Source: Burkholderiales bacterium 70-64 | Lineage (GTDB): Bacteria > Pseudomonadota > Gammaproteobacteria > Burkholderiales > Burkholderiaceae_E | Assembly: GCA_001898645.1 (NCBI GenBank) | Contig: MKUQ01000012.1 | Coordinates: forward strand, 1-64,000 | Length of the DNA: 64,000 nt | Direction of reading: 5' to 3' | In this document: piece by piece, positions 1 through 64,000 of the stretch | Layout: each line of letters begins with the position of its first letter | Position numbering within the stretch: the first letter of the stretch is position 1 | Program-made: the position numbers and the translations under genes | The notes under the pieces: model-generated | Told to the model about the DNA's origin: nothing | The model's database searches: none | Seen by the model: only the letters and a program-made list of their open reading frames with translations

Positions 1-40
1 AACAACTCGCTTCACGGCGCTTGACTCGGAAGACGGTTAC

Positions 41-1183
41 TCAGTCGATGACCGATGCCCGGAAAAGCGCTTCGATCTCGTCCGTGTCCAACCAGGCCGA
101 GAGTGCTTTCGCGGTGTTTTCCCGCGTCACCGGCTGGGGCGGGGTCGGCCTGGCGGAGACCGTACGGCTGAACCGTGGCGCAGGCGCCGGTTGTGTGACG
201 CCGGCAACCTCGACGAAAGTGCCCCGCGCCTCGAGGTGCGGGTGGTTCGGCGCCTCGGACCAGGTCAGCACCGGCGCAAAGCACACATCAGTACCTTCCA
301 GCAATTCGCACCAGTGCTTCCGTGTGTGCTTCATGAATTTGCCGGCGATCACCTCATGGCCGGTCTGCCAACTGGCCCGATCGAGATGCGGTCCGATGGT
401 CGCGGCATCGATTTCCAGCAAGCGGAGCAGTTCCGCATAGAACCTGCCTTCGATCGGACCGATCGAAATCAACTTGCCGTCGGCGCACTCGTAGACATCG
501 TAGAAATGCGCCCCGGTGTCGAGGACATTGTCGCCCCGGACTTCGCTCTGCACACCGGCACCATGCATGCCGTACTGCAGGGTCGCGAGCGATGCCGTGC
601 CGTCGACGATGGCCGCGTCGACCACCTGCCCCTTGCCGGATGAACGCGCTTCGAGCAACGCAGCGAGGATCCCCATTGCCAGGTACATGGATCCACCGCC
701 AAAGTCACCGACGAGATTCAGGGGAACGGACGGCAATTGATTCCGGCGACCAATCGCAGCCAGAACGCCGGTCACCGCCACGTAGTTGATGTCATGGCCC
801 GCCGCATGTGCGAGCGGACCGGTCTGCCCCCAGCCAGTCATGCGGCCGTACACCAGTCTCGGGTTCCTGCCCAGGCAGATGTCCGGCCCCAGACCCAGCC
901 GCTCCATCACGCCGGGCCGGAAACCCTCGATGAGGGCGTCCGCCTTTCCGACGAGATCGAGCACGAGCGAAATGGATTCCGGCCGTTTCAGGTCGACCTC
1001 GATGGAATATCGATTGCGCAACAGGAGGTCGTGCGACAACGGGCGCTGTATTCCCAGCCCCGTAGGCCCCTTGCGAGCTACCCGAAGGACCGTGGCGCCC
1101 ATATCCGCGAGAAGCATCGCACACATGGGGCCCGGGCCGATCCCGGCGAATTCCACGATCCTGATACCAGCCAGAGGCCCCAT
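41..1183 (-). CDS. CaiB/BaiF family CoA-transferase
   Basis: A 380-residue protein of the class III (CaiB/BaiF) family, whose members move CoA between carboxylic acids or racemise 2-methylacyl-CoA. It opens with GPLAGIRIVEF and contains the ADMGATVLRV and DLKRPE segments typical of the fold, with a GMTGWGQTGP-like stretch (here RMTGWGQTGP) near residue 114. The D in GHDINYVAVTG (about residue 130) fits the catalytic region of the family. It is the last gene of a minus-strand operon, 41 bp after a Bug-type binding protein, and an AGGA ribosome site precedes the ATG. With the acyl-CoA ligase upstream it probably activates or transfers CoA on the imported acid. The substrate cannot be read from sequence; an alpha-methylacyl-CoA racemase is the main alternative. 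Confidence 0.88.
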   Translation of the reverse strand: MGPLAGIRIVEFAGIGPGPMCAMLLADMGATVLRVARKGPTGLGIQRPLSHDLLLRNRYSIEVDLKRPESISLVLDLVGKADALIEGFRPGVMERLGLGPDICLGRNPRLVYGRMTGWGQTGPLAHAAGHDINYVAVTGVLAAIGRRNQLPSVPLNLVGDFGGGSMYLAMGILAALLEARSSGKGQVVDAAIVDGTASLATLQYGMHGAGVQSEVRGDNVLDTGAHFYDVYECADGKLISIGPIEGRFYAELLRLLEIDAATIGPHLDRASWQTGHEVIAGKFMKHTRKHWCELLEGTDVCFAPVLTWSEAPNHPHLEARGTFVEVAGVTQPAPAPRFSRTVSARPTPPQPVTRENTAKALSAWLDTDEIEALFRASVID

Positions 1184-1224
1184 TTCGATAGATCCTGCCC
1201 CGCTCGATTTTCCAGCGGGTTACG

Positions 1225-2190
1225 CTAGTAGAGCTTGATCCCGGTGGTCCTGACCAGCTCGTCCCACTTGGCGATCTCGGCCTTCTGGAACTCGCCCAGC
1301 TGCTGCGGTGTACCCCCCTCGACTTCCATCCCGATCGCCGCGGACAGCTGAGCGATCTCGGACGAATCCCGCATCATCTTGTTGACCTCGGCGTTGAGCC
1401 GCTGGACGATGTCCGCCGGCGTGCCCTTGGGGGCGAACAGCGCATACCACACCACCAGATCGTAGCGGGTCAGCCCGAACTCGCCGAACGAGGGGATTTC
1501 CGGAGCGAACCCGGCCCGCTTGTGGCTGGTCACCGCAAGCGCCTTGATCTTGCCCGCGCGGATCTGCGGCATCGAGGGGCCGACGTTCTCGACTGCATAC
1601 TGGATCTGGCCGCCCATGAGGTCGCCGAGCAAGGTGCCGACGTTCTTGTACTGCACCGTCTCGCTCTTGGTGTCGGTCATGCGCCCGATCAGATCGATCC
1701 AGACGCGAGCCGTGGTATTGGATGCGCCGAAGTTGACGGCCCCCGGACTGGATTTCGCGAGCCGGACCAGATCGGACACGGAGCCTGCCGGCGCGGCGTT
1801 GTTCGCAACCAGGATCATGGGCAGCCGCCCCATGAGCACGATCGGAGTCAGGTCCTTGGCCGGATCGAAGGTGAGCTTTTCGTAGAGGCTGACGTTCGCC
1901 GCGAGCGGGCCGTTGCTTCCCATCAGCAGCGTGTAGCCGTCCGGCGCCGCCTTCGCCACCGTGTCCACGCCGATGTTGCCCCCCGCGCCGGGCCGGTTCT
2001 CGACCACGACCGGCTGGCCCAGCCGTTCGGTCAGCAGCTTGCCGACTCCGCGCGCCAGGGTGTCCACCCCGGCTCCGGGGCCGAAGGGGACGATGAGGCG
2101 GATCGGCCTGGAGGGATACTCCTGTCCGAATGCTGCGTGACCGAACAACGCCCCGAATACGAGGGCCAGTGTCAACAACGGCTTCTTCAT
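1225..2190 (-). CDS. Bug/TctC family periplasmic solute-binding protein
   Basis: A 321-residue extracytoplasmic receptor of the tripartite tricarboxylate transporter (TTT) family, the Bug proteins greatly expanded in Bordetella and relatives. It has a cleavable signal peptide (residues 1 to about 22, ending AAFGQ), then YPSRPIRLIVPFGPGAG and the RLGQPVVVENRPGAGG motif typical of the family. A strong GGAGGAG ribosome site sits just before the ATG, so the start is firm. It lies 24 bp after the acyl-CoA ligase gene and is one of two Bug genes in this operon; no TctA/TctB membrane genes are visible, as is usual for orphan Bug proteins. The ligand is probably a carboxylate and the same compound the operon degrades, but that is inference. 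Confidence 0.93.
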   Translation of the reverse strand: MKKPLLTLALVFGALFGHAAFGQEYPSRPIRLIVPFGPGAGVDTLARGVGKLLTERLGQPVVVENRPGAGGNIGVDTVAKAAPDGYTLLMGSNGPLAANVSLYEKLTFDPAKDLTPIVLMGRLPMILVANNAAPAGSVSDLVRLAKSSPGAVNFGASNTTARVWIDLIGRMTDTKSETVQYKNVGTLLGDLMGGQIQYAVENVGPSMPQIRAGKIKALAVTSHKRAGFAPEIPSFGEFGLTRYDLVVWYALFAPKGTPADIVQRLNAEVNKMMRDSSEIAQLSAAIGMEVEGGTPQQLGEFQKAEIAKWDELVRTTGIKLY

Positions 2191-2214
2191 GCTCTCCTCC
2201 GTATGATCGGGAGC

Positions 2215-3732
2215 TCAGGCTCCCAGAAAGGCTTCCCGCATCAATTTCCTGGAGATCTTGCCGACCGCGCTCTTCGGAAGCGAGTCGAAGACAAGCTGCA
2301 CCTTGCTCGGCTTCATATAGGAGCCGATCTCCTTCGCGACCAGGGACATGATGTCCCGGTCGGTGACCTTGCTGCCGCGCTTGACCTGGCATACCGCCAC
2401 CGGGGTCTCTCCCCATTTCTTGTCCGGAATGCCGAAGACGCAGACCTCCAGGACGTCCGGATGGCCGGATATGATCTTCTCCAGCTCTCCCGGATAGATG
2501 TTGTGGCCGCCGGAGATGATCATCTCCCCCACCCGGTCCGTGAGGTACAGATATCCGTTCTTGTCGATCCTGCCCAGGTCTCCGGTCCTGATCCATCCGT
2601 TGACGACCTTCCTGGCCGTTTCCACCGGGTCCATCCAATAGGCGTCCATCTGGCCGTCGCATTTGCCGACGACCTCGCCGACTTCCCCGACCGGCAGGAC
2701 GTTTCCTTCCTCGTCCCAGATCTCCACGTCGGCACACGGAAGCGGCTTGCCGACCGCTTTCATCGGCTCCGATCCGCTCACGACCGCGAACCATGCCTCG
2801 GGCCCCATTCCTGCCAGGGGCACCGCCTCGTTGGTTCCATACGTCTGATGGAGAACCCTTCGGCCGAAGACTTCCTCGGCCTTGAGCAGGGTATTGATGC
2901 CGACCGGCGCCGATCCGATGGCCAGGCTCCTCAGCGCGCTCCAGTCATGGTTCGACGCGTTGTCGGTGTTCGCCACCATGTTCAGCAGCGTGGGCGGCAT
3001 GAACGAGTGGACCACCTTCTCCCGACTCATCAGCGTCACGATCTCGGTGGGCTCGAGGCCGGACCCGAGGATCTGCCTTGCGCCCTGGGCCCATGCCGGC
3101 AGGAAGTAATAGGCGGACGCGTGGCTCAGCGGCGCCATGTGCAGCATCGTATCGCCGGTGCGAATGCGCGGCTTGAACGACAAGGTGTCTCGCCCGATCG
3201 AGATCCACTGGCGATGCGTATTGGGTATTCCCTTGGATTCGCCGGTCGTCCCGCCGGTGAACTTGATCACGCATAGATCGTTCTCGCTGATCGGCGCGTG
3301 GCCTTCTTCCTCGGGCTGCCTCGCCAGCCATTTCTCGTACCCGCCGTCGGCGACGACGATTTCCTTCAGGAACGGGTTTTCCGCTCTTGCCCTGTCCAAC
3401 TCCGGAGGGGCGTCTCCGGATGCCAGCACGATCCGGCATCCGGACTTGCCGATCATCTGGAGATGCCGATCGACGCTGTTTCTCCAGTACAGCGGCACCC
3501 GGACGAAATTCCCGATGGCGCATGCAAGATACAGATCGACACCCAGAATGGTGTTGTCATCCAGCATGCCCACCCGGTCGCCCGGCAACAATCCGATCGA
3601 CCGGAGTCCGTTGTAGCAGCGCAATCCCCTGCGCCAGCATTCCTCGAACGTATATTCCCTGCCGCCGACCACGACCGCCGGTAGACCTGCGTAATAGCTC
3701 GCGCCCCGGCGCAAGATCGATCTGACATCCAT
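2215..3732 (-). CDS. Class I adenylate-forming acyl-CoA ligase (AMP-binding)
   Basis: A 505-residue AMP-dependent synthetase/ligase. The P-loop-like core motif FTGGTTGESKG lies at about residues 158-168, a YGTNEAVP segment holds the A5 region, RTGDLGRIDKNGYLYLTDR is the hinge region, and the C-terminal PKSAVGKISRK carries the catalytic lysine. It would activate a carboxylic acid to its acyl-AMP and then acyl-CoA in the cytoplasm. It lies mid-operon between a hotdog thioesterase gene and a Bug receptor gene, which suggests CoA activation of an imported acid. The substrate is unknown; fatty, aromatic or branched acids are all possible. Confidence 0.92.
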   Translation of the reverse strand: MDVRSILRRGASYYAGLPAVVVGGREYTFEECWRRGLRCYNGLRSIGLLPGDRVGMLDDNTILGVDLYLACAIGNFVRVPLYWRNSVDRHLQMIGKSGCRIVLASGDAPPELDRARAENPFLKEIVVADGGYEKWLARQPEEEGHAPISENDLCVIKFTGGTTGESKGIPNTHRQWISIGRDTLSFKPRIRTGDTMLHMAPLSHASAYYFLPAWAQGARQILGSGLEPTEIVTLMSREKVVHSFMPPTLLNMVANTDNASNHDWSALRSLAIGSAPVGINTLLKAEEVFGRRVLHQTYGTNEAVPLAGMGPEAWFAVVSGSEPMKAVGKPLPCADVEIWDEEGNVLPVGEVGEVVGKCDGQMDAYWMDPVETARKVVNGWIRTGDLGRIDKNGYLYLTDRVGEMIISGGHNIYPGELEKIISGHPDVLEVCVFGIPDKKWGETPVAVCQVKRGSKVTDRDIMSLVAKEIGSYMKPSKVQLVFDSLPKSAVGKISRKLMREAFLGA

Positions 3733-3804
3733 ATGAGACCCCTGCCGCGCCTTCAGAATCCACGGAATCGCCGGTCGACCATTCCGTCCCCCGCATCCCG
3801 TCCC

Positions 3805-4209
3805 CTATTCGGTCCTCCCCGGGGGCGGACGGAACTTCGCCTTCGGGGCGATCGCACGCGCATGCGTGGCTCGCGCGACGAGCGTGTCCCCCTCGAACGA
3901 CTCGACCTGCAGCTCGATGCGCCGGCCCGATACCTGCCGCACGGTGGCCCGCGTCACGATCTCGGCGCCGGCGTAGGACGGCTGCAGGTGCTCGAACGTC
4001 ATCCGGATCCCCACCGAGGTCAGGTCATCGGGAAGGTCACGTTCGACCAGCTGCAGGCTGGCGATCTCCATCAGGGACACCACGGCCGGCGACGCGAGCA
4101 CCACGATGTCCGGCTTTCCGTAGCGGGGGGTGAGCAGGGAATCGTCGACCGTCCTGACGACATCCAGGCTCTCGCCCTCGGCCGGCAGCTTCAGTTCTCC
4201 GGCGCTCAT
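3805..4209 (-). CDS. Hotdog-fold thioesterase, FlK-like
   Basis: A 134-residue single hotdog domain. The pattern of a short N-terminal segment, TPRYGKPDIVVLASPAVVSL, then EIASLQLVERDLPDD, TSVGIRMTFEHLQPS and GAEIVTRATVRQVSGRR resembles the fluoroacetyl-CoA-specific thioesterase family (FlK), where the T.SVG...H..P segment supplies active-site residues. Its ATG overlaps the stop of nothing upstream, but its stop side follows the MaoC-like gene closely and its start overlaps the MaoC stop by 4 bp (ATGA), so translation of the two is probably coupled. It likely hydrolyses an acyl-CoA intermediate or rescues trapped CoA. It is unlikely to be truly fluoroacetate-specific. Confidence 0.8.
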   Translation of the reverse strand: MSAGELKLPAEGESLDVVRTVDDSLLTPRYGKPDIVVLASPAVVSLMEIASLQLVERDLPDDLTSVGIRMTFEHLQPSYAGAEIVTRATVRQVSGRRIELQVESFEGDTLVARATHARAIAPKAKFRPPPGRTE

Positions 4210-5231
4210 GCCGACACCCTCCTCTCGTCCGTGACGGCCTTCACCGTCGCCTCGCCGGTTCCCTTGACGACCCCTTCGTCGTCGACCAGCCAGAGCTGGA
4301 TCCTCGCGGCGCCATCACGGATCGAGTGAACCCTGCTGAAGCTGGTCAGCGTCTCGTTCGGATACACCGCCCGGCGCTGCACGTTCTCGTAGTCGCTGAT
4401 CCACCAGCCGGGCCCGAGCGATTCCTCGAGCGCGGCGACCATCACCGAGGCCAGCTGCGGACCCGCCACGATGTTCCGGCCGCCGCCGTAGCGGTGCGAC
4501 CTGGCGAAGTCCGGGTCGTAGTGCGTCGGCGAGTACTCGTCCACCGCCGCCAGCCAGCCCATCATCGACATCCAGGTGAACGTCGGATGGCGCTTCAGGT
4601 GGGTGGTCTGGTCGACCTTGAAGGCGGATTCGACGTCCGTCGCGCGCAACCAGGTCGGCGCCCCGGCATCGGGCGGGAGGGTGGCCCGGGTCTCGACCGG
4701 GGACGTGAGCACCCCGGATTCGCCGAAATCGAGGGCGATCGCCTTGCGGATCAGCCGCGCCGCCAGCTCGTTGCGCTGGTTGTACATGCGCCACTCGTCG
4801 CTGAAGAACTCCAGCTCGCCGTGGCGGCCGGTCTTCCTGTAGCTCGGCAGGATCGTCGCGGTGACGGCGAGGACGTCTCCGCTCAGGATCGGGCGATGGT
4901 AGTGAAAATCGTCGCCGGCATGGAGCTGCGCACGACCGGACGGCAGCCCGGTGATGATCGTCTGCTCGTAGACCCGGTAGGTGCGCGTGTTGTTGAGCAG
5001 GTAGAACAGGTAGGCGTGCGGCGCCTCGATCGGGCCCCGGTGGGCGCCGGAGGACAGGCGCCAGTCGTGCGCCGCCCCGCACGCGTAGGCCACCTGCTCG
5101 ATCGATTTCTGGTCGACGACGAACAGGTACGGCTCCGAGGTCCGTCCGACGTAGGACTCCGAGCGGCCGCTCTTCGCGTAATCCACCAGCAGGCTTTGAA
5201 CGCCGGAGGTTTTCTTACCGATGTAGTGCAT
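4206..5231 (-). CDS. Double-hotdog MaoC-like acyl-CoA hydratase
   Basis: About 341 residues with two hotdog halves: an N-terminal FAS1-type dehydratase-like half (AHRGPIEAPHAYLFYLL, then LHAGDDFHYHRPILSGD) and a C-terminal MaoC-like half (YSPTHYDPDFARSHRYGG, then IVAGPQLASVMV). The second half carries the D-x4-H-like hydratase motif region. An ATG at 5231 with an AAGGA site about six bases upstream fits better than a TTG two codons earlier. It starts 28 bp after the Bug gene of the same operon and overlaps the thioesterase gene. The likely reaction is hydration of an enoyl-CoA or a methylfumaryl/mesaconyl-type CoA ester. The substrate remains open. Confidence 0.82.
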   Translation of the reverse strand: MHYIGKKTSGVQSLLVDYAKSGRSESYVGRTSEPYLFVVDQKSIEQVAYACGAAHDWRLSSGAHRGPIEAPHAYLFYLLNNTRTYRVYEQTIITGLPSGRAQLHAGDDFHYHRPILSGDVLAVTATILPSYRKTGRHGELEFFSDEWRMYNQRNELAARLIRKAIALDFGESGVLTSPVETRATLPPDAGAPTWLRATDVESAFKVDQTTHLKRHPTFTWMSMMGWLAAVDEYSPTHYDPDFARSHRYGGGRNIVAGPQLASVMVAALEESLGPGWWISDYENVQRRAVYPNETLTSFSRVHSIRDGAARIQLWLVDDEGVVKGTGEATVKAVTDERRVSA

Positions 5232-5259
5232 GGTCAATCCTTTTCGAGGGGAGGCCTCG

Positions 5260-6222
5260 TCACTCCGGCTTCATTCCGAGGTCCCTGACCAGTTGCCCCC
5301 ACTTGTCCGTCTCGACCGCGAGGAACTTGCGGAACTCCTCCGGAGTGCCTCCGCCCGCGATCGCGCCGGCCGTGGTCAGCTTCTCCACGGTGTCGGGCGA
5401 GCGCAGCGCCCAGGTGATCTCGTCGGCGAGCTTCCGGACGATCGCGCTCGGCGTTCCGCTCGGGGCGAAGACGCCGTACCAGGCCGCCGCTTCGTAGCCC
5501 GCGAGCCCCTGCTCCATCATGGTCGGGGTATCCGGCAGCCACGGCACCCGCTTCGCGGAAGTGACCGCGAGGGCCTTCAGCTTCCCGGACTTGACGTGCT
5601 GCAGCGCCCCGTTGTCGAACATCATCGACACCCGCCCCGCGATCAGGTCGAGGTGCGCCGGCGCGCTTCCCTTGTAGGGAATGTGGTTGAGCTTCAGGCC
5701 GGCCATCTTCCCGAACAGCTCGCCCGACAGGTGCGTGGAGGTGGCCTGGCCGGTCGAGGCGAACGAGACCGACCCCGGCTCGGCGCGGGCCAGCTTGATC
5801 AGGTCGCCGAGCGAATTGACCGGCAGGCCGGGATACACCACGAGCACGTTCGGAATCGTCGCCATCAGCGTCACCGGCACGAGGTCCTTGGCGGTGTCGT
5901 ACGGAAGCTTGGCGATCAGCATCGGGTTCAGCGCGTACGGCATCGCCGTGAGAAGGACGGTCTGTCCATCCGGCGCCGCCTTGGCGACCATGTCGGTCGC
6001 GATGACCGTATTGGCGCCCGGCTTGTTCTCGACGATCACCGGGACGCCCCAGCGCTCGTTCAGCTTCGCCGCCACCAGCCTCGCCTGGAGGTCGGTGGCG
6101 CCACCCGGCGGGTAGGCGACGATGATGCGCACGGGCTTGGTCGGCCACGCCTGCGCGCTCGCCGACAGCGGCACCAGCAAGGAAAGCGCTGCGGCGAGAA
6201 GGGCTGCAACGGCTCGGATCAT
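5260..6222 (-). CDS. Bug/TctC family periplasmic solute-binding protein
   Basis: The second Bug receptor of this operon, about 320 residues from an ATG at 6222, which is preceded by a clear AGGAGA site; a longer reading frame exists upstream but lacks that support. The signal peptide is residues 1 to about 24 (ends SASAQA), followed by WPTKPVRIIVAYPPGGATD and RWGVPVIVENKPGANT, the family hallmarks. It is the first gene of the minus-strand operon and diverges from the LysR gene. The 132-bp gap between them holds two palindromes that could be operators. Its ligand is presumably the operon's inducer or substrate. Confidence 0.93.
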   Translation of the reverse strand: MIRAVAALLAAALSLLVPLSASAQAWPTKPVRIIVAYPPGGATDLQARLVAAKLNERWGVPVIVENKPGANTVIATDMVAKAAPDGQTVLLTAMPYALNPMLIAKLPYDTAKDLVPVTLMATIPNVLVVYPGLPVNSLGDLIKLARAEPGSVSFASTGQATSTHLSGELFGKMAGLKLNHIPYKGSAPAHLDLIAGRVSMMFDNGALQHVKSGKLKALAVTSAKRVPWLPDTPTMMEQGLAGYEAAAWYGVFAPSGTPSAIVRKLADEITWALRSPDTVEKLTTAGAIAGGGTPEEFRKFLAVETDKWGQLVRDLGMKPE

Positions 6223-6293
6223 GGCGGGTCTCCTGTCCAAGAGAGGGTTCAATCGACACATTCGAAGCGTTCTTCCGATCGCCGGCCCAGACC

Positions 6294-6308
6294 ATACGGC
6301 AGTCGTAT
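6294..6308. promoter_or_regulatory. Candidate LysR operator, proximal to the Bug operon
   Basis: A 15-bp interrupted palindrome, ATACG-N5-CGTAT, containing the T-N11-A spacing of LysR-type boxes (T at 6295, A at 6307). It lies 72-86 bp upstream of the first catabolic-operon ATG and shares both arms with the palindrome at 6342-6356. Confidence 0.6.
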
Positions 6309-6341
6309 CGACGGAACTAGGCAGCGGCCCGTTTAGCTGGT

Positions 6342-6356
6342 ATACGTTTTACGTAT
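6342..6356. promoter_or_regulatory. Candidate LysR operator overlapping the regulator start codon
   Basis: A perfect 15-bp palindrome, ATACGT-TTT-ACGTAT, with T-N11-A spacing (T at 6343, A at 6355). It runs into the ATG of the LysR gene at 6355, so bound regulator would block its own transcription or translation. Its centre is 48 bp from that of the sister site at 6294-6308. Confidence 0.65.
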
Positions 6357-7266
6357 GACAGACAGCCGGCCCAATCTCGAGGCCCTTCGGCTCTTCGTGA
6401 AAGTGGCCGAACTGGGCAACCTGTCGCATGCGGCAGCCGTCATCGGCACCACGCAACCGTCCGTGAGCCGGGCGCTGCGCGCGCTCGAGGACAGCCTGCA
6501 GGCGGCGCTCTTTCACCGCACCGGCCGCGGCGTGAAGCTCACGGAGGTCGGCGAGCAGACCCTGCTGAGGGCCCGGGCGCTGCTGGCCCATGCCGACCAG
6601 TTCTCGGCCGACATCCGCGACCAGACGCGCACGCCGACCGGCACGGTGACGGTGGCGCTCCTGACCATGTACATGCAGATGCTGGCCGCCGACCTCTTCG
6701 AGGAGGTGCGCCGGCAGTTTCCCGGCATCGTGCTGCGCCTGCTGGAGAGCTTCAGCGTGCAGCACGAGGACTGGCTGTCGAACGGCTGGGTCGACATCGC
6801 GCTGGTCACCCGCTATCGCAGGACGGGCCTGGACAAGCAGGAGGTGCTCGCCACGTCGGACGTGATGGTGGTGGGCAACCCCGATCTCGGGGAAAAGGGC
6901 GACGAGCTGCCCTTCCAGGCACTGGCATCGATACCGCTGGTGCTGCCGGCCTCGCCGAACGGACTGCGACTCTGCGTCGACGAGGAAGCCCGCCGCCGCG
7001 GGTTCCGCCTGAACGTCGTGCTCGAGGCCGACTCGGTCGAAGCCCAGCACGCGATCATCTCGCGCGAGCGCTGCTACGCGCTCTGGAGCGAAAACTCAGT
7101 GCGGCTGCAGCGATTCGACGCGTCTTTTGCGGCGCGCCGCATCATCGATCCCAGGCTGCCCCGCAGCGTGATGATGAAGACCACGACCCACCACCCGCTC
7201 AGCCGCGCGTCGCGCGAGGTCGCGCGGATCCTGCGTCGCCTGGTCCTCGCGGTCCATGCCTCGTAG
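6355..7266 (+). CDS. LysR-family transcriptional regulator of the divergent catabolic operon
   Basis: A 303-residue LysR regulator. The N-terminal winged helix-turn-helix (about residues 8-66) reads LFVKVAELGNLSHAAAVIG then TQPSVSRALRALE, followed by a coiled linker and a substrate-binding domain. It diverges from the Bug-first operon, the classic arrangement for a LysR protein that senses a pathway intermediate. No convincing ribosome site precedes the ATG, and the operator palindrome covers the start, so translation may be weak, leaderless or autoregulated. It converges with pgsA after a gap of only 8 bp, with no visible terminator. Confidence 0.92.
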   Translation: MTDSRPNLEALRLFVKVAELGNLSHAAAVIGTTQPSVSRALRALEDSLQAALFHRTGRGVKLTEVGEQTLLRARALLAHADQFSADIRDQTRTPTGTVTVALLTMYMQMLAADLFEEVRRQFPGIVLRLLESFSVQHEDWLSNGWVDIALVTRYRRTGLDKQEVLATSDVMVVGNPDLGEKGDELPFQALASIPLVLPASPNGLRLCVDEEARRRGFRLNVVLEADSVEAQHAIISRERCYALWSENSVRLQRFDASFAARRIIDPRLPRSVMMKTTTHHPLSRASREVARILRRLVLAVHAS

Positions 7267-7274
7267 CCGACCGC

Positions 7275-7856
7275 TCAGGACTGGCTGGGGTGCCGGCCGC
7301 CGTCGCGCAGCGCCGGCCATGCCCGGCGCAGGTAGTACAGCATCGACCAGACGGTCAGCACCGCGGCGACCCAGATCAGCCAGGTGCCGGGCAGGCGGGT
7401 GTGGAACAGGCCGTCGATGCGCTCGTCGTAGAGCAGCATCGGGATCGCCACCAGCTGCGCCGTGGTCTTGAGCTTGCCGATCGAGTGCACCGCCACGCTG
7501 GCGTGCGCGCCCATCTGCGCCATCCATTCGCGCAGCGCCGAGATGGTGAGCTCGCGCCCGATGATGATGACCGCGACCACGGCATCGAGACGGCCGAGCG
7601 CCACCAGCATCACCAGCGCCACGCACACGATGAGCTTGTCGGCGACCGGGTCGAGGAAGGCGCCGAAGGCCGAGGTCTGCCCGAGCCGGCGCGCCAGCCA
7701 GCCGTCGAGCCAGTCGGTGAGCGCGGCCGCCACGAACAGCACGGTGGCCGAGACGTTCTGCGCTTCGCGCCCGATCGGCAGGTAGAACACCCCGATCAGC
7801 AGCGGGATGGCCAGCACCCGCGTCCAGGTGAGCAGCGTCGGGAGGTTCAAGGGCAT
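7275..7856 (-). CDS. pgsA: CDP-diacylglycerol-glycerol-3-phosphate 3-phosphatidyltransferase
   Basis: A 193-residue integral membrane enzyme that makes phosphatidylglycerol phosphate from CDP-diacylglycerol and glycerol-3-phosphate. The CDP-alcohol phosphotransferase signature D-x2-DG-x2-AR-x8-G-x3-D-x3-D is intact, running from TDWLDGWLARR to GAFLDPVADK at about residues 46-72. Several hydrophobic helices are evident (residues 7-27, 75-100, 140-180). It starts 3 bp after the uvrC stop codon, the uvrC-pgsA pairing seen in many proteobacteria. The tRNA genes that often follow pgsA in relatives are not present. Confidence 0.96.
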   Translation of the reverse strand: MPLNLPTLLTWTRVLAIPLLIGVFYLPIGREAQNVSATVLFVAAALTDWLDGWLARRLGQTSAFGAFLDPVADKLIVCVALVMLVALGRLDAVVAVIIIGRELTISALREWMAQMGAHASVAVHSIGKLKTTAQLVAIPMLLYDERIDGLFHTRLPGTWLIWVAAVLTVWSMLYYLRRAWPALRDGGRHPSQS

Positions 7857-7859
7857 GGG

Positions 7860-9722
7860 TCAGTGCAGCCGGCGGTAGATTTCTTCTGCGAGCGTTCGCG
7901 AGATCCCTTCCACCGAAGCCAGGTCCTCGACGCTGGCCGCCATGATGCCACGCAAGCCGCCGAATCGCGCCAGCAGCCGCTGGCGCCGCTTCGGGCCGAT
8001 GCCCTCGATCTCGTCCAGGCGCGAGCCCTGGCGCGCGCGCGCCCGCCGCGCGCGCATGCCGGTGATGGCGAAGCGGTGGGCCTCGTCGCGGATCTGCGCG
8101 ACGAGCATGAGCGCGGCCGATTCGCGCCCCGGCGTGATCGGCGCACGCCCGTCGGCGAACACCAGCGTCTCGAGGCCGACCTTGCGGCCTTCGCCCTTGG
8201 CCACGCCGACCAGGGCGCCGATATCGGCGCCGATGTCGGCGAACACCTGGCGCGCGACGGCGACCTGCGCCGCGCCGCCGTCGATGAGCACCACGTCGGG
8301 CACCGGCGCGCTGGCGTAGCGGCGCGCGAGCACCTGGCGCATGGCGGCCGGGTCGTCGCCGCCGGTGATGCCCTCGATGTTGAAGCGCCGGTACTCGCCG
8401 CGCTGCATCTCGTGGCGCTGGTAGACCACGCACGAGGCCTGGGTCGCCTCGCCCATGGTGTGGCTGATGTCGAAGCACTCCGCGCGCAGGCGGTCCAGGT
8501 CGCTGCCGTCGTCGATGCCCAGCACCTGGGCCAGCGCCCGCGTGCGCGCCTTCTGCGAGCCCTCCTCCGAGAGCAGCCGCGCGATCGCCAGCTCGGCGTT
8601 GCGGCGCGCGAGCTCGAGCCACTCGTGGCGCAGCCCCTGGGGCTGGCGGATCCACTGCACCGCGTGCCCGGCGCGCTGCTGCAGCCACTCGAGCAGGGCC
8701 TCGTCGGGGGCCACGCCGTCGACCACCAGCACCGCCGGCACCGGCAGGCCGTCGTAGTGCTGCGCGACGAAGGCCTCGACGATCTCCGCCACGGTGCCGG
8801 CGTCGCCCGCGTCGGCCGCGTGCACGGGGAAGTAGGGCTTGTCGCCGAGGTGGCGCCCGCCGCGCACCATGGCGAGGTTCACGCACACGCGCCCGCCGCG
8901 CACCACCGCGGCGATCACGTCGGCGTCGATGTCCTGGCCGGTCTCCATCGACTGGCGGGTCTGCATGCGCGCCAGCGCGCTGATGCGATCGCGCAGCACG
9001 GCCGCCTCCTCGAAGCGCAGCTCGGCGGCCGCGGCGTGCATCCTGGCCTCGAGCTCGGCCAGCACCTCGCGCTGCCCGCCCTGCAGGAAGCGCACCGCCG
9101 CATCGACGTCGGCGGCGTAGGCCTGCGCGTCGACGAGGCCCACGCACGGCGCGCTGCAGCGGCCGATCTGGTGCAGCAGGCACGGGCGCGAGCGGTTGGC
9201 GAACACCGAGTCCTCGCAGGTGCGCAGCCGGAACACCTTCTGCAGCGCCTGGATCGCCTCGCGCACCGCCCAGGCATTGGGAAACGGCCCGAAGTAGCGC
9301 CCGCGCTTGTCGGTCGGGCCGCGGTAGTAGACCAGGCGCGGGAAGGCGTGGTCGGTGATGCGCAGGTAGGGATACGACTTGTCGTCGCGAAAGAGGATGT
9401 TGTAGCGCGGTGCGGCGCTCTTGATCAGGTTGTTCTCGAGCAGCAGCGCTTCGGCCTCCGAGCGCGTCTCGGTGATCTCCACGCGCACGATGCGCGCGAT
9501 CATGTGCGCGATGCGCGGGCTCTGCTCGCCGCGGTTGAAGTACGAGGACACCCGCTTCTTCAGGTCGCGCGCCTTGCCCACGTACAGCAGCACGTCGTCC
9601 TCGCCGATCATGCGATAGACGCCCGGACGGTTGGGCAGGCTCGCCAGGAAGGCCCGCAGGTCGAAGCCGCCGTCGGGCGGCCCGTCGGGATGCCCGCCCA
9701 GCCCGTGGGGATGCCCGCTCAT
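7860..9722 (-). CDS. uvrC: Excinuclease ABC subunit C
   Basis: A 620-residue nucleotide-excision-repair nuclease that cuts 3' and 5' of the lesion with UvrB. In order: GIY-YIG domain near the N-terminus (NRPGVYRM, then [18 protein letters not shown]), a Cys-containing segment, the UVR (UvrB-binding) motif region (about residues 205-240), the RNase H-like C-terminal endonuclease domain ([37 protein letters not shown]), and a helix-hairpin-helix pair at the end ([18 protein letters not shown]). The start was placed at the ATG before [12 protein letters not shown] because the open frame upstream is not UvrC-like. The short Gly/His/Asp-rich N-terminal lead of about 20 residues is an oddity. Confidence 0.96.
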
Positions 9723-9732
9723 CGCGCTTCGC

Positions 9733-10776
9733 TCAGCGCCGCATGAGCGCCTTGAGCCGCGTCTCGAAGCGCGCCTTCGGCGACCAGTCGAGCCCGGCCA
9801 GCAGCTCGTCGGCGAGGTCCGGGCGGTTGCACACCAGCACCATGTCGCAGCCCGCATCGAGCGCCGCGCGCGCGCGCGCCACGATGCCGCCGGCCACCGC
9901 GGCGCCTTCCATGGTGAGGTCGTCGCTGAAGATCAGGCCGCGGAAGCCGAGCCGGCGGCGCAGGATGTCGCGCAGCCAGCGCCGCGAGAACCCGGCGGGC
10001 CGCTGGTCGACCTTCGGGTAGACCACGTGCGCCGGCATCACCGCGAGCAGCGCATCGCCGAGCCAGCCGTAGGGCGCCGCGTCGTGCGCCAGCAGCGTGG
10101 CGAGGTCGCGATCGTCCTCGGGCAGCGCCAGGTGCGAATCGGCCAGGGCATGGCCGTGGCCGGGGAAATGCTTGCCGCAGTTGCCCATGCCCGAGAGCAG
10201 CAGGCCGTGGGTGAGGCAGCGCGCCAGCATCGCCACCACGCGCGCATCGGCGTGCAGTGCGCGATCGCCGATGACCTCCGAGCGCTGCCAGTCGAGGTCG
10301 AGCACCGGGGTGAAGCTCAGGTCCACGCCGACCTCGCGCAGCTCGCGGCCGATGGTCTGGCCGATCTCGGTGGCGTGCCGGCACGCCGCGAGCACGTCGC
10401 GGTCCCACATCCGCCCGAGCTCGCGCATCGGCGCGAGCCGGCTGAAGCCCTTGCGGAAGCGCTGCACCCGGCCGCCTTCGTGATCGACGCACACCAGCAG
10501 CCTGGGGCGGCGCAGCGCGTGGATCTGCTCGCACAGGCGCGCCAGCTGCTTGCGCGAGCGGAAGTTGCGCGCGAACAGGATCACCCCGCCCACCAGCGGA
10601 TGCATCAGGCGCGCGCGTTCGCCCTCCTCCAGCTCGAGCCCCTGCACGTCGAGCACCACCGGGCCGCGCGGGATCTTCGGGCGCGCATCGGGTGCGTCGC
10701 GGTGCGCCGCCCGGCCTTCGTCCGCCTGCCCTTCCCCGTCCCGCCCGGTCGCCGTGCCCGCTACGCCGTCGCTCAT
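9733..10776 (-). CDS. nagZ: Beta-N-acetylhexosaminidase (peptidoglycan recycling)
   Basis: A 347-residue glycoside hydrolase family 3 enzyme that removes N-acetylglucosamine from anhydromuropeptides in the cytoplasm. The signature [14 protein letters not shown] and the nucleophile segment [11 protein letters not shown] are both intact. The ATG at 10776 has an AGGAAGG site and overlaps the acpS stop by 4 bp; the longer upstream frame overlaps acpS and is not NagZ-like. The N-terminus has an extra charged, low-complexity stretch of about 35 residues before [13 protein letters not shown], which is absent from E. coli NagZ. Confidence 0.94.
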
Positions 10777-11183
10777 CGTCCTTCCTCTCGTTCGAGTATC
10801 ACGAAGGCGAGCGCGCTGCCGACCTCGTCGGACAGCGACACATGCGCCCTCAGCCCGCGCTCGGCCAGCCACGGCGCCAGCGCCTTGCGCGCCATGGCCA
10901 CCGGGCGCCCGCGCGCGTCGTTGAGCACCTGCAGCGACAGCAGCGTCATCGGTCCGCGCAGGCCGGTGCCCAGCGCCTTGCTGAACGCCTCCTTGGCCGC
11001 GAAGCGCTTGGCCAGGTAGCGCACGGCATAAGCGCTGCCGTGGCCGTCCTTGCCGAGCCGGCGCCGGTACTCGGCGAGCTCGTCCGGGCCGAGCACGCGT
11101 CGCGCGAAGCGCTCGCCGTAGCGTCCGAGCAGCCGCTCGATGCGCGCCACGACGACGATGTCGGTGCCGATGCCGTAGATCAT
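10773..11183 (-). CDS. acpS: Holo-[acyl-carrier-protein] synthase
   Basis: A 136-residue phosphopantetheinyl transferase that attaches 4'-phosphopantetheine from CoA to Ser of ACP; acpP is encoded about 10 kb away in this window. It begins [10 protein letters not shown] with the metal-binding Asp at position 8 and has [15 protein letters not shown] with the second acidic metal ligand. Start and stop both overlap neighbours by 4 bp (pdxJ upstream, nagZ downstream), so it sits in a translationally coupled run. Confidence 0.95.
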
Positions 11184-11938
11184 CCGCCCGCGCCCGCCGC
11201 GCCTTCGCGGATCAGCCGCTTCATCTCGCGCACCGCCTCGCGCATGCCGACGAACATGGCACGCGAGACGATCGCGTGCCCGATGTGCAGCTCGCGCACG
11301 CCGGCAAGCGCGGCCACCGGCTGCACGTTGAAATAGGTGAGCGCGTGGCCGGCGTTGAAGCGCATGCCCAGCGCGCGGATCGCCGCGCCCGCCTCGCGGA
11401 TGCGCGCCAGCTCGACGGCCACCGGCGCGCTGTCGGCATCGCGCCCGTGCGCATGGAAGGCATGCGCGTAGGGCCCGGTGTGCACCTCGCATACGCGCGC
11501 TCCGGCGCGCGCGGCCGCCTCCACCTGGCGCGGGTCGGCGTCGATGAACACGCTGCTCACGATGCCGGCGTCGGCCAGCGTCGCGACCACCTTGGCGATG
11601 CGCTGCGGCTGCGCGGCGACGTCGAGCCCGCCCTCGGTGGTGATCTCGTGGCGTCCCTCGGGGACCAGCATGGCCATCTCGGGCCGCAGCTGCAGCGCGA
11701 TGGCCAGCATCTCGTCGGTGGCGGCCATCTCGAGGTTGAGCTTGATGTGCGTGAGCTCGCGCAGGCGGCGCACGTCGTCGTCCTGGATGTGGCGCCGGTC
11801 TTCACGCAGGTGCACGGTGATGCCGTCGGCTCCGCCGAGGTGCGCCTCGACGGCCGCCCATACCGGGTCGGGCTCGTAGGTGCGGCGCGCCTGGCGCACC
11901 GTGGCGACGTGGTCGATGTTGACGCCGAGTTCGATCAT
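11180..11938 (-). CDS. pdxJ: Pyridoxine 5'-phosphate synthase
   Basis: A 252-residue TIM-barrel enzyme that condenses 1-deoxyxylulose-5-phosphate with 3-amino-2-oxopropyl phosphate in the DXP-dependent vitamin B6 pathway. It begins [20 protein letters not shown] and contains [43 protein letters not shown] and the terminal [10 protein letters not shown] phosphate-binding segment. The pdxJ-acpS order matches E. coli and most betaproteobacteria. Confidence 0.96.
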
Positions 11939-11949
11939 GGCGAGGGTGC

Positions 11950-12657
11950 TCAGAGCTTCTGCAAGTCGATCAGGATCTGCCGGGTGTTCAGCGGCGCGCC
12001 GTCCAGGTGGTGCGAAAGAATGGCGCGCGAGAGGTATTTTGCCTGTTGCCGGCCCGCCGTCGAGGCGAATCGCCCTGTCGCGATGTCGTGCAGCGTGGCG
12101 CCGCTCACCGCCGATTCGTCGTCCGCCTCGCAGGCCGTGAAGCCGCTGCCCGGGCTCCAGCGGTAGTGCCGCACCGCCTCGATCGGGTGGCTGGCGGCAT
12201 CGCGCTCCAGGTCGGGCGCATAGCCGATCTCGCGCAGCAGCTGCCACTCGAAGCGGCGCAGCGTCTCGTCGAGCGCCGTGCCCTCGCCCAGGCGCGCGAT
12301 CGCCTCGCCGTAGGCGTCGAACAGCGGCGCGTGCGGATCCTCGCGCGCCAGCAGCCGCATCAGCAGCTCGTTCAGGTAGAAGGCGCACAGCAGCGCATCG
12401 CCCTGCGGGGCGGCCAGCCCGCCCACCCATTCCGCACCGGTGAGCGTGCGCAGCTCGCCGCGGCCGCTGTAGACCACCTGCAGCGGCTGGAACTGCAGCA
12501 GCACCGCGCGCAGCGCCGAGCGCGGGCGCTTGGCGCCCTTGGCCACCGCGGCGATGCGCCCGTGCTCGCGCGTGAACAGGTCCACCACCAGGCTGCTCTC
12601 CCGGTACGGGGTCGAGTGCAGCAGCCAGGCGCGCGCCTCGATCCTACTCGTAGCCAT
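11950..12657 (-). CDS. recO: DNA repair protein RecO
   Basis: A 235-residue RecFOR-pathway protein with an N-terminal OB fold ([39 protein letters not shown]) and a helical C-terminal domain. Its start lies inside the end of era (14-bp overlap), and pdxJ begins 11 bp after its stop. The zinc-binding cysteines of some RecO proteins are not evident. Confidence 0.94.
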
Positions 12658-13525
12658 AGGCCCGCAGGCTCTGCTCGCTGCTCGCCCAGCCCGATTTCAC
12701 CTTGACGAACAGCTCGAGGTAGACCTTGGCGCCGAGCAGCTTCTCCAGGTCGACGCGCGCCGCGCTGGCGATGCGCTTGATGCGCGCGCCGCCCGCGCCG
12801 AGCACGATCGGCCGGTGGCTCTCGCGGTCGACCAGGATCGCGGCGTGGATGCGGCGCAGCCGCGGCAGCTCCTCGAAGCGCTCGATCTCGACCGTGCAGG
12901 CATAGGGCAGCTCGTCGCCGAGCAGGCGGAACAGCTTCTCGCGGATCAGCTCGGCGGCGAGGAATCGCTCGCTGCGATCGGTCAGCGCGTCGCTTTCGTA
13001 GCGCGCCGGCCCCTCGGGCAGGCGCGCCGCGCACAGCTCGAGCAGCAGCTCGACCTGGCGGCCGGTGCGCGCACTGATCGGCACCACCTCGTCGAACGCC
13101 CGGCAGTGGCGCGCCCGCTCGGCCAGCGCCATCAGCCGGCCCCGGTCGCGCACCGCATCGATCTTGTTGAGCGCCAGCAGCAGCGGGCGATCGGCCGGCA
13201 GCAGGCGCGCGAGCTGCTCGTCGGCGGCGCCCCAGGCGCGCGCGTCGGCCAGCATCACCACCACGTCGGCCTCCTGTGCGGCCTGCAGCGCCGTGCGGTT
13301 GAGCACCCGGTTCATCGCGCTGCCGGCGTGCGCCTGGTAGCCGGGGCTGTCGAGGAACAGCAGCTGCGCCTGCGGCCGCGTGACCACGCCGACGATGCGG
13401 TGGCGGGTGGTCTGCGGCCGGTCGGAGGTGATCGACAGCTTCTGCCCGACCAGCCGGTTGAGCAGGGTCGACTTGCCGACGTTGGGTCGCCCGACGATGG
13501 CGACGTAGCCGCAGCGAAACGTCAT
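12644..13525 (-). CDS. era: GTPase Era
   Basis: A 293-residue ribosome-assembly GTPase that binds the 3' end of 16S rRNA. The G1 motif GRPNVGKS, G3 as DSPG (a conservative change from DTPG), and G4 NKID are present. The C-terminal KH domain contains ILVDRESHRPIVLGAGG and the IKRIASAARVDLEKLL helix. The era-recO overlap suggests co-translation; rnc lies 80 bp upstream. Confidence 0.96.
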   Translation of the reverse strand: MTFRCGYVAIVGRPNVGKSTLLNRLVGQKLSITSDRPQTTRHRIVGVVTRPQAQLLFLDSPGYQAHAGSAMNRVLNRTALQAAQEADVVVMLADARAWGAADEQLARLLPADRPLLLALNKIDAVRDRGRLMALAERARHCRAFDEVVPISARTGRQVELLLELCAARLPEGPARYESDALTDRSERFLAAELIREKLFRLLGDELPYACTVEIERFEELPRLRRIHAAILVDRESHRPIVLGAGGARIKRIASAARVDLEKLLGAKVYLELFVKVKSGWASSEQSLRAYGYE

Positions 13526-13588
13526 GGAGCGGCTCGCATCAAGCGGTGGAACGGCAGCGATCGCCGCCCGGCCGCGCCCGGCCCGGCA

Positions 13589-13605
13589 GATTCATTCGCA
13601 CGTTC
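13589..13605 (-). repeat. Degenerate half of the palindromic 3' element after rnc
   Basis: Read on the minus strand directly after the rnc stop codon, GAACGTGCGAATGAATC matches the outer arm of the 123-bp elements at 34483 and 48870, with two or three changes. The opposite arm and the core are not found here, so it may be a relic or a chance match. Confidence 0.35.
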
Positions 13606-14478
13606 TCAGGCGTGCACCGTGTGGCCGGGTGCCTCGGCGGCCTTGTCGGGACGCGCGCCGCGCTCGGCTCCCTCGGCCTTGTCGGTCCTTTCCGCCCGCT
13701 CGGTCTTCTCGACCTTCTCGGTTCGTTCGCCCTTCTCCGTCCGCTCTGCCTTGTCCACCTTCTCCGCTTTCTCGGCCCGCGTGCGCGCGCGCCGCCCGCC
13801 GGCCGGCGCCAGCGCCTGCGCCGCCTCGAGCGCGCCGCGCGCCGCGGCCTGCTCGGCGGCGCGGCGACTGGCACCGCTGCCGAGCACCTGGATCTGCAGC
13901 TTGGGGATCGCGCACTCGACCTCGAACACCTGGCTGTGGGCGGCGCCGTGCGTGGCCACCACGGCGTACACCGGCAGCGGCAGCTTCCTGCCCTGCAGGT
14001 ACTCCTGCAGCAGCGTCTTGGCGTCCTTGCCGAGCGTGCGCGGGTCGACCGTCTTGATGATGGGCTCGTAGAGCGTGCCGATGACCGCCTGCGCCGCCTC
14101 GAAGCCGGCATCGAGGAACACCGCCCCGACGATCGCCTCGAGCGTATCGCCGAGGATGGACGGGCGCCGGAAGCCGCCGCTCTTGAGCTCGCCCTCGCCC
14201 AGCAGCAGGTGCTGGCTCAGCCCCAGGCGCTGCGCGATCTCGTAGAGCGACTGCTGCTTGACCAGGTTGGCGCGCAGCCGCGACAGATCGCCCTCGTCGA
14301 TGCGCCCGAAGTGGCGGTACAGCATCGCCGCCACCACGCAGTTGAGCACCGAGTCGCCGAGGAACTCGAGCCGCTCGTTGTTGGGCTGGCCGTGGCTGCG
14401 ATGCGTCAACGCCTGCTGCAGCAGCGAGACATCGGCGAAGCGATGCCCGAGTTGCTGCTGCAGGTCGTCGAGGCTCAT
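13606..14478 (-). CDS. rnc: Ribonuclease III with a charged repetitive C-terminal tail
   Basis: A 290-residue double-strand-specific endoribonuclease for rRNA and mRNA processing. The catalytic domain has the signature [10 protein letters not shown] (residues 34-43) and [14 protein letters not shown] with acidic metal ligands at D111 and E114. A dsRNA-binding domain follows (about 151-223, with [16 protein letters not shown]). E. coli RNase III ends near residue 226; here about 67 more residues follow. They are rich in Lys, Glu, Arg and Thr, arranged as loose repeats such as [11 protein letters not shown] and [11 protein letters not shown]. It lies between DUF4845-lepB and era, the usual order. 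Confidence 0.95.
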
Positions 14479-14500
14479 GGAACGGCCACCATGGTGTGTG

Positions 14501-14896
14501 CTAGTTCGCGCCCTGGTAATCGATGACCAGCGAAGCCGGCCCGAACAGCGGAATGCGCTTCTCGTACCGGAAGGAGATCATCGTGGCGCCGTCGGGGCGC
14601 TTCTCCACCAGGAGATCCTTGCCCGAGATCGACGTGATGTCGTCGATGGCCGCGTAGCGGTCGAAGGCCGTCTGCACCTCGCGCACGCCGCTGGTGCCGG
14701 AGGTCTCGATCTTGCTGATGGCGCTGCGGATGGCGCGGTACTCGATCGCCGAGGGTGCCACCTTCATGACCAGCAGGGCCGCGAACACCAGCACCGCCGC
14801 GACCACCAGCAGCCCGATCAGCGACAGCCCGCGCTGCGCGCGACGCGCCGGCCGTTGCGGGGAGCGCCGGCGCGGCACGAGAGGAATCGCGTTCAT
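14501..14896 (-). CDS. DUF4845 membrane protein
   Basis: A 131-residue protein with a basic N-terminus and one hydrophobic helix (about residues 24-46, [19 protein letters not shown]), then a periplasmic domain with [17 protein letters not shown] and [20 protein letters not shown]. This matches the DUF4845 family, often found between lepB and rnc in beta- and gammaproteobacteria. The N-terminal segment resembles a pseudopilin (RGLSLIGLL) but lacks the Glu at +5. Its start overlaps the lepB stop by 4 bp. Function unknown. Confidence 0.88.
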
Positions 14897-15789
14897 TGGA
14901 ATCTTCCGATGCGGCCGAGATCGCCGAAGTTCATCCAGATGAAGAACGCCTTGCCGACGATGTTCTCGTCGGGGACGAAGCCCCAGAAGCGGCTGTCGAG
15001 GCTGTTCTCCCGGTTGTCGCCCATCATGAAATAGTGCCCGGGCGGGACGGTGCAGGAGACGCCCCGCTCGTCGTAGCGGCACTGGTCGAAGTAGGGAAAG
15101 CGCACCACAGGCTGAATGTCAGACGGTTTTTCCAATTCTGTCAATATCTTATGGACGTTTTCTCCGATCTTTTCTGAGTATTGGGGATAGAACGTCAGGC
15201 GCCGGCGGTCCTCGAACTCACCCGCCGGGGTCAGTGCCACGGGCTGCCCGTTGATGGATAAGCGCTTGTTTTCATAGGATATTTTGTCGCCCGGCAGGCC
15301 GATCACGCGCTTGATGTAGTCGACCGAGGGGTCCTGGGGGAAGCGGAACACCATGACGTCGCCGCGCTGCGGCTGGCCCACCTCGAGCACCTTGGTGTGC
15401 GCCAGCGGCAGCCGCACCCCGTAGGCGAACTTGTTCACCAGGATCAGGTCGCCGACCACCAGGGTGGGCAGCATCGATTCCGAGGGGATCTTGAACGGCT
15501 CGGCCACGAACGAGCGCAGGGCGAACACCACCAGGATCACCGGAAAGAGGCCGGCGGTGTACTCGAGCCACAGCGGCTGCTTGCTGCGCGCGGCGCGCAG
15601 CGACTCGCGCTGGTCGGATACGGCGGCCTCGCCGCCCGCGGCGCGCAGCGCCGGCGCGCCGGTGCGCTCGAACTCGGCCACCGCAGCGGCCGCGGCGCGC
15701 GCGCGGCGCGGCGCGAAGACGAAGCGGTCGGCCAGCCACGCGACGAAGGTGAGCACGAGCAGCAGGAACAGGATCAATGCGAAGTTCAT
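14893..15789 (-). CDS. lepB: Signal peptidase I
   Basis: A 298-residue inner-membrane protease that removes Sec and Tat signal peptides. It has two N-terminal hydrophobic helices (residues 4-24 and about 79-92), the catalytic serine in PSESMLPT (S105), the catalytic lysine in YIKRVIGLPGD (K160) and the GDNRENSLDSR box near the C-terminus. A loop of about 55 residues in the periplasmic domain (nucleotides about 15110-15290) is clearly poorer in G and C than its surroundings. It follows lepA by 19 bp. Confidence 0.96.
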   Translation of the reverse strand: MNFALILFLLLVLTFVAWLADRFVFAPRRARAAAAAVAEFERTGAPALRAAGGEAAVSDQRESLRAARSKQPLWLEYTAGLFPVILVVFALRSFVAEPFKIPSESMLPTLVVGDLILVNKFAYGVRLPLAHTKVLEVGQPQRGDVMVFRFPQDPSVDYIKRVIGLPGDKISYENKRLSINGQPVALTPAGEFEDRRRLTFYPQYSEKIGENVHKILTELEKPSDIQPVVRFPYFDQCRYDERGVSCTVPPGHYFMMGDNRENSLDSRFWGFVPDENIVGKAFFIWMNFGDLGRIGRFQ

Positions 15790-15808
15790 CGTTGTCGTCC
15801 GTGGTCTC

Positions 15809-17602
<1,794 letters not shown>

Positions 17603-17656
17603 CGGAACTGGAGAGAGGTCGGGGAACGCCCGGCGCACCGCGCCGGGCAGCGCCGC

Positions 17657-19126
17657 TCAGCGCGGCTCGGGGCGCACCGGCACGAACTGCGCCACGTCGC
17701 CGCGGCGCACCAGCAGCACGGCGGCCTTGGAGCGGTCGAGCTTGGCGACGATCTCGCCGAAGCGGCGCGCGCTGGTCACTTCCTGGTTGTTGATGGAGAT
17801 CACGATGTCGCCGTGGCGGATGCCCGCGCGCGCGGCCGGCCCGTCGGCCGCCTCCACCAGCACGCCGTTGCGCAGGCGCAGCTGCTGGCGGCGCTCGGCC
17901 GAGAGATCCGAGACGGCGAGCCCGAGGGCGTTGGCCGCCGCCTGCTCCTGGCTGCCCTGCTCGGGCGATTTCTGACGCCCGCCGCCCTGGCTGGCCGTGC
18001 GATCGGGCTCCATCTCGACCACCGTGATGGCGAGCTCCTTCTTCTCGCCGCGGCGCCATACCTGCACCGGCACCTTCGAGCCCGGACGGGTGCCGCCGAC
18101 CAGGCGCGGCAGGTCGCTCGAGCGCTCGATCGGCTTGCCGTCGAAGCGCAGGATGATGTCGCCGGCCTCGATGCCGGCGCGCTCGGCCGGCCCGCCGCTC
18201 TCGACGCTGCGCACCAGCGCGCCCTCGGCCTTGGGCAGGCCGAGCGGCGTGGCCACCTCGCGGGTGACCTCGGCGATGGCCACGCCGATGCGCCCGCGGA
18301 TGACCCGGCCGCTCGTGCGCAGCTGCTCGACCACGCGCATGGCCTCGTCGATCGGGATGGCGAACGAGATGCCCATGAAGCCGCCGGTGCGGCTGTAGAT
18401 CTGCGAGTTGATCCCGACCACCTCGCCGGCCATGTTCAGCAGCGGCCCGCCGGAGTTGCCGGGATTCACCGCCACGTCGGTCTGGATGAACGGCAGGTAG
18501 TCGCCGGTGTCGCGGCTCTTGGCCGACACGATGCCGGCCGTCACGGTGCTGTCGAGGCCGAAGGGCGAGCCGATCGCCACCACCCATTCGCCCACCCGCA
18601 GCCGCTGCGAGTCGCCGATCGCCAGCCTGGGCAGGTCGGTGGCCTCGATCTTCACCAGCGCGATGTCGGTGCGCCGGTCGGAACCGATCAGCCGGCCCTT
18701 GAACTCGCGCTTGTCGGCCAGCGTCACGTAGATCTCGTCGGCACCGTCGACCACGTGGTGGTTGGTCATCAGGTAGCCGTCACCGGAGATGATGAAGCCC
18801 GAGCCCACGCCGCGCGGCACCTCCTCGCCCTGGCCCTGGCCCTGTCCCCGGCCGCTGTCGGGGCCGGGCGAGCGGCGCGGCGGAAAGAAGCGGCGGAAGA
18901 AGTCGTAGAACGGGTCGTTCTCGTCCATGCCCTCGGGCATGGGGAACTGCGGCATGCGGCTGGCGCGCGCGCGCTCGGTGGTGCGGATGTTGACCACTGC
19001 CGGGGCGGCCTTCTCCACCAGGTCGGCGAAATCGGGCAGACGGCCCTGCTGCGCGCCGGCGCCGCCGGGCGCGAAGCCGGCCAGCATGCCCAGGGTCAAT
19101 GACCAGACGGCGAAGAGCTTGTTCAT
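17657..19126 (-). CDS. mucD: Periplasmic serine protease of the DegP/HtrA family (MucD)
   Basis: A 489-residue periplasmic protease/chaperone for envelope quality control. It has a signal peptide (residues 1 to about 25, ending GGAGAQ), a protease domain with triad His124 (TNHHVVDG), Asp154 (TDIALVKI) and Ser225 (NPGNSGGP), and two PDZ domains (about 280-375 and 400-485). A Pro/Gly/Gln-rich linker (GRGQGQGQGEE) precedes the protease core. In related bacteria it ends the rpoE-rseA-rseB-mucD operon, but here those three genes are missing from the expected position and only a YgfX-like gene separates it from fabF. Confidence 0.93.
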   Translation of the reverse strand: MNKLFAVWSLTLGMLAGFAPGGAGAQQGRLPDFADLVEKAAPAVVNIRTTERARASRMPQFPMPEGMDENDPFYDFFRRFFPPRRSPGPDSGRGQGQGQGEEVPRGVGSGFIISGDGYLMTNHHVVDGADEIYVTLADKREFKGRLIGSDRRTDIALVKIEATDLPRLAIGDSQRLRVGEWVVAIGSPFGLDSTVTAGIVSAKSRDTGDYLPFIQTDVAVNPGNSGGPLLNMAGEVVGINSQIYSRTGGFMGISFAIPIDEAMRVVEQLRTSGRVIRGRIGVAIAEVTREVATPLGLPKAEGALVRSVESGGPAERAGIEAGDIILRFDGKPIERSSDLPRLVGGTRPGSKVPVQVWRRGEKKELAITVVEMEPDRTASQGGGRQKSPEQGSQEQAAANALGLAVSDLSAERRQQLRLRNGVLVEAADGPAARAGIRHGDIVISINNQEVTSARRFGEIVAKLDRSKAAVLLVRRGDVAQFVPVRPEPR

Positions 19127-19193
19127 CGATCGATTACCGCAAATGAGGATGCTCGAGGCACCACGTTAGCAGATGGACGGCACCGGCACGCGT

Positions 19194-19640
19194 TCAGGCC
19201 CGCGGCGCCGGGCCGCGTCCGAGCCACACCAGCCAGGCACGCAGGCGGCGCCACGGCTCGCCGCCGCAGGCCGCGCGCAGCAGCAGCACGTGGCGCGCCC
19301 GCCTCTGCCCTGCCTCGCGCAGCCTCAGCCAGACCAGGGCCTGGCCGGCATGCCAGCGTTCGACCTCGACCGGGCTGCCGGGTTCCCCCGAGCCGGCGCC
19401 GCGCCAGGCCGCGCGGCCGGCCTCGTCGACGGCCAGCTGCCCCCAGGACAGGCCGCGCACGCCGGCGCGCCAGGCCAGCCAGCACGACGCAAGGCCGGCC
19501 AGCGCCAGGGCCGCGCCGCTGCCGCCGGCGGCCAGGGCGCCGGCCAGCGCGAAGCCTGCCGCCGCGAACGCCACCAGGGCGCGCTGGATCAGGCGCAGGC
19601 CGCGCGTGGGCGCGACGTCGATCCGGAACCCGAGGGACAC
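19194..19640 (-). CDS. YgfX-like small membrane protein (hypothetical)
   Basis: A 148-residue protein with two adjacent hydrophobic segments (about residues 20-40 and 43-58) and a basic, Trp-rich cytoplasmic half (RWHAGQALVWLRLREAGQRRARHVLLLR). Its size, topology and position after fabF match the YgfX-like proteins usually located between fabF and rpoE in betaproteobacteria. No catalytic motif is visible. The assignment rests mainly on position and topology. Confidence 0.6.
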   Translation of the reverse strand: MSLGFRIDVAPTRGLRLIQRALVAFAAAGFALAGALAAGGSGAALALAGLASCWLAWRAGVRGLSWGQLAVDEAGRAAWRGAGSGEPGSPVEVERWHAGQALVWLRLREAGQRRARHVLLLRAACGGEPWRRLRAWLVWLGRGPAPRA

Positions 19641-19662
19641 GGCCGCCGCTGCGCGCAGGCGT

Positions 19663-20898
19663 TCACACGCGGCGCAGCACCAGGGTGCCGTTGGTGCCGC
19701 CGAACCCGAACGAGTTCTTCATCGCCACCTCGATCTCGAGATCGCGCGCGGTGTTCGCGCAGTAGTCGAGGTCGCACTCGGGGTCCTGCTGGAAGATGTT
19801 GATCGTCGGCGGCGACACCTGGTGGTGGATCGCCAGCGCGGCGAACACCGTCTCGATGCCGCCGGCACCGCCCAGCAGATGCCCGGTCATCGACTTGGTG
19901 GAGTTGACCACCAGCCGGCGCGCCGCCGCCTCGCCCAGGGCGACCTTGATCGCCTCGGTCTCGTTGCGGTCGCCGAGCGGCGTGGAGGTGCCGTGCGCGT
20001 TCAGGTAGTCGATGTCCTCGGGCGCGACGCGCGCATCGCGCAGCGCCGCGAGCATGCAGCGGCGCGGGCCGTCCATGTCGGGCGCGGTGATGTGGTGCGC
20101 ATCGGCGCTCATGCCGAAGCCGACCACCTCGGCATAGATTCTCGCGCCGCGCCGGCGGGCGTGCTCGTACTCCTCGAGCATCATCACTCCGGCACCCTCG
20201 CCGAGCACGAAGCCGTCGCGGTCGCGGTCCCAGGGGCGGCTCGCGGTAGCCGGATCGTCGTTGCGCGTGGACAGGGCGCGCGCCGCGCAGAACCCGCCCA
20301 GCCCGAGCGGCGAGATGGTCGCCTCGGAGCCGCCGGCGAGGATGGCGTCGGCGTCGCCGTAGCCGATCAGCCGGCTGGCGTCGCCGATGCAGTGCAGGCC
20401 GGTGGTGCAGGCGCTGACGATGGCGTAGTTCGGCCCCTTGAGCCCGCTCATGATCGACATCTGGCCCGAGATCATGTTGATGATCGAGCCCGGCACGAAG
20501 AACGGCGACACCCGCCGCACGCCGCGTGAGACCAGCTCGGCGTGGGTTTCCTCGATGAGCGGCAACCCGCCGATGCCCGAGCCGATGATCACGCCGATGC
20601 GCTCGGCATTGGCCTCGCTGACCTCGATGCCGCTGTCGCGCAGCGCCTGCAGGCCCGCGGCGATGCCGTAGTGCACGAAGGTGTCGAAGTGCCGCGCCTC
20701 CTTGGCCGGCATGTACTGCGCGACGTCGAAGTCGCGCACCTCGCCGGCGATGCGCGTCGGGAACGCCGAGACATCGAAACGGGTGATGGTCGAGATGCCC
20801 GAGCGCCCGGCAACCAGGTTGCCCCAGGCGGTCGAGACATCGTTGCCGACCGGGCTCACGATGCCCAGCCCGGTGATCACGACGCGGCGCCGGCTCAC
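19663..20898 (-). CDS. fabF: Beta-ketoacyl-ACP synthase II
   Basis: A 411-residue condensing enzyme that elongates acyl-ACP with malonyl-ACP. The active-site Cys164 lies in [14 protein letters not shown]; the two catalytic histidines lie in [12 protein letters not shown] and [14 protein letters not shown], and the Gly-rich [13 protein letters not shown] closes the protein. It follows acpP by 75 bp. Length and order are standard. Confidence 0.97.
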
Positions 20899-20973
20899 GA
20901 GTGTCGCCTTGCGTAGTTAGGCACGGGTGCTCCCTGTTCGCGGCCGGGCGCGGCCCGGGCGCGCGCGATGCGG

Positions 20974-21213
20974 TCAGGCCTTGGAGTGTGCCTTGACGTA
21001 GTCGATGGCCTGCTGGACCGTGGTGATCTTCTCGGCTTCCTCGTCGGGGATCTCGGTCTCGAATTCGTCTTCGAGCGCCATCACCAGCTCGACCGTATCG
21101 AGGGAATCGGCACCGAGGTCGTCGACGAAGGACGACTCGTTCTTGATGTCGGCCTCATTCACGCCGAGTTGCTCGGCCACGATCTTCTTGACGCGCTGTT
21201 CGATGTTTTCCAT
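20974..21213 (-). CDS. acpP: Acyl carrier protein
   Basis: A 79-residue acidic helical protein that carries acyl chains on a phosphopantetheine arm attached to Ser in the DSL motif ([17 protein letters not shown]). It begins [18 protein letters not shown]. An AGGAGCC ribosome site precedes it, and a likely promoter lies about 65 bp upstream, so it may be transcribed apart from fabG. Confidence 0.98.
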
Positions 21214-21278
21214 TCAAGGCTCCTGTGTCGCTGCGGTGGCCGTGCGCCTCGCCGTGAGTCCGGGCGGCGCGGCCGGAT

Positions 21279-21284
21279 TGTATA
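21279..21284 (-). promoter_or_regulatory. Candidate -10 box for acpP-fabF
   Basis: Reading the minus strand, TATACA sits in GCTATACAATCC within the 130-bp fabG-acpP gap, about 65 bp upstream of the acpP ATG. No good -35 box is visible at the usual distance, so this is tentative. Confidence 0.4.
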
Positions 21285-21343
21285 GCACTTCGGCCGTGGC
21301 GACCGCCCTGTACCGGCGGCCGATCCGGACGGCCGATGGACGT

Positions 21344-22087
21344 TCACTCCATGTACATCCCGCCGTTGACGTGCAGCGTGACGCCGGTGATGTAGCCTGC
21401 TTGCGGTGAAGCCAGGAAGGCCACGGCCACGGCCACGTCCTCGGGCGTGCCGAGCCGGCCGAGGGGGATCTGCTGCACCAGCGCGGTGGTCTGCTGCTCG
21501 CTGAGCGCGCGCGTCATGTCGGTATCGATGAAGCCCGGCGCCACGCAGTTGACCGTGATGTTGCGGCTGCCCAGCTCGCGCGCCAGGGCGCGGCTCATGC
21601 CGGCCACGCCGGCCTTGGCGGCGGCGTAGTTGGCCTGCCCGGCATTGCCGCTGGCGCCCACCACCGAGGTGATGTTGACGATGCGCCCGAAGCGCGCGCG
21701 CATCATGCCGCGCATGGCCAGCTTCGAAAGACGGAACACCGCGTCCAGGTTGGTCGCGATGACGGCGCTCCATTCGTCGTCCTTCATGCGCATGGCGAGA
21801 TTGTCGCGCGTGATGCCGGCGTTGTTGACCAGGATCGCCAGGCCGCCGCCCTCCTTCTGCAGGGCCTCCAGCAGCGCCTCGCAGCGCGCGGCGTCGGTCA
21901 CGTCGAGCACCTCGCCGCGCCCGCGCACGCCCGCCTGCGCCAGGGCGGCCGAGATCGCCTGCGCGCCCGCCTCCGAGGTGGCGGTGCCGACCACGGTGGC
22001 GCCCTGGCGCCCCAGCTCGAGCGCGATGGCGCGGCCGATGCCGCGCGATGCGCCGGTGACCAGGGCCAGTCGATCGGTGAGGCTCAT
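21344..22087 (-). CDS. fabG: 3-oxoacyl-ACP reductase
   Basis: A 247-residue short-chain dehydrogenase that reduces 3-oxoacyl-ACP with NADPH. The nucleotide-binding TGASRGIGRAIA, the NNAG motif, the catalytic serine in VNITSVVGASGN and the Y-x3-K motif in ANYAAAKAG are present. A strong AGGAGGAGA site precedes the ATG. A 100-bp gap separates it from fabD. Confidence 0.97.
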   Translation of the reverse strand: MSLTDRLALVTGASRGIGRAIALELGRQGATVVGTATSEAGAQAISAALAQAGVRGRGEVLDVTDAARCEALLEALQKEGGGLAILVNNAGITRDNLAMRMKDDEWSAVIATNLDAVFRLSKLAMRGMMRARFGRIVNITSVVGASGNAGQANYAAAKAGVAGMSRALARELGSRNITVNCVAPGFIDTDMTRALSEQQTTALVQQIPLGRLGTPEDVAVAVAFLASPQAGYITGVTLHVNGGMYME

Positions 22088-22187
22088 GGCCGTCTCCTCC
22101 TGCTGTGGGGCTTGCCGCTGCCCGGATGCGCGGGCCTGGGGGCCTGTCGAAGTCGAATCGAGCCCGCGCCGCTCGTGCGCCCGCCGT

Positions 22188-23126
22188 TCACGCGCCCGCC
22201 GCGAGGGCGGCCGCGAGCGAGGCCGGATCGTGGACCGCCGCCACCTCGAGCGTACGGTCGATGCGCGGGACCAGCCCCGCGAGCACCTTGCCGGGCCCGA
22301 ACTCGATGACGCGGGTGACGCCGAGCGCCTTCAGGCGCTGCACCACCTCGACCCAGCGCACCGGCCCCCAGGCCTGGCGTACCAGGGCGTCGCGGATGCG
22401 CGCCGGATCGGTCTCCACGGCCACGTCGACGTTGTTGACCAGCGGCACCTGCGGCGCACTCAGCGTGACCCCGGCCAGGGCGAGCGCCAGCCGCTCGCCG
22501 GCCGGGCGCAGCAGCGACGAATGGAACGGCGCCGACACCGACAGGGGCAGCGCGCGCTTGGCGCCCAGCGCCTTGGCGCGCGCGCAGGCGCGCTCGACCG
22601 CGCCCTTGTGGCCGGCGATGACCACCTGCGCGGGTGCGTTGTAGTTGGCCGGCTCGACGACCTCGCCGGGCGATGCCTCGCACGCCTCGCGGCAGGCCTG
22701 GCGCACCGCCTCGTCGTCGAGCCCGAGGATGGCCGCCATGCCGCCCTCGCCGACCGGCACCGCCTCCTGCATGGCCTGGGCGCGCAGGCGTACCAGGCGC
22801 AGCGCGTCGTCGACCTCGAGCGCGCCGGCCACTGCCAGCGCGGTGTACTCGCCGAGGCTGTGGCCGGCCACGGCCGCCGGGGCGCCGCCGCCGGCCTCGC
22901 GCCATGCCAGCCAGCAGGCATAGCCCGCCACCAGCATGGCCGGCTGGGTGTTGACCGTGAGCGACAGGGCGTCGGCCGGCCCCTGCGCGATCAGCGTCGA
23001 CAGCGGCTCGCCCAGCGCCGCGTCGGCCTGGCGCAGCAGCGCCTGCACCGCCGCCGAACCGGAGAAGCCGTCGAGCATGCCGACCGACTGCGAGCCCTGC
23101 CCCGGAAACACGAATGCCGTCGTCAT
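22188..23126 (-). CDS. fabD: Malonyl-CoA:ACP transacylase
   Basis: A 312-residue enzyme that loads malonate onto ACP. It begins [17 protein letters not shown], carries the active-site Ser90 in VAGHSLGEYTAL, and has the catalytic histidine in SVSAPFHSSLL and the VNNVDV segment. Its ATG overlaps the fabH stop by one base. Confidence 0.96.
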   Translation of the reverse strand: MTTAFVFPGQGSQSVGMLDGFSGSAAVQALLRQADAALGEPLSTLIAQGPADALSLTVNTQPAMLVAGYACWLAWREAGGGAPAAVAGHSLGEYTALAVAGALEVDDALRLVRLRAQAMQEAVPVGEGGMAAILGLDDEAVRQACREACEASPGEVVEPANYNAPAQVVIAGHKGAVERACARAKALGAKRALPLSVSAPFHSSLLRPAGERLALALAGVTLSAPQVPLVNNVDVAVETDPARIRDALVRQAWGPVRWVEVVQRLKALGVTRVIEFGPGKVLAGLVPRIDRTLEVAAVHDPASLAAALAAGA

Positions 23127-24106
23127 CACATCTGCACCAGTACTGCGCCCCAGGTGAAGCCGCCGCCCACGCCTTCCATCAGCACCCGCTGACCCGGGCG
23201 AATGCGTCCGTCGCGCACCGCGACGTCGAGGGCGAGGGGAATGGAGGCGGCCGAAGTGTTGGCGTGCAGGTCCACGGTGACGATCACCTTGTCCGCCGGC
23301 ACCCCGAGCCGGCGCGCCGTGGCCTGCATGATGCGCACGTTGGCCTGGTGCGGGATCAGCCAGTCGATGTCGTTCACCGTCAGGCCGCACGCAGCCATGG
23401 TCTCGCGGGCCACCGAATCGAGCACCGAGACGGCCAGCTTGAACACCGCCTGGCCGTCCATGGTGAGGAAGGGGTAGCCGGTGATCGAGCCCCCGGCCAC
23501 GTGGCCGGCGGTGCGCAGGATGCTCTCGTGGCGGCCGTCGGCGTGCAGCCTGGCTGCCAGCACGCCCGGCCGCTCGTCGGCGGCCAGCACGATGGCGCCG
23601 GCGCCGTCGCCGAACAGCACGCAGGTGCCGCGGTCGTTCCAGTCGAGGATGCGCGAGAACACCTCGGCGCCGATCACCAGCGCGCGATGCGCCAGGCCGG
23701 TGCGGATCATCGAGTCGGCCACCGCCGCGGCATAGGCGAACCCGCTGCATACCGCCTGCACGTCGAAGGCCGCCCCGCCCGGCGCGCCGAGCGCCTTCTG
23801 CACCAGGCAGGCGGTGCTCGGGAAGACGAAGTCGGGCGTGGAGGTGGCCACGATGATGAGGTCGATGTCGGCGGGCGCCAGGCCGGCCGACTCGAGCGCG
23901 CGCCGCGCCGCCTCGATCGCCAGCTGGCTGCTCGCCACGCCCTCGTCGGCGATGTGGCGCTGGCGGATGCCGGTGCGCTCGACGATCCACTCGTCGGAGC
24001 TCTCGATGCCGCGCCCGGCCAGCTGTCGCACGAGGTCGTCGTTGGTGAGCACGCGCGGCGGCAGGTAGCTGCCGGTGCCGACGATGCGGGAATGGGGAAG
24101 CGTCAT
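23126..24106 (-). CDS. fabH: Beta-ketoacyl-ACP synthase III
   Basis: A 326-residue enzyme that starts fatty-acid synthesis by condensing acetyl-CoA with malonyl-ACP. Catalytic Cys120 lies in [11 protein letters not shown], His in [12 protein letters not shown] and Asn in [12 protein letters not shown]. Start and stop both touch neighbours (plsX overlap of 4 bp, fabD overlap of 1 bp). Confidence 0.97.
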
Positions 24107-25125
24107 GGCGATTCGGTTCGAGGTTGATGCGGCAGGGCATCGGCGATGCGCTGCACGAGCCCGTTGCGTATCGCATCATAGGCGCGGCGCAGCGCGAACT
24201 CGAATGCGTAGGCGTCGGCCGAGCCGTGGCTCTTGATGACCACGCCGCGCAGGCCCACCAGGCTGGCGCCGTTGTAGCGGCGGTGGTCGAGGCGGCGCTT
24301 CAGGCGCCGCAGCACCGGGAACGAGAGCAGCGCCACCAGGCGGGTGAACACGTGGCGCTCGTACTCCTCGCGGATGAAGCCGGCGAGCATGCGCGCCAGC
24401 CCTTCGGAAGTCTTGAGCGCGACGTTGCCGACGAAGCCGTCGCACACCACGACATCGGTGGTGCCCTCGTAGATGTCGTTGCCTTCCACGTTGCCCTGGA
24501 AGTTCAGCCCGCTCGTGCGCAGCAGCTCGGCGGCCTGCTTGACCGCGTCGTTGCCCTTGATCACCTCCTCGCCGATGTTCAGCAGGCCGATCGAGGGGCG
24601 CTCCTTGCCCTCGAGCACGGTGACCAGGGCCGAGCCCATGGCGGCGAACTGCAGCAGGTGCTGCACCTCGCAATCGACGTTGGCGCCCAGGTCGAGCATG
24701 GTGGTGGTGCCGCCGCGCTGGTTGGGCAGCTGGGTGGCGATGGCCGGCCGGTCGATGCCCTCGAGCATCTTCAGCACGAAGCGCGAGATCGCCATCAGCG
24801 CTCCGGTGTTGCCGGCGCTCACGCAGCCGTCGGCCTCGCCGTTCTTGACCAGGTCGATGGCCACGCGCATCGAGGAGTTGCGCTTGCCGCGCAGCGCCGT
24901 GGCCGGGGGATCGTCCATCGTCACCACCTCGGCGGCGTGACGGATCTCGATGCGAGCGGGGTCGGCGGGACGCGCCCGGGCGAGCGCCTGCTCGATCGCG
25001 TCCTGGCCGCCGACCAGCAGCAGGCGCACGTCGGGCGTACGCGCGAGGAAGCCGAGCGCGGCCGGGATGGTCACCGCCAGCCCGTGGTCCCCGCCCATGC
25101 AATCGATCGCGATGCGGACCGTCAC
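24103..25125 (-). CDS. plsX: Phosphate acyltransferase PlsX
   Basis: About 340 residues; makes acyl-phosphate from acyl-ACP for phospholipid synthesis. It contains [12 protein letters not shown] at the start, [35 protein letters not shown] and the [12 protein letters not shown] segment. I place the start at a GTG at 25125 because family members begin [13 protein letters not shown]; another GTG at 25164 would add 13 residues, and neither has a clear ribosome site. It lies in the rpmF-plsX-fabH order conserved from E. coli. Confidence 0.93.
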
Positions 25126-25236
25126 GACAGTGGCGCCGCCGCGGGCGGCGCGTCCGGCCCCCACCGGCGAGGCAGGGCGGAGCCGGTGCGGTGTCGGGGC
25201 TGCAAGATCGCTACGCGGCGCAGGCGCGGGCCGGAA

Positions 25237-25419
25237 TTACTCGTCGGCCTTGGTCTTCAGGATCTTGCGGCCGCGGTAGAAGCCGTTGGGACTGACGTGA
25301 TGGCGCAGGTGAACTTCCCCGCTCGTCGGCTCGACCGCCAGCGGCGGCTGCGCGAGGAAGTCGTGCGCGCGGTGCATGCCGCGCTTGGACGGCGACTTCT
25401 TGTTTTGCTGGACGGCCAT
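25237..25419 (-). CDS. rpmF: 50S ribosomal protein L32
   Basis: A 60-residue basic protein beginning [20 protein letters not shown], the L32 hallmark, and ending [14 protein letters not shown]. It lacks the zinc-binding Cys motif, as usual for proteobacterial L32. An AGGAG site precedes the ATG and a consensus -10 box lies about 25 bp upstream. Confidence 0.97.
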
Positions 25420-25442
25420 GAATCACTCCTGAACAATCGAGC

Positions 25443-25448
25443 ATTATA
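25443..25448 (-). promoter_or_regulatory. -10 box (TATAAT) for rpmF-plsX-fab
   Basis: The minus strand reads TATAAT, a perfect -10 hexamer, 24 bp before the rpmF ATG. The -35 region is weak and overlaps the TGCTAT repeats described for 25448-25541, which would suit a regulated promoter. Confidence 0.6.
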
Positions 25449-25541
25449 GCAATGACCGATAGCAGGTGCTATAGCGATTGCTCTCTGTAGAGCCGCCACT
25501 GCAACTGCCAGACCGATAGCAACGCTACTGCTGGCAGTTGC
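25448..25541. repeat. Nested palindromes and direct repeats upstream of rpmF
   Basis: This 94-bp stretch between yceD and rpmF holds several symmetric units. ATAGCA-GG-TGCTAT (25459-25472) is nested inside AGCAAT (25448-25453) and ATTGCT (25477-25482). GACCGATAGCA occurs twice as a direct repeat (25454-25464, 25511-25521). A perfect 11-bp inverted repeat (25501-25511 with 25531-25541) begins four bases after the yceD stop codon. GCTCT-CTGT-AGAGC makes a small hairpin at 25480-25493. The TGCTAT unit recurs next to the -10 box. It may be a regulator-binding region or an attenuator; no U-tract follows on the minus strand, so a simple terminator is unlikely. Confidence 0.6.
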
Positions 25542-25544
25542 CGT

Positions 25545-26114
25545 TCATGAGCCCGCCTCGTCGTTGCCGCCGCGCAGCCGGCGCAGCGCCGCGAACGGAT
25601 GGGGCCGGCCCGCGCCGTCATCCGGCGCACCCGCCTCTTCGCCGGCGGCACGGTCGCTGCCGCCGGCGCCGCCCGCCGCCCCGGCCGGCAGCTCGCAGCG
25701 TTCGTGGTGCGGCGTCGCGGGCAGGGCCATGATCAGCTCGTCCTCCACCAGGCCGGCCAGGTCGAAGCGCCGCCCGCCGACCAGCACGTCGTACTGGGCG
25801 TCGTCCAGGTCCAGCCGCTCGGCCTGCGCCTCGTCGGCCACCAGCCGGTAGGCGCGCTCGACGGCGAGCGCCGCCGCCACCGGCTCCAGGCAGCGCACGC
25901 AGGCCAGCCGCACCTGGGCGTCGACCGTCAGCATCATGAAATCGTCGGCGCTGCCCTGCGCGCGCTTCACGCGCCACGCCCGCAGCGTCCAGCGCGCCAT
26001 GCCTTCGGGCGCGGCCAGCAGCGTCGCCAGCCGTTGCAGCCGCGCGACGGCGAATTCGCCCGACACCGTGGCGCCGGTGCGCGCGAGCTCGAGCGTATCG
26101 ATCGTGGAGTCCAT
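25545..26114 (-). CDS. yceD: YceD family protein (DUF177)
   Basis: A 189-residue protein with the YceD hallmarks: LACVRCLEPV with a CxxC pair, a DVLVGGRRFDLAGLVEDELIMALP segment, and a second pair region at HHERCE. It is encoded just before rpmF as in E. coli and plants, where the homologue is linked to 23S rRNA accumulation. The start at the ATG for MDSTIDTLEL is supported by family length; the longer open frame is unrelated. The C-terminal part is Gly/Ala-rich and variable. Confidence 0.9.
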   Translation of the reverse strand: MDSTIDTLELARTGATVSGEFAVARLQRLATLLAAPEGMARWTLRAWRVKRAQGSADDFMMLTVDAQVRLACVRCLEPVAAALAVERAYRLVADEAQAERLDLDDAQYDVLVGGRRFDLAGLVEDELIMALPATPHHERCELPAGAAGGAGGSDRAAGEEAGAPDDGAGRPHPFAALRRLRGGNDEAGS

Positions 26115-26225
26115 GGTCCGTGGCCTGTGCTTCCGTATCATAGCGGCTCGACCGGCTCGATCCGCCCTCGCTACCCTGCCCGCCCGCGCCGGCGCGGGCC
26201 CGGCCCCATTCCGACAGACGCCCCG

Positions 26226-26846
26226 GTGACCGACGCTGCCCGCCTGATCCTCGCATCGAGCTCGCGCTATCGTGTCGAGCTGCTCGCCCGGCTCCGGCTG
26301 GCCTTCGTCGTCGAGGCACCCTCGGTCGACGAAACCGCGCACGCGCGCGAGGCGCCGGCGGCGCTCGCCCTGCGGCTGGCCGTGGCCAAGGCGAGCGCCG
26401 TCTCCGCGCGCCATCCGGCGGCGCTGGTGATCGGCTCCGACCAGGTGGCCACGCTCGACGGCACGAGCGCCATCGGCAAGCCCGGCGACCGCGCCGGCGC
26501 ACGCGCGCAGCTGCGCGCCGCCTCGGGGCGCACGATGCATTTCCACACCGCCGTCTGCGCGATGCGTGGGCACGACGGCTACGCCGAGAGCGCCGTGGTG
26601 CCGGCGCGGGTGCGCTTTCGCCGGCTCGACGAGGCCGAGATCGAACGCTATCTCGACCTCGATCAGCCGTGGGACTGCGCCGGCTCGGCCAAGGTCGAGG
26701 GGCTGGGCATCGCCCTCATCGAGGCCGTGGAAACCGACGACCCGACCGCGCTCGTCGGGCTGCCGCTGATCGCGCTCGCCGGCATGCTGCGTCGCGCCGG
26801 CCTGTCGCCGCTGGATGGCTCGATGCGCGCCTCGGGGCAGACCTGA
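26226..26846 (+). CDS. Maf-like nucleotide pyrophosphatase (YceF type)
   Basis: A 206-residue Maf/HAM1-type house-cleaning pyrophosphatase starting at a GTG. It has ILASSSRYRVELLARL, the substrate-binding VDETAH, VIGSDQVATLDG, and KVEGLGIALIEAVETDDPTALVGLPL. Its position divergent from yceD-rpmF supports the YceF subgroup (7-methyl-GTP pyrophosphatase in E. coli). Divergent transcription from yceD leaves 111 bp between them, room for two promoters. Confidence 0.92.
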   Translation: MTDAARLILASSSRYRVELLARLRLAFVVEAPSVDETAHAREAPAALALRLAVAKASAVSARHPAALVIGSDQVATLDGTSAIGKPGDRAGARAQLRAASGRTMHFHTAVCAMRGHDGYAESAVVPARVRFRRLDEAEIERYLDLDQPWDCAGSAKVEGLGIALIEAVETDDPTALVGLPLIALAGMLRRAGLSPLDGSMRASGQT

Positions 26847-26848
26847 TC

Positions 26849-27640
26849 GTGCCCGGATACCCTCCGGCTGCCGCCGCCTCCGGCGCCCCTGCCGCCCCTG
26901 GCGCTTCCGCGGCTCCCGGCACGCTGTGGCTGATCCCCACGCCCCTGGGCGCCGCCAGCGATCCCCGCCGTGCGCTGCCCGCCGAGACGCTGGCGGCGAT
27001 CGAGCCGCTCGACTACTTCATCGTCGAGAACGCCCGCAGCGCGCGTGCCTTCCTCAAGGCGGCCGGCACGCGCGCGCCGCTGCAGGCGCTCGAGCTGCGC
27101 GAGCTCAACGAGCACACGCCCCCCTCGGCCCTGCCGGCGCTGCTCGCGCCGCTGCGCGCCGGGCGCGATGCCGGGCTGCTCTCGGAGGCCGGAGCGCCGG
27201 CGATCGCCGACCCGGGCGCGGCCCTGGTGGCCGCCGCCCACGCGGCCGGGATCCGCGTGCGGCCGCTCATCGGGCCGAGCGCGCTGCTGCTCGCACTGAT
27301 GGCTTCGGGGCTGAACGGGCAGCGCTTCGCCTTCGTCGGCTACGTCCCGGCCCAGGCCGAGGCGCGCCTGCAGCGCCTGCGCGAGATCGAGCGGCGCTCG
27401 GCGCGCGAGGACGAAACCGCGCTGATCATCGAGACCCCCTACCGCAACCAGGCGCTGCTCGAGGCCGCCCTGCAGGTGCTCGCCCCCGACACCCGGCTGC
27501 TGGTCGCCGGCGACCTGAGCCTGCCCACCGAGCGGATCGTGCTCGACACGGTGGCGGGCTGGCGCCGGGCGAGGCGCGAGCTGCCGCGCGTGCCCACCGT
27601 CTTCGCCCTGCAGGCGAGCCCGCTGGCACGGCGGCGCTGA
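26849..27640 (+). CDS. SAM-dependent methyltransferase, tetrapyrrole-methylase fold (RsmI-like)
   Basis: A 263-residue protein starting at GTG two bases after the maf stop. After a Pro/Ala-rich lead it reads GTLWLIPTPLGA, then DYFIVENARSARAFLKA, GRDAGLLSEAGAPAIADPGA and RPLIGPSALLLALMASGLNGQRFAFVGYVP. This is the RsmI layout (16S rRNA 2'-O-methyltransferase), but the first motif is divergent. It probably belongs to the second RsmI-like group that often sits beside maf in betaproteobacteria; the target RNA or substrate is not certain. A strong hairpin begins at its stop codon. Confidence 0.82.
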   Translation: MPGYPPAAAASGAPAAPGASAAPGTLWLIPTPLGAASDPRRALPAETLAAIEPLDYFIVENARSARAFLKAAGTRAPLQALELRELNEHTPPSALPALLAPLRAGRDAGLLSEAGAPAIADPGAALVAAAHAAGIRVRPLIGPSALLLALMASGLNGQRFAFVGYVPAQAEARLQRLREIERRSAREDETALIIETPYRNQALLEAALQVLAPDTRLLVAGDLSLPTERIVLDTVAGWRRARRELPRVPTVFALQASPLARRR

Positions 27641-27679
27641 AAACGTGTGAGGGAATCCACGATTCCTTCACACGTTTTC
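27639..27679. terminator. Bidirectional hairpin between convergent genes (short form of the 123-bp element)
   Basis: A 19-bp stem (27639-27657 with 27661-27679) with one G.T pair and a 3-nt loop. It begins in the stop codon of the methyltransferase gene and ends 15 bp before the sppA stop. The stem contains ACGTGTGA-GGAATC, the same sequence as the outer arms of the elements at 34483 and 48870. T-rich and A-rich ends make it a plausible terminator for both strands. Confidence 0.8.
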
Positions 27680-27693
27680 GGGAGGCCGGTCGT

Positions 27694-28692
27694 TCAACGC
27701 AGATGAAAGGAGGAGGAGGCCCGCAGCGCGGTCGCCATGGTCTCGCCCAGGCTCGCGCCGAAGCGGCGCGCCAGGCGTTCGGCGAGGTTCTTGCGGGCGG
27801 AGAAGTCGACCACCTCCTCGGCCTTGATGACGTCGCGCGCGACCGAATCGACCGTCCCGAGCCCGTCGCTCAGGCCGATCTCGATGCTGCGCGCGCCGGT
27901 CCAGACCAGGCCGGAGAACAGGTCGGGAACGTCCTTCAGGCGCTCGCCGCGGCCGCGGCGCACCACGTCGATGAACTGCTGGTGGATCTCGTCGAGCATC
28001 GATTGCGCGTACTGCCGCTGCTCTTCGGGCAGCGGCGAGAAGCTGTCGAGAAACCCCTTGTTGCGTCCCGAGGTGATCAGGCGGCGCTCGACGCCGAGCT
28101 TGTCCATGGTGCCGACGAAACCGAAGCCGTCCATCAGCACGCCGATCGAGCCCACCAGGCTGGCCTTGTCGACGTAGATGCGGTCGGCGGCCGCAGCCAC
28201 GTAATAGCCGCCCGAAGCGCAGACCTCCTCGACCACCGCGTACAGCGGCGTGTCGGGGTACTTGGCGCGCAGGCGCCGGATCTCGTCGGCGATCATGCCC
28301 GCCTGCACCGGGCTGCCGCCGGGGCTGTTGATGCGCAGCACGATGCCGGCGGTGTTGTGGTCCTCGAAGGCGCTGCGCAGCGAGGCGATGATGTCTTCGG
28401 CCGAGGCCTCGCTCTCGGCGGCGATCACGCCGTCGAGATCGACCAGCGCGGTGTGCCGGCCCACGCTCACCTTGGCATCGCGCACCAGCCAGCCCCCGGC
28501 CACCAGCAGCGCGGCCGCCAGCCACGCGAAGGTGAGCAGCTTGAAGAAGATCCCCCAGCGCCGCGCACGCCGCTTCTCCTGCAGCGTGCCCAGCAGCAGC
28601 TTCTCGAGCACCTCGCGCTGCCAGCGGGCATCCATCGCCTCCGGGCGCGCACCCGTGTTTCCCGCGCCGGCCGGCGCGTCTGCATCATTCAT
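27694..28692 (-). CDS. sppA: Signal peptide peptidase SppA, short form (S49)
   Basis: A 332-residue membrane-bound serine protease that degrades released signal peptides or other membrane peptides. A single transmembrane helix lies at about residues 50-70. The Ser-Lys dyad fits S160 in EEVCASGGYYVAAAADRI and K212 in LITSGRNKG, with the same 52-residue separation as in the short Bacillus SppA. Substrate-groove motifs INSPGGSPVQAG and KASLVGSIGVL are present. The ATG overlaps the Rieske gene stop by 8 bp. Confidence 0.93.
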   Translation of the reverse strand: MNDADAPAGAGNTGARPEAMDARWQREVLEKLLLGTLQEKRRARRWGIFFKLLTFAWLAAALLVAGGWLVRDAKVSVGRHTALVDLDGVIAAESEASAEDIIASLRSAFEDHNTAGIVLRINSPGGSPVQAGMIADEIRRLRAKYPDTPLYAVVEEVCASGGYYVAAAADRIYVDKASLVGSIGVLMDGFGFVGTMDKLGVERRLITSGRNKGFLDSFSPLPEEQRQYAQSMLDEIHQQFIDVVRRGRGERLKDVPDLFSGLVWTGARSIEIGLSDGLGTVDSVARDVIKAEEVVDFSARKNLAERLARRFGASLGETMATALRASSSFHLR

Positions 28693-29083
28693 CGATTCGT
28701 CCCGAAGCCCCCGGCCGGCCGGGACGCCGCAGCGCGACCCGCACCCTGCCCTCGTGTTCCTCGCAGTGCAGCGCCTGCAGCGCCGCCCCTGCGCACGGTC
28801 CCGCCACGCAGCGCCCGCTGTCCGCCTCGAACAGCGCGCCGTGCATGGCGCACACCAAGTATAGGCCCGCCTCGTCGAAGAAACGCCCGGGCAGCCAGTC
28901 GAGCTCGGCGCGCTGATGGGCGCAGCGATTGAGGAAGGCATGGGCGCGCCCGTCGAAGCGCACCACGAAGGCCGCTTCGCCGCGCTCGCCCGGCACGGCG
29001 GCCGGCAGCTCGAAGCGCACCCCTTCGCCGCCGTCGGTCAGCGCCGGCGAGGCGCACACGTCGATCCATGGGTCCGGCGTCAC
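28685..29083 (-). CDS. Rieske [2Fe-2S] ferredoxin-like protein
   Basis: A 132-residue single-domain Rieske protein starting at a GTG that overlaps the HAD gene stop. The cluster ligands are C54/H56 in NRCAHQR and C78/H81 in VCAMHGALFE. No signal peptide or membrane segment, so a soluble cytoplasmic electron carrier is likely. It is found between sppA and the HAD-rluC pair in many Burkholderiales, but its partner is unknown. Confidence 0.9.
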   Translation of the reverse strand: MTPDPWIDVCASPALTDGGEGVRFELPAAVPGERGEAAFVVRFDGRAHAFLNRCAHQRAELDWLPGRFFDEAGLYLVCAMHGALFEADSGRCVAGPCAGAALQALHCEEHEGRVRVALRRPGRPGASGRIDE

Positions 29084-29754
29084 TTCCGCCTGACTTCCAG
29101 CCGTGCCAGCAGCGCCTCGCGCAGCTCGGCCACCGAGTCGACCAGCACGAGCGACGGTTCGGCCTCGAGCTCCTCGCGCGGATGCGCGCCGTAGGTGACG
29201 GCGATCGCGCGGGCGCCGGCCGCGCGCGCCATGCCCAGGTCGTGCGTGGTGTCGCCGACCATCAGGGCTTCGGCCGGATCCAGGCCGAGCTCGTCGCAGA
29301 TGTCGCGCAGCATCCACGGATCGGGCTTGGGCGCACCCTCGTCGGCGCAGCGCGTGGTGAGGAAGCGCCCGGCCCAGCCCATCTGCACGAGCGCACGGTC
29401 GAGCCCGGCGCGCGACTTGCCGGTGGCCACCGCGAGCCAGGCGCCGCTGTCGATCAGCTCGGTGAGCAGCTCCGGCACCCCTTCGAAAGGTACGAGGTGG
29501 GCATCGCGGCGCAGGTAGTGGTAGCGATAGCGCTCGACGTAGGCCGGCACCTGCTCGCGCGCGATGGCCGGCACCGCGAAGTGGATGGCCTCCAGCAGCC
29601 CGAGGCCGATGACGTGCGAGGCGCGCTCGCGCGTGGGCACCGGCAGCGCCAGGTCGGCCGCCGAGGCCTGGATGGCCTGCACGATCGCCGCGGTGGAATC
29701 GATGAGCGTGCCGTCCCAGTCGAAGACGATCAGACGAAAGCGCTCGCGGCTCAC
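29080..29754 (-). CDS. HAD-superfamily phosphatase (Gph-like)
   Basis: A 224-residue HAD hydrolase with nucleophile motif FDWDGTLIDS at the start, a helical cap, motif II VATGKSRAG, and motif III/IV GAPKPDPWML and MVGDTTHDLGMARAAG. It resembles phosphoglycolate phosphatase, but the substrate is not determined. It starts at GTG overlapping the rluC stop codon. Confidence 0.9.
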   Translation of the reverse strand: MSRERFRLIVFDWDGTLIDSTAAIVQAIQASAADLALPVPTRERASHVIGLGLLEAIHFAVPAIAREQVPAYVERYRYHYLRRDAHLVPFEGVPELLTELIDSGAWLAVATGKSRAGLDRALVQMGWAGRFLTTRCADEGAPKPDPWMLRDICDELGLDPAEALMVGDTTHDLGMARAAGARAIAVTYGAHPREELEAEPSLVLVDSVAELREALLARLEVRRK

Positions 29755-30797
29755 GGCTGCCGCTCCGCGGCCTGCATCAGCGCCTCGAACTCCGCCGGCA
29801 TGGGCGCCTCGATGCACAGCCGCCGGCCGTCCTCGGGATGGTCGAAGGCGATCGAATGCGCATGCAGGTACATGCGGCGCCAGCCGCGCCGCGCCATCTC
29901 GCGGTTGAGCTCGAAGTTGCCGTATTTAGGGTCGCCGACGATCGGAAAGCCCGCATGGGCGAGGTGCACCCGGATCTGGTGGGTGCGTCCGGTCTCGGGC
30001 ATGGCCTGCACCAGCGAGAACACGCCCAGCCCGGGCAGCTCGACGTGAGCCAGCCCGGTCACGCGCGTGAGCGCCTCCTGGCCGCCCGCCTGCACCGACA
30101 CGCGCCGGTCGCCGTCGGGCGCGGCATGGCGCGCCAGCGGCCAGGCGAGCGCGCGGGTGCGCAGCGGCCAGCGCCCGGCGACGACGGCGAGATAGCGCTT
30201 GTCGGTGTCGCGCCGGCGCAGCTGCGCGTGCATCGCGACCAGCGCGGCGCGCTTCCTGGCCACCAGCAGCACGCCGGAGGTCTCGCGATCGAGCCGGTGC
30301 ACCAGCTCGAGGAAGCGCGCCTGCGCGCGGGCCGCCCGCAGCCGCTCGATCACCCCGCTGGAGACGCCGCTGCCGCCGTGCACGGCCACCGACGCCGGCT
30401 TGTCGATCGCCAGCAGCTGCTCGTCTTCGTACAGCACCGGCAACCGGGCGGCGAGCCTGGCGCGGTCGCGGCGCACCGCCTCGCCGCCCGCCGCTCGCGC
30501 GGCGGCGTCATGCGGCGTCGCACCCTGGGCGGCCGGCTCGCGCAGCGGCGGCAGCCGGATCGTATCGCCTGCCTGCAGCCGGTAGTCCACCGCCCGGCGC
30601 CGCCCGTTCACGCGCAGCTGGCCGCTGCGGATGAGCCGGTACAGGTGGCTGCGGGGGACGTCGCGGTACAGGCGGGCGAGGAAGTTGTCCAGCCGCTGGC
30701 CGGCGTCGTCGGGGTCGAGCCGGAGCGTGCGCACCGCCCCCTGCCCCCCGTCCGCCTCGGCCGGGGCGGGTCGGAATTTTGTCGCCGTGCTGCTCAC
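29751..30797 (-). CDS. rluC: 23S rRNA pseudouridine synthase, RluC-like
   Basis: A 348-residue enzyme beginning at a GTG. An S4 domain (LDNFLARLYRDVPRSHLYRLIRSGQLRVNGRR) is followed by the catalytic domain with the Asp in LVHRLDRETSGVLLVARKR and the GRTHQIRVHLAHAGFPIVGDPKYG motif. RluC modifies U955, U2504 and U2580 of 23S rRNA in E. coli. As in E. coli, rluC diverges from rne, with about 490 bp between them, which supports the RluC assignment over RluD. Confidence 0.9.
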   Translation of the reverse strand: MSSTATKFRPAPAEADGGQGAVRTLRLDPDDAGQRLDNFLARLYRDVPRSHLYRLIRSGQLRVNGRRRAVDYRLQAGDTIRLPPLREPAAQGATPHDAAARAAGGEAVRRDRARLAARLPVLYEDEQLLAIDKPASVAVHGGSGVSSGVIERLRAARAQARFLELVHRLDRETSGVLLVARKRAALVAMHAQLRRRDTDKRYLAVVAGRWPLRTRALAWPLARHAAPDGDRRVSVQAGGQEALTRVTGLAHVELPGLGVFSLVQAMPETGRTHQIRVHLAHAGFPIVGDPKYGNFELNREMARRGWRRMYLHAHSIAFDHPEDGRRLCIEAPMPAEFEALMQAAERQP

Positions 30798-30808
30798 GTT
30801 GCTATACT
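30779..30808 (+). promoter_or_regulatory. Candidate sigma-70 promoter for rne
   Basis: TTGTCG (30779-30784) and TATACT (30803-30808) are separated by 18 bp, a good match to the housekeeping consensus. The promoter overlaps the rluC start region on the other strand and would give an rne transcript with about 470 nt of leader. Confidence 0.6.
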
Positions 30809-30814
30809 TCGGGA

Positions 30815-31287
30815 GTCGAGTGCGATCCTGGCCCGAACGGAGCGGCTGCCCTTGCCGGGCGGCCACCCTGAACCCGGGGAGGTCCCGGCGGCCCGCGTCG
30901 GATCCATGTGTCCGCGAGCCGGATGCCGGAATCCCGCGTCGCGAGAATCGATTGTACCGACAGGAAGAACACACCAACCGCGGCTGCCGGCCTCCTTGCG
31001 GATTCGGCAGCGCGGGACGATGCGGAATTTTCCGGGAAGAATGCAAACCGGCCACCCCCAGGGAAGGCCGTTCGAGCCACTGCGGTTCCTGAACCCCATG
31101 CCTGCGTACCCCGCTGTCGACGCCCATCGGCCCTGTCCGAGGCGTATGCGCGCACGCTCGCCGGTTCCGGAGCGGCGCGTCTAGCGCCGCGCCCTGTCGT
31201 CGCTTCGCGCTCTTCCCGCTTCCGTTCGCATCGCCCCGCTGGCCGAGGCGCGCCGCCACGCCGTGAGCGCGCAACGGAGTCCCTTGC
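30815..31287 (+). other. Long rne 5' leader, no gene seen
   Basis: About 470 nt between the predicted promoter and the rne start. I see no convincing protein-coding frame on either strand. RNase E is known to control its own mRNA through the 5' UTR in E. coli, so a similar role is plausible, but no E. coli-like hairpin is recognisable by eye. Confidence 0.45.
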
Positions 31288-34200
31288 ATGAAGCGAATGC
31301 TGTTCAACGCCACGCACGCCGAAGAGCTGCGCGTGGCCATCGTCGATGGCCAGAAGCTGATCGACATCGACATCGAATCGGCGGGACGCGAATCCCGCAA
31401 GAGCAACATCTACAAAGGGGTGATCACCCGCGTCGAGCCCAGCCTCGAAGCCTGCTTCGTCAACTACGGCGAGGAACGCCACGGCTTCCTGCCGTTCAAG
31501 GAGATCTCGAAGGCGTTCTTCAGGCAGGGCGTCGAAGCCTCGAAGGCACGCATCCAGGACGCGATCGCCGAAGGCCAGGAGGTCATCGTCCAGGTCGACA
31601 AGGAGGAACGCGGCAACAAGGGCGCCGCGCTCACCACCTATATCTCGCTGGCCGGGCGCTACCTGGTGCTGATGCCGAACAACCCGCGCGGCGGCGGCGT
31701 GTCGCGCCGCGTAGAGGGCGAAGACCGCCAGGAGCTGCGCGAAACCATGGACAAGCTCGAGTACCCCTCGGGCATGAGCCTGATCGCGCGCACCGCCGGC
31801 ATCGGACGCGCCGCCGAGGAGCTGCAGTGGGACCTGAACTACCTGCTGCAGCTGTGGAAGGCGATCGAGGCGGCCGCCGGCTCGGCGCCCGGCCCGTTCC
31901 TCATCTACCAGGAATCGAGCCTGGTGATCCGCGCCATTCGCGACTATTTCACCGCAGATGTCGGCGAGATCCTGATCGATACCGACGACATCTATGAGCA
32001 GGCGCGCCAGTTCATGGCGCACGTGATGCCCGACACGGTCGACCGGGTCAAGCGCTATCGCGACGACACGCCGCTGTTCTCGCGCTTCCAGATCGAGCAC
32101 CAGATCGAGACCGCGTACTCGCGCATCGTGCCGCTGCCCTCGGGCGGGGCGGTGGTCATCGACCACACCGAGGCGCTGGTGGCGATCGACGTGAACTCGG
32201 CGCGCGCCACCAAGGGCTCCGACATCGAGGAGACGGCGCTGCGCACCAACCTGGAGGCGGCCGACGAGGCCGCGCGCCAGATGCGCCTGCGCGATCTGGG
32301 CGGGCTGATCGTGATCGACTTCATCGACATGGAGAACGCCCGCAACCAGCGCGAAGTGGAGCAGCGGCTCAAGGACGCGCTGCATTACGACCGCGCGCGC
32401 GTGCAGACCGGCAAGATCTCGCGCTTCGGCCTGATGGAGCTGTCGCGCCAGCGGCTGCGCCCGGCGCTCAACGAGGGCACCCACATCACCTGCCCGCGCT
32501 GCAACGGCACCGGCGTCATCCGCGACACCGAATCGTCGGCCCTGCACGTGCTGCGGGTGATCCAGGAAGAGGCGATGAAGGAGAACACCGCGGCGGTCTA
32601 CGCCCAGGTGCCGGTCGACGTCGCGACCTACCTCCTGAACGAGAAGCGCAGCGAGCTGAACAAGCTCGAGGCGAGGCTGCGGGTCGAGATCGTGCTGATC
32701 CCCAACAAGTACCTCGAGACCCCGCACTACAAGGCCGAGCGGCTGCGTCACGACGACGAGCGCCTGCTCAGCTATCGCGCCACCCACACGATGGTCGAGG
32801 AGCCCGCAGAGGACAACTCCTATCTCGAAGCCAAGCTCGAGGCCGCCAAGCCGCGCCAGGAAGCGCTGGTGCGCGGCATCACTCCCGATCAGCCGCCGCC
32901 GGTGCCGGTCGCACCAACCGCGCCGGCAGCGCCGGCTGCCGTGCCCGAGGCGACGCGCGTTCCGGCGATGGCAGCCGCGGCGAACGGGCACGAAGGATGG
33001 CTGGGGCGCATCCTGGGATGGCTGCGCGGCAGCCCGGCCAACGAGGCGAGCGCCACGCCGCCGGCCGTGCCGGCGGCGCGCGAGACGCCTGCCCGGCCGG
33101 CGCGCGGCCCCCACGAGGGTCGTGAGCGCAGCGGGCGTGAGCCGCGCGAGGGCCGCCACGGTCAGGAATCGCGCGGCGGGCGTGGCGAGCGGCGCGGCGA
33201 GAACGGCGAAGGCGGGGAAGCCCGCGCCGGACGCGACGGCCGGGATGGCCGGCGCGAACGCGGCCAGGAGCGGCGCGAATCACGTGACGGCCAGGGCCGC
33301 GACCGCCGCGCCGAGCGCGATGCGCAGGCGCGCGACGGCCAGCGCGAAGGTGCGCGCGAGGAGCTGCGCGAAGGATCGCGCGGCGCGGCGCGCGAGGACG
33401 CCGGACGGGGCGAGCGTGGTGAACGCGGTCCGCGCGAGGATCGGCGCGGCGGGCGCAGCCGCACGCGCGGCGGTCGCGGCGGCGACGAAGCGCCGGTCGC
33501 GGGCGAGCGCGAAGCGCCGGTGACGCAGGCGGCGACGGCTCCCGACGGCGGCGATGCCGGCGTGCCCGCCCCGCGTGCGGGCGCGTCCGCCGAGGCCATC
33601 ACGATCGTCGCGGCCGCACCGGGAGTGGCCGGCGGCGCGGCATCGTCCGCTGCCGTGAACGGCGCCGCCGCGCACGAGGGCGAGGATCACCGGCCCGGCG
33701 CCGACGCGGCCGAGGGCGAGGAGGCGCGCCGCGGGCGCAGCCGCCGTCGCCGCGGCCGCCGCGGCGGGGAGCGCGAAGGCCACGGCGCGGCCGAGCGAGA
33801 GGCAGCGCAGGTTGCCGACTCGGCACAGGGAGCGGACGAGTCGGCGCGAGAAGCAGCCGATTCGGCACGAGAGGCAGCCGACTCGGCGACGAGCGGTCCG
33901 GCCCGGGAGACCCGCTCGGCAGCCGCCGGCGAACCCGGCGCTGGCCCGCAGCGTGCCGAAGAAGCGGCGGTAGCCGAGCAGGAGGCCCCCGCCGGCACAG
34001 CGGCTCCCACGGCTCAGGTCACCCCTGCCGTCCAGGCGGTCCCTGCCGCCCAGGCTGCACCTGCGGCTCAGGCGGCTTCCGCGGACCAGACAGCTCCCGT
34101 CGCTGCAGCCGCCCAGGCGACGCTCCCGTTCGCCGTCTCGACCGTCCCCACCGGGGCGGTGCACGAGACGGCTGCCGGGGCTGCCGCGGCGGACGAGCTT

Positions 34201-34485
34201 GCCGCCGAGCCCGTGACGACGCCGGTCGCCGGAGCAGCCGCGCAGGCGTCGACGGCAGCGCAGCAGGCCGTACCGGCACCGATCGCTCCCGCACCGGTGC
34301 CCAAGGCCGATCTCGAAGCGATCATTGCGGGCGCGGGCCTGCAATGGGTCGAGACTTCGGCTTCCGCAGTGCCGGAGGAAGCGCCTGCCGAGGTGCCCGC
34401 GCCACGTGTGCCGCGGGTTCGGCGTCCGCGCAGCGCACCGTCGGGCGAACCGCTGCAGCAGGTCGAGACGCGCCACGACGGCTGA
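31288..34485 (+). CDS. rne: Ribonuclease E
   Basis: A 1065-residue endoribonuclease that organises mRNA decay and rRNA/tRNA processing. The catalytic half is well conserved: S1 domain (about residues 37-119), active-site acidic residues D301 ([11 protein letters not shown]) and D344 ([11 protein letters not shown]), and the zinc-link TCPRCNGTG with cysteines at 402 and 405. From about residue 515 the protein is disordered: a long Arg/Gly/Glu-rich stretch (about 590-745) likely binds RNA, followed by Ala/Pro/Gln repeats (AREAADSA repeated; [11 protein letters not shown]) and a short conserved-looking end. Its TGA stop is the first three bases of a 123-bp palindrome. Confidence 0.96.
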
Positions 34486-34605
34486 ACGTGTGAAGGAACC
34501 GTAGCGAGCGGCCCGAGGTCGTGCCGAGGAGCGCAGCCGTACTAGGGTACGGCGAGCACCGCAGGCGCGAGATCGGGCCGCGCAGCAGGTTCCTTCACAC
34601 GTTCA
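34483..34605. repeat. 123-bp palindromic element, copy A, between rne and fdh gamma
   Basis: A perfect 18-bp inverted repeat (34483-34500 with 34588-34605) encloses a second stem GCGGCCCGA/TCGGGCCGC and a central hairpin CCGTAC-TAGG-GTACGG. The left arm starts with the rne TGA; the right arm starts, on the minus strand, with the formate dehydrogenase gamma TGA, so both stop codons are inside the repeat. Copy B at 48870-48992 has the same length and differs at about 13 positions. It could act as a terminator for both strands. Confidence 0.85.
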
Positions 34606-35670
34606 GGCGCGCGGCCGTGCGTCGCCCACCGCCGGGCCGGGGGCCGAGCGCTGCGCCGGAATCCGGCCCGCCTTGATGTCCTCGTACCAGTACTCGTGGT
34701 GCTCGCGGGCCCAGGTCTCGTCGACGTAGCCCTCTTTCATCGCATCGAGGGCGCCCTGCATGCCGATGGTGCCGATGTAGATGTGGCCCATGATCACCGC
34801 GATGAACAGCAGGGCGGCGGTCACGTGGATCACCCATGCACCCTGCATCTGCACGCGCGTCTGCCCGTAGTTCGGGAAGTCGAGGATGAAGCCGGTGACC
34901 GTGGCGATGACGCCGAGCAACACCAGCGCGCCCCAGAACACCAGCTTCTCGCCGCCGTTGAAGCGGTGGCTCGGCACCTCCGCACCCCGGCGCGACAGCA
35001 TCCCCCCTGCCTTGGCGAGCCAGCGCAGATCGTAGGCGCGCGGCAGGTTGTCCTTCACGAAGATCAGGAACATCGCGATGGTGGTCGCCGCGAACAGCGG
35101 ACCGACGAAGTTGTGCGTGGTCTTCGACACGATGGCGAGGATCGAGAACAGCGTATAGCCGAACAGCGGCAGCAGCATGTACTTGCCGAACAGCATCACG
35201 ATGCCGGTGAGCGCCAGCACCACGAAGCACGCCGCGTTCAGCCAATGCGTGGCGCGCTCGACGAGCGTGAAGCGCTCGATCAGCCGGCCGGTGGGCGCTC
35301 CCTTGAGGCGGATCTCGCCCCGGAACAGGTAGAACGCGGCGATGGCGAGCAGCACCGCCACCAGCCACCAGCCGCCGTACATCGTCACCGGCCCGTTGCG
35401 CAGCAGCCGCCAGTCCTGGCCGGCCGAATTGATGAGATTGCCTCCTTCGTGCTCCGGCAGGTTGGTCACGCCGAGCGAGGGCGAGTTCACCGCACGCCAC
35501 ACCGGCGCGTTGTTCAGCGGCTGCACGAGCTGGCGGGCGGCCTGGTCGTTGCGCGACGCGCTCAGATCGACCGGGGGCGCTTGCGTCGCGGGCGCACCCT
35601 GGGGTTGCGCCGTGGCGACCGACGCCCACAGCCCGAGGAGCAGCGCCAGCGTCTGCATGGCGCGTTTCAT
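34603..35670 (-). CDS. Formate dehydrogenase gamma subunit (cytochrome b556)
   Basis: A 355-residue membrane subunit that passes electrons from formate dehydrogenase to quinone through heme b. It has an N-terminal signal peptide (about 1-22, ending VATAQ), a periplasmic stretch of about 80 residues, one transmembrane helix at about 100-120, then a four-helix FdnI-like core (LVERATHWLNAACFVVLALTG; SKTTHNFVGPLFAATTIAMFLIF; VFWGALVLLGVIATVTGFI; VTAALLFIAVIMGHIYIG) with histidines placed for heme ligation. It follows the small lipoprotein gene with a one-base overlap. Confidence 0.9.
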   Translation of the reverse strand: MKRAMQTLALLLGLWASVATAQPQGAPATQAPPVDLSASRNDQAARQLVQPLNNAPVWRAVNSPSLGVTNLPEHEGGNLINSAGQDWRLLRNGPVTMYGGWWLVAVLLAIAAFYLFRGEIRLKGAPTGRLIERFTLVERATHWLNAACFVVLALTGIVMLFGKYMLLPLFGYTLFSILAIVSKTTHNFVGPLFAATTIAMFLIFVKDNLPRAYDLRWLAKAGGMLSRRGAEVPSHRFNGGEKLVFWGALVLLGVIATVTGFILDFPNYGQTRVQMQGAWVIHVTAALLFIAVIMGHIYIGTIGMQGALDAMKEGYVDETWAREHHEYWYEDIKAGRIPAQRSAPGPAVGDARPRA

Positions 35671-35924
35671 CACTGGCCTCCGATGCGGATGTACTCGTTC
35701 TGGGCCTGCTGGCGCAGCTTCAGGGAGTCCTCCCAGCTCTTGACGTCGCCGCGCTTGTACGGAGTCTGGAAGGTGAGCGGATCGCCCTCCCAGGGCCGGG
35801 TGTCGCGCGTGACGGTGGTTCCGCGCCCCGTCTCCCCGAGCGCCTGCGGCTTCTCGCTGCAGGCCGATGCGCCGAGTCCGAGCGCCGCCGCGGCGAGCGC
35901 GATGCCGACGATGCGATGCTTCAT
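35670..35924 (-). CDS. Small lipoprotein of the formate dehydrogenase operon (hypothetical)
   Basis: An 84-residue protein with a hydrophobic leader ending in a lipobox-like GASACSEKP, so the mature protein would start at Cys22 and be lipid-anchored in the periplasm. The mature part is short and polar (RPWEGDPLTFQTPYKRGDVKSWEDSLKLRQQ). It lies between the beta and gamma subunit genes, with 3 bp and one base to its neighbours, so a role in assembly or anchoring of the enzyme is likely, though unproved. Confidence 0.75.
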   Translation of the reverse strand: MKHRIVGIALAAAALGLGASACSEKPQALGETGRGTTVTRDTRPWEGDPLTFQTPYKRGDVKSWEDSLKLRQQAQNEYIRIGGQ

Positions 35925-35927
35925 GGC

Positions 35928-36638
35928 TCAGCTCCTCTCCTGGCCTGCCGAGGCCTGTCCGCCGCCGCCCGGGCTTCCCGGCCCGCCCCGGCCTGCCTGC
36001 CCACCCTGGCCCGTCTGTCCGCCCTGCGCTCCCGGAGGCCCGCCGCGGCGCGGCCCCACTCCATACGCCGTGCCCCAGCCCCAGAGCTCGGTGCCCTTGC
36101 CGCGCGCCATCACCCGCTGGCGGTAGATCTCGGAGAGCATCTCGCCGTCGCCGGCGAGCAGCGCCTTGGTCGAGCACATCTCGGCGCACACCGGCAGCTT
36201 GCCTTCGGCCAGCCGGTTGCGCCCGTACTTGGCGAACTCCTCGGGCGAGCCGTCCTTCTCGGGGCCGCCGGCGCAGAAGGTGCACTTGTCCATCTTGCCG
36301 CGCATGCCGAAGGCGCCCGCCTGCGGGAACTGCGGCGCCCCGAACGGACAGGCGTAGAAGCAGTAGCCGCAGCCGATGCACAGGTCCTTGTCGTGCAGCA
36401 CCACGCCCTCTTCGGTGCGGTAGAAGCAGTCGACCGGGCACACCGCCATGCACGGCGCATCCGAGCAGTGCATGCACGCCACCGACACCGAGCGCTCGCC
36501 GGGCAGGCCGTCGTTGACGGTGACGACGCGACGCCGGTTGACTCCCCACGGGATCTCGTGCTCCTGCTTGCAGGCGGTGACGCAGCCGTTGCACTCGATG
36601 CAGCGCTCGGTGTCACAGATGAACTTCATGCGGGCCAT
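35928..36638 (-). CDS. Formate dehydrogenase beta subunit, FDH3 type
   Basis: A 236-residue ferredoxin subunit with four Cys clusters (CIECNGCVTACKQEH; CMHCSDAPCMAVCPVDC; CIGCGYCFYACPFGAP; CTFCAGGPEK...CAEMC) for four [4Fe-4S] centres that carry electrons from the catalytic subunit to the gamma subunit. It lacks the C-terminal transmembrane helix of E. coli FdnH. Instead it ends in about 35 residues dominated by Gly, Gln and Pro. A 40-bp gap separates it from the alpha subunit gene. Confidence 0.93.
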   Translation of the reverse strand: MARMKFICDTERCIECNGCVTACKQEHEIPWGVNRRRVVTVNDGLPGERSVSVACMHCSDAPCMAVCPVDCFYRTEEGVVLHDKDLCIGCGYCFYACPFGAPQFPQAGAFGMRGKMDKCTFCAGGPEKDGSPEEFAKYGRNRLAEGKLPVCAEMCSTKALLAGDGEMLSEIYRQRVMARGKGTELWGWGTAYGVGPRRGGPPGAQGGQTGQGGQAGRGGPGSPGGGGQASAGQERS

Positions 36639-36678
36639 GTGATTCCCCTTCGGTTCCGTTTGTCCGCGACGGCGGCGC

Positions 36679-39618
36679 TCAGGCGGTGAACCTCTCGATC
36701 TGGCAGATGGTGGTCTTGGTCTCCTGCATCATCGTGACCGAGTCGTAGCCGTAGGTGGTGCCGGTATTGACCGCCTCGCCGCGCACCACCGGATACGCGC
36801 CCTCCGGGTAGAACTCGAGCAGGTCGCGGCTCTGCCACCAGCCCGCGAAGTGGAACGGCATCCAGGCGGTATCGGGACCCACCCGCTCGGTCACCAGCGC
36901 CTTCACCTTGAGCCGCGCGCCGGTCGGCGTCGACAGCCAGACGTATTCGCCGTTGCGGATGCCGCGGTCGTTGGCCGCGCGCGGGTTGATCTCGACGAAG
37001 GCGTCCTGCTGCAGCTCGGCCAGCCACGGGTTGGAGCGGGTCTCGTCGCCGCCGCCCTCGTACTCGACCAGGCGCCCCGAGGACAGGATGAGCGGGAACT
37101 TCTCGTAGAGCCTGTCGGCGACGTTGCGCTCCTGCAGCGTCTTGTACAGGGTGGGCATGCGCCAGAACTTGGTCTTGTCGTCGTGCGTGGGGTACTTGGC
37201 GACCAGGTCGGGGCGCGTGCCGTAGATCGGCTCGCGGTGGATCGGCACGGGGTCGGGGAAGTTCCACACCACGGCGCGCGCCCGGCCGTTGCCGAACGGG
37301 TAGCAGCCGTGGTTCTTCATCACCACGCGGATGATGCCGCCCGAGAGGTCGGTCTTCCAGTTCTTGCCCTCGGCGGCCTGCTTCTCGGCGTCGCTGAGCT
37401 CGTCCCACCAGCCGAGCTTCTTCATCAGCACGTGGTCGAACTCCGGGTAGCCGCCGTGGATGTCGGCGCCCTTGGAATACGAGCCCTCGGCCGCCAGCAG
37501 CGACACGCCGTCGCGCTCCACCCCGAAGCCGGCGCGGAAGTTGCCGCCGCCGTCCATCACGTGCTGGTGGGTGTTGTAGAGCACCGGCGAGCCGGGGTGC
37601 TTGAGCTCGGGGTTGCCCCAGCACGGCCACGGCAGGCCGAAGTAGTCCCCGTCGCACGGGCCGCCCACGGCGCGCAACGTCTTCACGTCGAAGGTGGCCA
37701 TGTGCTTCATGTGCAGCTTGAGCCGTTCGGGCGACTGGCCGGTGTAGCCGATGGTCCAGCACGTGCGGTTGATCTCGCGCAGGATCGACTCCGGCTCGGG
37801 CTCGCGCCATTGCACGCCGTGCTTCGAGAACGTGGCGAGCTTGTAGTTCTTCGACAGCTGCTCGCCGTAGCCGAGGCGGTCGGCGAAGGCCTGCATGAGC
37901 ACGTGATCGGGCATCGACTCGAACAGCGGCTCGATGACGCGCTCGCGCCACTGCAGCGAGCGGTTCGAAGCGGTGGCCGACCCCGAGGTCTCGAGCTGGG
38001 TGCAGGCCGGCAGCAGGTACACCGCGCGGTTCGGGTTGACCGTCCCGCCGGTCATCGCCGCCATCGCCGCGGTGGCCGACGGATAGGGGTCGACCACCAC
38101 CAGCAGGTCGAGCCTGTCCATCGCCTTCTTCATGTCCAGGCCGCGCGTCTGCGAGTTCGGCGCATGGCCCCAGTACAGCACGGCACGCAGGTTGGTGGGC
38201 TGGTCGAGCGCATCCTTGTTCTCGAGCACTCCGTCGGCCCAGCGCGACACGGTGATGCCGGGCTTCTCCATCATGCCGGGCGCGAACTGGTTCTTGATCC
38301 AGTCGTAGTCCACGCCCCACACCGCCGCGAAGTGCTTCCACGAGCCCGCGGCGAGGCCGTAGTAGCCGGGCAGCGAATCGGGGTTCGGCCCGAGGTCGGT
38401 GGCGCCCTGGACGTTGTCGTGGCCGCGGAAGATGTTCGCACCGCCGCCCGGCACGCCGACGTTGCCCAGCGCCAGCTGCAGGATGCACGAGGCGCGCACC
38501 ATCGCGTTGCCGATCGAATGCTGGGTCTGGCCCATGCACCAGACCAGGGTCGAGGGGCGGTTCTTCGCCATCATCTCGGCCACGCGCGCCAGCTGCTCGC
38601 CGGGCACGCCGCTGGCCTCCTCGACCGCCTCGGGCGTCCACTTGGCGAGCACCTCCTCGCGCACCTTTTCCCAGCCGTAGACGCGGTCTTCGAGGTACTT
38701 GGTGTCCTCCCAGCCATTCTTGAGGATGTGGTGGAGGATGCCGAACAGCACCGGGATGTCGGCGCCGGAGCGGAAGCGCACGTACTCGTCGGCCTTGGCC
38801 GCGGTGCGCGTGCGCCGCGGGTCGCACACGATCAGCTTGGCGCCGTTCTCCTTGGCGTGCAGCATGTGCACCATCGACACCGGGTGGGCCTCGGCGGCAT
38901 TCGAGCCGATGTACAACGCGCACTTGGTGTTCTGCATGTCGTTGTACGAGTTGGTCATGGCGCCGTAGCCCCAGGTATTGGCCACCCCCGAGACCGTGGT
39001 CGAGTGGCAGATGCGCGCCTGGTGGTCCATGTTGTTGGTGCCGAAGAACGACACCATCTTGCGCATCAGGTACGACTGCTCGTTGCTGTGCTTGGACGAG
39101 CCGATCCAGAAGGTGGCGTCCGGGCCGGACTCCTTCCTGATCTCCAGCAGCCTGGCGGTGACCTCGTCGAGCGCCTGCTGCCAGCCGATCCTGCGGTACT
39201 TGCCGTCGACCAGCTTCATCGGCGTCTTCAGGCGGTACTCGCCGTGGCCGTGCTCGCGGATCGAGGCTCCCTTGGCACAGTGCCCGCCGAGGCTGATGGG
39301 CGAATCGAACACCGGCTCCTGGCGCACCCACACGCCGTTCTCGACCACCGCATCGATCGCGCAGCCCACCGAGCAGTGGGTACAGACGGTGCGGTGCGTC
39401 TCGATCTTGGATGCCGCGGGCGCCTGCGCCTTCGCCTTGCCGACCATGTCGAAGGACATCGCGCCGGCCATGGCGCCGGCGCCCACCCCGATCCCGGAGC
39501 GCTTCAGGAAAGCGCGCCGATCCATGGTCGAGGCAAGCGCCGAGCGCACACCGCGCGCGAGGCTGGCCGTGAGGACTCCGGCCGCGGGCGCGGCGGACGA
39601 TTTTCGCTGCAGTTGCAT
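36679..39618 (-). CDS. Formate dehydrogenase catalytic alpha subunit (Cys form)
   Basis: A 979-residue molybdopterin oxidoreductase that oxidises formate in the periplasm. A Tat signal (DRRAFLK, Arg34-Arg35) follows an unusually long lead; a nearby ATG would start just before it. The [4Fe-4S] ligands are C79, C82, C86 and C114. The active-site metal ligand is Cys204 followed by His205 in QARICHSTTVSG, encoded TGC, so this is a cysteine, not selenocysteine, enzyme. The C-terminal half carries the molybdopterin-dinucleotide-binding domain. The order alpha-beta-lipoprotein-gamma and the maturation genes upstream define an FDH3-like cluster. Confidence 0.94.
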   Translation of the reverse strand: MQLQRKSSAAPAAGVLTASLARGVRSALASTMDRRAFLKRSGIGVGAGAMAGAMSFDMVGKAKAQAPAASKIETHRTVCTHCSVGCAIDAVVENGVWVRQEPVFDSPISLGGHCAKGASIREHGHGEYRLKTPMKLVDGKYRRIGWQQALDEVTARLLEIRKESGPDATFWIGSSKHSNEQSYLMRKMVSFFGTNNMDHQARICHSTTVSGVANTWGYGAMTNSYNDMQNTKCALYIGSNAAEAHPVSMVHMLHAKENGAKLIVCDPRRTRTAAKADEYVRFRSGADIPVLFGILHHILKNGWEDTKYLEDRVYGWEKVREEVLAKWTPEAVEEASGVPGEQLARVAEMMAKNRPSTLVWCMGQTQHSIGNAMVRASCILQLALGNVGVPGGGANIFRGHDNVQGATDLGPNPDSLPGYYGLAAGSWKHFAAVWGVDYDWIKNQFAPGMMEKPGITVSRWADGVLENKDALDQPTNLRAVLYWGHAPNSQTRGLDMKKAMDRLDLLVVVDPYPSATAAMAAMTGGTVNPNRAVYLLPACTQLETSGSATASNRSLQWRERVIEPLFESMPDHVLMQAFADRLGYGEQLSKNYKLATFSKHGVQWREPEPESILREINRTCWTIGYTGQSPERLKLHMKHMATFDVKTLRAVGGPCDGDYFGLPWPCWGNPELKHPGSPVLYNTHQHVMDGGGNFRAGFGVERDGVSLLAAEGSYSKGADIHGGYPEFDHVLMKKLGWWDELSDAEKQAAEGKNWKTDLSGGIIRVVMKNHGCYPFGNGRARAVVWNFPDPVPIHREPIYGTRPDLVAKYPTHDDKTKFWRMPTLYKTLQERNVADRLYEKFPLILSSGRLVEYEGGGDETRSNPWLAELQQDAFVEINPRAANDRGIRNGEYVWLSTPTGARLKVKALVTERVGPDTAWMPFHFAGWWQSRDLLEFYPEGAYPVVRGEAVNTGTTYGYDSVTMMQETKTTICQIERFTA

Positions 39619-39641
39619 GCCGTGTCTCCTCGTGCAGCCGG

Positions 39642-39878
39642 TCAGACGAGTGCGCGCCGGTAGTAGCGCCGGACATGCTCGCTGAGGTGATATCCGCCGC
39701 CGCCGCGCTCGTCGAGCCGCGGCGCCGGTTCGGCCGTGCGCGCGCGCACGGCGCCCGCCCCGGCGGCAGCCGCCGTCACTCCGGCGGCCCCCGCCAGCCC
39801 TGCGCCCGCCAGAAAGCGCCTGCGCCCGGAGGAGGGCTGCCCGGAGGCGGGCTGATTCACGCTCTTGTCGCGCTTCAT
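39642..39878 (-). CDS. Tat-signal microprotein upstream of formate dehydrogenase
   Basis: A 78-residue protein made mostly of a Tat leader (GRRRFLAGAGLAGAAGVTAAAAG) and a short basic tail (YHLSEHVRRYYRRALV). An AGGAG ribosome site precedes the ATG. It is encoded 23 bp before the alpha subunit and after the TorD-like chaperone. Such tiny Tat proteins accompany FDH3-type dehydrogenases in many betaproteobacteria; a role as an assembly or electron-transfer partner is assumed, not shown. No cofactor motif is visible. Confidence 0.75.
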   Translation of the reverse strand: MKRDKSVNQPASGQPSSGRRRFLAGAGLAGAAGVTAAAAGAGAVRARTAEPAPRLDERGGGGYHLSEHVRRYYRRALV

Positions 39879-39901
39879 AGTTTCGCTCCTTGTCGTGCCG
39901 C

Positions 39902-40570
39902 TCATTCCAGGGAATCGATGTCGAAGGCCTGCCGCTCCACCGCGAGGAACTCGCGCAGCAGCCGGCCCGCGTGCCGGTAGAAGCGGGCGATCTCGCTCGC
40001 CTCGAGCGCCCCGGCGAATGCCTCGTACCAGGGAGCGAGAAAACGCTCGAAGAACACCCGCTGCGCGGCCAGGCCGCCCTGCGCGCTCCCCTCCCCCGCG
40101 ATCAGCCAGGCCATCACCTCGCACAGCGCTGCGATGTGGTCCTCGGTCTCGCCGATGTCCGCGCGCCGCGCCAGGCCCAGCACGGCGAGGTGATCGCGCA
40201 GCTCCACCAGCGGGCGCTCGTTCAGGAAACCGCTCAGGTAGTACGAGGCATAGGGCAGGACCTCGGTCTTGCCCACGCCGATGAAGACGTCGTCGTACTC
40301 CTGGCGCACGTCGCCGGCGTCGGCCTGCGCGCAGGCCCGCGCGAACCCGCTCCATGCCCGCGCGAGCACGCTCTCGCCGGCATCGTCGGCTGCGCAGGGC
40401 ACGTTCGAGCCGATCCCGTCGAGCCAGGCCTGGGCGGGCGGCGCACGGAACAGCGCGGCGAGCAGCGCATACCAGCGGGCGCGGGCGACATCCTCCGGCG
40501 ACACGGCAGCGGCAGCGACCTCGGGCGACACGGCACCGGCCTCGGGCGCAGGCGCGAGCACGGCGCTCAC
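39902..40570 (-). CDS. TorD/DmsD-family Tat proofreading chaperone
   Basis: A 222-residue all-helical protein starting at a GTG that overlaps the ferredoxin gene stop. It contains RQEYDDVFIGVGKTEVLPYASYYLSGFLNERPL and the EDHIAALCEVMAWLI helix, matching the TorD family (E.DH and Y..F/L....P.Y.S.Y...). It probably binds the Tat leader of the alpha subunit and helps insert the metal cofactor before export. Confidence 0.88.
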   Translation of the reverse strand: MSAVLAPAPEAGAVSPEVAAAAVSPEDVARARWYALLAALFRAPPAQAWLDGIGSNVPCAADDAGESVLARAWSGFARACAQADAGDVRQEYDDVFIGVGKTEVLPYASYYLSGFLNERPLVELRDHLAVLGLARRADIGETEDHIAALCEVMAWLIAGEGSAQGGLAAQRVFFERFLAPWYEAFAGALEASEIARFYRHAGRLLREFLAVERQAFDIDSLE

Positions 40571-42795
40571 GCCGGCCTCCGCGCGGCGGCGTCGGCCAGA
40601 TCGGACACGGCGCGGTCCGCGAGCATGCCCACCACGCGGCAGTCGGCGCACATGCGCAGGCGCTGCAGGGCATCGCCGCCGAACATCGAATGGCCGGACA
40701 GCCGCACCAGCATGCCTTCGATCATGCGGCGCGTGGCGAACGGCTTGCCGCAGGCGATGCACTCGAAGGGCTCGGCCTCGTTGAGCACTACGGGAGCGCG
40801 CGTGCGCTCGTCGAACAGGTAGCGCGGCTGCAGGCTGATCGCCTGCTCCGGACAGGTCTTCACGCACAGCCCGCACTGCACGCAGTTGCGCTCGATGAAG
40901 CGCAGCTGCGGCGCATCGGCGCCGTCGAGCAGGGCCGACTCGGGGCACGCCCCGACGCAGGCCAGGCACAGGGTGCAGGCGTCGCGGTTCACCTGCACGG
41001 CGCCGAAGGGCGCTCCTTCGGGCAGTGCGACCTCCGTGGCGGCGGCTGCGCGAACACGCGACCGCATGAGCAGGTGATCGAGCGCCAGCTCGATCGAGCG
41101 GCGCTTCTCGCCGGACAGCGCGAAGCGCGCGGCTTCGTCCACGCTCTCGGCGGCCCCGAGCTTCCACAGCGCATCGGCCCAGTCGGGCCTGGCGCCGTCG
41201 ATCACCATGAAGTGGCGCCCTGCATAGCCGAGGGCGCCGAGCAGGGTCTCGCCGATCGCGAACTGCGCGCCGGTGGCCTCGCGATACTGCGGCGCGATCC
41301 CGGCGCCGGCCAGCACCGCCACCTGGCTGGCGCCGAAGGCGATCGCCGCGAGGGCGAGGTCGAGACCGAACGAGCCGACGTGATGCACCGCTACCGGGAC
41401 CACCCGCGCGGGCAGGCCGCGTCCACGCACGGGGCCGCGCGCCGGCCCCGAACGCGCGCTCGCGCCGCCCGGGGGCGCGCCGGCCGGCCCGGTGAGCGAG
41501 CGGATCAGGCGCGCGCCCTCCTCGCCGTCGTGCACCAGCAGGCAGGCGTCGCGGCCGCCGCGATCGCGATAGGCGGCGAGCCCGTGGCGCAGGCGCTCTC
41601 CCAGCTTCACGGGGGTGGGCCAGGCATAGCGGATGGCTCCCGACGGGCACACGGTGGTACAGCCGCCGCAGCCCATGCACAGGTGGGGCTCCACCTTGAT
41701 GACGTCACCTGCCGACTCGATCGCCTTGGTCGAGCACACGTCGATGCAGGCCGTACAGCCCTCGACGTGGTTGCGACCGTGCGCGCAGGTCTTCTCGCGG
41801 TAGTCGAAGAACTTCGGCTTCTCGAACTCGCCGACCATGGCCACCATGCGCAGGGCCTGGCGGGCGCGCTCGGATTCGTCCCGCCCGGGATGGAAATACC
41901 CCTGCGGCGGCTGGTGGCTGTCGAGGCTGGCCTGGCCGCGGCGCGCCACCGCGCAGCGCTCGCAGGTATCGCCCAGCGGCCGCAGCGTACAGTCGAACAT
42001 CGAGTGCTCGCGCAGGTCGAACACCAGGTCGAAGCGGTCGCCGCGCTCGCGCTCGGCGCGGCTGAAGTCGATCGCGCCGACCTCGCCGCAGGCGGTCACG
42101 CAGGCGCGGTGCGAGCGGCAGCGCAGCCGGTCGACCTGGAAATCGGCGCCGATCGCCGACTCCGGGCAGGCCTCGATGCACGCCCCGCAGCGTACGCACG
42201 CTTCGAGGTCGATGGGATTGCTCTGGCGCCAGCGCGCCTCGAACGCTCCCAGCCAGCCGGTGAGCGACAGCAGCGTGCCCGAGAGCACCGGCCAGTCGCG
42301 CGTGAGAGGCAGGGCCGCACCGCCCGAGCGCGTCATCAGCACGGTCACGGAAAGCTGGGGCGCCAGGCGCCCGGCCCAGGCCAGCGCGTCGGCGCCCTCG
42401 CCCACGACCAGCACCCGCCCGCCGGAGCGGTACTGCACCGCGGGCACCGGCTCGTCCGGAGCCACCGCCGCCATGGCCACCAGCGCGGCCATCTTGGGGC
42501 CGGCTTGCGCCCCCTCCTCGCCCCAGCCCGCCTGCTCGCGCAGGTCGACGAAGCGCAGCGGCGCCACGGCCCGGTGCGCGGCCGCGAGCTCGCCGAAGAG
42601 GGCCGCCTCCTGGGTACAGGTGACCACCAGGTCGTCGGTGTCGTCGAGCTCGGCCAGGAAGCGCGACACCTCGCGGCGGCACAGCTGGCGCGCCGGCGCC
42701 AACGCACGCAGCGGGACTGGAAACGGGGCGCCGAGGTGCGCCCCGTCGAACGCGACCGTGCCGTTGCACGTACAGGCGAGCAGCTTCGTGGTCAC
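40567..42795 (-). CDS. Multi-cluster 4Fe-4S protein of the formate dehydrogenase cluster
   Basis: A 742-residue cytoplasmic protein with no signal or membrane helix. It begins LACTCNGTVAFD, has an ATPase-unlike Rossmann-like region (VLVVGEGADALAWAGRLAP), then paired ferredoxin motifs: CVRCGACIEACPESAI, a degenerate CRSHRACVTACG, CTACIDVCSTKAI, CMGCGGCTTVCPSGAI, CTLCLACVGACPESAL, CVQCGLCVKTCPEQAI, and finally a zinc-ribbon-like CIACGKPF...CADCRV. About six [4Fe-4S] sites are therefore possible. It is conserved with FDH3 genes in Burkholderiales; the function is unknown, but electron transfer or cofactor maturation for formate dehydrogenase is likely. Confidence 0.88.
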   Translation of the reverse strand: MTTKLLACTCNGTVAFDGAHLGAPFPVPLRALAPARQLCRREVSRFLAELDDTDDLVVTCTQEAALFGELAAAHRAVAPLRFVDLREQAGWGEEGAQAGPKMAALVAMAAVAPDEPVPAVQYRSGGRVLVVGEGADALAWAGRLAPQLSVTVLMTRSGGAALPLTRDWPVLSGTLLSLTGWLGAFEARWRQSNPIDLEACVRCGACIEACPESAIGADFQVDRLRCRSHRACVTACGEVGAIDFSRAERERGDRFDLVFDLREHSMFDCTLRPLGDTCERCAVARRGQASLDSHQPPQGYFHPGRDESERARQALRMVAMVGEFEKPKFFDYREKTCAHGRNHVEGCTACIDVCSTKAIESAGDVIKVEPHLCMGCGGCTTVCPSGAIRYAWPTPVKLGERLRHGLAAYRDRGGRDACLLVHDGEEGARLIRSLTGPAGAPPGGASARSGPARGPVRGRGLPARVVPVAVHHVGSFGLDLALAAIAFGASQVAVLAGAGIAPQYREATGAQFAIGETLLGALGYAGRHFMVIDGARPDWADALWKLGAAESVDEAARFALSGEKRRSIELALDHLLMRSRVRAAAATEVALPEGAPFGAVQVNRDACTLCLACVGACPESALLDGADAPQLRFIERNCVQCGLCVKTCPEQAISLQPRYLFDERTRAPVVLNEAEPFECIACGKPFATRRMIEGMLVRLSGHSMFGGDALQRLRMCADCRVVGMLADRAVSDLADAAARRPA

Positions 42796-42845
42796 CGCAG
42801 CGGTGTCTCCTGCTGTCGTTCTTCCCGGCCCGGTGTCCGAACGGC

Positions 42846-42874
42846 AGGTTCCAATCCTATGCAGAAAGGAACCT
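42846..42874. promoter_or_regulatory. Candidate operator upstream of the ferredoxin-formate dehydrogenase operon
   Basis: AGGTTCC and GGAACCT (42846-42852, 42868-42874) form a perfect inverted repeat with a 15-bp spacer, so the half-sites are about two helical turns apart. It lies 51-79 bp upstream of the ferredoxin gene ATG on the minus strand. The binding protein is unknown. Confidence 0.45.
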
Positions 42875-42931
42875 ATGTCGGCACCGTTTTGGGGACCCTA
42901 GCAGGGGCCTGCGTCCGGATCAACGGGAACA

Positions 42932-42949
42932 TCACCCCCGAAGGGGTGA
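42932..42949 (-). terminator. UUCG tetraloop hairpin after DUF3306
   Basis: On the minus strand TCACCCC-TTCG-GGGGTGA forms a 7-bp stem with a stable C(UUCG)G loop. It is 57 bp downstream of the DUF3306 stop codon and lies inside a longer inverted repeat (42922-42929 with 42976-42983). No U-tract follows, so it may be a terminator, attenuator or RNA end-stabiliser between the two transcription units. Confidence 0.5.
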
Positions 42950-43005
42950 ATCCGGCCGTTTCATGTCTCGGGGTTTTCCCGTTCCTGCTGCAGGGAGGCG
43001 GCAGC

Positions 43006-43734
43006 TCACGCTGCCGGCGGCAATGGATCCGCCCGGGGCGTGTCGACCTCCCGAAGCTCCCGTGGCAGCGAGTCGGCCGATGAAGAGCCTGCCGAGCCCA
43101 CCGTCGACGCCGCCCCGCAGGCATCCCGGCCTGCTGCGGGCGAGGCCGGGGCAGGCGCGCCGGGCGTTTGGGCGGGTCCGGCGGCTTCGCCCTGGCCGGG
43201 CTCGTCGAACAGGCCCAGCGTGCGCGCCTGCTCGAGGCCGCGCAGGATCGCGGGCGGGATCGGCTCGGTCTTGCCGTAGTCGTCGATGTAGACGTCGAGC
43301 CCATCCACGACGTTGAAGCGCGGATCGGCGAACAGGCGCGCCAGCGCGGCGTTGCGGATGACCGGATCGACGCCTGCCTGCATGAAGGGGCTGAAATCGG
43401 AATCCGGCCGCAGCGACTCGATCGGCGGCAGCGGGACCGACGCGCCTGCGCCGCGGCCGTCTGCCGCCGGCGCCGCGGCCAGGGATCCTGCGTCCCGCGG
43501 CGCCGTGTCGCGGGGTGCAGCATCACGAGCCGTCCCGCCGGTATCCCTCTCCAGCTCCGGCGGTAGCCCGTGGGGCGGTACGGGCGGCAGCGCCGGCCGG
43601 GCGTCCTGCGCCGCCTGCGGCATGGCCGCGTCCGGGCCCCGGTCGGTTTCGCTCCCCGCGTCCCGTGCCGGATCGGGCACCCCGTCGCCGCGCTTCAGAC
43701 GCGACCAGCGATGCAGGAAGCCTTCGCCGCTCAT
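43006..43734 (-). CDS. DUF3306 protein
   Basis: A 242-residue protein with a short conserved N-terminus (GEGFLHRWSRLKRGD), a long low-complexity Ala/Pro/Asp linker (about residues 20-110), and the DUF3306 core PDSDFSPFMQAGVDPVIRNAALARLFADPRFNVVDGLDVYIDDYGKTEPIP written here as positions about 123-175. Another low-complexity tail follows. It overlaps the DUF3305 gene by 4 bp. The family occurs only with FDH3-type formate dehydrogenase genes as far as I know; its role is unknown. Confidence 0.85.
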   Translation of the reverse strand: MSGEGFLHRWSRLKRGDGVPDPARDAGSETDRGPDAAMPQAAQDARPALPPVPPHGLPPELERDTGGTARDAAPRDTAPRDAGSLAAAPAADGRGAGASVPLPPIESLRPDSDFSPFMQAGVDPVIRNAALARLFADPRFNVVDGLDVYIDDYGKTEPIPPAILRGLEQARTLGLFDEPGQGEAAGPAQTPGAPAPASPAAGRDACGAASTVGSAGSSSADSLPRELREVDTPRADPLPPAA

Positions 43735-44276
43735 GGCTCGTCCTCCGGCGGCACGCCCGCCGCCCGCTCGCGCTCGATCATCGCGGCGAACTCCTGGCGC
43801 GGCATGAACGACGGACGGTCTCCGCCCTTCTTGCGCTGGCGCTCGGGCACGTAGTGCAGCGTCACGTACTCGGCCAGCCACGCCTTCATGGCCTCGGGCA
43901 TGGGCACGCGATCGACCCGCTCGCCGCCGTCCATCCAGCGGCCCGCCTCGTTGTAGCTGGCGCTGACGGCGAGCGCGTGCGGCGGCGCCGGGTCGCCGGC
44001 GGCAACCACCCCGCTGTCGTCGTCGGGGTGGCGCCACAGCACGAAGATCGACGGCTCGGCGGTGGTGAGGTTGAGGTAGTAGCCCTCCGCCTCGTCCAGC
44101 GTCAGGCGCAGGGCGAGCGCATCGCCCGCCTCGCCGGGCTCGATCGCGACCGGCCGCCAGCTGACGGCCTGCCAGCGCCCGCCCGATTCGTGGCGCTCGA
44201 AGACCACCCTGACCGGCACCGGCTCGACGTCCAGGCGCGGCCGCATGCCGGCCGGCACATACTTGCGCGGGATCAA
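43731..44276 (-). CDS. DUF3305 protein
   Basis: A 181-residue soluble protein with the DUF3305 features: [24 protein letters not shown] near the start, [18 protein letters not shown] in the middle and [22 protein letters not shown] with [10 protein letters not shown] near the end. The start is a TTG at 44276 with a GGGAGAAGG site; an ATG 10 codons later has no such site. It is the first gene of the DUF3305-DUF3306 unit and diverges from moaA by 58 bp. Function unknown, linked to formate dehydrogenase by gene order. Confidence 0.83.
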
Positions 44277-44334
44277 TACCTTCTCCCGGGGTTGGCGTGC
44301 AGCTTGCTACCATGGAGATCTTAGCGAATCCGCC

Positions 44335-45438
44335 ATGTCCGCACCCAACGTCCCTGCTGCCGAGCTGCGCTACGCGGCGCCGGTACCGCCGATTCCCGAG
44401 CATGCCGCGCCCCCCTCGGGCCGCGTGCTCGACCGCCGCGGCCGGCGCCTGCACGACCTGCGCATCTCGGTCACCGACCGCTGCAATTTCCGCTGCACCT
44501 ACTGCATGCCGAAGGAGATCTTCGGCAAGGACTACGCCTTCCTGCCGCACGCCTCGCTGCTCAGCTTCGAGGAGATCGCGCGGCTGGCACGCCTGTTCGT
44601 GGCCCACGGCGTCGAGAAGATCCGCCTCACCGGCGGGGAGCCGCTGGTCAGGCGCAACGTCGAGCGGCTGGTGGAGATGCTCGCGCAGCTGAAGACCCCG
44701 GCGGGAGAGCCGCTGGATCTCACGCTCACCACCAACGGCTCGCTGCTGGCGCGCAAGGCGCGCAGCCTGCACGATGCCGGGCTGCGCCGCATCACGGTGA
44801 GCCTGGATGCGCTCGACGACGCGGTGTTCCGCAGCATGAACGACGTCGACTTCCCGGTCGCCGACGTGCTCGCCGGCATCGAGGCCGCCGATGCCGCGGG
44901 GCTGCGCCCGCTCAAGATCAACATGGTGGTCAAGCGCGGCGTCAACGAGCACGAGATCGTGCCGATGGCGCGCCGCTTCCGCGGCACCGGCCACATCCTG
45001 CGCTTCATCGAGTTCATGGACGTGGGGGCCTCCAACGGCTGGCGCATGGACGACGTGGTACCCAGCGCTGAGGTGGCGCGGCGCATCGCCGAGGCCTTCC
45101 CGATCGAGCCGCTCGAGGCCAACTACGCGGGCGAAGTCGCCGAGCGCTGGCGCTACCGCGACGGCAGCGGCGAGATCGGCCTGATCTCCTCGGTCACCCA
45201 GCCGTTCTGCGGCGGGTGCACGCGCGCGCGCCTGTCCACCGAGGGCAGGCTCTACACCTGCCTGTTCGCCACCAGCGGCCACGACCTGCGCGCGCTGCTG
45301 CGCGGCGGCTGCGACGACGCCCACATCGCCGCGGCGATCGGCGCCGTCTGGGGTGCGCGCGACGACCGCTACTCCGAATTGCGCTCGGCCGATACCGCCG
45401 GCCTGCGCAAGGTCGAGATGTCCTATATCGGCGGCTGA
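44335..45438 (+). CDS. moaA: GTP 3',8-cyclase (molybdenum cofactor step 1)
   Basis: A 367-residue radical SAM enzyme that converts GTP to 3',8-cyclo-GTP, with MoaC, to start Moco synthesis. The N-terminal cluster CNFRCTYC (C50, C54, C57), GGEPLVR, and the C-terminal cluster [18 protein letters not shown] plus the terminal SYIGG diglycine are intact. It starts the plus-strand moaA-fdhD-mobA-moeA operon divergent from DUF3305; fdhD starts one base after its stop. Confidence 0.96.
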
Positions 45439-45439
45439 C

Positions 45440-46318
45440 GTGGGCGGGTTGCAGATCACCCACAACGCGCGCCCGAGCACCTTCGAGGTCGAGGCGGTCA
45501 ACGAGCGCGGCGAGACGGTGCCGACGCCCATTGCCGGCGAGCATCCGCTCACGCTGTACCTCGACAAGCGCGAGCTGGTCACGCTGATGACGCTCGGGGC
45601 GGCCCCCGAGCACCTCGCGCTCGGCTATCTGCGCAACCAGCGCCTGGTCGGCTCGATCGACGAGCTGGCGGCGGTGCAGGTCGACTGGGAGACCGGCTCG
45701 GTGGCGGTCACCTCGCACTCGCTGGCCGTGGGCGGCGTGCCGATCTGGGACGACGCCGGGCGCGGCGAGACGCTCGCGGCACGCCTGGAGCGGCGCACCG
45801 TCACCACCGGCTGCGGCCAGGGCACGGTGTTCGGCGACCTCATGGACGAGATCGATCGCGTGGCCCTGCCGGCGGCCGCCCGCCTGAGCGAGGAGGTCCT
45901 CTACACGGTGATGGACCGCGTGCGCCGCCACGAGTCGATCTACAAGGTGGCGGGCGCGGTGCACGGCTGCGCGCTGTGCTCCAACGCGGGCGATTCGCGC
46001 GGCGAGATCCTGCGCTTCGTCGAGGACGTCGGGCGCCACAACGCGGTCGATGCCATCGCCGGCTGGATGTGGCTGGAATCGGTCGCGGGCGCCGACAAGA
46101 TCTTCTACACCACCGGCCGGCTCACCTCGGAAATGGTCATCAAGTGCGCCCAGATGGGCATCCCCTTCCTGCTCTCGCGCTCGGGCCTCACGCAGATGGG
46201 CTACGAGATCGCGCGCCGCGTCGGCATCACCATGGTCGGGCGCTGCCAGGGGCGCCACTACCTGCTGTTCACCGGCGGCGAGCGCTTCGTCCGGCAACCG
46301 GTCAGCGCGCTGGCATGA
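45440..46318 (+). CDS. fdhD: Formate dehydrogenase accessory sulfurtransferase
   Basis: A 292-residue FdhD that transfers sulfur from IscS to the metal cofactor of formate dehydrogenase. It starts at GTG and contains the sulfur-carrying region TTGCGQGTVFGDL, HESIYKVAGAVHGCALC, EDVGRHNAVDAIAG and TTGRLTSEMVIKCAQMGIP. E. coli FdhD has a CxxC pair; here the second cysteine is replaced (CGQG), so only one cysteine remains in the loop. The stop overlaps the mobA start. Confidence 0.94.
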   Translation: MGGLQITHNARPSTFEVEAVNERGETVPTPIAGEHPLTLYLDKRELVTLMTLGAAPEHLALGYLRNQRLVGSIDELAAVQVDWETGSVAVTSHSLAVGGVPIWDDAGRGETLAARLERRTVTTGCGQGTVFGDLMDEIDRVALPAAARLSEEVLYTVMDRVRRHESIYKVAGAVHGCALCSNAGDSRGEILRFVEDVGRHNAVDAIAGWMWLESVAGADKIFYTTGRLTSEMVIKCAQMGIPFLLSRSGLTQMGYEIARRVGITMVGRCQGRHYLLFTGGERFVRQPVSALA

Positions 46319-46986
46319 GCACGGCCTCGCGCGTGCCCGCCGCCGCGCCGATCGACCGCAGCCAGATCACCGGCATCGTGCTGGCCGGCGGCATGGGCCG
46401 GCGCATGAGCGCCGACGGCCGCGGCCTCGACAAGGGCCTGCAGCCGTTCCGCGGCCGGCCCATGGTGCAGCACGCGATCGAGCGGCTCGCGCCGCAGGTG
46501 GCCACGCTGCTGATCAATGCCAACCGCAACGTCGAGCGCTACCGCGAATTCGGCTGGCCGGTGGTCTCCGACGTCCTGGCCGGCTTCGCGGGCCCGCTGG
46601 CCGGCCTGCACGCGGGCATGATGCACGCCACGACCCGCTACGTGGTCACGGTGCCCTGCGATTCGCCGTTCCTGCCGCTCGATCTCGTCGCGCGGCTGGC
46701 GGCCGCGCTCGCCGAGGCCGCGGTCGGCCGCGGCGAGCGCGGCAGCGATCCGGCCGCGCCGCCCGCCCGCCTGGCGGTGGCGCGCACGGGCGAGCAGGCC
46801 CATCCGGTCTTCACGCTGGCCGAGCGTGCCCTGCTGCCCGACCTCGAGGCCTTCCTCGCCAGCGGCCAGCGCAAGATCGACGCCTGGTACGCGCCGCTGG
46901 GCGCGGTCGAGGTCGCCTTCACCGACGAGCGCGCGTTTCGCAACATCAACACGCCGCAGGAACTCAGGGAGCACGAATCGGAATGA
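46315..46986 (+). CDS. mobA: Molybdenum cofactor guanylyltransferase
   Basis: A 223-residue nucleotidyltransferase that adds GMP to Moco to give the bis-MGD form needed by formate dehydrogenase. It has the GTP-binding LAGGMGRRM, KGLQPFRGRPM, VSDVLAGFAGPLAGLHAGM and VPCDSPFLP motifs. It overlaps fdhD and moeA by 4 and 4 bp. Confidence 0.94.
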   Translation: MSTASRVPAAAPIDRSQITGIVLAGGMGRRMSADGRGLDKGLQPFRGRPMVQHAIERLAPQVATLLINANRNVERYREFGWPVVSDVLAGFAGPLAGLHAGMMHATTRYVVTVPCDSPFLPLDLVARLAAALAEAAVGRGERGSDPAAPPARLAVARTGEQAHPVFTLAERALLPDLEAFLASGQRKIDAWYAPLGAVEVAFTDERAFRNINTPQELREHESE

Positions 46987-48254
46987 GCGCACCGCAGACC
47001 CTCGCCGAGGCGATCGGCTGCCTGTCCGACTGCGACCCCCAGGCCCTGCCCGTGGCACGGGTGCGCGAGGTCATCGAGCGCGTGGTCGTGCCGGTCGAGG
47101 CGGTCGAACGGCTGGCGATCCGCTCCGCGCTCGGCCGGGTGCTCGCCGAGGACCTGGTCTCGCCCATCGACGTGCCCGCCCACGACAACGCGGCCATGGA
47201 CGGCTATGCCGTGCGCGCCGCCGACCTCGCCGCCGGCGCACCGACCGTGCTCGCGATCGCCGGCACCGCGCTGGCGGGCCAGCCCTACACCGGCAGCGCC
47301 GGCCCCGGCGAGGCGGTCCGCGTCACCACCGGCGCGCTGATGCCGGCAGGCTTCGACACCGTCGTGATCCAGGAGCATGTGAGCATCGAAGGCAGGCGCA
47401 TCGTGGTGCCGGCCGGCCAGCAGCCGGGCCAGAACCGCCGCCGCTGCGGCGAGGACCTCGCCCGCGGCAGGCCGGCGCTGCGCGCCGGCAAGCGCCTCAT
47501 CCCCGCCGACCTGGGGCTGCTCGCCTCGCTCGGCTTCGCCGAGGTGCCGGTGCGCCGCCGGCTGCGCGTGGCGTTCTTCTCCACCGGCGACGAGCTGCGC
47601 ACGGTCGGCGAGCCGCTCGCCCCCGGCGAGGTCTACGACAGCAACCGCTACACGATCTTCGGCATGCTCACGCGCCTGGGCGTGGACGTGATCGACATGG
47701 GCGTGGTGCGCGACGATCCCGCCTCGCTCGAACGCGCCGTGCGCATCGCCGCCGAGAGCGCCGACGCCATCGTGTCCTCGGGCGGAGTCTCGGTGGGCGA
47801 AGCCGACTTCACCCGGCCGGTCATGAGCAAGCTCGGCGACATCGTGTTCTGGACCATCGCCATGCGCCCCGGGCGCCCGATGGCCTTCGGCCGCATCGGG
47901 CGCGCCAGCTACTTCGGGCTGCCCGGCAATCCGGTGGCGGTGATGATCGCCTTCTATTTCTTCGCGCGCGAGGCGCTGCTGCGCCAGATGGGCGCGCGCG
48001 CCGAGCCCCTGCCCTACGTGCGCGCACGCGCGCTGACGGCCTTCGCCAAGCGCCCCGGGCGCACCGAGTACCAGCGCGCGCAGCTTGCGCGCGAAGCCGA
48101 CGGCACGATGACGGTGCGCGCCCTCGGCAGCCAGGGTTCGGGCGTGCTGCGCTCGATGTCCGAGGCCAACTGCATCGTGGTGCTGCACCACGAGCGGGGC
48201 CCGGTCGCCGCCGGCGACGAGGTCGATTGCGTCGCGTTCGAGGGCCTGATCTGA
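46983..48254 (+). CDS. moeA: Molybdopterin molybdenumtransferase
   Basis: A 423-residue enzyme that inserts molybdenum into adenylylated molybdopterin. It has the [17 protein letters not shown] signature, [53 protein letters not shown] and [13 protein letters not shown]. It closes the Moco operon; rraA follows by 70 bp. Confidence 0.96.
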
Positions 48255-48324
48255 ACGGCGCGCGGTAGGGTCACCGTTGTGCGAAGATCGCGCTCCCGAG
48301 CACTCTTCGCAGGAATCCGCACCG

Positions 48325-48843
48325 ATGTCGCAGCCCACCGATCCGACCAGCTTCGCCACCACCGACCTGTGCGATGCGCACGAAGCGCGGCTCGCCGCGG
48401 GCGAGCTGCGCGTGCTGCACCCGGCCTTCCGCGCCTTCGGCCGGCGCATCCGCTTCGCCGGCCCGGTGTCCACCGTACGCTGCTTCGAGGACAACACGCT
48501 GGTGCGCACCACGTTGGAGGAGCCGGGCGAAGGACGCGTGCTGGTGGTCGACGGCGGCGGCAGCCTGCGCTGCGCGCTGGTCGGGGGCAATCTCGCGCAG
48601 CTGGCGCAGCGCAACGGCTGGGCCGGGGTGGTGGTCAACGGCTGCGTGCGCGATGTGGCCGAGATCAACGCCTGCGAGATCGGCGTATGGGCGCTGGCCA
48701 CCCATCCGCGGCGCAGCGACAAGCGCGGCGGCGGCGCGCGCGGACAGACGGTGGAGATCGGCGGGGTGCGCATCGCCCCCGGCAACTGGTGCTATGCCGA
48801 CGACGACGGCATCCTGATCAGCGACGAGCGATTGAGGGTCTAG
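48325..48843 (+). CDS. rraA: RraA-family protein (regulator of RNase E / HMG aldolase family)
   Basis: A 172-residue protein beginning [12 protein letters not shown], the RraA-family start, with [56 protein letters not shown] and [12 protein letters not shown]. coli RraA inhibits RNase E, and the family also includes 4-hydroxy-4-methyl-2-oxoglutarate aldolases; the [13 protein letters not shown] and RD segments fit both. The start at 48325 matches the family length. It is convergent with pilY1; a 123-bp palindrome follows 27 bp later. Confidence 0.88.
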
Positions 48844-48869
48844 GAGTCTGTCGGAGTTGAAGCCAGCCC

Positions 48870-48992
48870 GGAACGTGTGAAGGAATCGTAGCGAGCGGTC
48901 CGAGGTCGCGTCGAGAAGCGCAGCCGTACTGGGGTACGGCGAGCATCGCAGGCGCGAGATCGGACCGCGCAGTAGATTCATTCACGCGTTCA
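48870..48992. repeat. 123-bp palindromic element, copy B, between rraA and pilY1
   Basis: The outer arms GAACGTGTGAAGGAATC (48871-48887) and GATTCATTCACGCGTTC (48975-48991) pair with two mismatches. The inner stem is GCGGTCCGA/TCGGACCGC and the core hairpin CCGTAC-TGGG-GTACGG. Compared with copy A, the inner stem has C-to-T on the left with a matching G-to-A on the right, and the arm base pair AACC/GGTT becomes AATC/GATT, so pairing is kept. The minus-strand TGA of pilY1 lies at the right edge. Confidence 0.85.
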
Positions 48993-51900
48993 GTCCCGAA
49001 CGACCTCCCGCCACATGATGCGCGTCGCAGTGGTCGCCGAGGGCACGGAGACGTCGATCACCCGCGTCTTGTTGTCCGAGGTGCGGATGATGGTCTTGGT
49101 GACCCCGCTGGCCAGCACGATCAACTGCGGCCGGCTCGACAGCACCGGCCCGATGTAGCGGCTGGTGAGGTTGGGAATCGCCCCGCCGGTGGCGTAGTTG
49201 AGGAAGTACAGGTTGGAGCTGCCACCCGGCATGCAGGGATCGTTCGACGGCGTGTTCGAGGTAAAGGCGAGGATCCCCTGGCTGAGCACCGCGTTGGTGT
49301 ACGAGCGCTCGCCGCTGGTGGCCGATGCGAAGTCGAGCACCCAGCCCTTCTTGACCGCCAGGTCGACCGGGTTGGTCGTGATGTTGATGTTGTTGCCTGC
49401 CACCACCGGCGTCTGCGCCACCAGTTGCGAGCGCAGCGGCGTGATGGTCGGCGCGGCCGAGAGATCGTCGAGCAGGCCGTAGAACGACTGGCGCTGCGTC
49501 GCCGAAGGCTTGGCGCCGGCCGAGCCGGGAATGTCCGTCGTGCCGAGGTACTGGCCGGTGCCCACGAACACCAGGCGCTTGCCGTTGACCACGCCGAGAT
49601 CGGGCGCCGAGGTGATCGGCTGGGCCGTGCCGCTGTCCTTGTCGACCAGGGTGGCCAGCAGCTTCACGTTCCAGTTGGCTATCGACGGATCGGAGAGATC
49701 GAAGCGCCACAGGTTGCCGAGCAGGTCGCCGCCGTAGACGGCCTCCGCCGTATCGTCGATGCCCGGGCGCGTCACGAACGCGCTGATCTTGGCCAGCCCG
49801 CTCGGCGCAGTGCTGCTGCCCTGGCCGGTGCCGAGATCCTTGAGCAAGGCCCCGGTGCGCACGTCGAGCACGTACAGGTGCCCCAGGCCGTCGCCGCCGG
49901 TGTCGGCGCCGTTGTTGTAGCCCGAGGTCACCAGCGCGACCCAGCCGGCCGCACGCGTCTTCACCAGCACCGGCGTGCCGTAGCTGTAGCCGACGTTGTT
50001 GCGCACGGCCGCCGGCGTGGCGGCATTGGGGAACTCCCACATCACCTTCCCAGCGACCTGCGCGTCGGAGGTCGCCGCGGGGTCGGTGATGTTCAGGGCA
50101 TAGAAGCCGCGCCCGCCCTTGCCGAGGCTGCCCACCAGCACGGTGGCCCAGTCGGGCGCGGGCGGCGTCGGCTGGTAGGCCGAGGTGTTGCTGAGGTCGA
50201 CATCGCCCGAGATCGGCGTGCCGTTCGTGTAATAGCGATGCTGGTAGTACAGCGGCTGCTGGGTCAGGCCTACCAGCGCACTGGTCGAGGTCTGCGTCGA
50301 CGACAGGTTCATGTCGATGAGCAGGCCCGGCACGTAGCCCCACAGCTCGCCGCCGGTGGCGGCGTCGAAGGCGTGCAGCATGCCGTCGTTGGCGCCCTGG
50401 TAGACGATCTTGGCACGGGTGGCGGCCGCGCCCGCCTTGAAGGCCGCGTAGCCGTTGTCGGTATAGCCGCCGCGCGGCGGCGTCACGTAGACCGCCTCGG
50501 CATCCACGATGTCGCCCAGCACGTGCACGCGCTTGCGGTACGGCCGGGTCGCGTCGCTGCCGTCGCCCTCCTTCGAGCGATCGCCGCGCAGGTAGTCGAC
50601 CACGGCCGCGTTGTCGGCCGGCCCCGGCGGAGTGATCGGGGAATTCAGGCGCGCCAGCTGGGCGCTGGAGAGGCCGCCCGCGCCGGCCGAGAAGGCCACC
50701 CCGCTGCTTCCCGAGAACGAACCGATGGCGCGCTGGGCGAAGGGCTTGGCGTCGAGCAGGGTCTGCGCCGACCATAGCGGTGTGGTGCCGAGCTGTCCGG
50801 TCGTGACGTCGATGGCGAACGCCTCCAGGTCGCCGTACCAGGCGCCCGAGTTGTAGTTGGAGGCGAACGCGGTGTTGTCGCCCGAACGCACGTTCGGGTT
50901 GCTCACCGCCACGGCCGCGGCCGCGGCAGTACGGTTGAGGATGTCGTTCAGGATCGCCGCCAGCGCGTTCTGCAGCACCAGCGGATCACCGGTGTTGAAG
51001 TACTGCCCGTGGCCGTTGAGCGCCGCATGCCAGAGGTCGTCGATCGCCGTGGCGGTATCGGCCACCGGCTTCGGCCAGCCCGTCGTTCCGGTGGGCGGGC
51101 TCGACAGCGTGCCGCTCGCGCCCAGGCCGATGGTGTAGGTCGTCATGTGCTGCCAGGTGGCCGGATCGAACCTGTTCGCGGTCACCTTGCCGGCCGAGTT
51201 CGGCCGCAGGTCGGTGATCCAGTACTTCATCGCCACGTCGGCCAGCGTATTGGAGAAGCTCGTACCGCCCTCGTAGAAGGGCGCCGGGAACAACTGCCCC
51301 GCCACCAGGGGCGCGCCGGCGTACGGATCGTTCACGGGTCCCCCCGAGTCCGGATCGGTATAGACCGGCGCGGGCAGTGTCGGCACCTTCTGGTCGTAGT
51401 TGCCGGCCGACGGATTGGTGCCGTTCCAGTAGCCGTCGGTCGACAGGATGGTGTAGTTCGGCGTGCAGGCGAGCACCACCGGATCGTTCTTGGTCACGCC
51501 TTCCATCTTGCCGTTCTGGTAGTACTTGCCGGCGCGATCGAGGGCGGCGACCAGCGGAGTGCCGCCGCCGGGGCTGATCGCATAGAGCTTGGCGTACCAG
51601 GTCTTCTTCTGCGCCTTGTCGAAGTCCGACAGCGGCACGAAGTTCGCCGCGCTGGTGTTGGCGTTGTTGTTGTTGTCGTTGATGGTGGCGAAACCGACGC
51701 GCGACTTGTCGGTGAGCACCGAGAAGGCCAGGCCCAGGGTGGTCTTGGCGGTCTGGATGCGGGTCCGGTAATAGGAGAACCAGTTGGCGAAGTTCTGGAT
51801 CTCCTCGTTGTAGGTGCAGGTGGTGCTGCCGGCGCAGTCGGTGCGGCTGGCCGCCTTCGAATAGGAAGGCGTCGTGGACAGGATCTCCACCCGGTTGTAG

Positions 51901-52514
51901 TTGCTGTCGGAGTCCTGGCCGGAGCTCCCGTCCTCGGTCCCGCTGCCCTTCCAGACGTAATAGAAGGCGTAACGTGCGTACCTGGTCTTCTTGGTTGAGG
52001 TGCTGTTGTCCACGCAGTTGCCGTTGGTGGCAAAACTCGTGGAGCTGTACCGCGGCAGGGACGGCGGGGTGGTGGTTTCCCAGCACACCTTGGTCAGGTC
52101 GACGCTCCCGGTGGTCCCGCCAGTGGTCGGATACGGGTCGATGCGCGCACTCGCGGTCGGGCTGTTGCCCATCGACGAGGTGAAGCTCGCGCTGGCGCCG
52201 TCGTAGTCGACCGCCGGCACGTAGGTGATCTCGGGGTTGTAGTACAGCTTGTTGAAGGTGGGCGAATAGAACGCGCGCCGGCTCTTGCCGCTGTTGTACT
52301 CGGCCGTCGCATCGGTGCCGGTGATGGTTTCCCATTCCATGCTCCCCGAGTTGTCGAGCATGAACAGGATGTTCGGCTTGGCCCCGGTCTGCACTGCCAG
52401 CGGCACGTCGGTGAGATCGGTCGCGGCAGCCAGCGCCGCGAGCGGCTGAAGGATCTGCGCCGCGACGACGGTCGCGGCGAGGGTCCGGGTGCGGAGGCGG
52501 CGGGTCGGTTGCAT
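48990..52514 (-). CDS. pilY1: Type IV pilus tip adhesin/assembly protein PilY1
   Basis: A 1174-residue secreted protein with an N-terminal signal (about 1-30), a von Willebrand A domain with an intact MIDAS (DNSGSM at D54-M59), and a C-terminal seven-bladed propeller-like region (about 660-1050) with segments such as NDGMLHAFDAATGGELWGYVP, GGDLLGNLWRFDLS and HLYVLDVRTGALL. PilY1 proteins sit on the pilus tip, control retraction and surface sensing, and bind calcium. It is the last gene of the minor-pilin operon, 15 bp after pilX. Confidence 0.93.
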   Translation of the reverse strand: MQPTRRLRTRTLAATVVAAQILQPLAALAAATDLTDVPLAVQTGAKPNILFMLDNSGSMEWETITGTDATAEYNSGKSRRAFYSPTFNKLYYNPEITYVPAVDYDGASASFTSSMGNSPTASARIDPYPTTGGTTGSVDLTKVCWETTTPPSLPRYSSTSFATNGNCVDNSTSTKKTRYARYAFYYVWKGSGTEDGSSGQDSDSNYNRVEILSTTPSYSKAASRTDCAGSTTCTYNEEIQNFANWFSYYRTRIQTAKTTLGLAFSVLTDKSRVGFATINDNNNNANTSAANFVPLSDFDKAQKKTWYAKLYAISPGGGTPLVAALDRAGKYYQNGKMEGVTKNDPVVLACTPNYTILSTDGYWNGTNPSAGNYDQKVPTLPAPVYTDPDSGGPVNDPYAGAPLVAGQLFPAPFYEGGTSFSNTLADVAMKYWITDLRPNSAGKVTANRFDPATWQHMTTYTIGLGASGTLSSPPTGTTGWPKPVADTATAIDDLWHAALNGHGQYFNTGDPLVLQNALAAILNDILNRTAAAAAVAVSNPNVRSGDNTAFASNYNSGAWYGDLEAFAIDVTTGQLGTTPLWSAQTLLDAKPFAQRAIGSFSGSSGVAFSAGAGGLSSAQLARLNSPITPPGPADNAAVVDYLRGDRSKEGDGSDATRPYRKRVHVLGDIVDAEAVYVTPPRGGYTDNGYAAFKAGAAATRAKIVYQGANDGMLHAFDAATGGELWGYVPGLLIDMNLSSTQTSTSALVGLTQQPLYYQHRYYTNGTPISGDVDLSNTSAYQPTPPAPDWATVLVGSLGKGGRGFYALNITDPAATSDAQVAGKVMWEFPNAATPAAVRNNVGYSYGTPVLVKTRAAGWVALVTSGYNNGADTGGDGLGHLYVLDVRTGALLKDLGTGQGSSTAPSGLAKISAFVTRPGIDDTAEAVYGGDLLGNLWRFDLSDPSIANWNVKLLATLVDKDSGTAQPITSAPDLGVVNGKRLVFVGTGQYLGTTDIPGSAGAKPSATQRQSFYGLLDDLSAAPTITPLRSQLVAQTPVVAGNNINITTNPVDLAVKKGWVLDFASATSGERSYTNAVLSQGILAFTSNTPSNDPCMPGGSSNLYFLNYATGGAIPNLTSRYIGPVLSSRPQLIVLASGVTKTIIRTSDNKTRVIDVSVPSATTATRIMWREVVRD

Positions 52515-52529
52515 GACGAGGTCTCCGGC

Positions 52530-53219
52530 TCAGATGTAGGGCAACTCGATCGTGGCCTGCACGATGCTCGAGGTGTTGCGCGGGCCTTGCACCCGCACCG
52601 TCACCCGGTAGTGGATGGTGGGCGGCAGGGCCCCGGTCACCGGCGGTACGCCGTAGTTCCCCGACGGGGTGTGGCTGTCGCGGTCGTTGCCGGTCTGCCC
52701 GGCGGTGGAGAACGGCTGCCCGGCGATGCACCTGCTGGTGAGCAAGGTGACGGGGTCCGTCGGTGCCGGCGCGGTGGCGCACAGCCGGTCGATGACGTAC
52801 TGCACCCGATAGGTCGAAGCGTCGGCGCAGTTGATCGCGACCAGGCCGCCGCTCGAGTCGTAGCACGGCACGTTGGCCCAGACGATGCTGGTGGGAATGC
52901 CGTCCGCATCGACCGGCTGCATGAGGCGGAAATACTGGTTGGCCACGTCCACGTCCGCCGTGGCCAGGCCCTGCAGCGCGTTGAAGGCCCGCTCCACGCC
53001 GGTGTCGGCGGCGTGGGTGGTCGCCTCCTTGAACGCGAGGTTGCCGGCGATCACGCCCGAGGTGTCGGCCGAACGGATCATCGCCGCGGCCGCCAGCCCG
53101 AGCACCACCATGGCGATCAGCGCCACGAACAACACCACGCCGCGCTGGCGCCCGTGCGGGGACACTGCGGCGCCGGCAAGGCGGGGCACCCGCCCGCGGC
53201 AACATGGATTCACGTTCAC
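52530..53219 (-). CDS. pilX: Type IV pilus minor pilin PilX
   Basis: A 229-residue minor pilin. After a basic lead the prepilin cleavage site is RQRG|VVLFVALIAMVVLGLAAAAM; Glu at +5 is missing, as usual for PilX, which caps the pilus. The tail includes SADTSGVIAGNLAFKEATTHAADTGVERAF, the PilX family motif. Start is a GTG overlapping the pilW stop; another GTG two codons later is possible. Confidence 0.88.
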   Translation of the reverse strand: MNVNPCCRGRVPRLAGAAVSPHGRQRGVVLFVALIAMVVLGLAAAAMIRSADTSGVIAGNLAFKEATTHAADTGVERAFNALQGLATADVDVANQYFRLMQPVDADGIPTSIVWANVPCYDSSGGLVAINCADASTYRVQYVIDRLCATAPAPTDPVTLLTSRCIAGQPFSTAGQTGNDRDSHTPSGNYGVPPVTGALPPTIHYRVTVRVQGPRNTSSIVQATIELPYI

Positions 53220-54385
53220 GTCAGGTTCGCCCACAGAACGTTGCGCAGGGGCACCACGGTCTCGAAGACGCGGTACCGATAGCACTGCCAGTCGGCATCG
53301 TTGCTCAGGTCGACCGTCGGTCCGCCCGGCCAGGTGACCGGCGCGGCAGTGGTGATCGTGCAGACGCCGCCGGCGCCAGGCCGCTCCTTGAGCGGGCTGC
53401 GCACCACCACCGCCAGCCGGATCGCCTTGATGCGCTTGAAGTCGACCAGCGGCGGAGTGGCCCAGTTGCCCGCCGGGCCGTTGGTGGCGCTCACCCACGC
53501 GCTGACGTTCTGTCCACCGGCGACCGCGGCCACACCGTACTGCGCCTTGAGCGCCACCACGTTGGAGGCCAGCTCGGTCCTCGCCGCGGAGCTGAAGTAG
53601 TCCTGCGACTGCAGCGAGCCGTTGACCACGCTGAAGATGCGCTGGGTGAGCGCCCCGAGGTCGTAGATCCTCGGGTTGGAGTTGAAATTGGTCTGCCAGC
53701 CCTGGGCCGACATCCAGGCAGCCGTGGCGTTGTAGTTCGGCATCAAGGCGGTGCCGGCAGCCGGCGCGTGCGACAGCACCACCGTGGTCGGCGCCACCGG
53801 GTTGGCGACCGAGCCGGTGATGCGCACCAGGGTGCAGTTGCCCACGTCGTCGGTGAGCCAGGCGAAGCCGCCCGTCGAGGACATCCCCACCGCGGTGGTC
53901 GGCTGCATGTCGGCAGCAGCCGTGCCGGGCGGGTTCGCCTGGACGTCCTGCAGCAGGAGGTTCATCACGTTGGCGCGCACCGAGCTGCCCCACAGCACGG
54001 TGATGGTGTCGGAGGCACCCGGGCCGTTGCCGCCGTCGACGATGCGCACCGGCGTCTGCGGGAAGCCCGGCACCGGCCCGAACGAGGCGCCGTTGTCGTG
54101 ATAGGTCTGGTACGCATTGCAGCGGATCACGTCGGCGCTGGGCATCCCCCAGCCCGCGGCGCGGATGTCGCGCTCGATCGTCGACAGGCTGAAGGCACCG
54201 TTGACCTGCGCGCCGGCCGAGCCGGTGGTGGTGCGCTTGACCCCTTCGAAGGTGGACAGCACCTGATAGATGATGGCCGTCACGATCAGCCCGATCACCA
54301 TCCCGACCATCAGCTCGACCAGGCCGAAGCCGCGCTGGCAGGCAATCCGGGAGGCGCTCACGCACAGCCGGTTTTCCGGTTTCAC
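53216..54385 (-). CDS. pilW: Type IV pilus minor pilin PilW
   Basis: A 389-residue minor pilin starting at GTG. Prepilin site QRG|FGLVELMVGMVIGLIVTAIIYQVL with Glu at +5, followed by SLSTIERDIRAAGWGM, the PilW hallmark. Part of the initiation/tip complex with PilV, PilX and PilY1. It starts 4 bp after the pilV stop codon. Confidence 0.9.
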   Translation of the reverse strand: MKPENRLCVSASRIACQRGFGLVELMVGMVIGLIVTAIIYQVLSTFEGVKRTTTGSAGAQVNGAFSLSTIERDIRAAGWGMPSADVIRCNAYQTYHDNGASFGPVPGFPQTPVRIVDGGNGPGASDTITVLWGSSVRANVMNLLLQDVQANPPGTAAADMQPTTAVGMSSTGGFAWLTDDVGNCTLVRITGSVANPVAPTTVVLSHAPAAGTALMPNYNATAAWMSAQGWQTNFNSNPRIYDLGALTQRIFSVVNGSLQSQDYFSSAARTELASNVVALKAQYGVAAVAGGQNVSAWVSATNGPAGNWATPPLVDFKRIKAIRLAVVVRSPLKERPGAGGVCTITTAAPVTWPGGPTVDLSNDADWQCYRYRVFETVVPLRNVLWANLT

Positions 54386-54389
54386 TGGG

Positions 54390-54875
54390 CTACCCCTGGA
54401 TCTGCGCCGTCATCGTGAAGGCGTGCGGGGCGGCGTCCTGCGGCGCCTGCCAGCACACGGTGACGGTGACGACGTTGTTGGGCGCGACATCGATCTGCTG
54501 CAGGAGGCCGGCCGCCCCCGGCAGGGCACCGGCCACGCCGGCGCCGGCGACGCTGTTGAGCCAGTCGGCCACGGCCGGATTGGCCGAGGCGTTGGCGCCG
54601 GCCGCGCAGGCCGCCGCCGCGCCGCCGGCGTTGAGCGCGTAGGTCGGCACGTTGAAGCGGTCGGCCCACATCCGGCCGATGATCTGGTTCGCGAACAGGC
54701 TGGCCTGGGCGCGGTACTCGGCATCGCGCACCACCTCGACGCCGCGCGCCTGCAGGCCGACGATGCCCAGGATGGCGATCGAGAACAGCAGGATCGCCAC
54801 CAGCGCCTCGATCAGCATGGCCCCCGCCTGGGCCGGCCGGCCGGCGCGTGCGAAGCTGCGGCGCGGCGCGCTCAT
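54390..54875 (-). CDS. pilV: Type IV pilus minor pilin PilV
   Basis: A 161-residue minor pilin with the processing site QAG|AMLIEALVAILLFSIAILGI (Glu at +5) and the RDAEYRAQASLFANQIIGRMWAD segment of PilV proteins. A small C-terminal domain has a disulfide-capable Cys pair. Its ATG overlaps the fimT stop by 4 bp. Confidence 0.88.
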   Translation of the reverse strand: MSAPRRSFARAGRPAQAGAMLIEALVAILLFSIAILGIVGLQARGVEVVRDAEYRAQASLFANQIIGRMWADRFNVPTYALNAGGAAAACAAGANASANPAVADWLNSVAGAGVAGALPGAAGLLQQIDVAPNNVVTVTVCWQAPQDAAPHAFTMTAQIQG

Positions 54876-55459
54876 GCGCACCCCTGCGGATCGGCAGCGC
54901 GCACGAGCGCCGGATCGCACAGCCGGATGTCGCCGCCCGGGGTGATCTGCACCGCGAGCGAACGCGAGCCGGCCGGACCGGTGACGTCGATCTGGCGCAC
55001 CGCCGTGGCGGCGCTCAGGCGACCCAGGCCGGTGAAGGTGACCGTGGCCGGCAGCCCGGCACCGGGGGCCGAGGAAGCGCCGCTCGCAGCCGCCGCGACG
55101 CCCACCCGCGCCACCGAGGACGCATTGGGCTCGGTGCGCGTGCCCACCACCTGGTCGAAGACGGTCGGCGTGGCCGCCAGTGTGCCCATCACGGCCCAGT
55201 CGGTGCCGCCGGCGACGGCGGTGCCGGCCAGCGTGCCGGGCAGCTGGAACTGCACCTGCGCATTGCCGCGCACCGCCTCGGCGCGCGCGATCTGCAGCCC
55301 GCTCTCGATCGATTGCGCCGCGGTGCGGATCTGCGAGTTGCGGATGAACTCGCCGTAGCTCGGCAGCGCCGAGGCCAGCAGCAGGCCGAACACCGCCATG
55401 GCCACCAGCAGCTCCACCAGGGTGAAGCCGCGCGGCCGGTCGGGTCGCGTGTACCTCAT
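54872..55459 (-). CDS. GspH/FimT-family pseudopilin (first copy)
   Basis: A 195-residue pseudopilin with the processing site [32 protein letters not shown], then [30 protein letters not shown], the GspH/FimT signature. It is one of two such genes in this operon (the other starts at 56459). It overlaps pilE by 4 bp and likely corresponds to FimT or FimU. Confidence 0.88.
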
Positions 55460-55890
55460 CGGCGGGTGACCCACGCGTTCTGGTTGGCAATGCCCCAGGC
55501 GCAGCCCGCGCAGGTGGTGGTCTGGGCATTGGCCTGGTCCACCGTGTAGCCGAGGCCGGTCACCAGGGCGTTCGAACCGGTGGCGGTGGCGGTGTAGCCC
55601 TGGCCGCCGTTGGTCAGCACGCACGCGTAGGTGAAGCTGTCGCTGGTCGGCGCGGCCACCCCGCAGGCGGCCGCGCCGTAGTTGCGGTTGTCCTGGTAGA
55701 ACTGCTCCATGCGCGCGCGGAAGTCGGCCAGCGCGTTGGGTGCCTCCTGGGCCCGGCTGCGGCGCAGGTAGTCGGTGTAGTTCGGATAGGCGATGGCGGC
55801 GAGGATCCCGACGATGGCCACAACGATCATCACTTCGATCAGGGTGAACCCCGCCTGGAAGGCTCGGTGGCGAAACGGCTTCAGCTGCAT
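55456..55890 (-). CDS. pilE: Minor type IV pilin PilE
   Basis: A 144-residue minor pilin with the site [35 protein letters not shown] and [22 protein letters not shown], typical of PilE. Four Cys residues near the C-terminus (CGVAAP, YACVL, TCAGCAW) could form two disulfides. It lies between two GspH/FimT genes, an order different from Pseudomonas, where pilE is last. Confidence 0.86.
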
Positions 55891-56459
55891 GCGAACGAAC
55901 TCCCCGAAGGCAGGTCAGGATTGCACCCGGTGCTCGAGCCGCCCGGGCCGACGCGCACCTGCAGCACGGCGCGCGAGGCCGTGTCGCCGGCGCCGTCTTC
56001 CAGGCGGATCGCGCACTGCGCACCCGGTGCGCCGGTACAGACCGATTCGGCGCGCAGGCGGCCGAAGGCGTCGAAACGGAACACCGCCCGGTCGGCGTCC
56101 ACCCGCACCCGCGGGGTGAGCAGCGACGCCTCGTGGGCATACAGCACCTCGCGCGCACCATCGCGCGCCTCGGCACGCACGACGAAGTTGCGTCCACTGG
56201 TCGAGGGCGACAGCGAGGCCGCGGACGAGGACGGCGCATCGTCGGTGAGCACCACCTCGACGATGGTGCCGCGCGCCAGCGCCTCGATCTGCGCCGCCCG
56301 CAGCGCGCCGCGCAGCGCATCGGCGGCCGCGCGCACCTGTGAGCGGGCGATGAACGCGTTCACGTCGGGGATCGCCGCAACCGCCAGCGTGGCGAGGATG
56401 CCCAGGACGATCGCGAGTTCGATGATCGTGACGCCACGCTGCGGCGCTCGTATGTTCAT
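55881..56459 (-). CDS. GspH/FimT-family pseudopilin (FimU-like)
   Basis: A 192-residue pseudopilin, first gene of the minor-pilin operon. The ATG at 56459 is chosen because it leaves a short leader before the site [24 protein letters not shown]; Val at +1 is slightly unusual. GspH/FimT features [32 protein letters not shown] follow. It overlaps pilE by 10 bp. It likely functions as FimU in the tip complex. Confidence 0.86.
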
Positions 56460-56637
56460 GATCTTCGATTCGACGCGGATGACCGCGGCCCGCACGGGTC
56501 TGTTGGCGATCGGCCGCGCACGGTGCGCGGCCTTTCCTTTCATGCCTGTGGAATGTATCGACGCGATCGCGCGGCGGCCCCGGCGGCGCGACGGAAGGCG
56601 GCGCGCGGGCGACGAAAGACGCCGCCGCGCGAGGGAA

Positions 56638-56653
56638 CGTGAATTAAGTCACG
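56638..56653 (-). terminator. Weak hairpin after the first cytochrome c gene
   Basis: CGTGA-N6-TCACG just 4 bp past the cytochrome stop codon. The surroundings (GCGTGA...TCACGTTCC) faintly resemble the outer stem of the hairpin at 27639. No U-tract; low support. Confidence 0.3.
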
Positions 56654-56656
56654 CGC

Positions 56657-57034
56657 TCAGCGGCGCGAGCTGAGGTTGCCGGGAAGGCTGGCGTAGTAGG
56701 CCGCGAGGTTGCGGATGTCGGCGCGCGAGAGCTGCTTGGCCTGCGCGCCCATGATCGGGTTCTTGCGATGCCCGCTCTGGTAGTCGAGCAGCGCGCGCTC
56801 GAGGTAGTCGGCGTGCTGGCCGGCCAGCTTCGGATAAGTAGGGTCGATGGGCGTATTGCCGTCCTTGCCGTGACAGGCGGCGCAGACCTGGGCGGCCTTC
56901 TCGGCGCCGAGCGCGAGGTCGGCGGCATCGGCCAGCGGCGCGGCGAGCAGCGCGGCGGCACCCAGCAGGGCGCCGGTGCGGCGGATCGAAGGAACAAGGC
57001 GTCGCGCCATCGTCGTCGAAGCGTGCGGTGTCAT
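56657..57034 (-). CDS. Small periplasmic cytochrome c (class I)
   Basis: A 125-residue c-type cytochrome with a signal peptide (hydrophobic core about residues 20-37, ending ADA) and one heme motif CAACH. Met in NPIMGAQAKQL is a likely distal ligand. An ATG eight codons later is an alternative start; neither start has a clear ribosome site. The paired cytochrome gene lies 49 bp upstream. Together they resemble the cytochrome c553/cytochrome pair that precedes moxR-VWA genes in Burkholderiales. The partner oxidase or dehydrogenase is unknown. Confidence 0.88.
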   Translation of the reverse strand: MTPHASTTMARRLVPSIRRTGALLGAAALLAAPLADAADLALGAEKAAQVCAACHGKDGNTPIDPTYPKLAGQHADYLERALLDYQSGHRKNPIMGAQAKQLSRADIRNLAAYYASLPGNLSSRR

Positions 57035-57083
57035 GGGCTGGGCGTCCGGGCTCGTGCGGTCCGATCGGATACGGGGGTGCGGC

Positions 57084-57401
57084 CTACTTGCTGCCGTAGT
57101 ACGCAGCGAGGTCGGCGATGTCCTGGTCGGTCAGGCTCCCGGCCACGGCGCGCATGGTGGGATGGCTGCGCTCGCCCTTCTTGTACTCGTGCAGCGCGGC
57201 CTCGAGATACTTGGCCGACTGGCCGCGGATCATCGGAACCCGATAGACGCTCGGAAACGACGACTTGTAGTCGTAGATGCCGTGGCAGCCGATGCACATC
57301 TCGTTCTTCTTCGCGCCGGCCTCGGCGTTGCCGTCGAGCGCGAACGCCGCGCTAGCCGGCAACAGCGTGAAGACCAATCCGGCTGCAAGCAGCGCTTTCA
57401 T
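57084..57401 (-). CDS. Small periplasmic cytochrome c (class I)
   Basis: A 105-residue c-type cytochrome with a signal peptide (1 to about 21, ending AFA) and a CIGCH heme motif; Met in HPTMRAVAGSL is a likely sixth ligand. It transcribes away from moxR, with 225 bp between the starts. Its sequence is related to the cytochrome encoded downstream, consistent with an old duplication. Confidence 0.9.
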   Translation of the reverse strand: MKALLAAGLVFTLLPASAAFALDGNAEAGAKKNEMCIGCHGIYDYKSSFPSVYRVPMIRGQSAKYLEAALHEYKKGERSHPTMRAVAGSLTDQDIADLAAYYGSK

Positions 57402-57580
57402 GATGGTGCCGTCCCCCTGCCGTGAAACGGGAATGTTTCTTGTATGAACTGCTCGCCGATTCTATCGGACGCCCTTCCGACCCGTCCAGCCGAGGGGAAT
57501 CTCGCGACACCGGGGAAACCCGCGGCCGGCGCGGATCGGCCGGCCGCAAGCCCACCAGCCGGGGGCGGAAGCGCATCCCG

Positions 57581-57586
57581 TATACT
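57581..57586 (+). promoter_or_regulatory. Candidate -10 box for moxR
   Basis: TATACT 41 bp upstream of the moxR ATG. The expected -35 position is GC-rich and does not match the consensus, so support is moderate. The rest of the divergent gap (57402-57580) shows no clear element. Confidence 0.4.
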
Positions 57587-57626
57587 TTTGGAGATCCGCA
57601 CCCCGAATCCGGAAAAACCCGAAATC

Positions 57627-58469
<843 letters not shown>

Positions 58470-58488
58470 CCCGGGAGCGCGGCGCGAC

Positions 58489-59103
58489 ATGCCCTGGCTC
58501 GAGCCCGTCACGCTGGCCGGCGAGCATGCGACGCTCGAGCCGCTCGATCCCGCGCACGAGGCGGCGCTCGTCGAGGCCTGCGCCGACGGCCGCCTGTGGG
58601 AGCTCTGGTACACCACCGTGCCCAGCCCCGCGACGATGGGCGCCGAGATCGCCCGCCGGCTCGCGCTGCGCCAGGGCGGTACGATGCTGCCGTTCTCGGT
58701 GCGGCACAACGCCAGCGGCAGGCTGGCGGGCATGACCACCTACATGAACGTCGACGCGACGCACCGCCGCGTGGAGATCGGCTCCACCTGGTACGCTGCC
58801 AGCGTGCAGCGCACCGCGCTGAACACCGAGTGCAAGGCGATGCTGCTGCGGCACGCGTTCGAGCATCTCGACTGCATCGCGGTCGAGTTCCGCACCCACT
58901 CCATGAACGTGCAAAGCCGGCAGGCCATCGAGCGGCTCGGCGCGAAGCTCGACGGCGTGCTGCGCAGCCACGTGCGCATGCCCAACGGCTCGCTGCGCGA
59001 CACCGCGGTCTACAGCGTGACCGCTGCCGAGTGGCCGGCGGTGCGCGCCAACCTCGAATGGCGGCTGCGCCGGCCGCGCGCCGCCGAGCCGGCGACGAGC
59101 TGA
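58489..59103 (+). CDS. GNAT-family N-acetyltransferase
   Basis: A 204-residue acetyltransferase resembling the RimJ/L-like group. It has LEPLDPAHEAAL, WYTTVPSPATM, GMTTYMNVDATHRRVEIGSTWYA and the acetyl-CoA region AVEFRTHSMNVQSRQAIERLGAKLDGVLRSHVRM. The substrate is unknown. It sits between moxR and its VWA partner, 19 bp after moxR, which is an unusual insertion for that pair. Confidence 0.9.
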   Translation: MPWLEPVTLAGEHATLEPLDPAHEAALVEACADGRLWELWYTTVPSPATMGAEIARRLALRQGGTMLPFSVRHNASGRLAGMTTYMNVDATHRRVEIGSTWYAASVQRTALNTECKAMLLRHAFEHLDCIAVEFRTHSMNVQSRQAIERLGAKLDGVLRSHVRMPNGSLRDTAVYSVTAAEWPAVRANLEWRLRRPRAAEPATS

Positions 59104-59135
59104 GGCCACATGAGCCGACCTGAGGCAGTCCGACC

Positions 59136-60311
59136 ATGCTGATCGACTTCTTCCTGCATCTGCGGCACGCGAAGCTGCCGGTCTCGATCAAGGAATACCT
59201 GCTGCTGCTCGAGGCGATGCGCGAGCACGTGATCGGGCCCTCGATCGACGAGTTCTATTTCCTGTCGCGCGCCACCCTGGTCAAGGACGAGCGCAACTTC
59301 GACAAGTTCGACAAGGCCTTCGGCGCCTATTTCAAGGGCGTGCAGTCGATCGAGGGCATCGATGTCGACCTGCCGCTGGAGTGGCTCAAGCGTCAGCTCA
59401 AGCGCGAGTTCACCGCCGAGGAGAAGGCCGCCATCGAAGCCATGGGCGGGCTGGACAAGCTGCTCGAGCGGCTGCGCCAGCTGCTCGAGGAGCAGAAGGA
59501 GCGCCACCAGGGCGGCAGCAAGTGGATCGGCACCGGGGGCACCTCGCCCTTCGGCAACGGCGGCTACAACCCCGAGGGCATCCGCATCGGCGGGCCGTCG
59601 GCCGGCAACCGCACCGCGGTGAAGGTGTGGGAGCAGCGCGCCTACCGCGACTACGACGACCAGATCGAGCTGGGCACCCGCAACATCAAGGTGGCGCTGC
59701 GGCGGCTGCGCAAGTTCGCGCGCGAGGGCGCCGAGGAAGAGCTCGACCTCGACGACACCATCGCCAGCACCGCACGCAACGCTGGCTACCTCGACATCCG
59801 CATGGTTCCCGAGCGGCACAACACCATCAAGGTGCTGATGCTGCTCGACGTGGGCGGCACGATGGACGACCACATCCGGCAGACCGAGGAGCTGTTCTCG
59901 GCCGCCAAGAGCGAGTTCAAGCACCTGGAGTTCTACTACTTCCACAACTGCGTCTACGACTACGTGTGGAAGAACAACCACCGCCGCCACGCCGAGCGCT
60001 TCGAAACCTGGGACCTGCTGCGCAAGTACAACCCCGACTACCGGCTGATCCTCGTCGGCGACGCCACGATGAGCCCCTACGAGGTGCTGCAGCCGGGCGG
60101 CTCGGTGGAGTACAACAACGAGGAAGCCGGTGCGGTGTGGCTGCGCCGGCTGGCCGAGCGCTTCCCCAAGTTCGCCTGGCTCAACCCCGAGCCCGAAGGC
60201 GTGTGGGAGTACCGCCAGTCGATCGCGGTGATCCGCCAGATCATGCACAACCGCATGTACCCGGTGACGCTGCAGGGGCTGGAGCGGGCGATGCGGGAGC
60301 TGTCCAAATAG
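59136..60311 (+). CDS. CoxE-like von Willebrand A domain protein
   Basis: A 391-residue protein with the CoxE-type VWA fold. The N-terminal segment (FFLHLRHAKLPVSIKEYLLLLEAM) and a Lys/Glu-rich coiled stretch with GTGGTSPFGNGGYNPEGIRIGG precede the VWA domain. The MIDAS reads LLDVGGTMDDH (D-x-G-x-T), the form usual in this subfamily rather than DxSxS. It probably works with the MoxR ATPase. Convergent with dctM; the 18-bp gap shows no terminator. Confidence 0.9.
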   Translation: MLIDFFLHLRHAKLPVSIKEYLLLLEAMREHVIGPSIDEFYFLSRATLVKDERNFDKFDKAFGAYFKGVQSIEGIDVDLPLEWLKRQLKREFTAEEKAAIEAMGGLDKLLERLRQLLEEQKERHQGGSKWIGTGGTSPFGNGGYNPEGIRIGGPSAGNRTAVKVWEQRAYRDYDDQIELGTRNIKVALRRLRKFAREGAEEELDLDDTIASTARNAGYLDIRMVPERHNTIKVLMLLDVGGTMDDHIRQTEELFSAAKSEFKHLEFYYFHNCVYDYVWKNNHRRHAERFETWDLLRKYNPDYRLILVGDATMSPYEVLQPGGSVEYNNEEAGAVWLRRLAERFPKFAWLNPEPEGVWEYRQSIAVIRQIMHNRMYPVTLQGLERAMRELSK

Positions 60312-60329
60312 GCGACGGCGCGCCGGAGC

Positions 60330-61616
60330 TCACCTGAACCCGAGCACGTGCGGCAGCCAGGTCGACAGCGCCGGGAACAGCGTCAGCAGCGCCAGCACCA
60401 GCAGGTGCGCGATCAGGAAAGGCGGCAGCTCGCGCACCAGGGCGCTCATGCCGACCTTCACCGTCACCGAGGTGACGAACAGCAGGCCGCCGACCGGCGG
60501 CGTGATCATGCCCAGCGTCAGGTTCACGATCACCACGATCGCGAAGTGCAGCGGATCGATCCCGAGCGAGGCGGCGATCGGTGCCAGGATGGGCACCAGG
60601 ATCATGACCCCGGGCAAAGGCTCGAGGAAGATGCCGAACAGGAGCAGCAGCACGTTCACTGCCAGCAGGAAGGTCAGCGGCTGCAGGTGCCATGCGACGA
60701 TCGTCTCGGCCAGGTACTGCGGGAGCCGCTCGATGGTCAGCACCCAGGCGAACGCCGCCGATGCGCCGACGATCAACAGCACCGCCGCGGTGAGCAGCGC
60801 CGCGCGCGAGAGGATCGCCGGGACCGCGCTCCAGCGCAGCGTGCGGTAGATCCATTTCCCGCAGGCCAGCGCGTAGAACACCGCGACCACCGACGCCTCG
60901 GTCGGCGTGAACACGCCGAAGCGGATGCCGACCAGGATCAGCACGATGAGCGCCAGCGCGGGCAGCGCCCGCCAGGTGTTGCGCAGCATCTCGCGCCACG
61001 ACGGGCGCGTCTCGGACGAGGAGAAGGCGCGCCGGCGGCACACCCACCAGTTGGTGGCCGCCATCGCCAGCGCGATCAGCGCGCCGGGCACGAACCCGGC
61101 CATGAAGAGCGCGCCGACCGAGACGTTCTCGTCCTGCAGCGCGTAGATGATCATGATGATCGACGGCGGGATGATGGGGCCGACGATGGCGGTGCTCGCG
61201 GTCAGTGCAGCGGCGTAGCTGCGATCGTAGCCCGCCTTCTCCATCATCCGCGACATCATCGCGCCGGGCCCGGCCACGTCGGCCATCGCCGAGCCCGAGA
61301 TGCCCGAGAACAGCGTCAGCGACAGCACGTTGGCGTAGCCCAGCCCCCCGCGCAGGTGGCCGACGAACTGTGCCGCGAAGCGCAGCAGCACCACGGTGAG
61401 CGCGCCGCCGCTCATCAGCTCGGCGGCGAGGATGAAGAAGGGCACGGCCATCAGCGGGAAGCTGTCCAGGCCGGTGAACATCTCCTTGAACACCACGATC
61501 TGCGGGTAGTGCTCGCCGGCCAGCACCGCGATCGAGGCGGCCATGGCGAGCGCGAAGGCGATCGGCATGCCGATCGCCATCAGCACGACGATCGCGACGA
61601 ACAGGGTGAGGCTCAA
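60330..61616 (-). CDS. dctM: TRAP transporter large permease
   Basis: A 428-residue integral membrane protein with about 12 hydrophobic helices, the large subunit of a TRAP transporter that drives carboxylate uptake with a sodium or proton gradient. Typical segments are FPLMAVPFFILAAELMSGG, GISGSAMADVAGPGAMMSRMM, SIIMIIYALQ and ITPPVGGLLFVTSV. It ends the dctP-dctQ-dctM operon; dctQ is 46 bp upstream. Confidence 0.95.
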   Translation of the reverse strand: MSLTLFVAIVVLMAIGMPIAFALAMAASIAVLAGEHYPQIVVFKEMFTGLDSFPLMAVPFFILAAELMSGGALTVVLLRFAAQFVGHLRGGLGYANVLSLTLFSGISGSAMADVAGPGAMMSRMMEKAGYDRSYAAALTASTAIVGPIIPPSIIMIIYALQDENVSVGALFMAGFVPGALIALAMAATNWWVCRRRAFSSSETRPSWREMLRNTWRALPALALIVLILVGIRFGVFTPTEASVVAVFYALACGKWIYRTLRWSAVPAILSRAALLTAAVLLIVGASAAFAWVLTIERLPQYLAETIVAWHLQPLTFLLAVNVLLLLFGIFLEPLPGVMILVPILAPIAASLGIDPLHFAIVVIVNLTLGMITPPVGGLLFVTSVTVKVGMSALVRELPPFLIAHLLVLALLTLFPALSTWLPHVLGFR

Positions 61617-61662
61617 GGCCGCCTACCCCGCTGCCGGCGAGCCGCCGCGGGCGCCGCCACGC

Positions 61663-62175
61663 TCAGAGGCTGGACGCCGTGACGGCATCGATCTCGTCGG
61701 ACGACAGCACCTGCCGCTCGAGCACGTAGCGGCGGGCCACCAGCAGCAGGTGGACGATCATCAGCACGAAGCCCAGCGGCATCGCCAGGTAGACCCAGCC
61801 GAACGAGATGCCGGTGGCCGCGGTGGTCTGGAAGCGCATGAGGCTGGCGTAGGCTGCGCCCTGCCAGGCCATCACCGCGAAGAACACCAGCAGCGCGGCG
61901 ACGATCGCCGCGCGCAGCCAGCGGCCGGCCCGCCCCGGCAGCACGTCGTGCAGGTTCTCGATGGCGATGTGCCCCCCGAAGCGCAGCACCAGTCCGGCGC
62001 CCAGGAAGGTCAGCCAGATCATCAGGTAGCGGGCGATCTCCTCGGCCCACACCAGCGAGTCGTTGGTCAGGTAGCGCAGCGCGACGTTGGCGAAGACGAT
62101 GCAGGCCATCGCCGCCAGCAGCGCGATCAGCGCCCAGCGGTTGGCGGCGACGAAAGCGCGCTCGAGGGCCTGCAT
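61663..62175 (-). CDS. dctQ: TRAP transporter small permease
   Basis: A 170-residue membrane protein with four predicted helices (about 12-32, 50-68, 86-108, 125-147) and the family motif SLVWAEEIARYLMIWLTFLGAGLVLRFGGHIAIE. It pairs with DctM. It starts 25 bp after the dctP stop codon. Confidence 0.93.
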   Translation of the reverse strand: MQALERAFVAANRWALIALLAAMACIVFANVALRYLTNDSLVWAEEIARYLMIWLTFLGAGLVLRFGGHIAIENLHDVLPGRAGRWLRAAIVAALLVFFAVMAWQGAAYASLMRFQTTAATGISFGWVYLAMPLGFVLMIVHLLLVARRYVLERQVLSSDEIDAVTASSL

Positions 62176-62200
62176 CGCGGGGAGCCGCGCCGGCCGCGCC

Positions 62201-63190
62201 CTACTTTGCGTTGGCGATGCTGTCGATCAGCGCCCGGCCGTAGCGGCTCTCGTACTGCTTGTAGGCCGGCCCGAGCGCCTGCTGGAAGGAGGCCTTGGAG
62301 CGATCGTCGAGCTCGACCACCTGCATGCCCGCCGCCTTGACGTCGGCGAGCCCCTTGCGCTCGACCTCGTCGACGTAGGCGCGCATCGCCTGGGCGCCGG
62401 CCCGGGCGCCCTCGGCGAGCGCCTTCTTGCCGGCGTCGTCGAGGCTGTTCCACAGCTTGGTCGAGACGATCAGCGCGGCCGGCGAATAGACGTGGCCGGT
62501 GAGCGTGAGGTACTTCTGGACCTGCGCCAGCTTGGCCGAGACGATCACCGACATCGGGTTCTCCTGGCCGTCGATGGTGCCCTGCTGCAGCGCGCCGATC
62601 ACTTCCGGCCAGGCCATCGGCGTGGGCGCCGCCCCCAGCGTCTTGAACGCCGTGATGTGCACCGGGTTCTCCATGGTGCGGATCTTCAGGCCCTTCATGT
62701 CGTCGGGCTTGCTCACCGGATGCCGGCTGTTGGTGAGGTGGCGAAAGCCCTGCTCGCCCCAGGCCAGCGCGACCAGGTTGCGCGAGCGGAACTTGGCGAG
62801 CAGGTCCTGGCCGACCGGGCCGTCGAGTACCGAGCGCGCGTGCTTCAGGTCGCGGAACAGGAACGGGATGTCGGTCACGCCGACCTCGGGCACGAAGTTG
62901 CTCAGCGTGCCGCTGGACACGATGACCGCCTCGAGCGTCCCGAGCTGCACGCTCTCGACGGTCTCGCGCTCGCCGCCCAGCGCGCTGGAGGGAAACTGCT
63001 TGAACTTCAGCTTGCCGTTGCTGAGCTTCTCGGCGGTCTCGGCCCAGGCCGCGGCACCCGCTCCGTAGTGGGAATTGGTGGCCAGCGCGTAGGCGAGCTT
63101 GACTTCGGTCTGCGCCGCTGCCGGCGCGGCGACGCAGAAGGCGGCGGCAAGGATCGCGGCGGCGGCCGGAATCCGCTTGAGGAAGGACAT
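62201..63190 (-). CDS. dctP: TRAP transporter periplasmic solute-binding protein
   Basis: A 329-residue receptor with a signal peptide (1 to about 27, ending AAAQ), then EVKLAYALATNSHYGAGAAAWAETAEKLSNGKLKFKQFPSSALGGERE, present here as residues about 28-75. The arginine in KGLKIRTMENPVHITAFKTLGAAPTPMAWPEVIGALQQGTIDGQENP (about residues 150-195) is the carboxylate-binding Arg of the DctP fold. The ATG at 63190 has an AGGAGACC site. Substrate unknown, probably a C4 or aromatic acid. Confidence 0.94.
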   Translation of the reverse strand: MSFLKRIPAAAAILAAAFCVAAPAAAQTEVKLAYALATNSHYGAGAAAWAETAEKLSNGKLKFKQFPSSALGGERETVESVQLGTLEAVIVSSGTLSNFVPEVGVTDIPFLFRDLKHARSVLDGPVGQDLLAKFRSRNLVALAWGEQGFRHLTNSRHPVSKPDDMKGLKIRTMENPVHITAFKTLGAAPTPMAWPEVIGALQQGTIDGQENPMSVIVSAKLAQVQKYLTLTGHVYSPAALIVSTKLWNSLDDAGKKALAEGARAGAQAMRAYVDEVERKGLADVKAAGMQVVELDDRSKASFQQALGPAYKQYESRYGRALIDSIANAK

Positions 63191-63360
63191 GGGAGGTCTC
63201 CTGGCTGGGAGCGGAAGGCGGCGGCGATTATGACACGCGCGCCAGGGCGCCGAAACGAATGGCCCGCCGGAAAGCAAGGCCGGCAGGCGGAGGCTGCGCT
63301 CCGGCCGGTGCGCATCGGCGCAGGCTCCAGCAGGCGCCGGCCGAAGCCCGCGCCGGCCTG

Positions 63361-64000
63361 CTAGCCGCTGATCGGCGGCGCCGCCTTGACCACCTCGTCC
63401 CAGGTGGTCTGGCCGGCGGCGATGCGCTGGGCACCGGCGAGCCGCAAGGGCCTGAGCCCGCCGCGCATGGCGCGGCGCCGGATCGCCCCGAGGTCGGGCT
63501 TGTCGTTGATCAGGGCGCGCAGCTCGGCATCGAGCACCAGCAGCTCGTACAGGCCGTTGCGGCCGCGATAGCCGGTCATGCGGCACTCCAGGCAGCCCAC
63601 CGGCCGGTAGACGCGGGCCGGCCTGGCGGCGCGAAAGGGCTTGATCAGCGTCTCCCACTGCTCGTCGGTGAGCGTGCCCGCCTCCTCCTTGCACGACTCG
63701 CACAGCGTGCGCACCAGCCGCTGCGCCATCACGCCGATCAGCGTGGCGTTGAGCAGGTACGGCGCCACGCCGAGATCGAGCAGCCGCGTGATCGCCGAGG
63801 CGGCGTCGTTGGTGTGCAGCGTGGAGAGCACCAGGTGGCCGGTGAGCGCCGCCTGCACCGCCATCTCGGCGGTCTCGAGGTCGCGGATCTCGCCCACCAT
63901 GATGATGTCGGGGTCCTGGCGCATCAGCGCGCGGATGCCGTCGGCGAAGCTCAGCTCGATGCCGTGCTGCACCTGCATCTGGTTGAAGCTCGGCTCGACC
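63361..64000 (-). CDS. GspE/PilB-type secretion ATPase, 3' part (5' end outside the window)
   Basis: The last 213 or so residues of a type II secretion/type IV pilus assembly ATPase. It contains the Walker B region [13 protein letters not shown], the His box [21 protein letters not shown], the RLVR arginine motif, and a zinc-binding cysteine quartet (CESC...CLEC) typical of GspE and PilB. The reading frame continues past position 64000. The sequence is closer to GspE in [12 protein letters not shown] and lacks a clear PilB-specific feature, so the choice is left open. The 170 bp between it and dctP show no gene. Confidence 0.88.

Follow-up and report, generated by a model that had tools for sequence, protein, structure and literature searches.

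Two copies of a palindromic element in the window

The window, by which we mean the whole 64,000-nucleotide stretch of DNA that was analyzed, contains two copies of a long palindromic element, both 123 nt in length. Copy A is located between two convergent genes, an rne-like gene (RNase E/G) and a cytochrome b561-type gene, both of which terminate within the element; the latter adjoins Fer4 and molybdopterin-oxidoreductase genes. Copy B, in the same orientation, is flanked by two ORFs that resemble known genes by eye only. The genes and elements are as follows.

31288..34485, plus strand: rne-like gene (RNase E/G), ending in a TGA stop (34483-34485) that overlaps copy A at its left end
34483..34605, plus strand: element copy A, with a 121-nt core at 34484-34604; the plus strand is the folding strand, with GTAGCGAGC first
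34603..35670, minus strand: cytochrome b561-type gene, from the scanned stretch and with an approximate start; its stop (34603-34605) overlaps the right end of copy A
48277..48843, plus strand: ORF, RraA-like by eye only, with its stop 27 nt ahead of the 121-nt core of copy B
48870..48992, plus strand: element copy B, oriented as copy A
48990..52514, minus strand: 1174-aa ORF that resembles PilY1 by eye only; the right end of copy B overlaps its stop (48990-48992)

The two copies adjoin genes for RNase E and (by eye only) its regulator, a pairing that is probably due to chance.

Folded as RNA, copy A reaches -89.7 kcal/mol (z -13.1) and copy B -74.8 kcal/mol (z -9.3), and in neither case did any of 200 dinucleotide shuffles fold as well. 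The same is seen with both strands of the two copies, which fold far better than 200 dinucleotide shuffles both as RNA and as DNA. The internal loops and the terminal hairpin of copy A are located as follows.

34505..34508, plus strand: outer internal loop, 5' side CGAG, opposite CGCAG at 34581-34585
34581..34585, plus strand: outer internal loop, 3' side CGCAG, from the sequence
34525..34528, plus strand: middle internal loop, 5' side CGAG, opposite CGCAG at 34560-34564
34560..34564, plus strand: middle internal loop, 3' side CGCAG, from the sequence
34532..34536, plus strand: inner internal loop, 5' side CGCAG, opposite CGAG at 34553-34556; the same motif in reversed orientation
34553..34556, plus strand: inner internal loop, 3' side CGAG, from the sequence
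34536..34553, plus strand: terminal hairpin GCCGTAC-TAGG-GTACGGC, from sequence and fold

An earlier reading of this DNA, made without database searches (hereafter, the sequence-only reading), had described two copies of equal length with about 13 differences, each with an outer stem, an inner 9-bp stem, and a central GTAC hairpin. The copies indeed differ at 13 of 123 positions and all these parts are present, together with the internal loops, which that reading did not mention. Nine pairs of the fold of A differ in B: three are two-sided changes that keep Watson-Crick pairing, four are G-T interchanges on the plus strand (34489/34599, 34504/34586, 34522/34567, and 34524/34565), and two are broken (34483/34605 and 34495/34593), with no A-C pair among the differences when pairs are taken from the fold of A. 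The two-sided changes from A to B comprise the two sites already proposed to covary (34499/34589 and 34512/34577, both CG to TA) and a third one, 34529/34559 (GC to AT). The description of the element as palindromic, covarying, and larger than a normal terminator was thus borne out.

Family size and distribution

The covariance model search that the sequence-only reading had proposed, run with a model built on 125 copies, gave 45 matches in this genome (G000; an assembly of 4.72 Mb in 63 contigs, 98.28% complete). These correspond to 44 places, with one locus (L026) matched on both strands, and the weakest of the 44 may belong to the sister (second) palindrome described below. A BLASTN search of the same genome yielded 70 matches; many of these are second hits to one palindrome, read in reverse. 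We took 40 loci of G000, and the 29 with copies of exactly 121 bp provided the majority sequence.

At least one covariance model match was found in 22 of 41 genomes. The 17 congeners have 0 to 24 matches each, versus the 44 places of G000, and in the congener with 24 (G004), the 12 matches that were read were all a related palindrome nested in another element. In named genomes, the core pattern was found in at least 119 stretches, 80 of them with a title. Among these titled matches listed, nearly all belong to the Burkholderiales (in the wide sense, by name), including Massilia, Herbaspirillum, Janthinobacterium, Ralstonia, Zoogloea, Thauera, Rubrivivax, Variovorax, Chromobacterium, and others, and one belongs to Solimonas. 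With a slightly looser exact pattern, 13 of 250 genomes matched in an evenly drawn sample of the order, and 2 of 397 in an evenly drawn sample of the phylum, namely, G000 and one other genome of the same order; the exact pattern undercounts, as it finds 21 matches in G000 versus 44 by the covariance model. As the other carriers of the order sample had only 1 to 5 matches each, versus these 21, the expansion of the element in G000 is unusual. One copy is common to L066 (in G006) and L082 (titled Lautropia).

Copy A had no match in 72,556 plasmid records or in 50,697 phage records (blastn, E 1e-5), nor did the exact core pattern match viral contigs. In the Rfam scan, nothing in the 64-kb window matched; with permissive settings, copy A had a single hit, to mir-2830, with an E value of 0.28 and far under the gathering score. 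We found no description of the family in the openly available literature that was searched, so the view of the sequence-only reading that no named family fits still stands.

Some copies depart from the usual arrangement. Closely spaced copies, each with its own complementary arms, occur at L051 (G021), where there are three at a spacing of about 124 bp, and at L052 (G020). L037 to L040, L264, and L265 are short forms (62 to 72 nt in L037 to L040) in which the inner part is deleted, while both ends and the abutment to the stop codon are kept. L113, L149, L170, and L181 contain an additional GC-rich insert within a stem.

Conserved core and variable arms

The core pattern yielded 154 copies, which were reduced to 133 at 93% identity; 8 of these had local inserts and were left out, leaving 125 aligned copies. 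The conserved core reads GT(A/C)GCGAGC ... GAG-AAGCGCAGC-NGTAC-loop-GTACN-GCGAGCAYCGCAG ... GCGCAG(T/C)AG, and in its fold an internal loop with C-GA-G facing C-GCA-G occurs three times, the innermost in reversed orientation. The outer loop, which lay outside the search pattern, is intact in 111 of 125 copies. The inner loop is intact in all 125 and the middle one has GAG/CGCAG in 114 (the full CGAG/CGCAG in 93), figures to be read knowing that the search pattern itself covered the inner loop as well as the middle one on its 3' side. All three loops are found together in 102 copies.

The sequence of the outer arm is not fixed. All four Watson-Crick types occur among the copies at 13 of the 15 pairs predicted for it, and the arms differ in sequence between lineages while remaining self-complementary. 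The covariation is not confined to the two sites seen at first in the window, as two-sided changes were found in 26 of 38 predicted pairs in the 125 copies. In three loci, L026 (in G000), L085, and L128 (both elsewhere), one arm has turned into the exact complement of its partner, asymmetric loop included. This is the outcome expected from template-switch correction of quasipalindromes, and two-sided changes alone are therefore weak evidence for selection. Selection on pairing is supported instead by the strand bias, described below, that favors G-T over A-C pairs. Of the earlier view that selection acts on pairing and not on sequence, the first half gains from this bias and the second half has to be dropped, since the loops and the terminal hairpin are strongly conserved in sequence.

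The folding strand

Changes in the stems were counted by Fitch parsimony on a FastTree tree of the 125 copies. Read on the GTAGCGAGC strand, Watson-Crick pairs changed to G-T pairs 167 times and to A-C pairs 51 times, with a pair list taken mostly from the fold of the plus strand and stems that are Watson-Crick on either strand. The ratio of G-T to A-C events was 65:37 in the outer stem, 33:10 in the next one, and 61:4 and 8:0 in the inner stems. The G000 copies alone show the same lean to a smaller degree (34 one-sided changes to G-T versus 22 to A-C). By dinucleotide-state parsimony, C>T exceeded G>A (107:30) and A>G exceeded T>C (30:12), and an excess of both kinds means that strand-biased deamination alone is not a sufficient cause of the G-T bias. 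The plus strand also has the more stable fold in 114 of 125 copies. By this bias of G-T over A-C, the strand that folds is the antisense one relative to the abutting gene, and the data are compatible with folding as single-stranded DNA and as RNA.

Position at stop codons

The copies were mapped to gene ends, as the sequence-only reading had called for, with a codon-usage gene finder trained on the window. In G000, 38 of 40 copies have a gene of the opposite strand on their right with its stop codon at the right end of the element, L004 and L034 being the exceptions. The gap between stop and border ranges from -14 to +4, with 19 copies at -2 and 9 at 0. With stricter criteria, a stop was found at the right end in 35 of 40 copies and at the left end in 6 of 40, compared to 73 of 8,000 random positions in the same loci. 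In about five copies, the protein runs some three codons into the arm of the element (gap of -10).

The flank on the gene side of the 40 G000 copies carries information above random only at the stop base adjoining the border, and the other flank does so only in the three bases next to the element. At this left end, 18 of the 40 copies have TCA, which might reflect a 3-nt duplication of a TGA stop; L015 and L029, whose stop is TAG, have TCA as well.

For the named genomes, context was tabulated for 112 copies from 111 of the 119 listed loci; the other eight (L069, L080, L115, L123, L138, L145, L157, and L186) were too near a locus end and were skipped. Among these matches listed, the stop lies 30 to 46 nt from the end of the core in 64 of 112 copies, with a mode at 40 nt, which corresponds to the border of the element; here, the border was set by fixed distances from the core. 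The stops at these anchored copies, again among the matches listed, are TGA in 34, TAA in 17, and TAG in 13. Among the titled matches listed, anchored copies make up 29 of 38 outside the Oxalobacteraceae and 17 of 36 within this family, as told apart by locus titles. Also among the matches listed, and with the same gene finder, which is rough for other genera, 27 of the 112 copies have a gene start on their right, 19 lie between convergent genes, and in 55 the genes on the left and at the abutting end are transcribed in parallel. A tRNA-Sec (selC) gene ends 0 to 1 nt from the element in three (L081, L114, and L171) of the six loci scanned for tRNA.

At L223, beside glyA of G017, a different palindrome, with GGGGTCAGACCACGG, starts within a few bases of the glyA stop, so stop adjacency may extend beyond one repeat family.

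Presence and absence in congeners

Homologous loci were obtained from seven congeners for seven of eight host genes (fdx yielded none), and the element was absent from all 30 loci, of which L199 ends at a contig end and L198 and L205 come from one genome. As homologous sites in congeners lack the element, comparison of these sequences indicates that it is probably mobile. For six of the seven genes, the congeners stop at an identical position or a single codon further on (the tails of recA vary), and truncation of genes by random insertion was therefore rejected for the comparable genes.

Some genes (pstB-, ftsZ-, argJ-, and PilT-like, named by eye) are followed by an element in two or more organisms, with arms that have diverged and are still complementary. 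Such recurrence fits an old, kept feature and counts against pure mobility.

Nested palindromes and candidate partners

The two longer copies among the 40 loci of G000, L033 (contig C60) and L035 (contig C25), contain palindromes and not genes. In both of them, a second palindrome (AGGGCCTGTTCA...) is located in the terminal loop of the element, and in L035 there is a third one inside the second. The second palindrome has 43 matches in G000, counting both strands, and the third has four full-length copies there, each within or beside a copy of the second. A composite of both was found nearly unchanged at the 12 loci of G004 that were read (L246 to L257), apparently a recent expansion in this congener. 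The third palindrome and the element have a AAGCGCAGCCGT/ACGGCGAGCAT core in common, which, at the sequence level, makes them look like parts of a hairpin superfamily.

We looked for enzymes that could act as partners of the element. With PF01797 (E <= 0.001), no Y1 transposase was found in G000 (98.28% complete), while 14 of 41 genomes had a match, including the carriers G017 and G031; a further carrier, G011, fell below the cutoff. A Y1/RAYT transposase as resident partner was rejected, as there was no match in G000 or in the carriers G021 and G007. A reverse transcriptase was also discarded, with two in G000 and none in the carriers G002, G007, G011, G017, and G021.

Proposed explanation and alternatives

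Among the readings that we considered, we lean slightly toward an undescribed family of REP/MITE-like nonautonomous mobile elements of about 121 bp, forming a hairpin of one strand and inserted at gene 3' ends. Each element would be an imperfect palindrome acting as the hairpin of one defined strand, opposite the coding strand of the gene, and its insertion would take place nearly always in one orientation and exactly at the 3' end of the gene. By analogy, the folded strand may be handled in trans, as single-stranded DNA, by a putative enzyme recognizing the repeated CGAG/CGCAG loops, broadly as TnpA_REP does with the bulged REP hairpin, and the effects on the neighboring gene would be secondary. 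A REP-like mobile repeat, one of the options of the sequence-only reading, comes nearest to this proposal.

We suggest much more tentatively that the insertion machinery recognizes gene 3' ends themselves, on the basis of copies placed in or right behind stop codons of all three kinds and at tRNA-Sec 3' ends, the gene nearly always facing the folding strand. As the G000 copies have no gene-side sequence in common beyond the stop, the choice of target may depend on the RNA 3' end or on translation termination; no mechanism by which stop codons of every type would be chosen for insertion is known to us.

The main rival, which seems to us rather unlikely, is a structured RNA or 3'-untranslated-region device, in which the hairpin beside the stop acts in the transcript, be it by protection of the mRNA 3' end, as a site for RNase III or RNase E, or by slowing the ribosome at the stop. 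It would agree with the zero distance to stop codons and with the genes that are followed by a copy in two or more organisms, and E. coli REPs within 15 nt of the stop are said to stall ribosomes (PMC12306157, available text). The folding strand would also be the sense strand at the 27 of 112 named copies, among the matches listed, that face a gene start. However, relative to the abutting gene the folding strand is the antisense one, and as the left gene is often parallel to the abutting one (55 of 112, among the matches listed), there is no obvious promoter for it; the uneven copy number among congeners also fits a mobile element better. The bidirectional transcription terminator that the sequence-only reading had offered is the least probable of all the readings, although copy A does have a long, GC-rich stem and lies between convergent genes. 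At this copy, the only one scanned, no terminator-like site (a hairpin followed by a T-run) was found between 34300 and 34800 on either strand; besides, asymmetric loops conserved in sequence are needless for a terminator, and only 19 of 112 named copies, among the matches listed, lie between convergent genes.

The element could also be a member of the GTAG-REP/RAYT group whose transposase has been lost from G000. The GT(A/C)G beside the stem, the bulged stem, the strand preference, the nearness to ORF 3' ends, and the Y1 matches in 14 of 41 genomes (among carriers, G017 and G031, plus G011 below the cutoff) would fit this, yet it appears improbable to us, given an element three to six times longer than a 20- to 40-bp REP, with its GT(A/C)G inside a long stem, and no Y1 match in G000, G021, or G007, all of them carriers. 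Finally, a protein-binding or chromosome-structure site could have its arms kept complementary only by template-switch correction, as the rewritten arms of L026, L085, and L128 would suggest. This correction, though, accounts neither for the bias of G-T over A-C nor for the asymmetric outer loop kept in 111 of 125 copies, and we regard such a site as very unlikely.

In the mobile-element reading that we prefer, the presence or absence of the element between congeners makes insertion directly testable. Palindromic repeats are common, and in this family practically no distance separates the element from the gene end, in one orientation, with every type of stop codon, and across several bacterial groups; with one well-defined family, the choice of gene ends by small palindromic elements becomes testable as well. 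The G-T bias provides a strand-specific folding signature, together with a warning that two-sided changes, usually read as RNA covariation, can have other sources, namely a hairpin of single-stranded DNA or template switching.

Comparison with known systems

One close resemblance is to the REP/BIME sequences of the GTAG superfamily and their TnpA_REP (RAYT), as described in the available text of PMC3733652 and PMC8266576, with which the element has in common an imperfect palindrome, a conserved bulge, a strand-specific hairpin, a GT(A/C)G motif, intergenic copies, and nearness to ORF 3' ends. According to the same available text, the E. coli REP is a bulged single-strand substrate of TnpA_REP (PMC8266576), and REPs tend to lie near ORF ends, within about 20 bp, with GTAG termini that often supply the stop codon (PMC3733652). 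However, the core of the element measures 121 bp (29 full copies) versus 20 to 40 bp in REPs, and whereas GTAG REPs have an unpaired GTAG tag at the end of the hairpin, here GT(A/C)G is in the stem with 15 predicted pairs outside it. Also unlike REPs, the element has CGAG/CGCAG loops, directly adjoins the stop in one orientation, and comes without a Y1 match in G000. These differences, from the length and the position of GT(A/C)G within the stem to the repeated loop, the oriented zero gap, and the missing Y1 match, place the element outside the GTAG REP/RAYT family.

In size, palindromic structure, lack of evident coding capacity, and copy numbers in the tens, the element is similar to bacterial MITEs, and its inverted-repeat structure, multiple copies, and sites empty in relatives are features of MITEs as well. 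Examples of these are ERIC/RU-1 (about 127 bp), Correia, and RUP. Unlike MITEs, it has no known parent insertion sequence, it is located at gene 3' ends, and its arms differ between lineages around a fixed core.

Integron attC sites are imperfect hairpins found directly after the stop, in which the recombining strand is opposite the gene, with conserved ends (the boxes GTTRRRY and RYYYAAC) and a variable middle. The element is likewise a hairpin right after the stop whose folding strand is opposite the gene, but, unlike the attC end boxes, its ends vary between lineages, its middle is conserved, and no cassette array was seen. Last, like the Rickettsia palindromic elements named in PMC3733652, the element consists of long palindromic insertions spread over the genome; in the available text of that source, those of Rickettsia lie inside ORFs, while the copies described here are located at stop codons.
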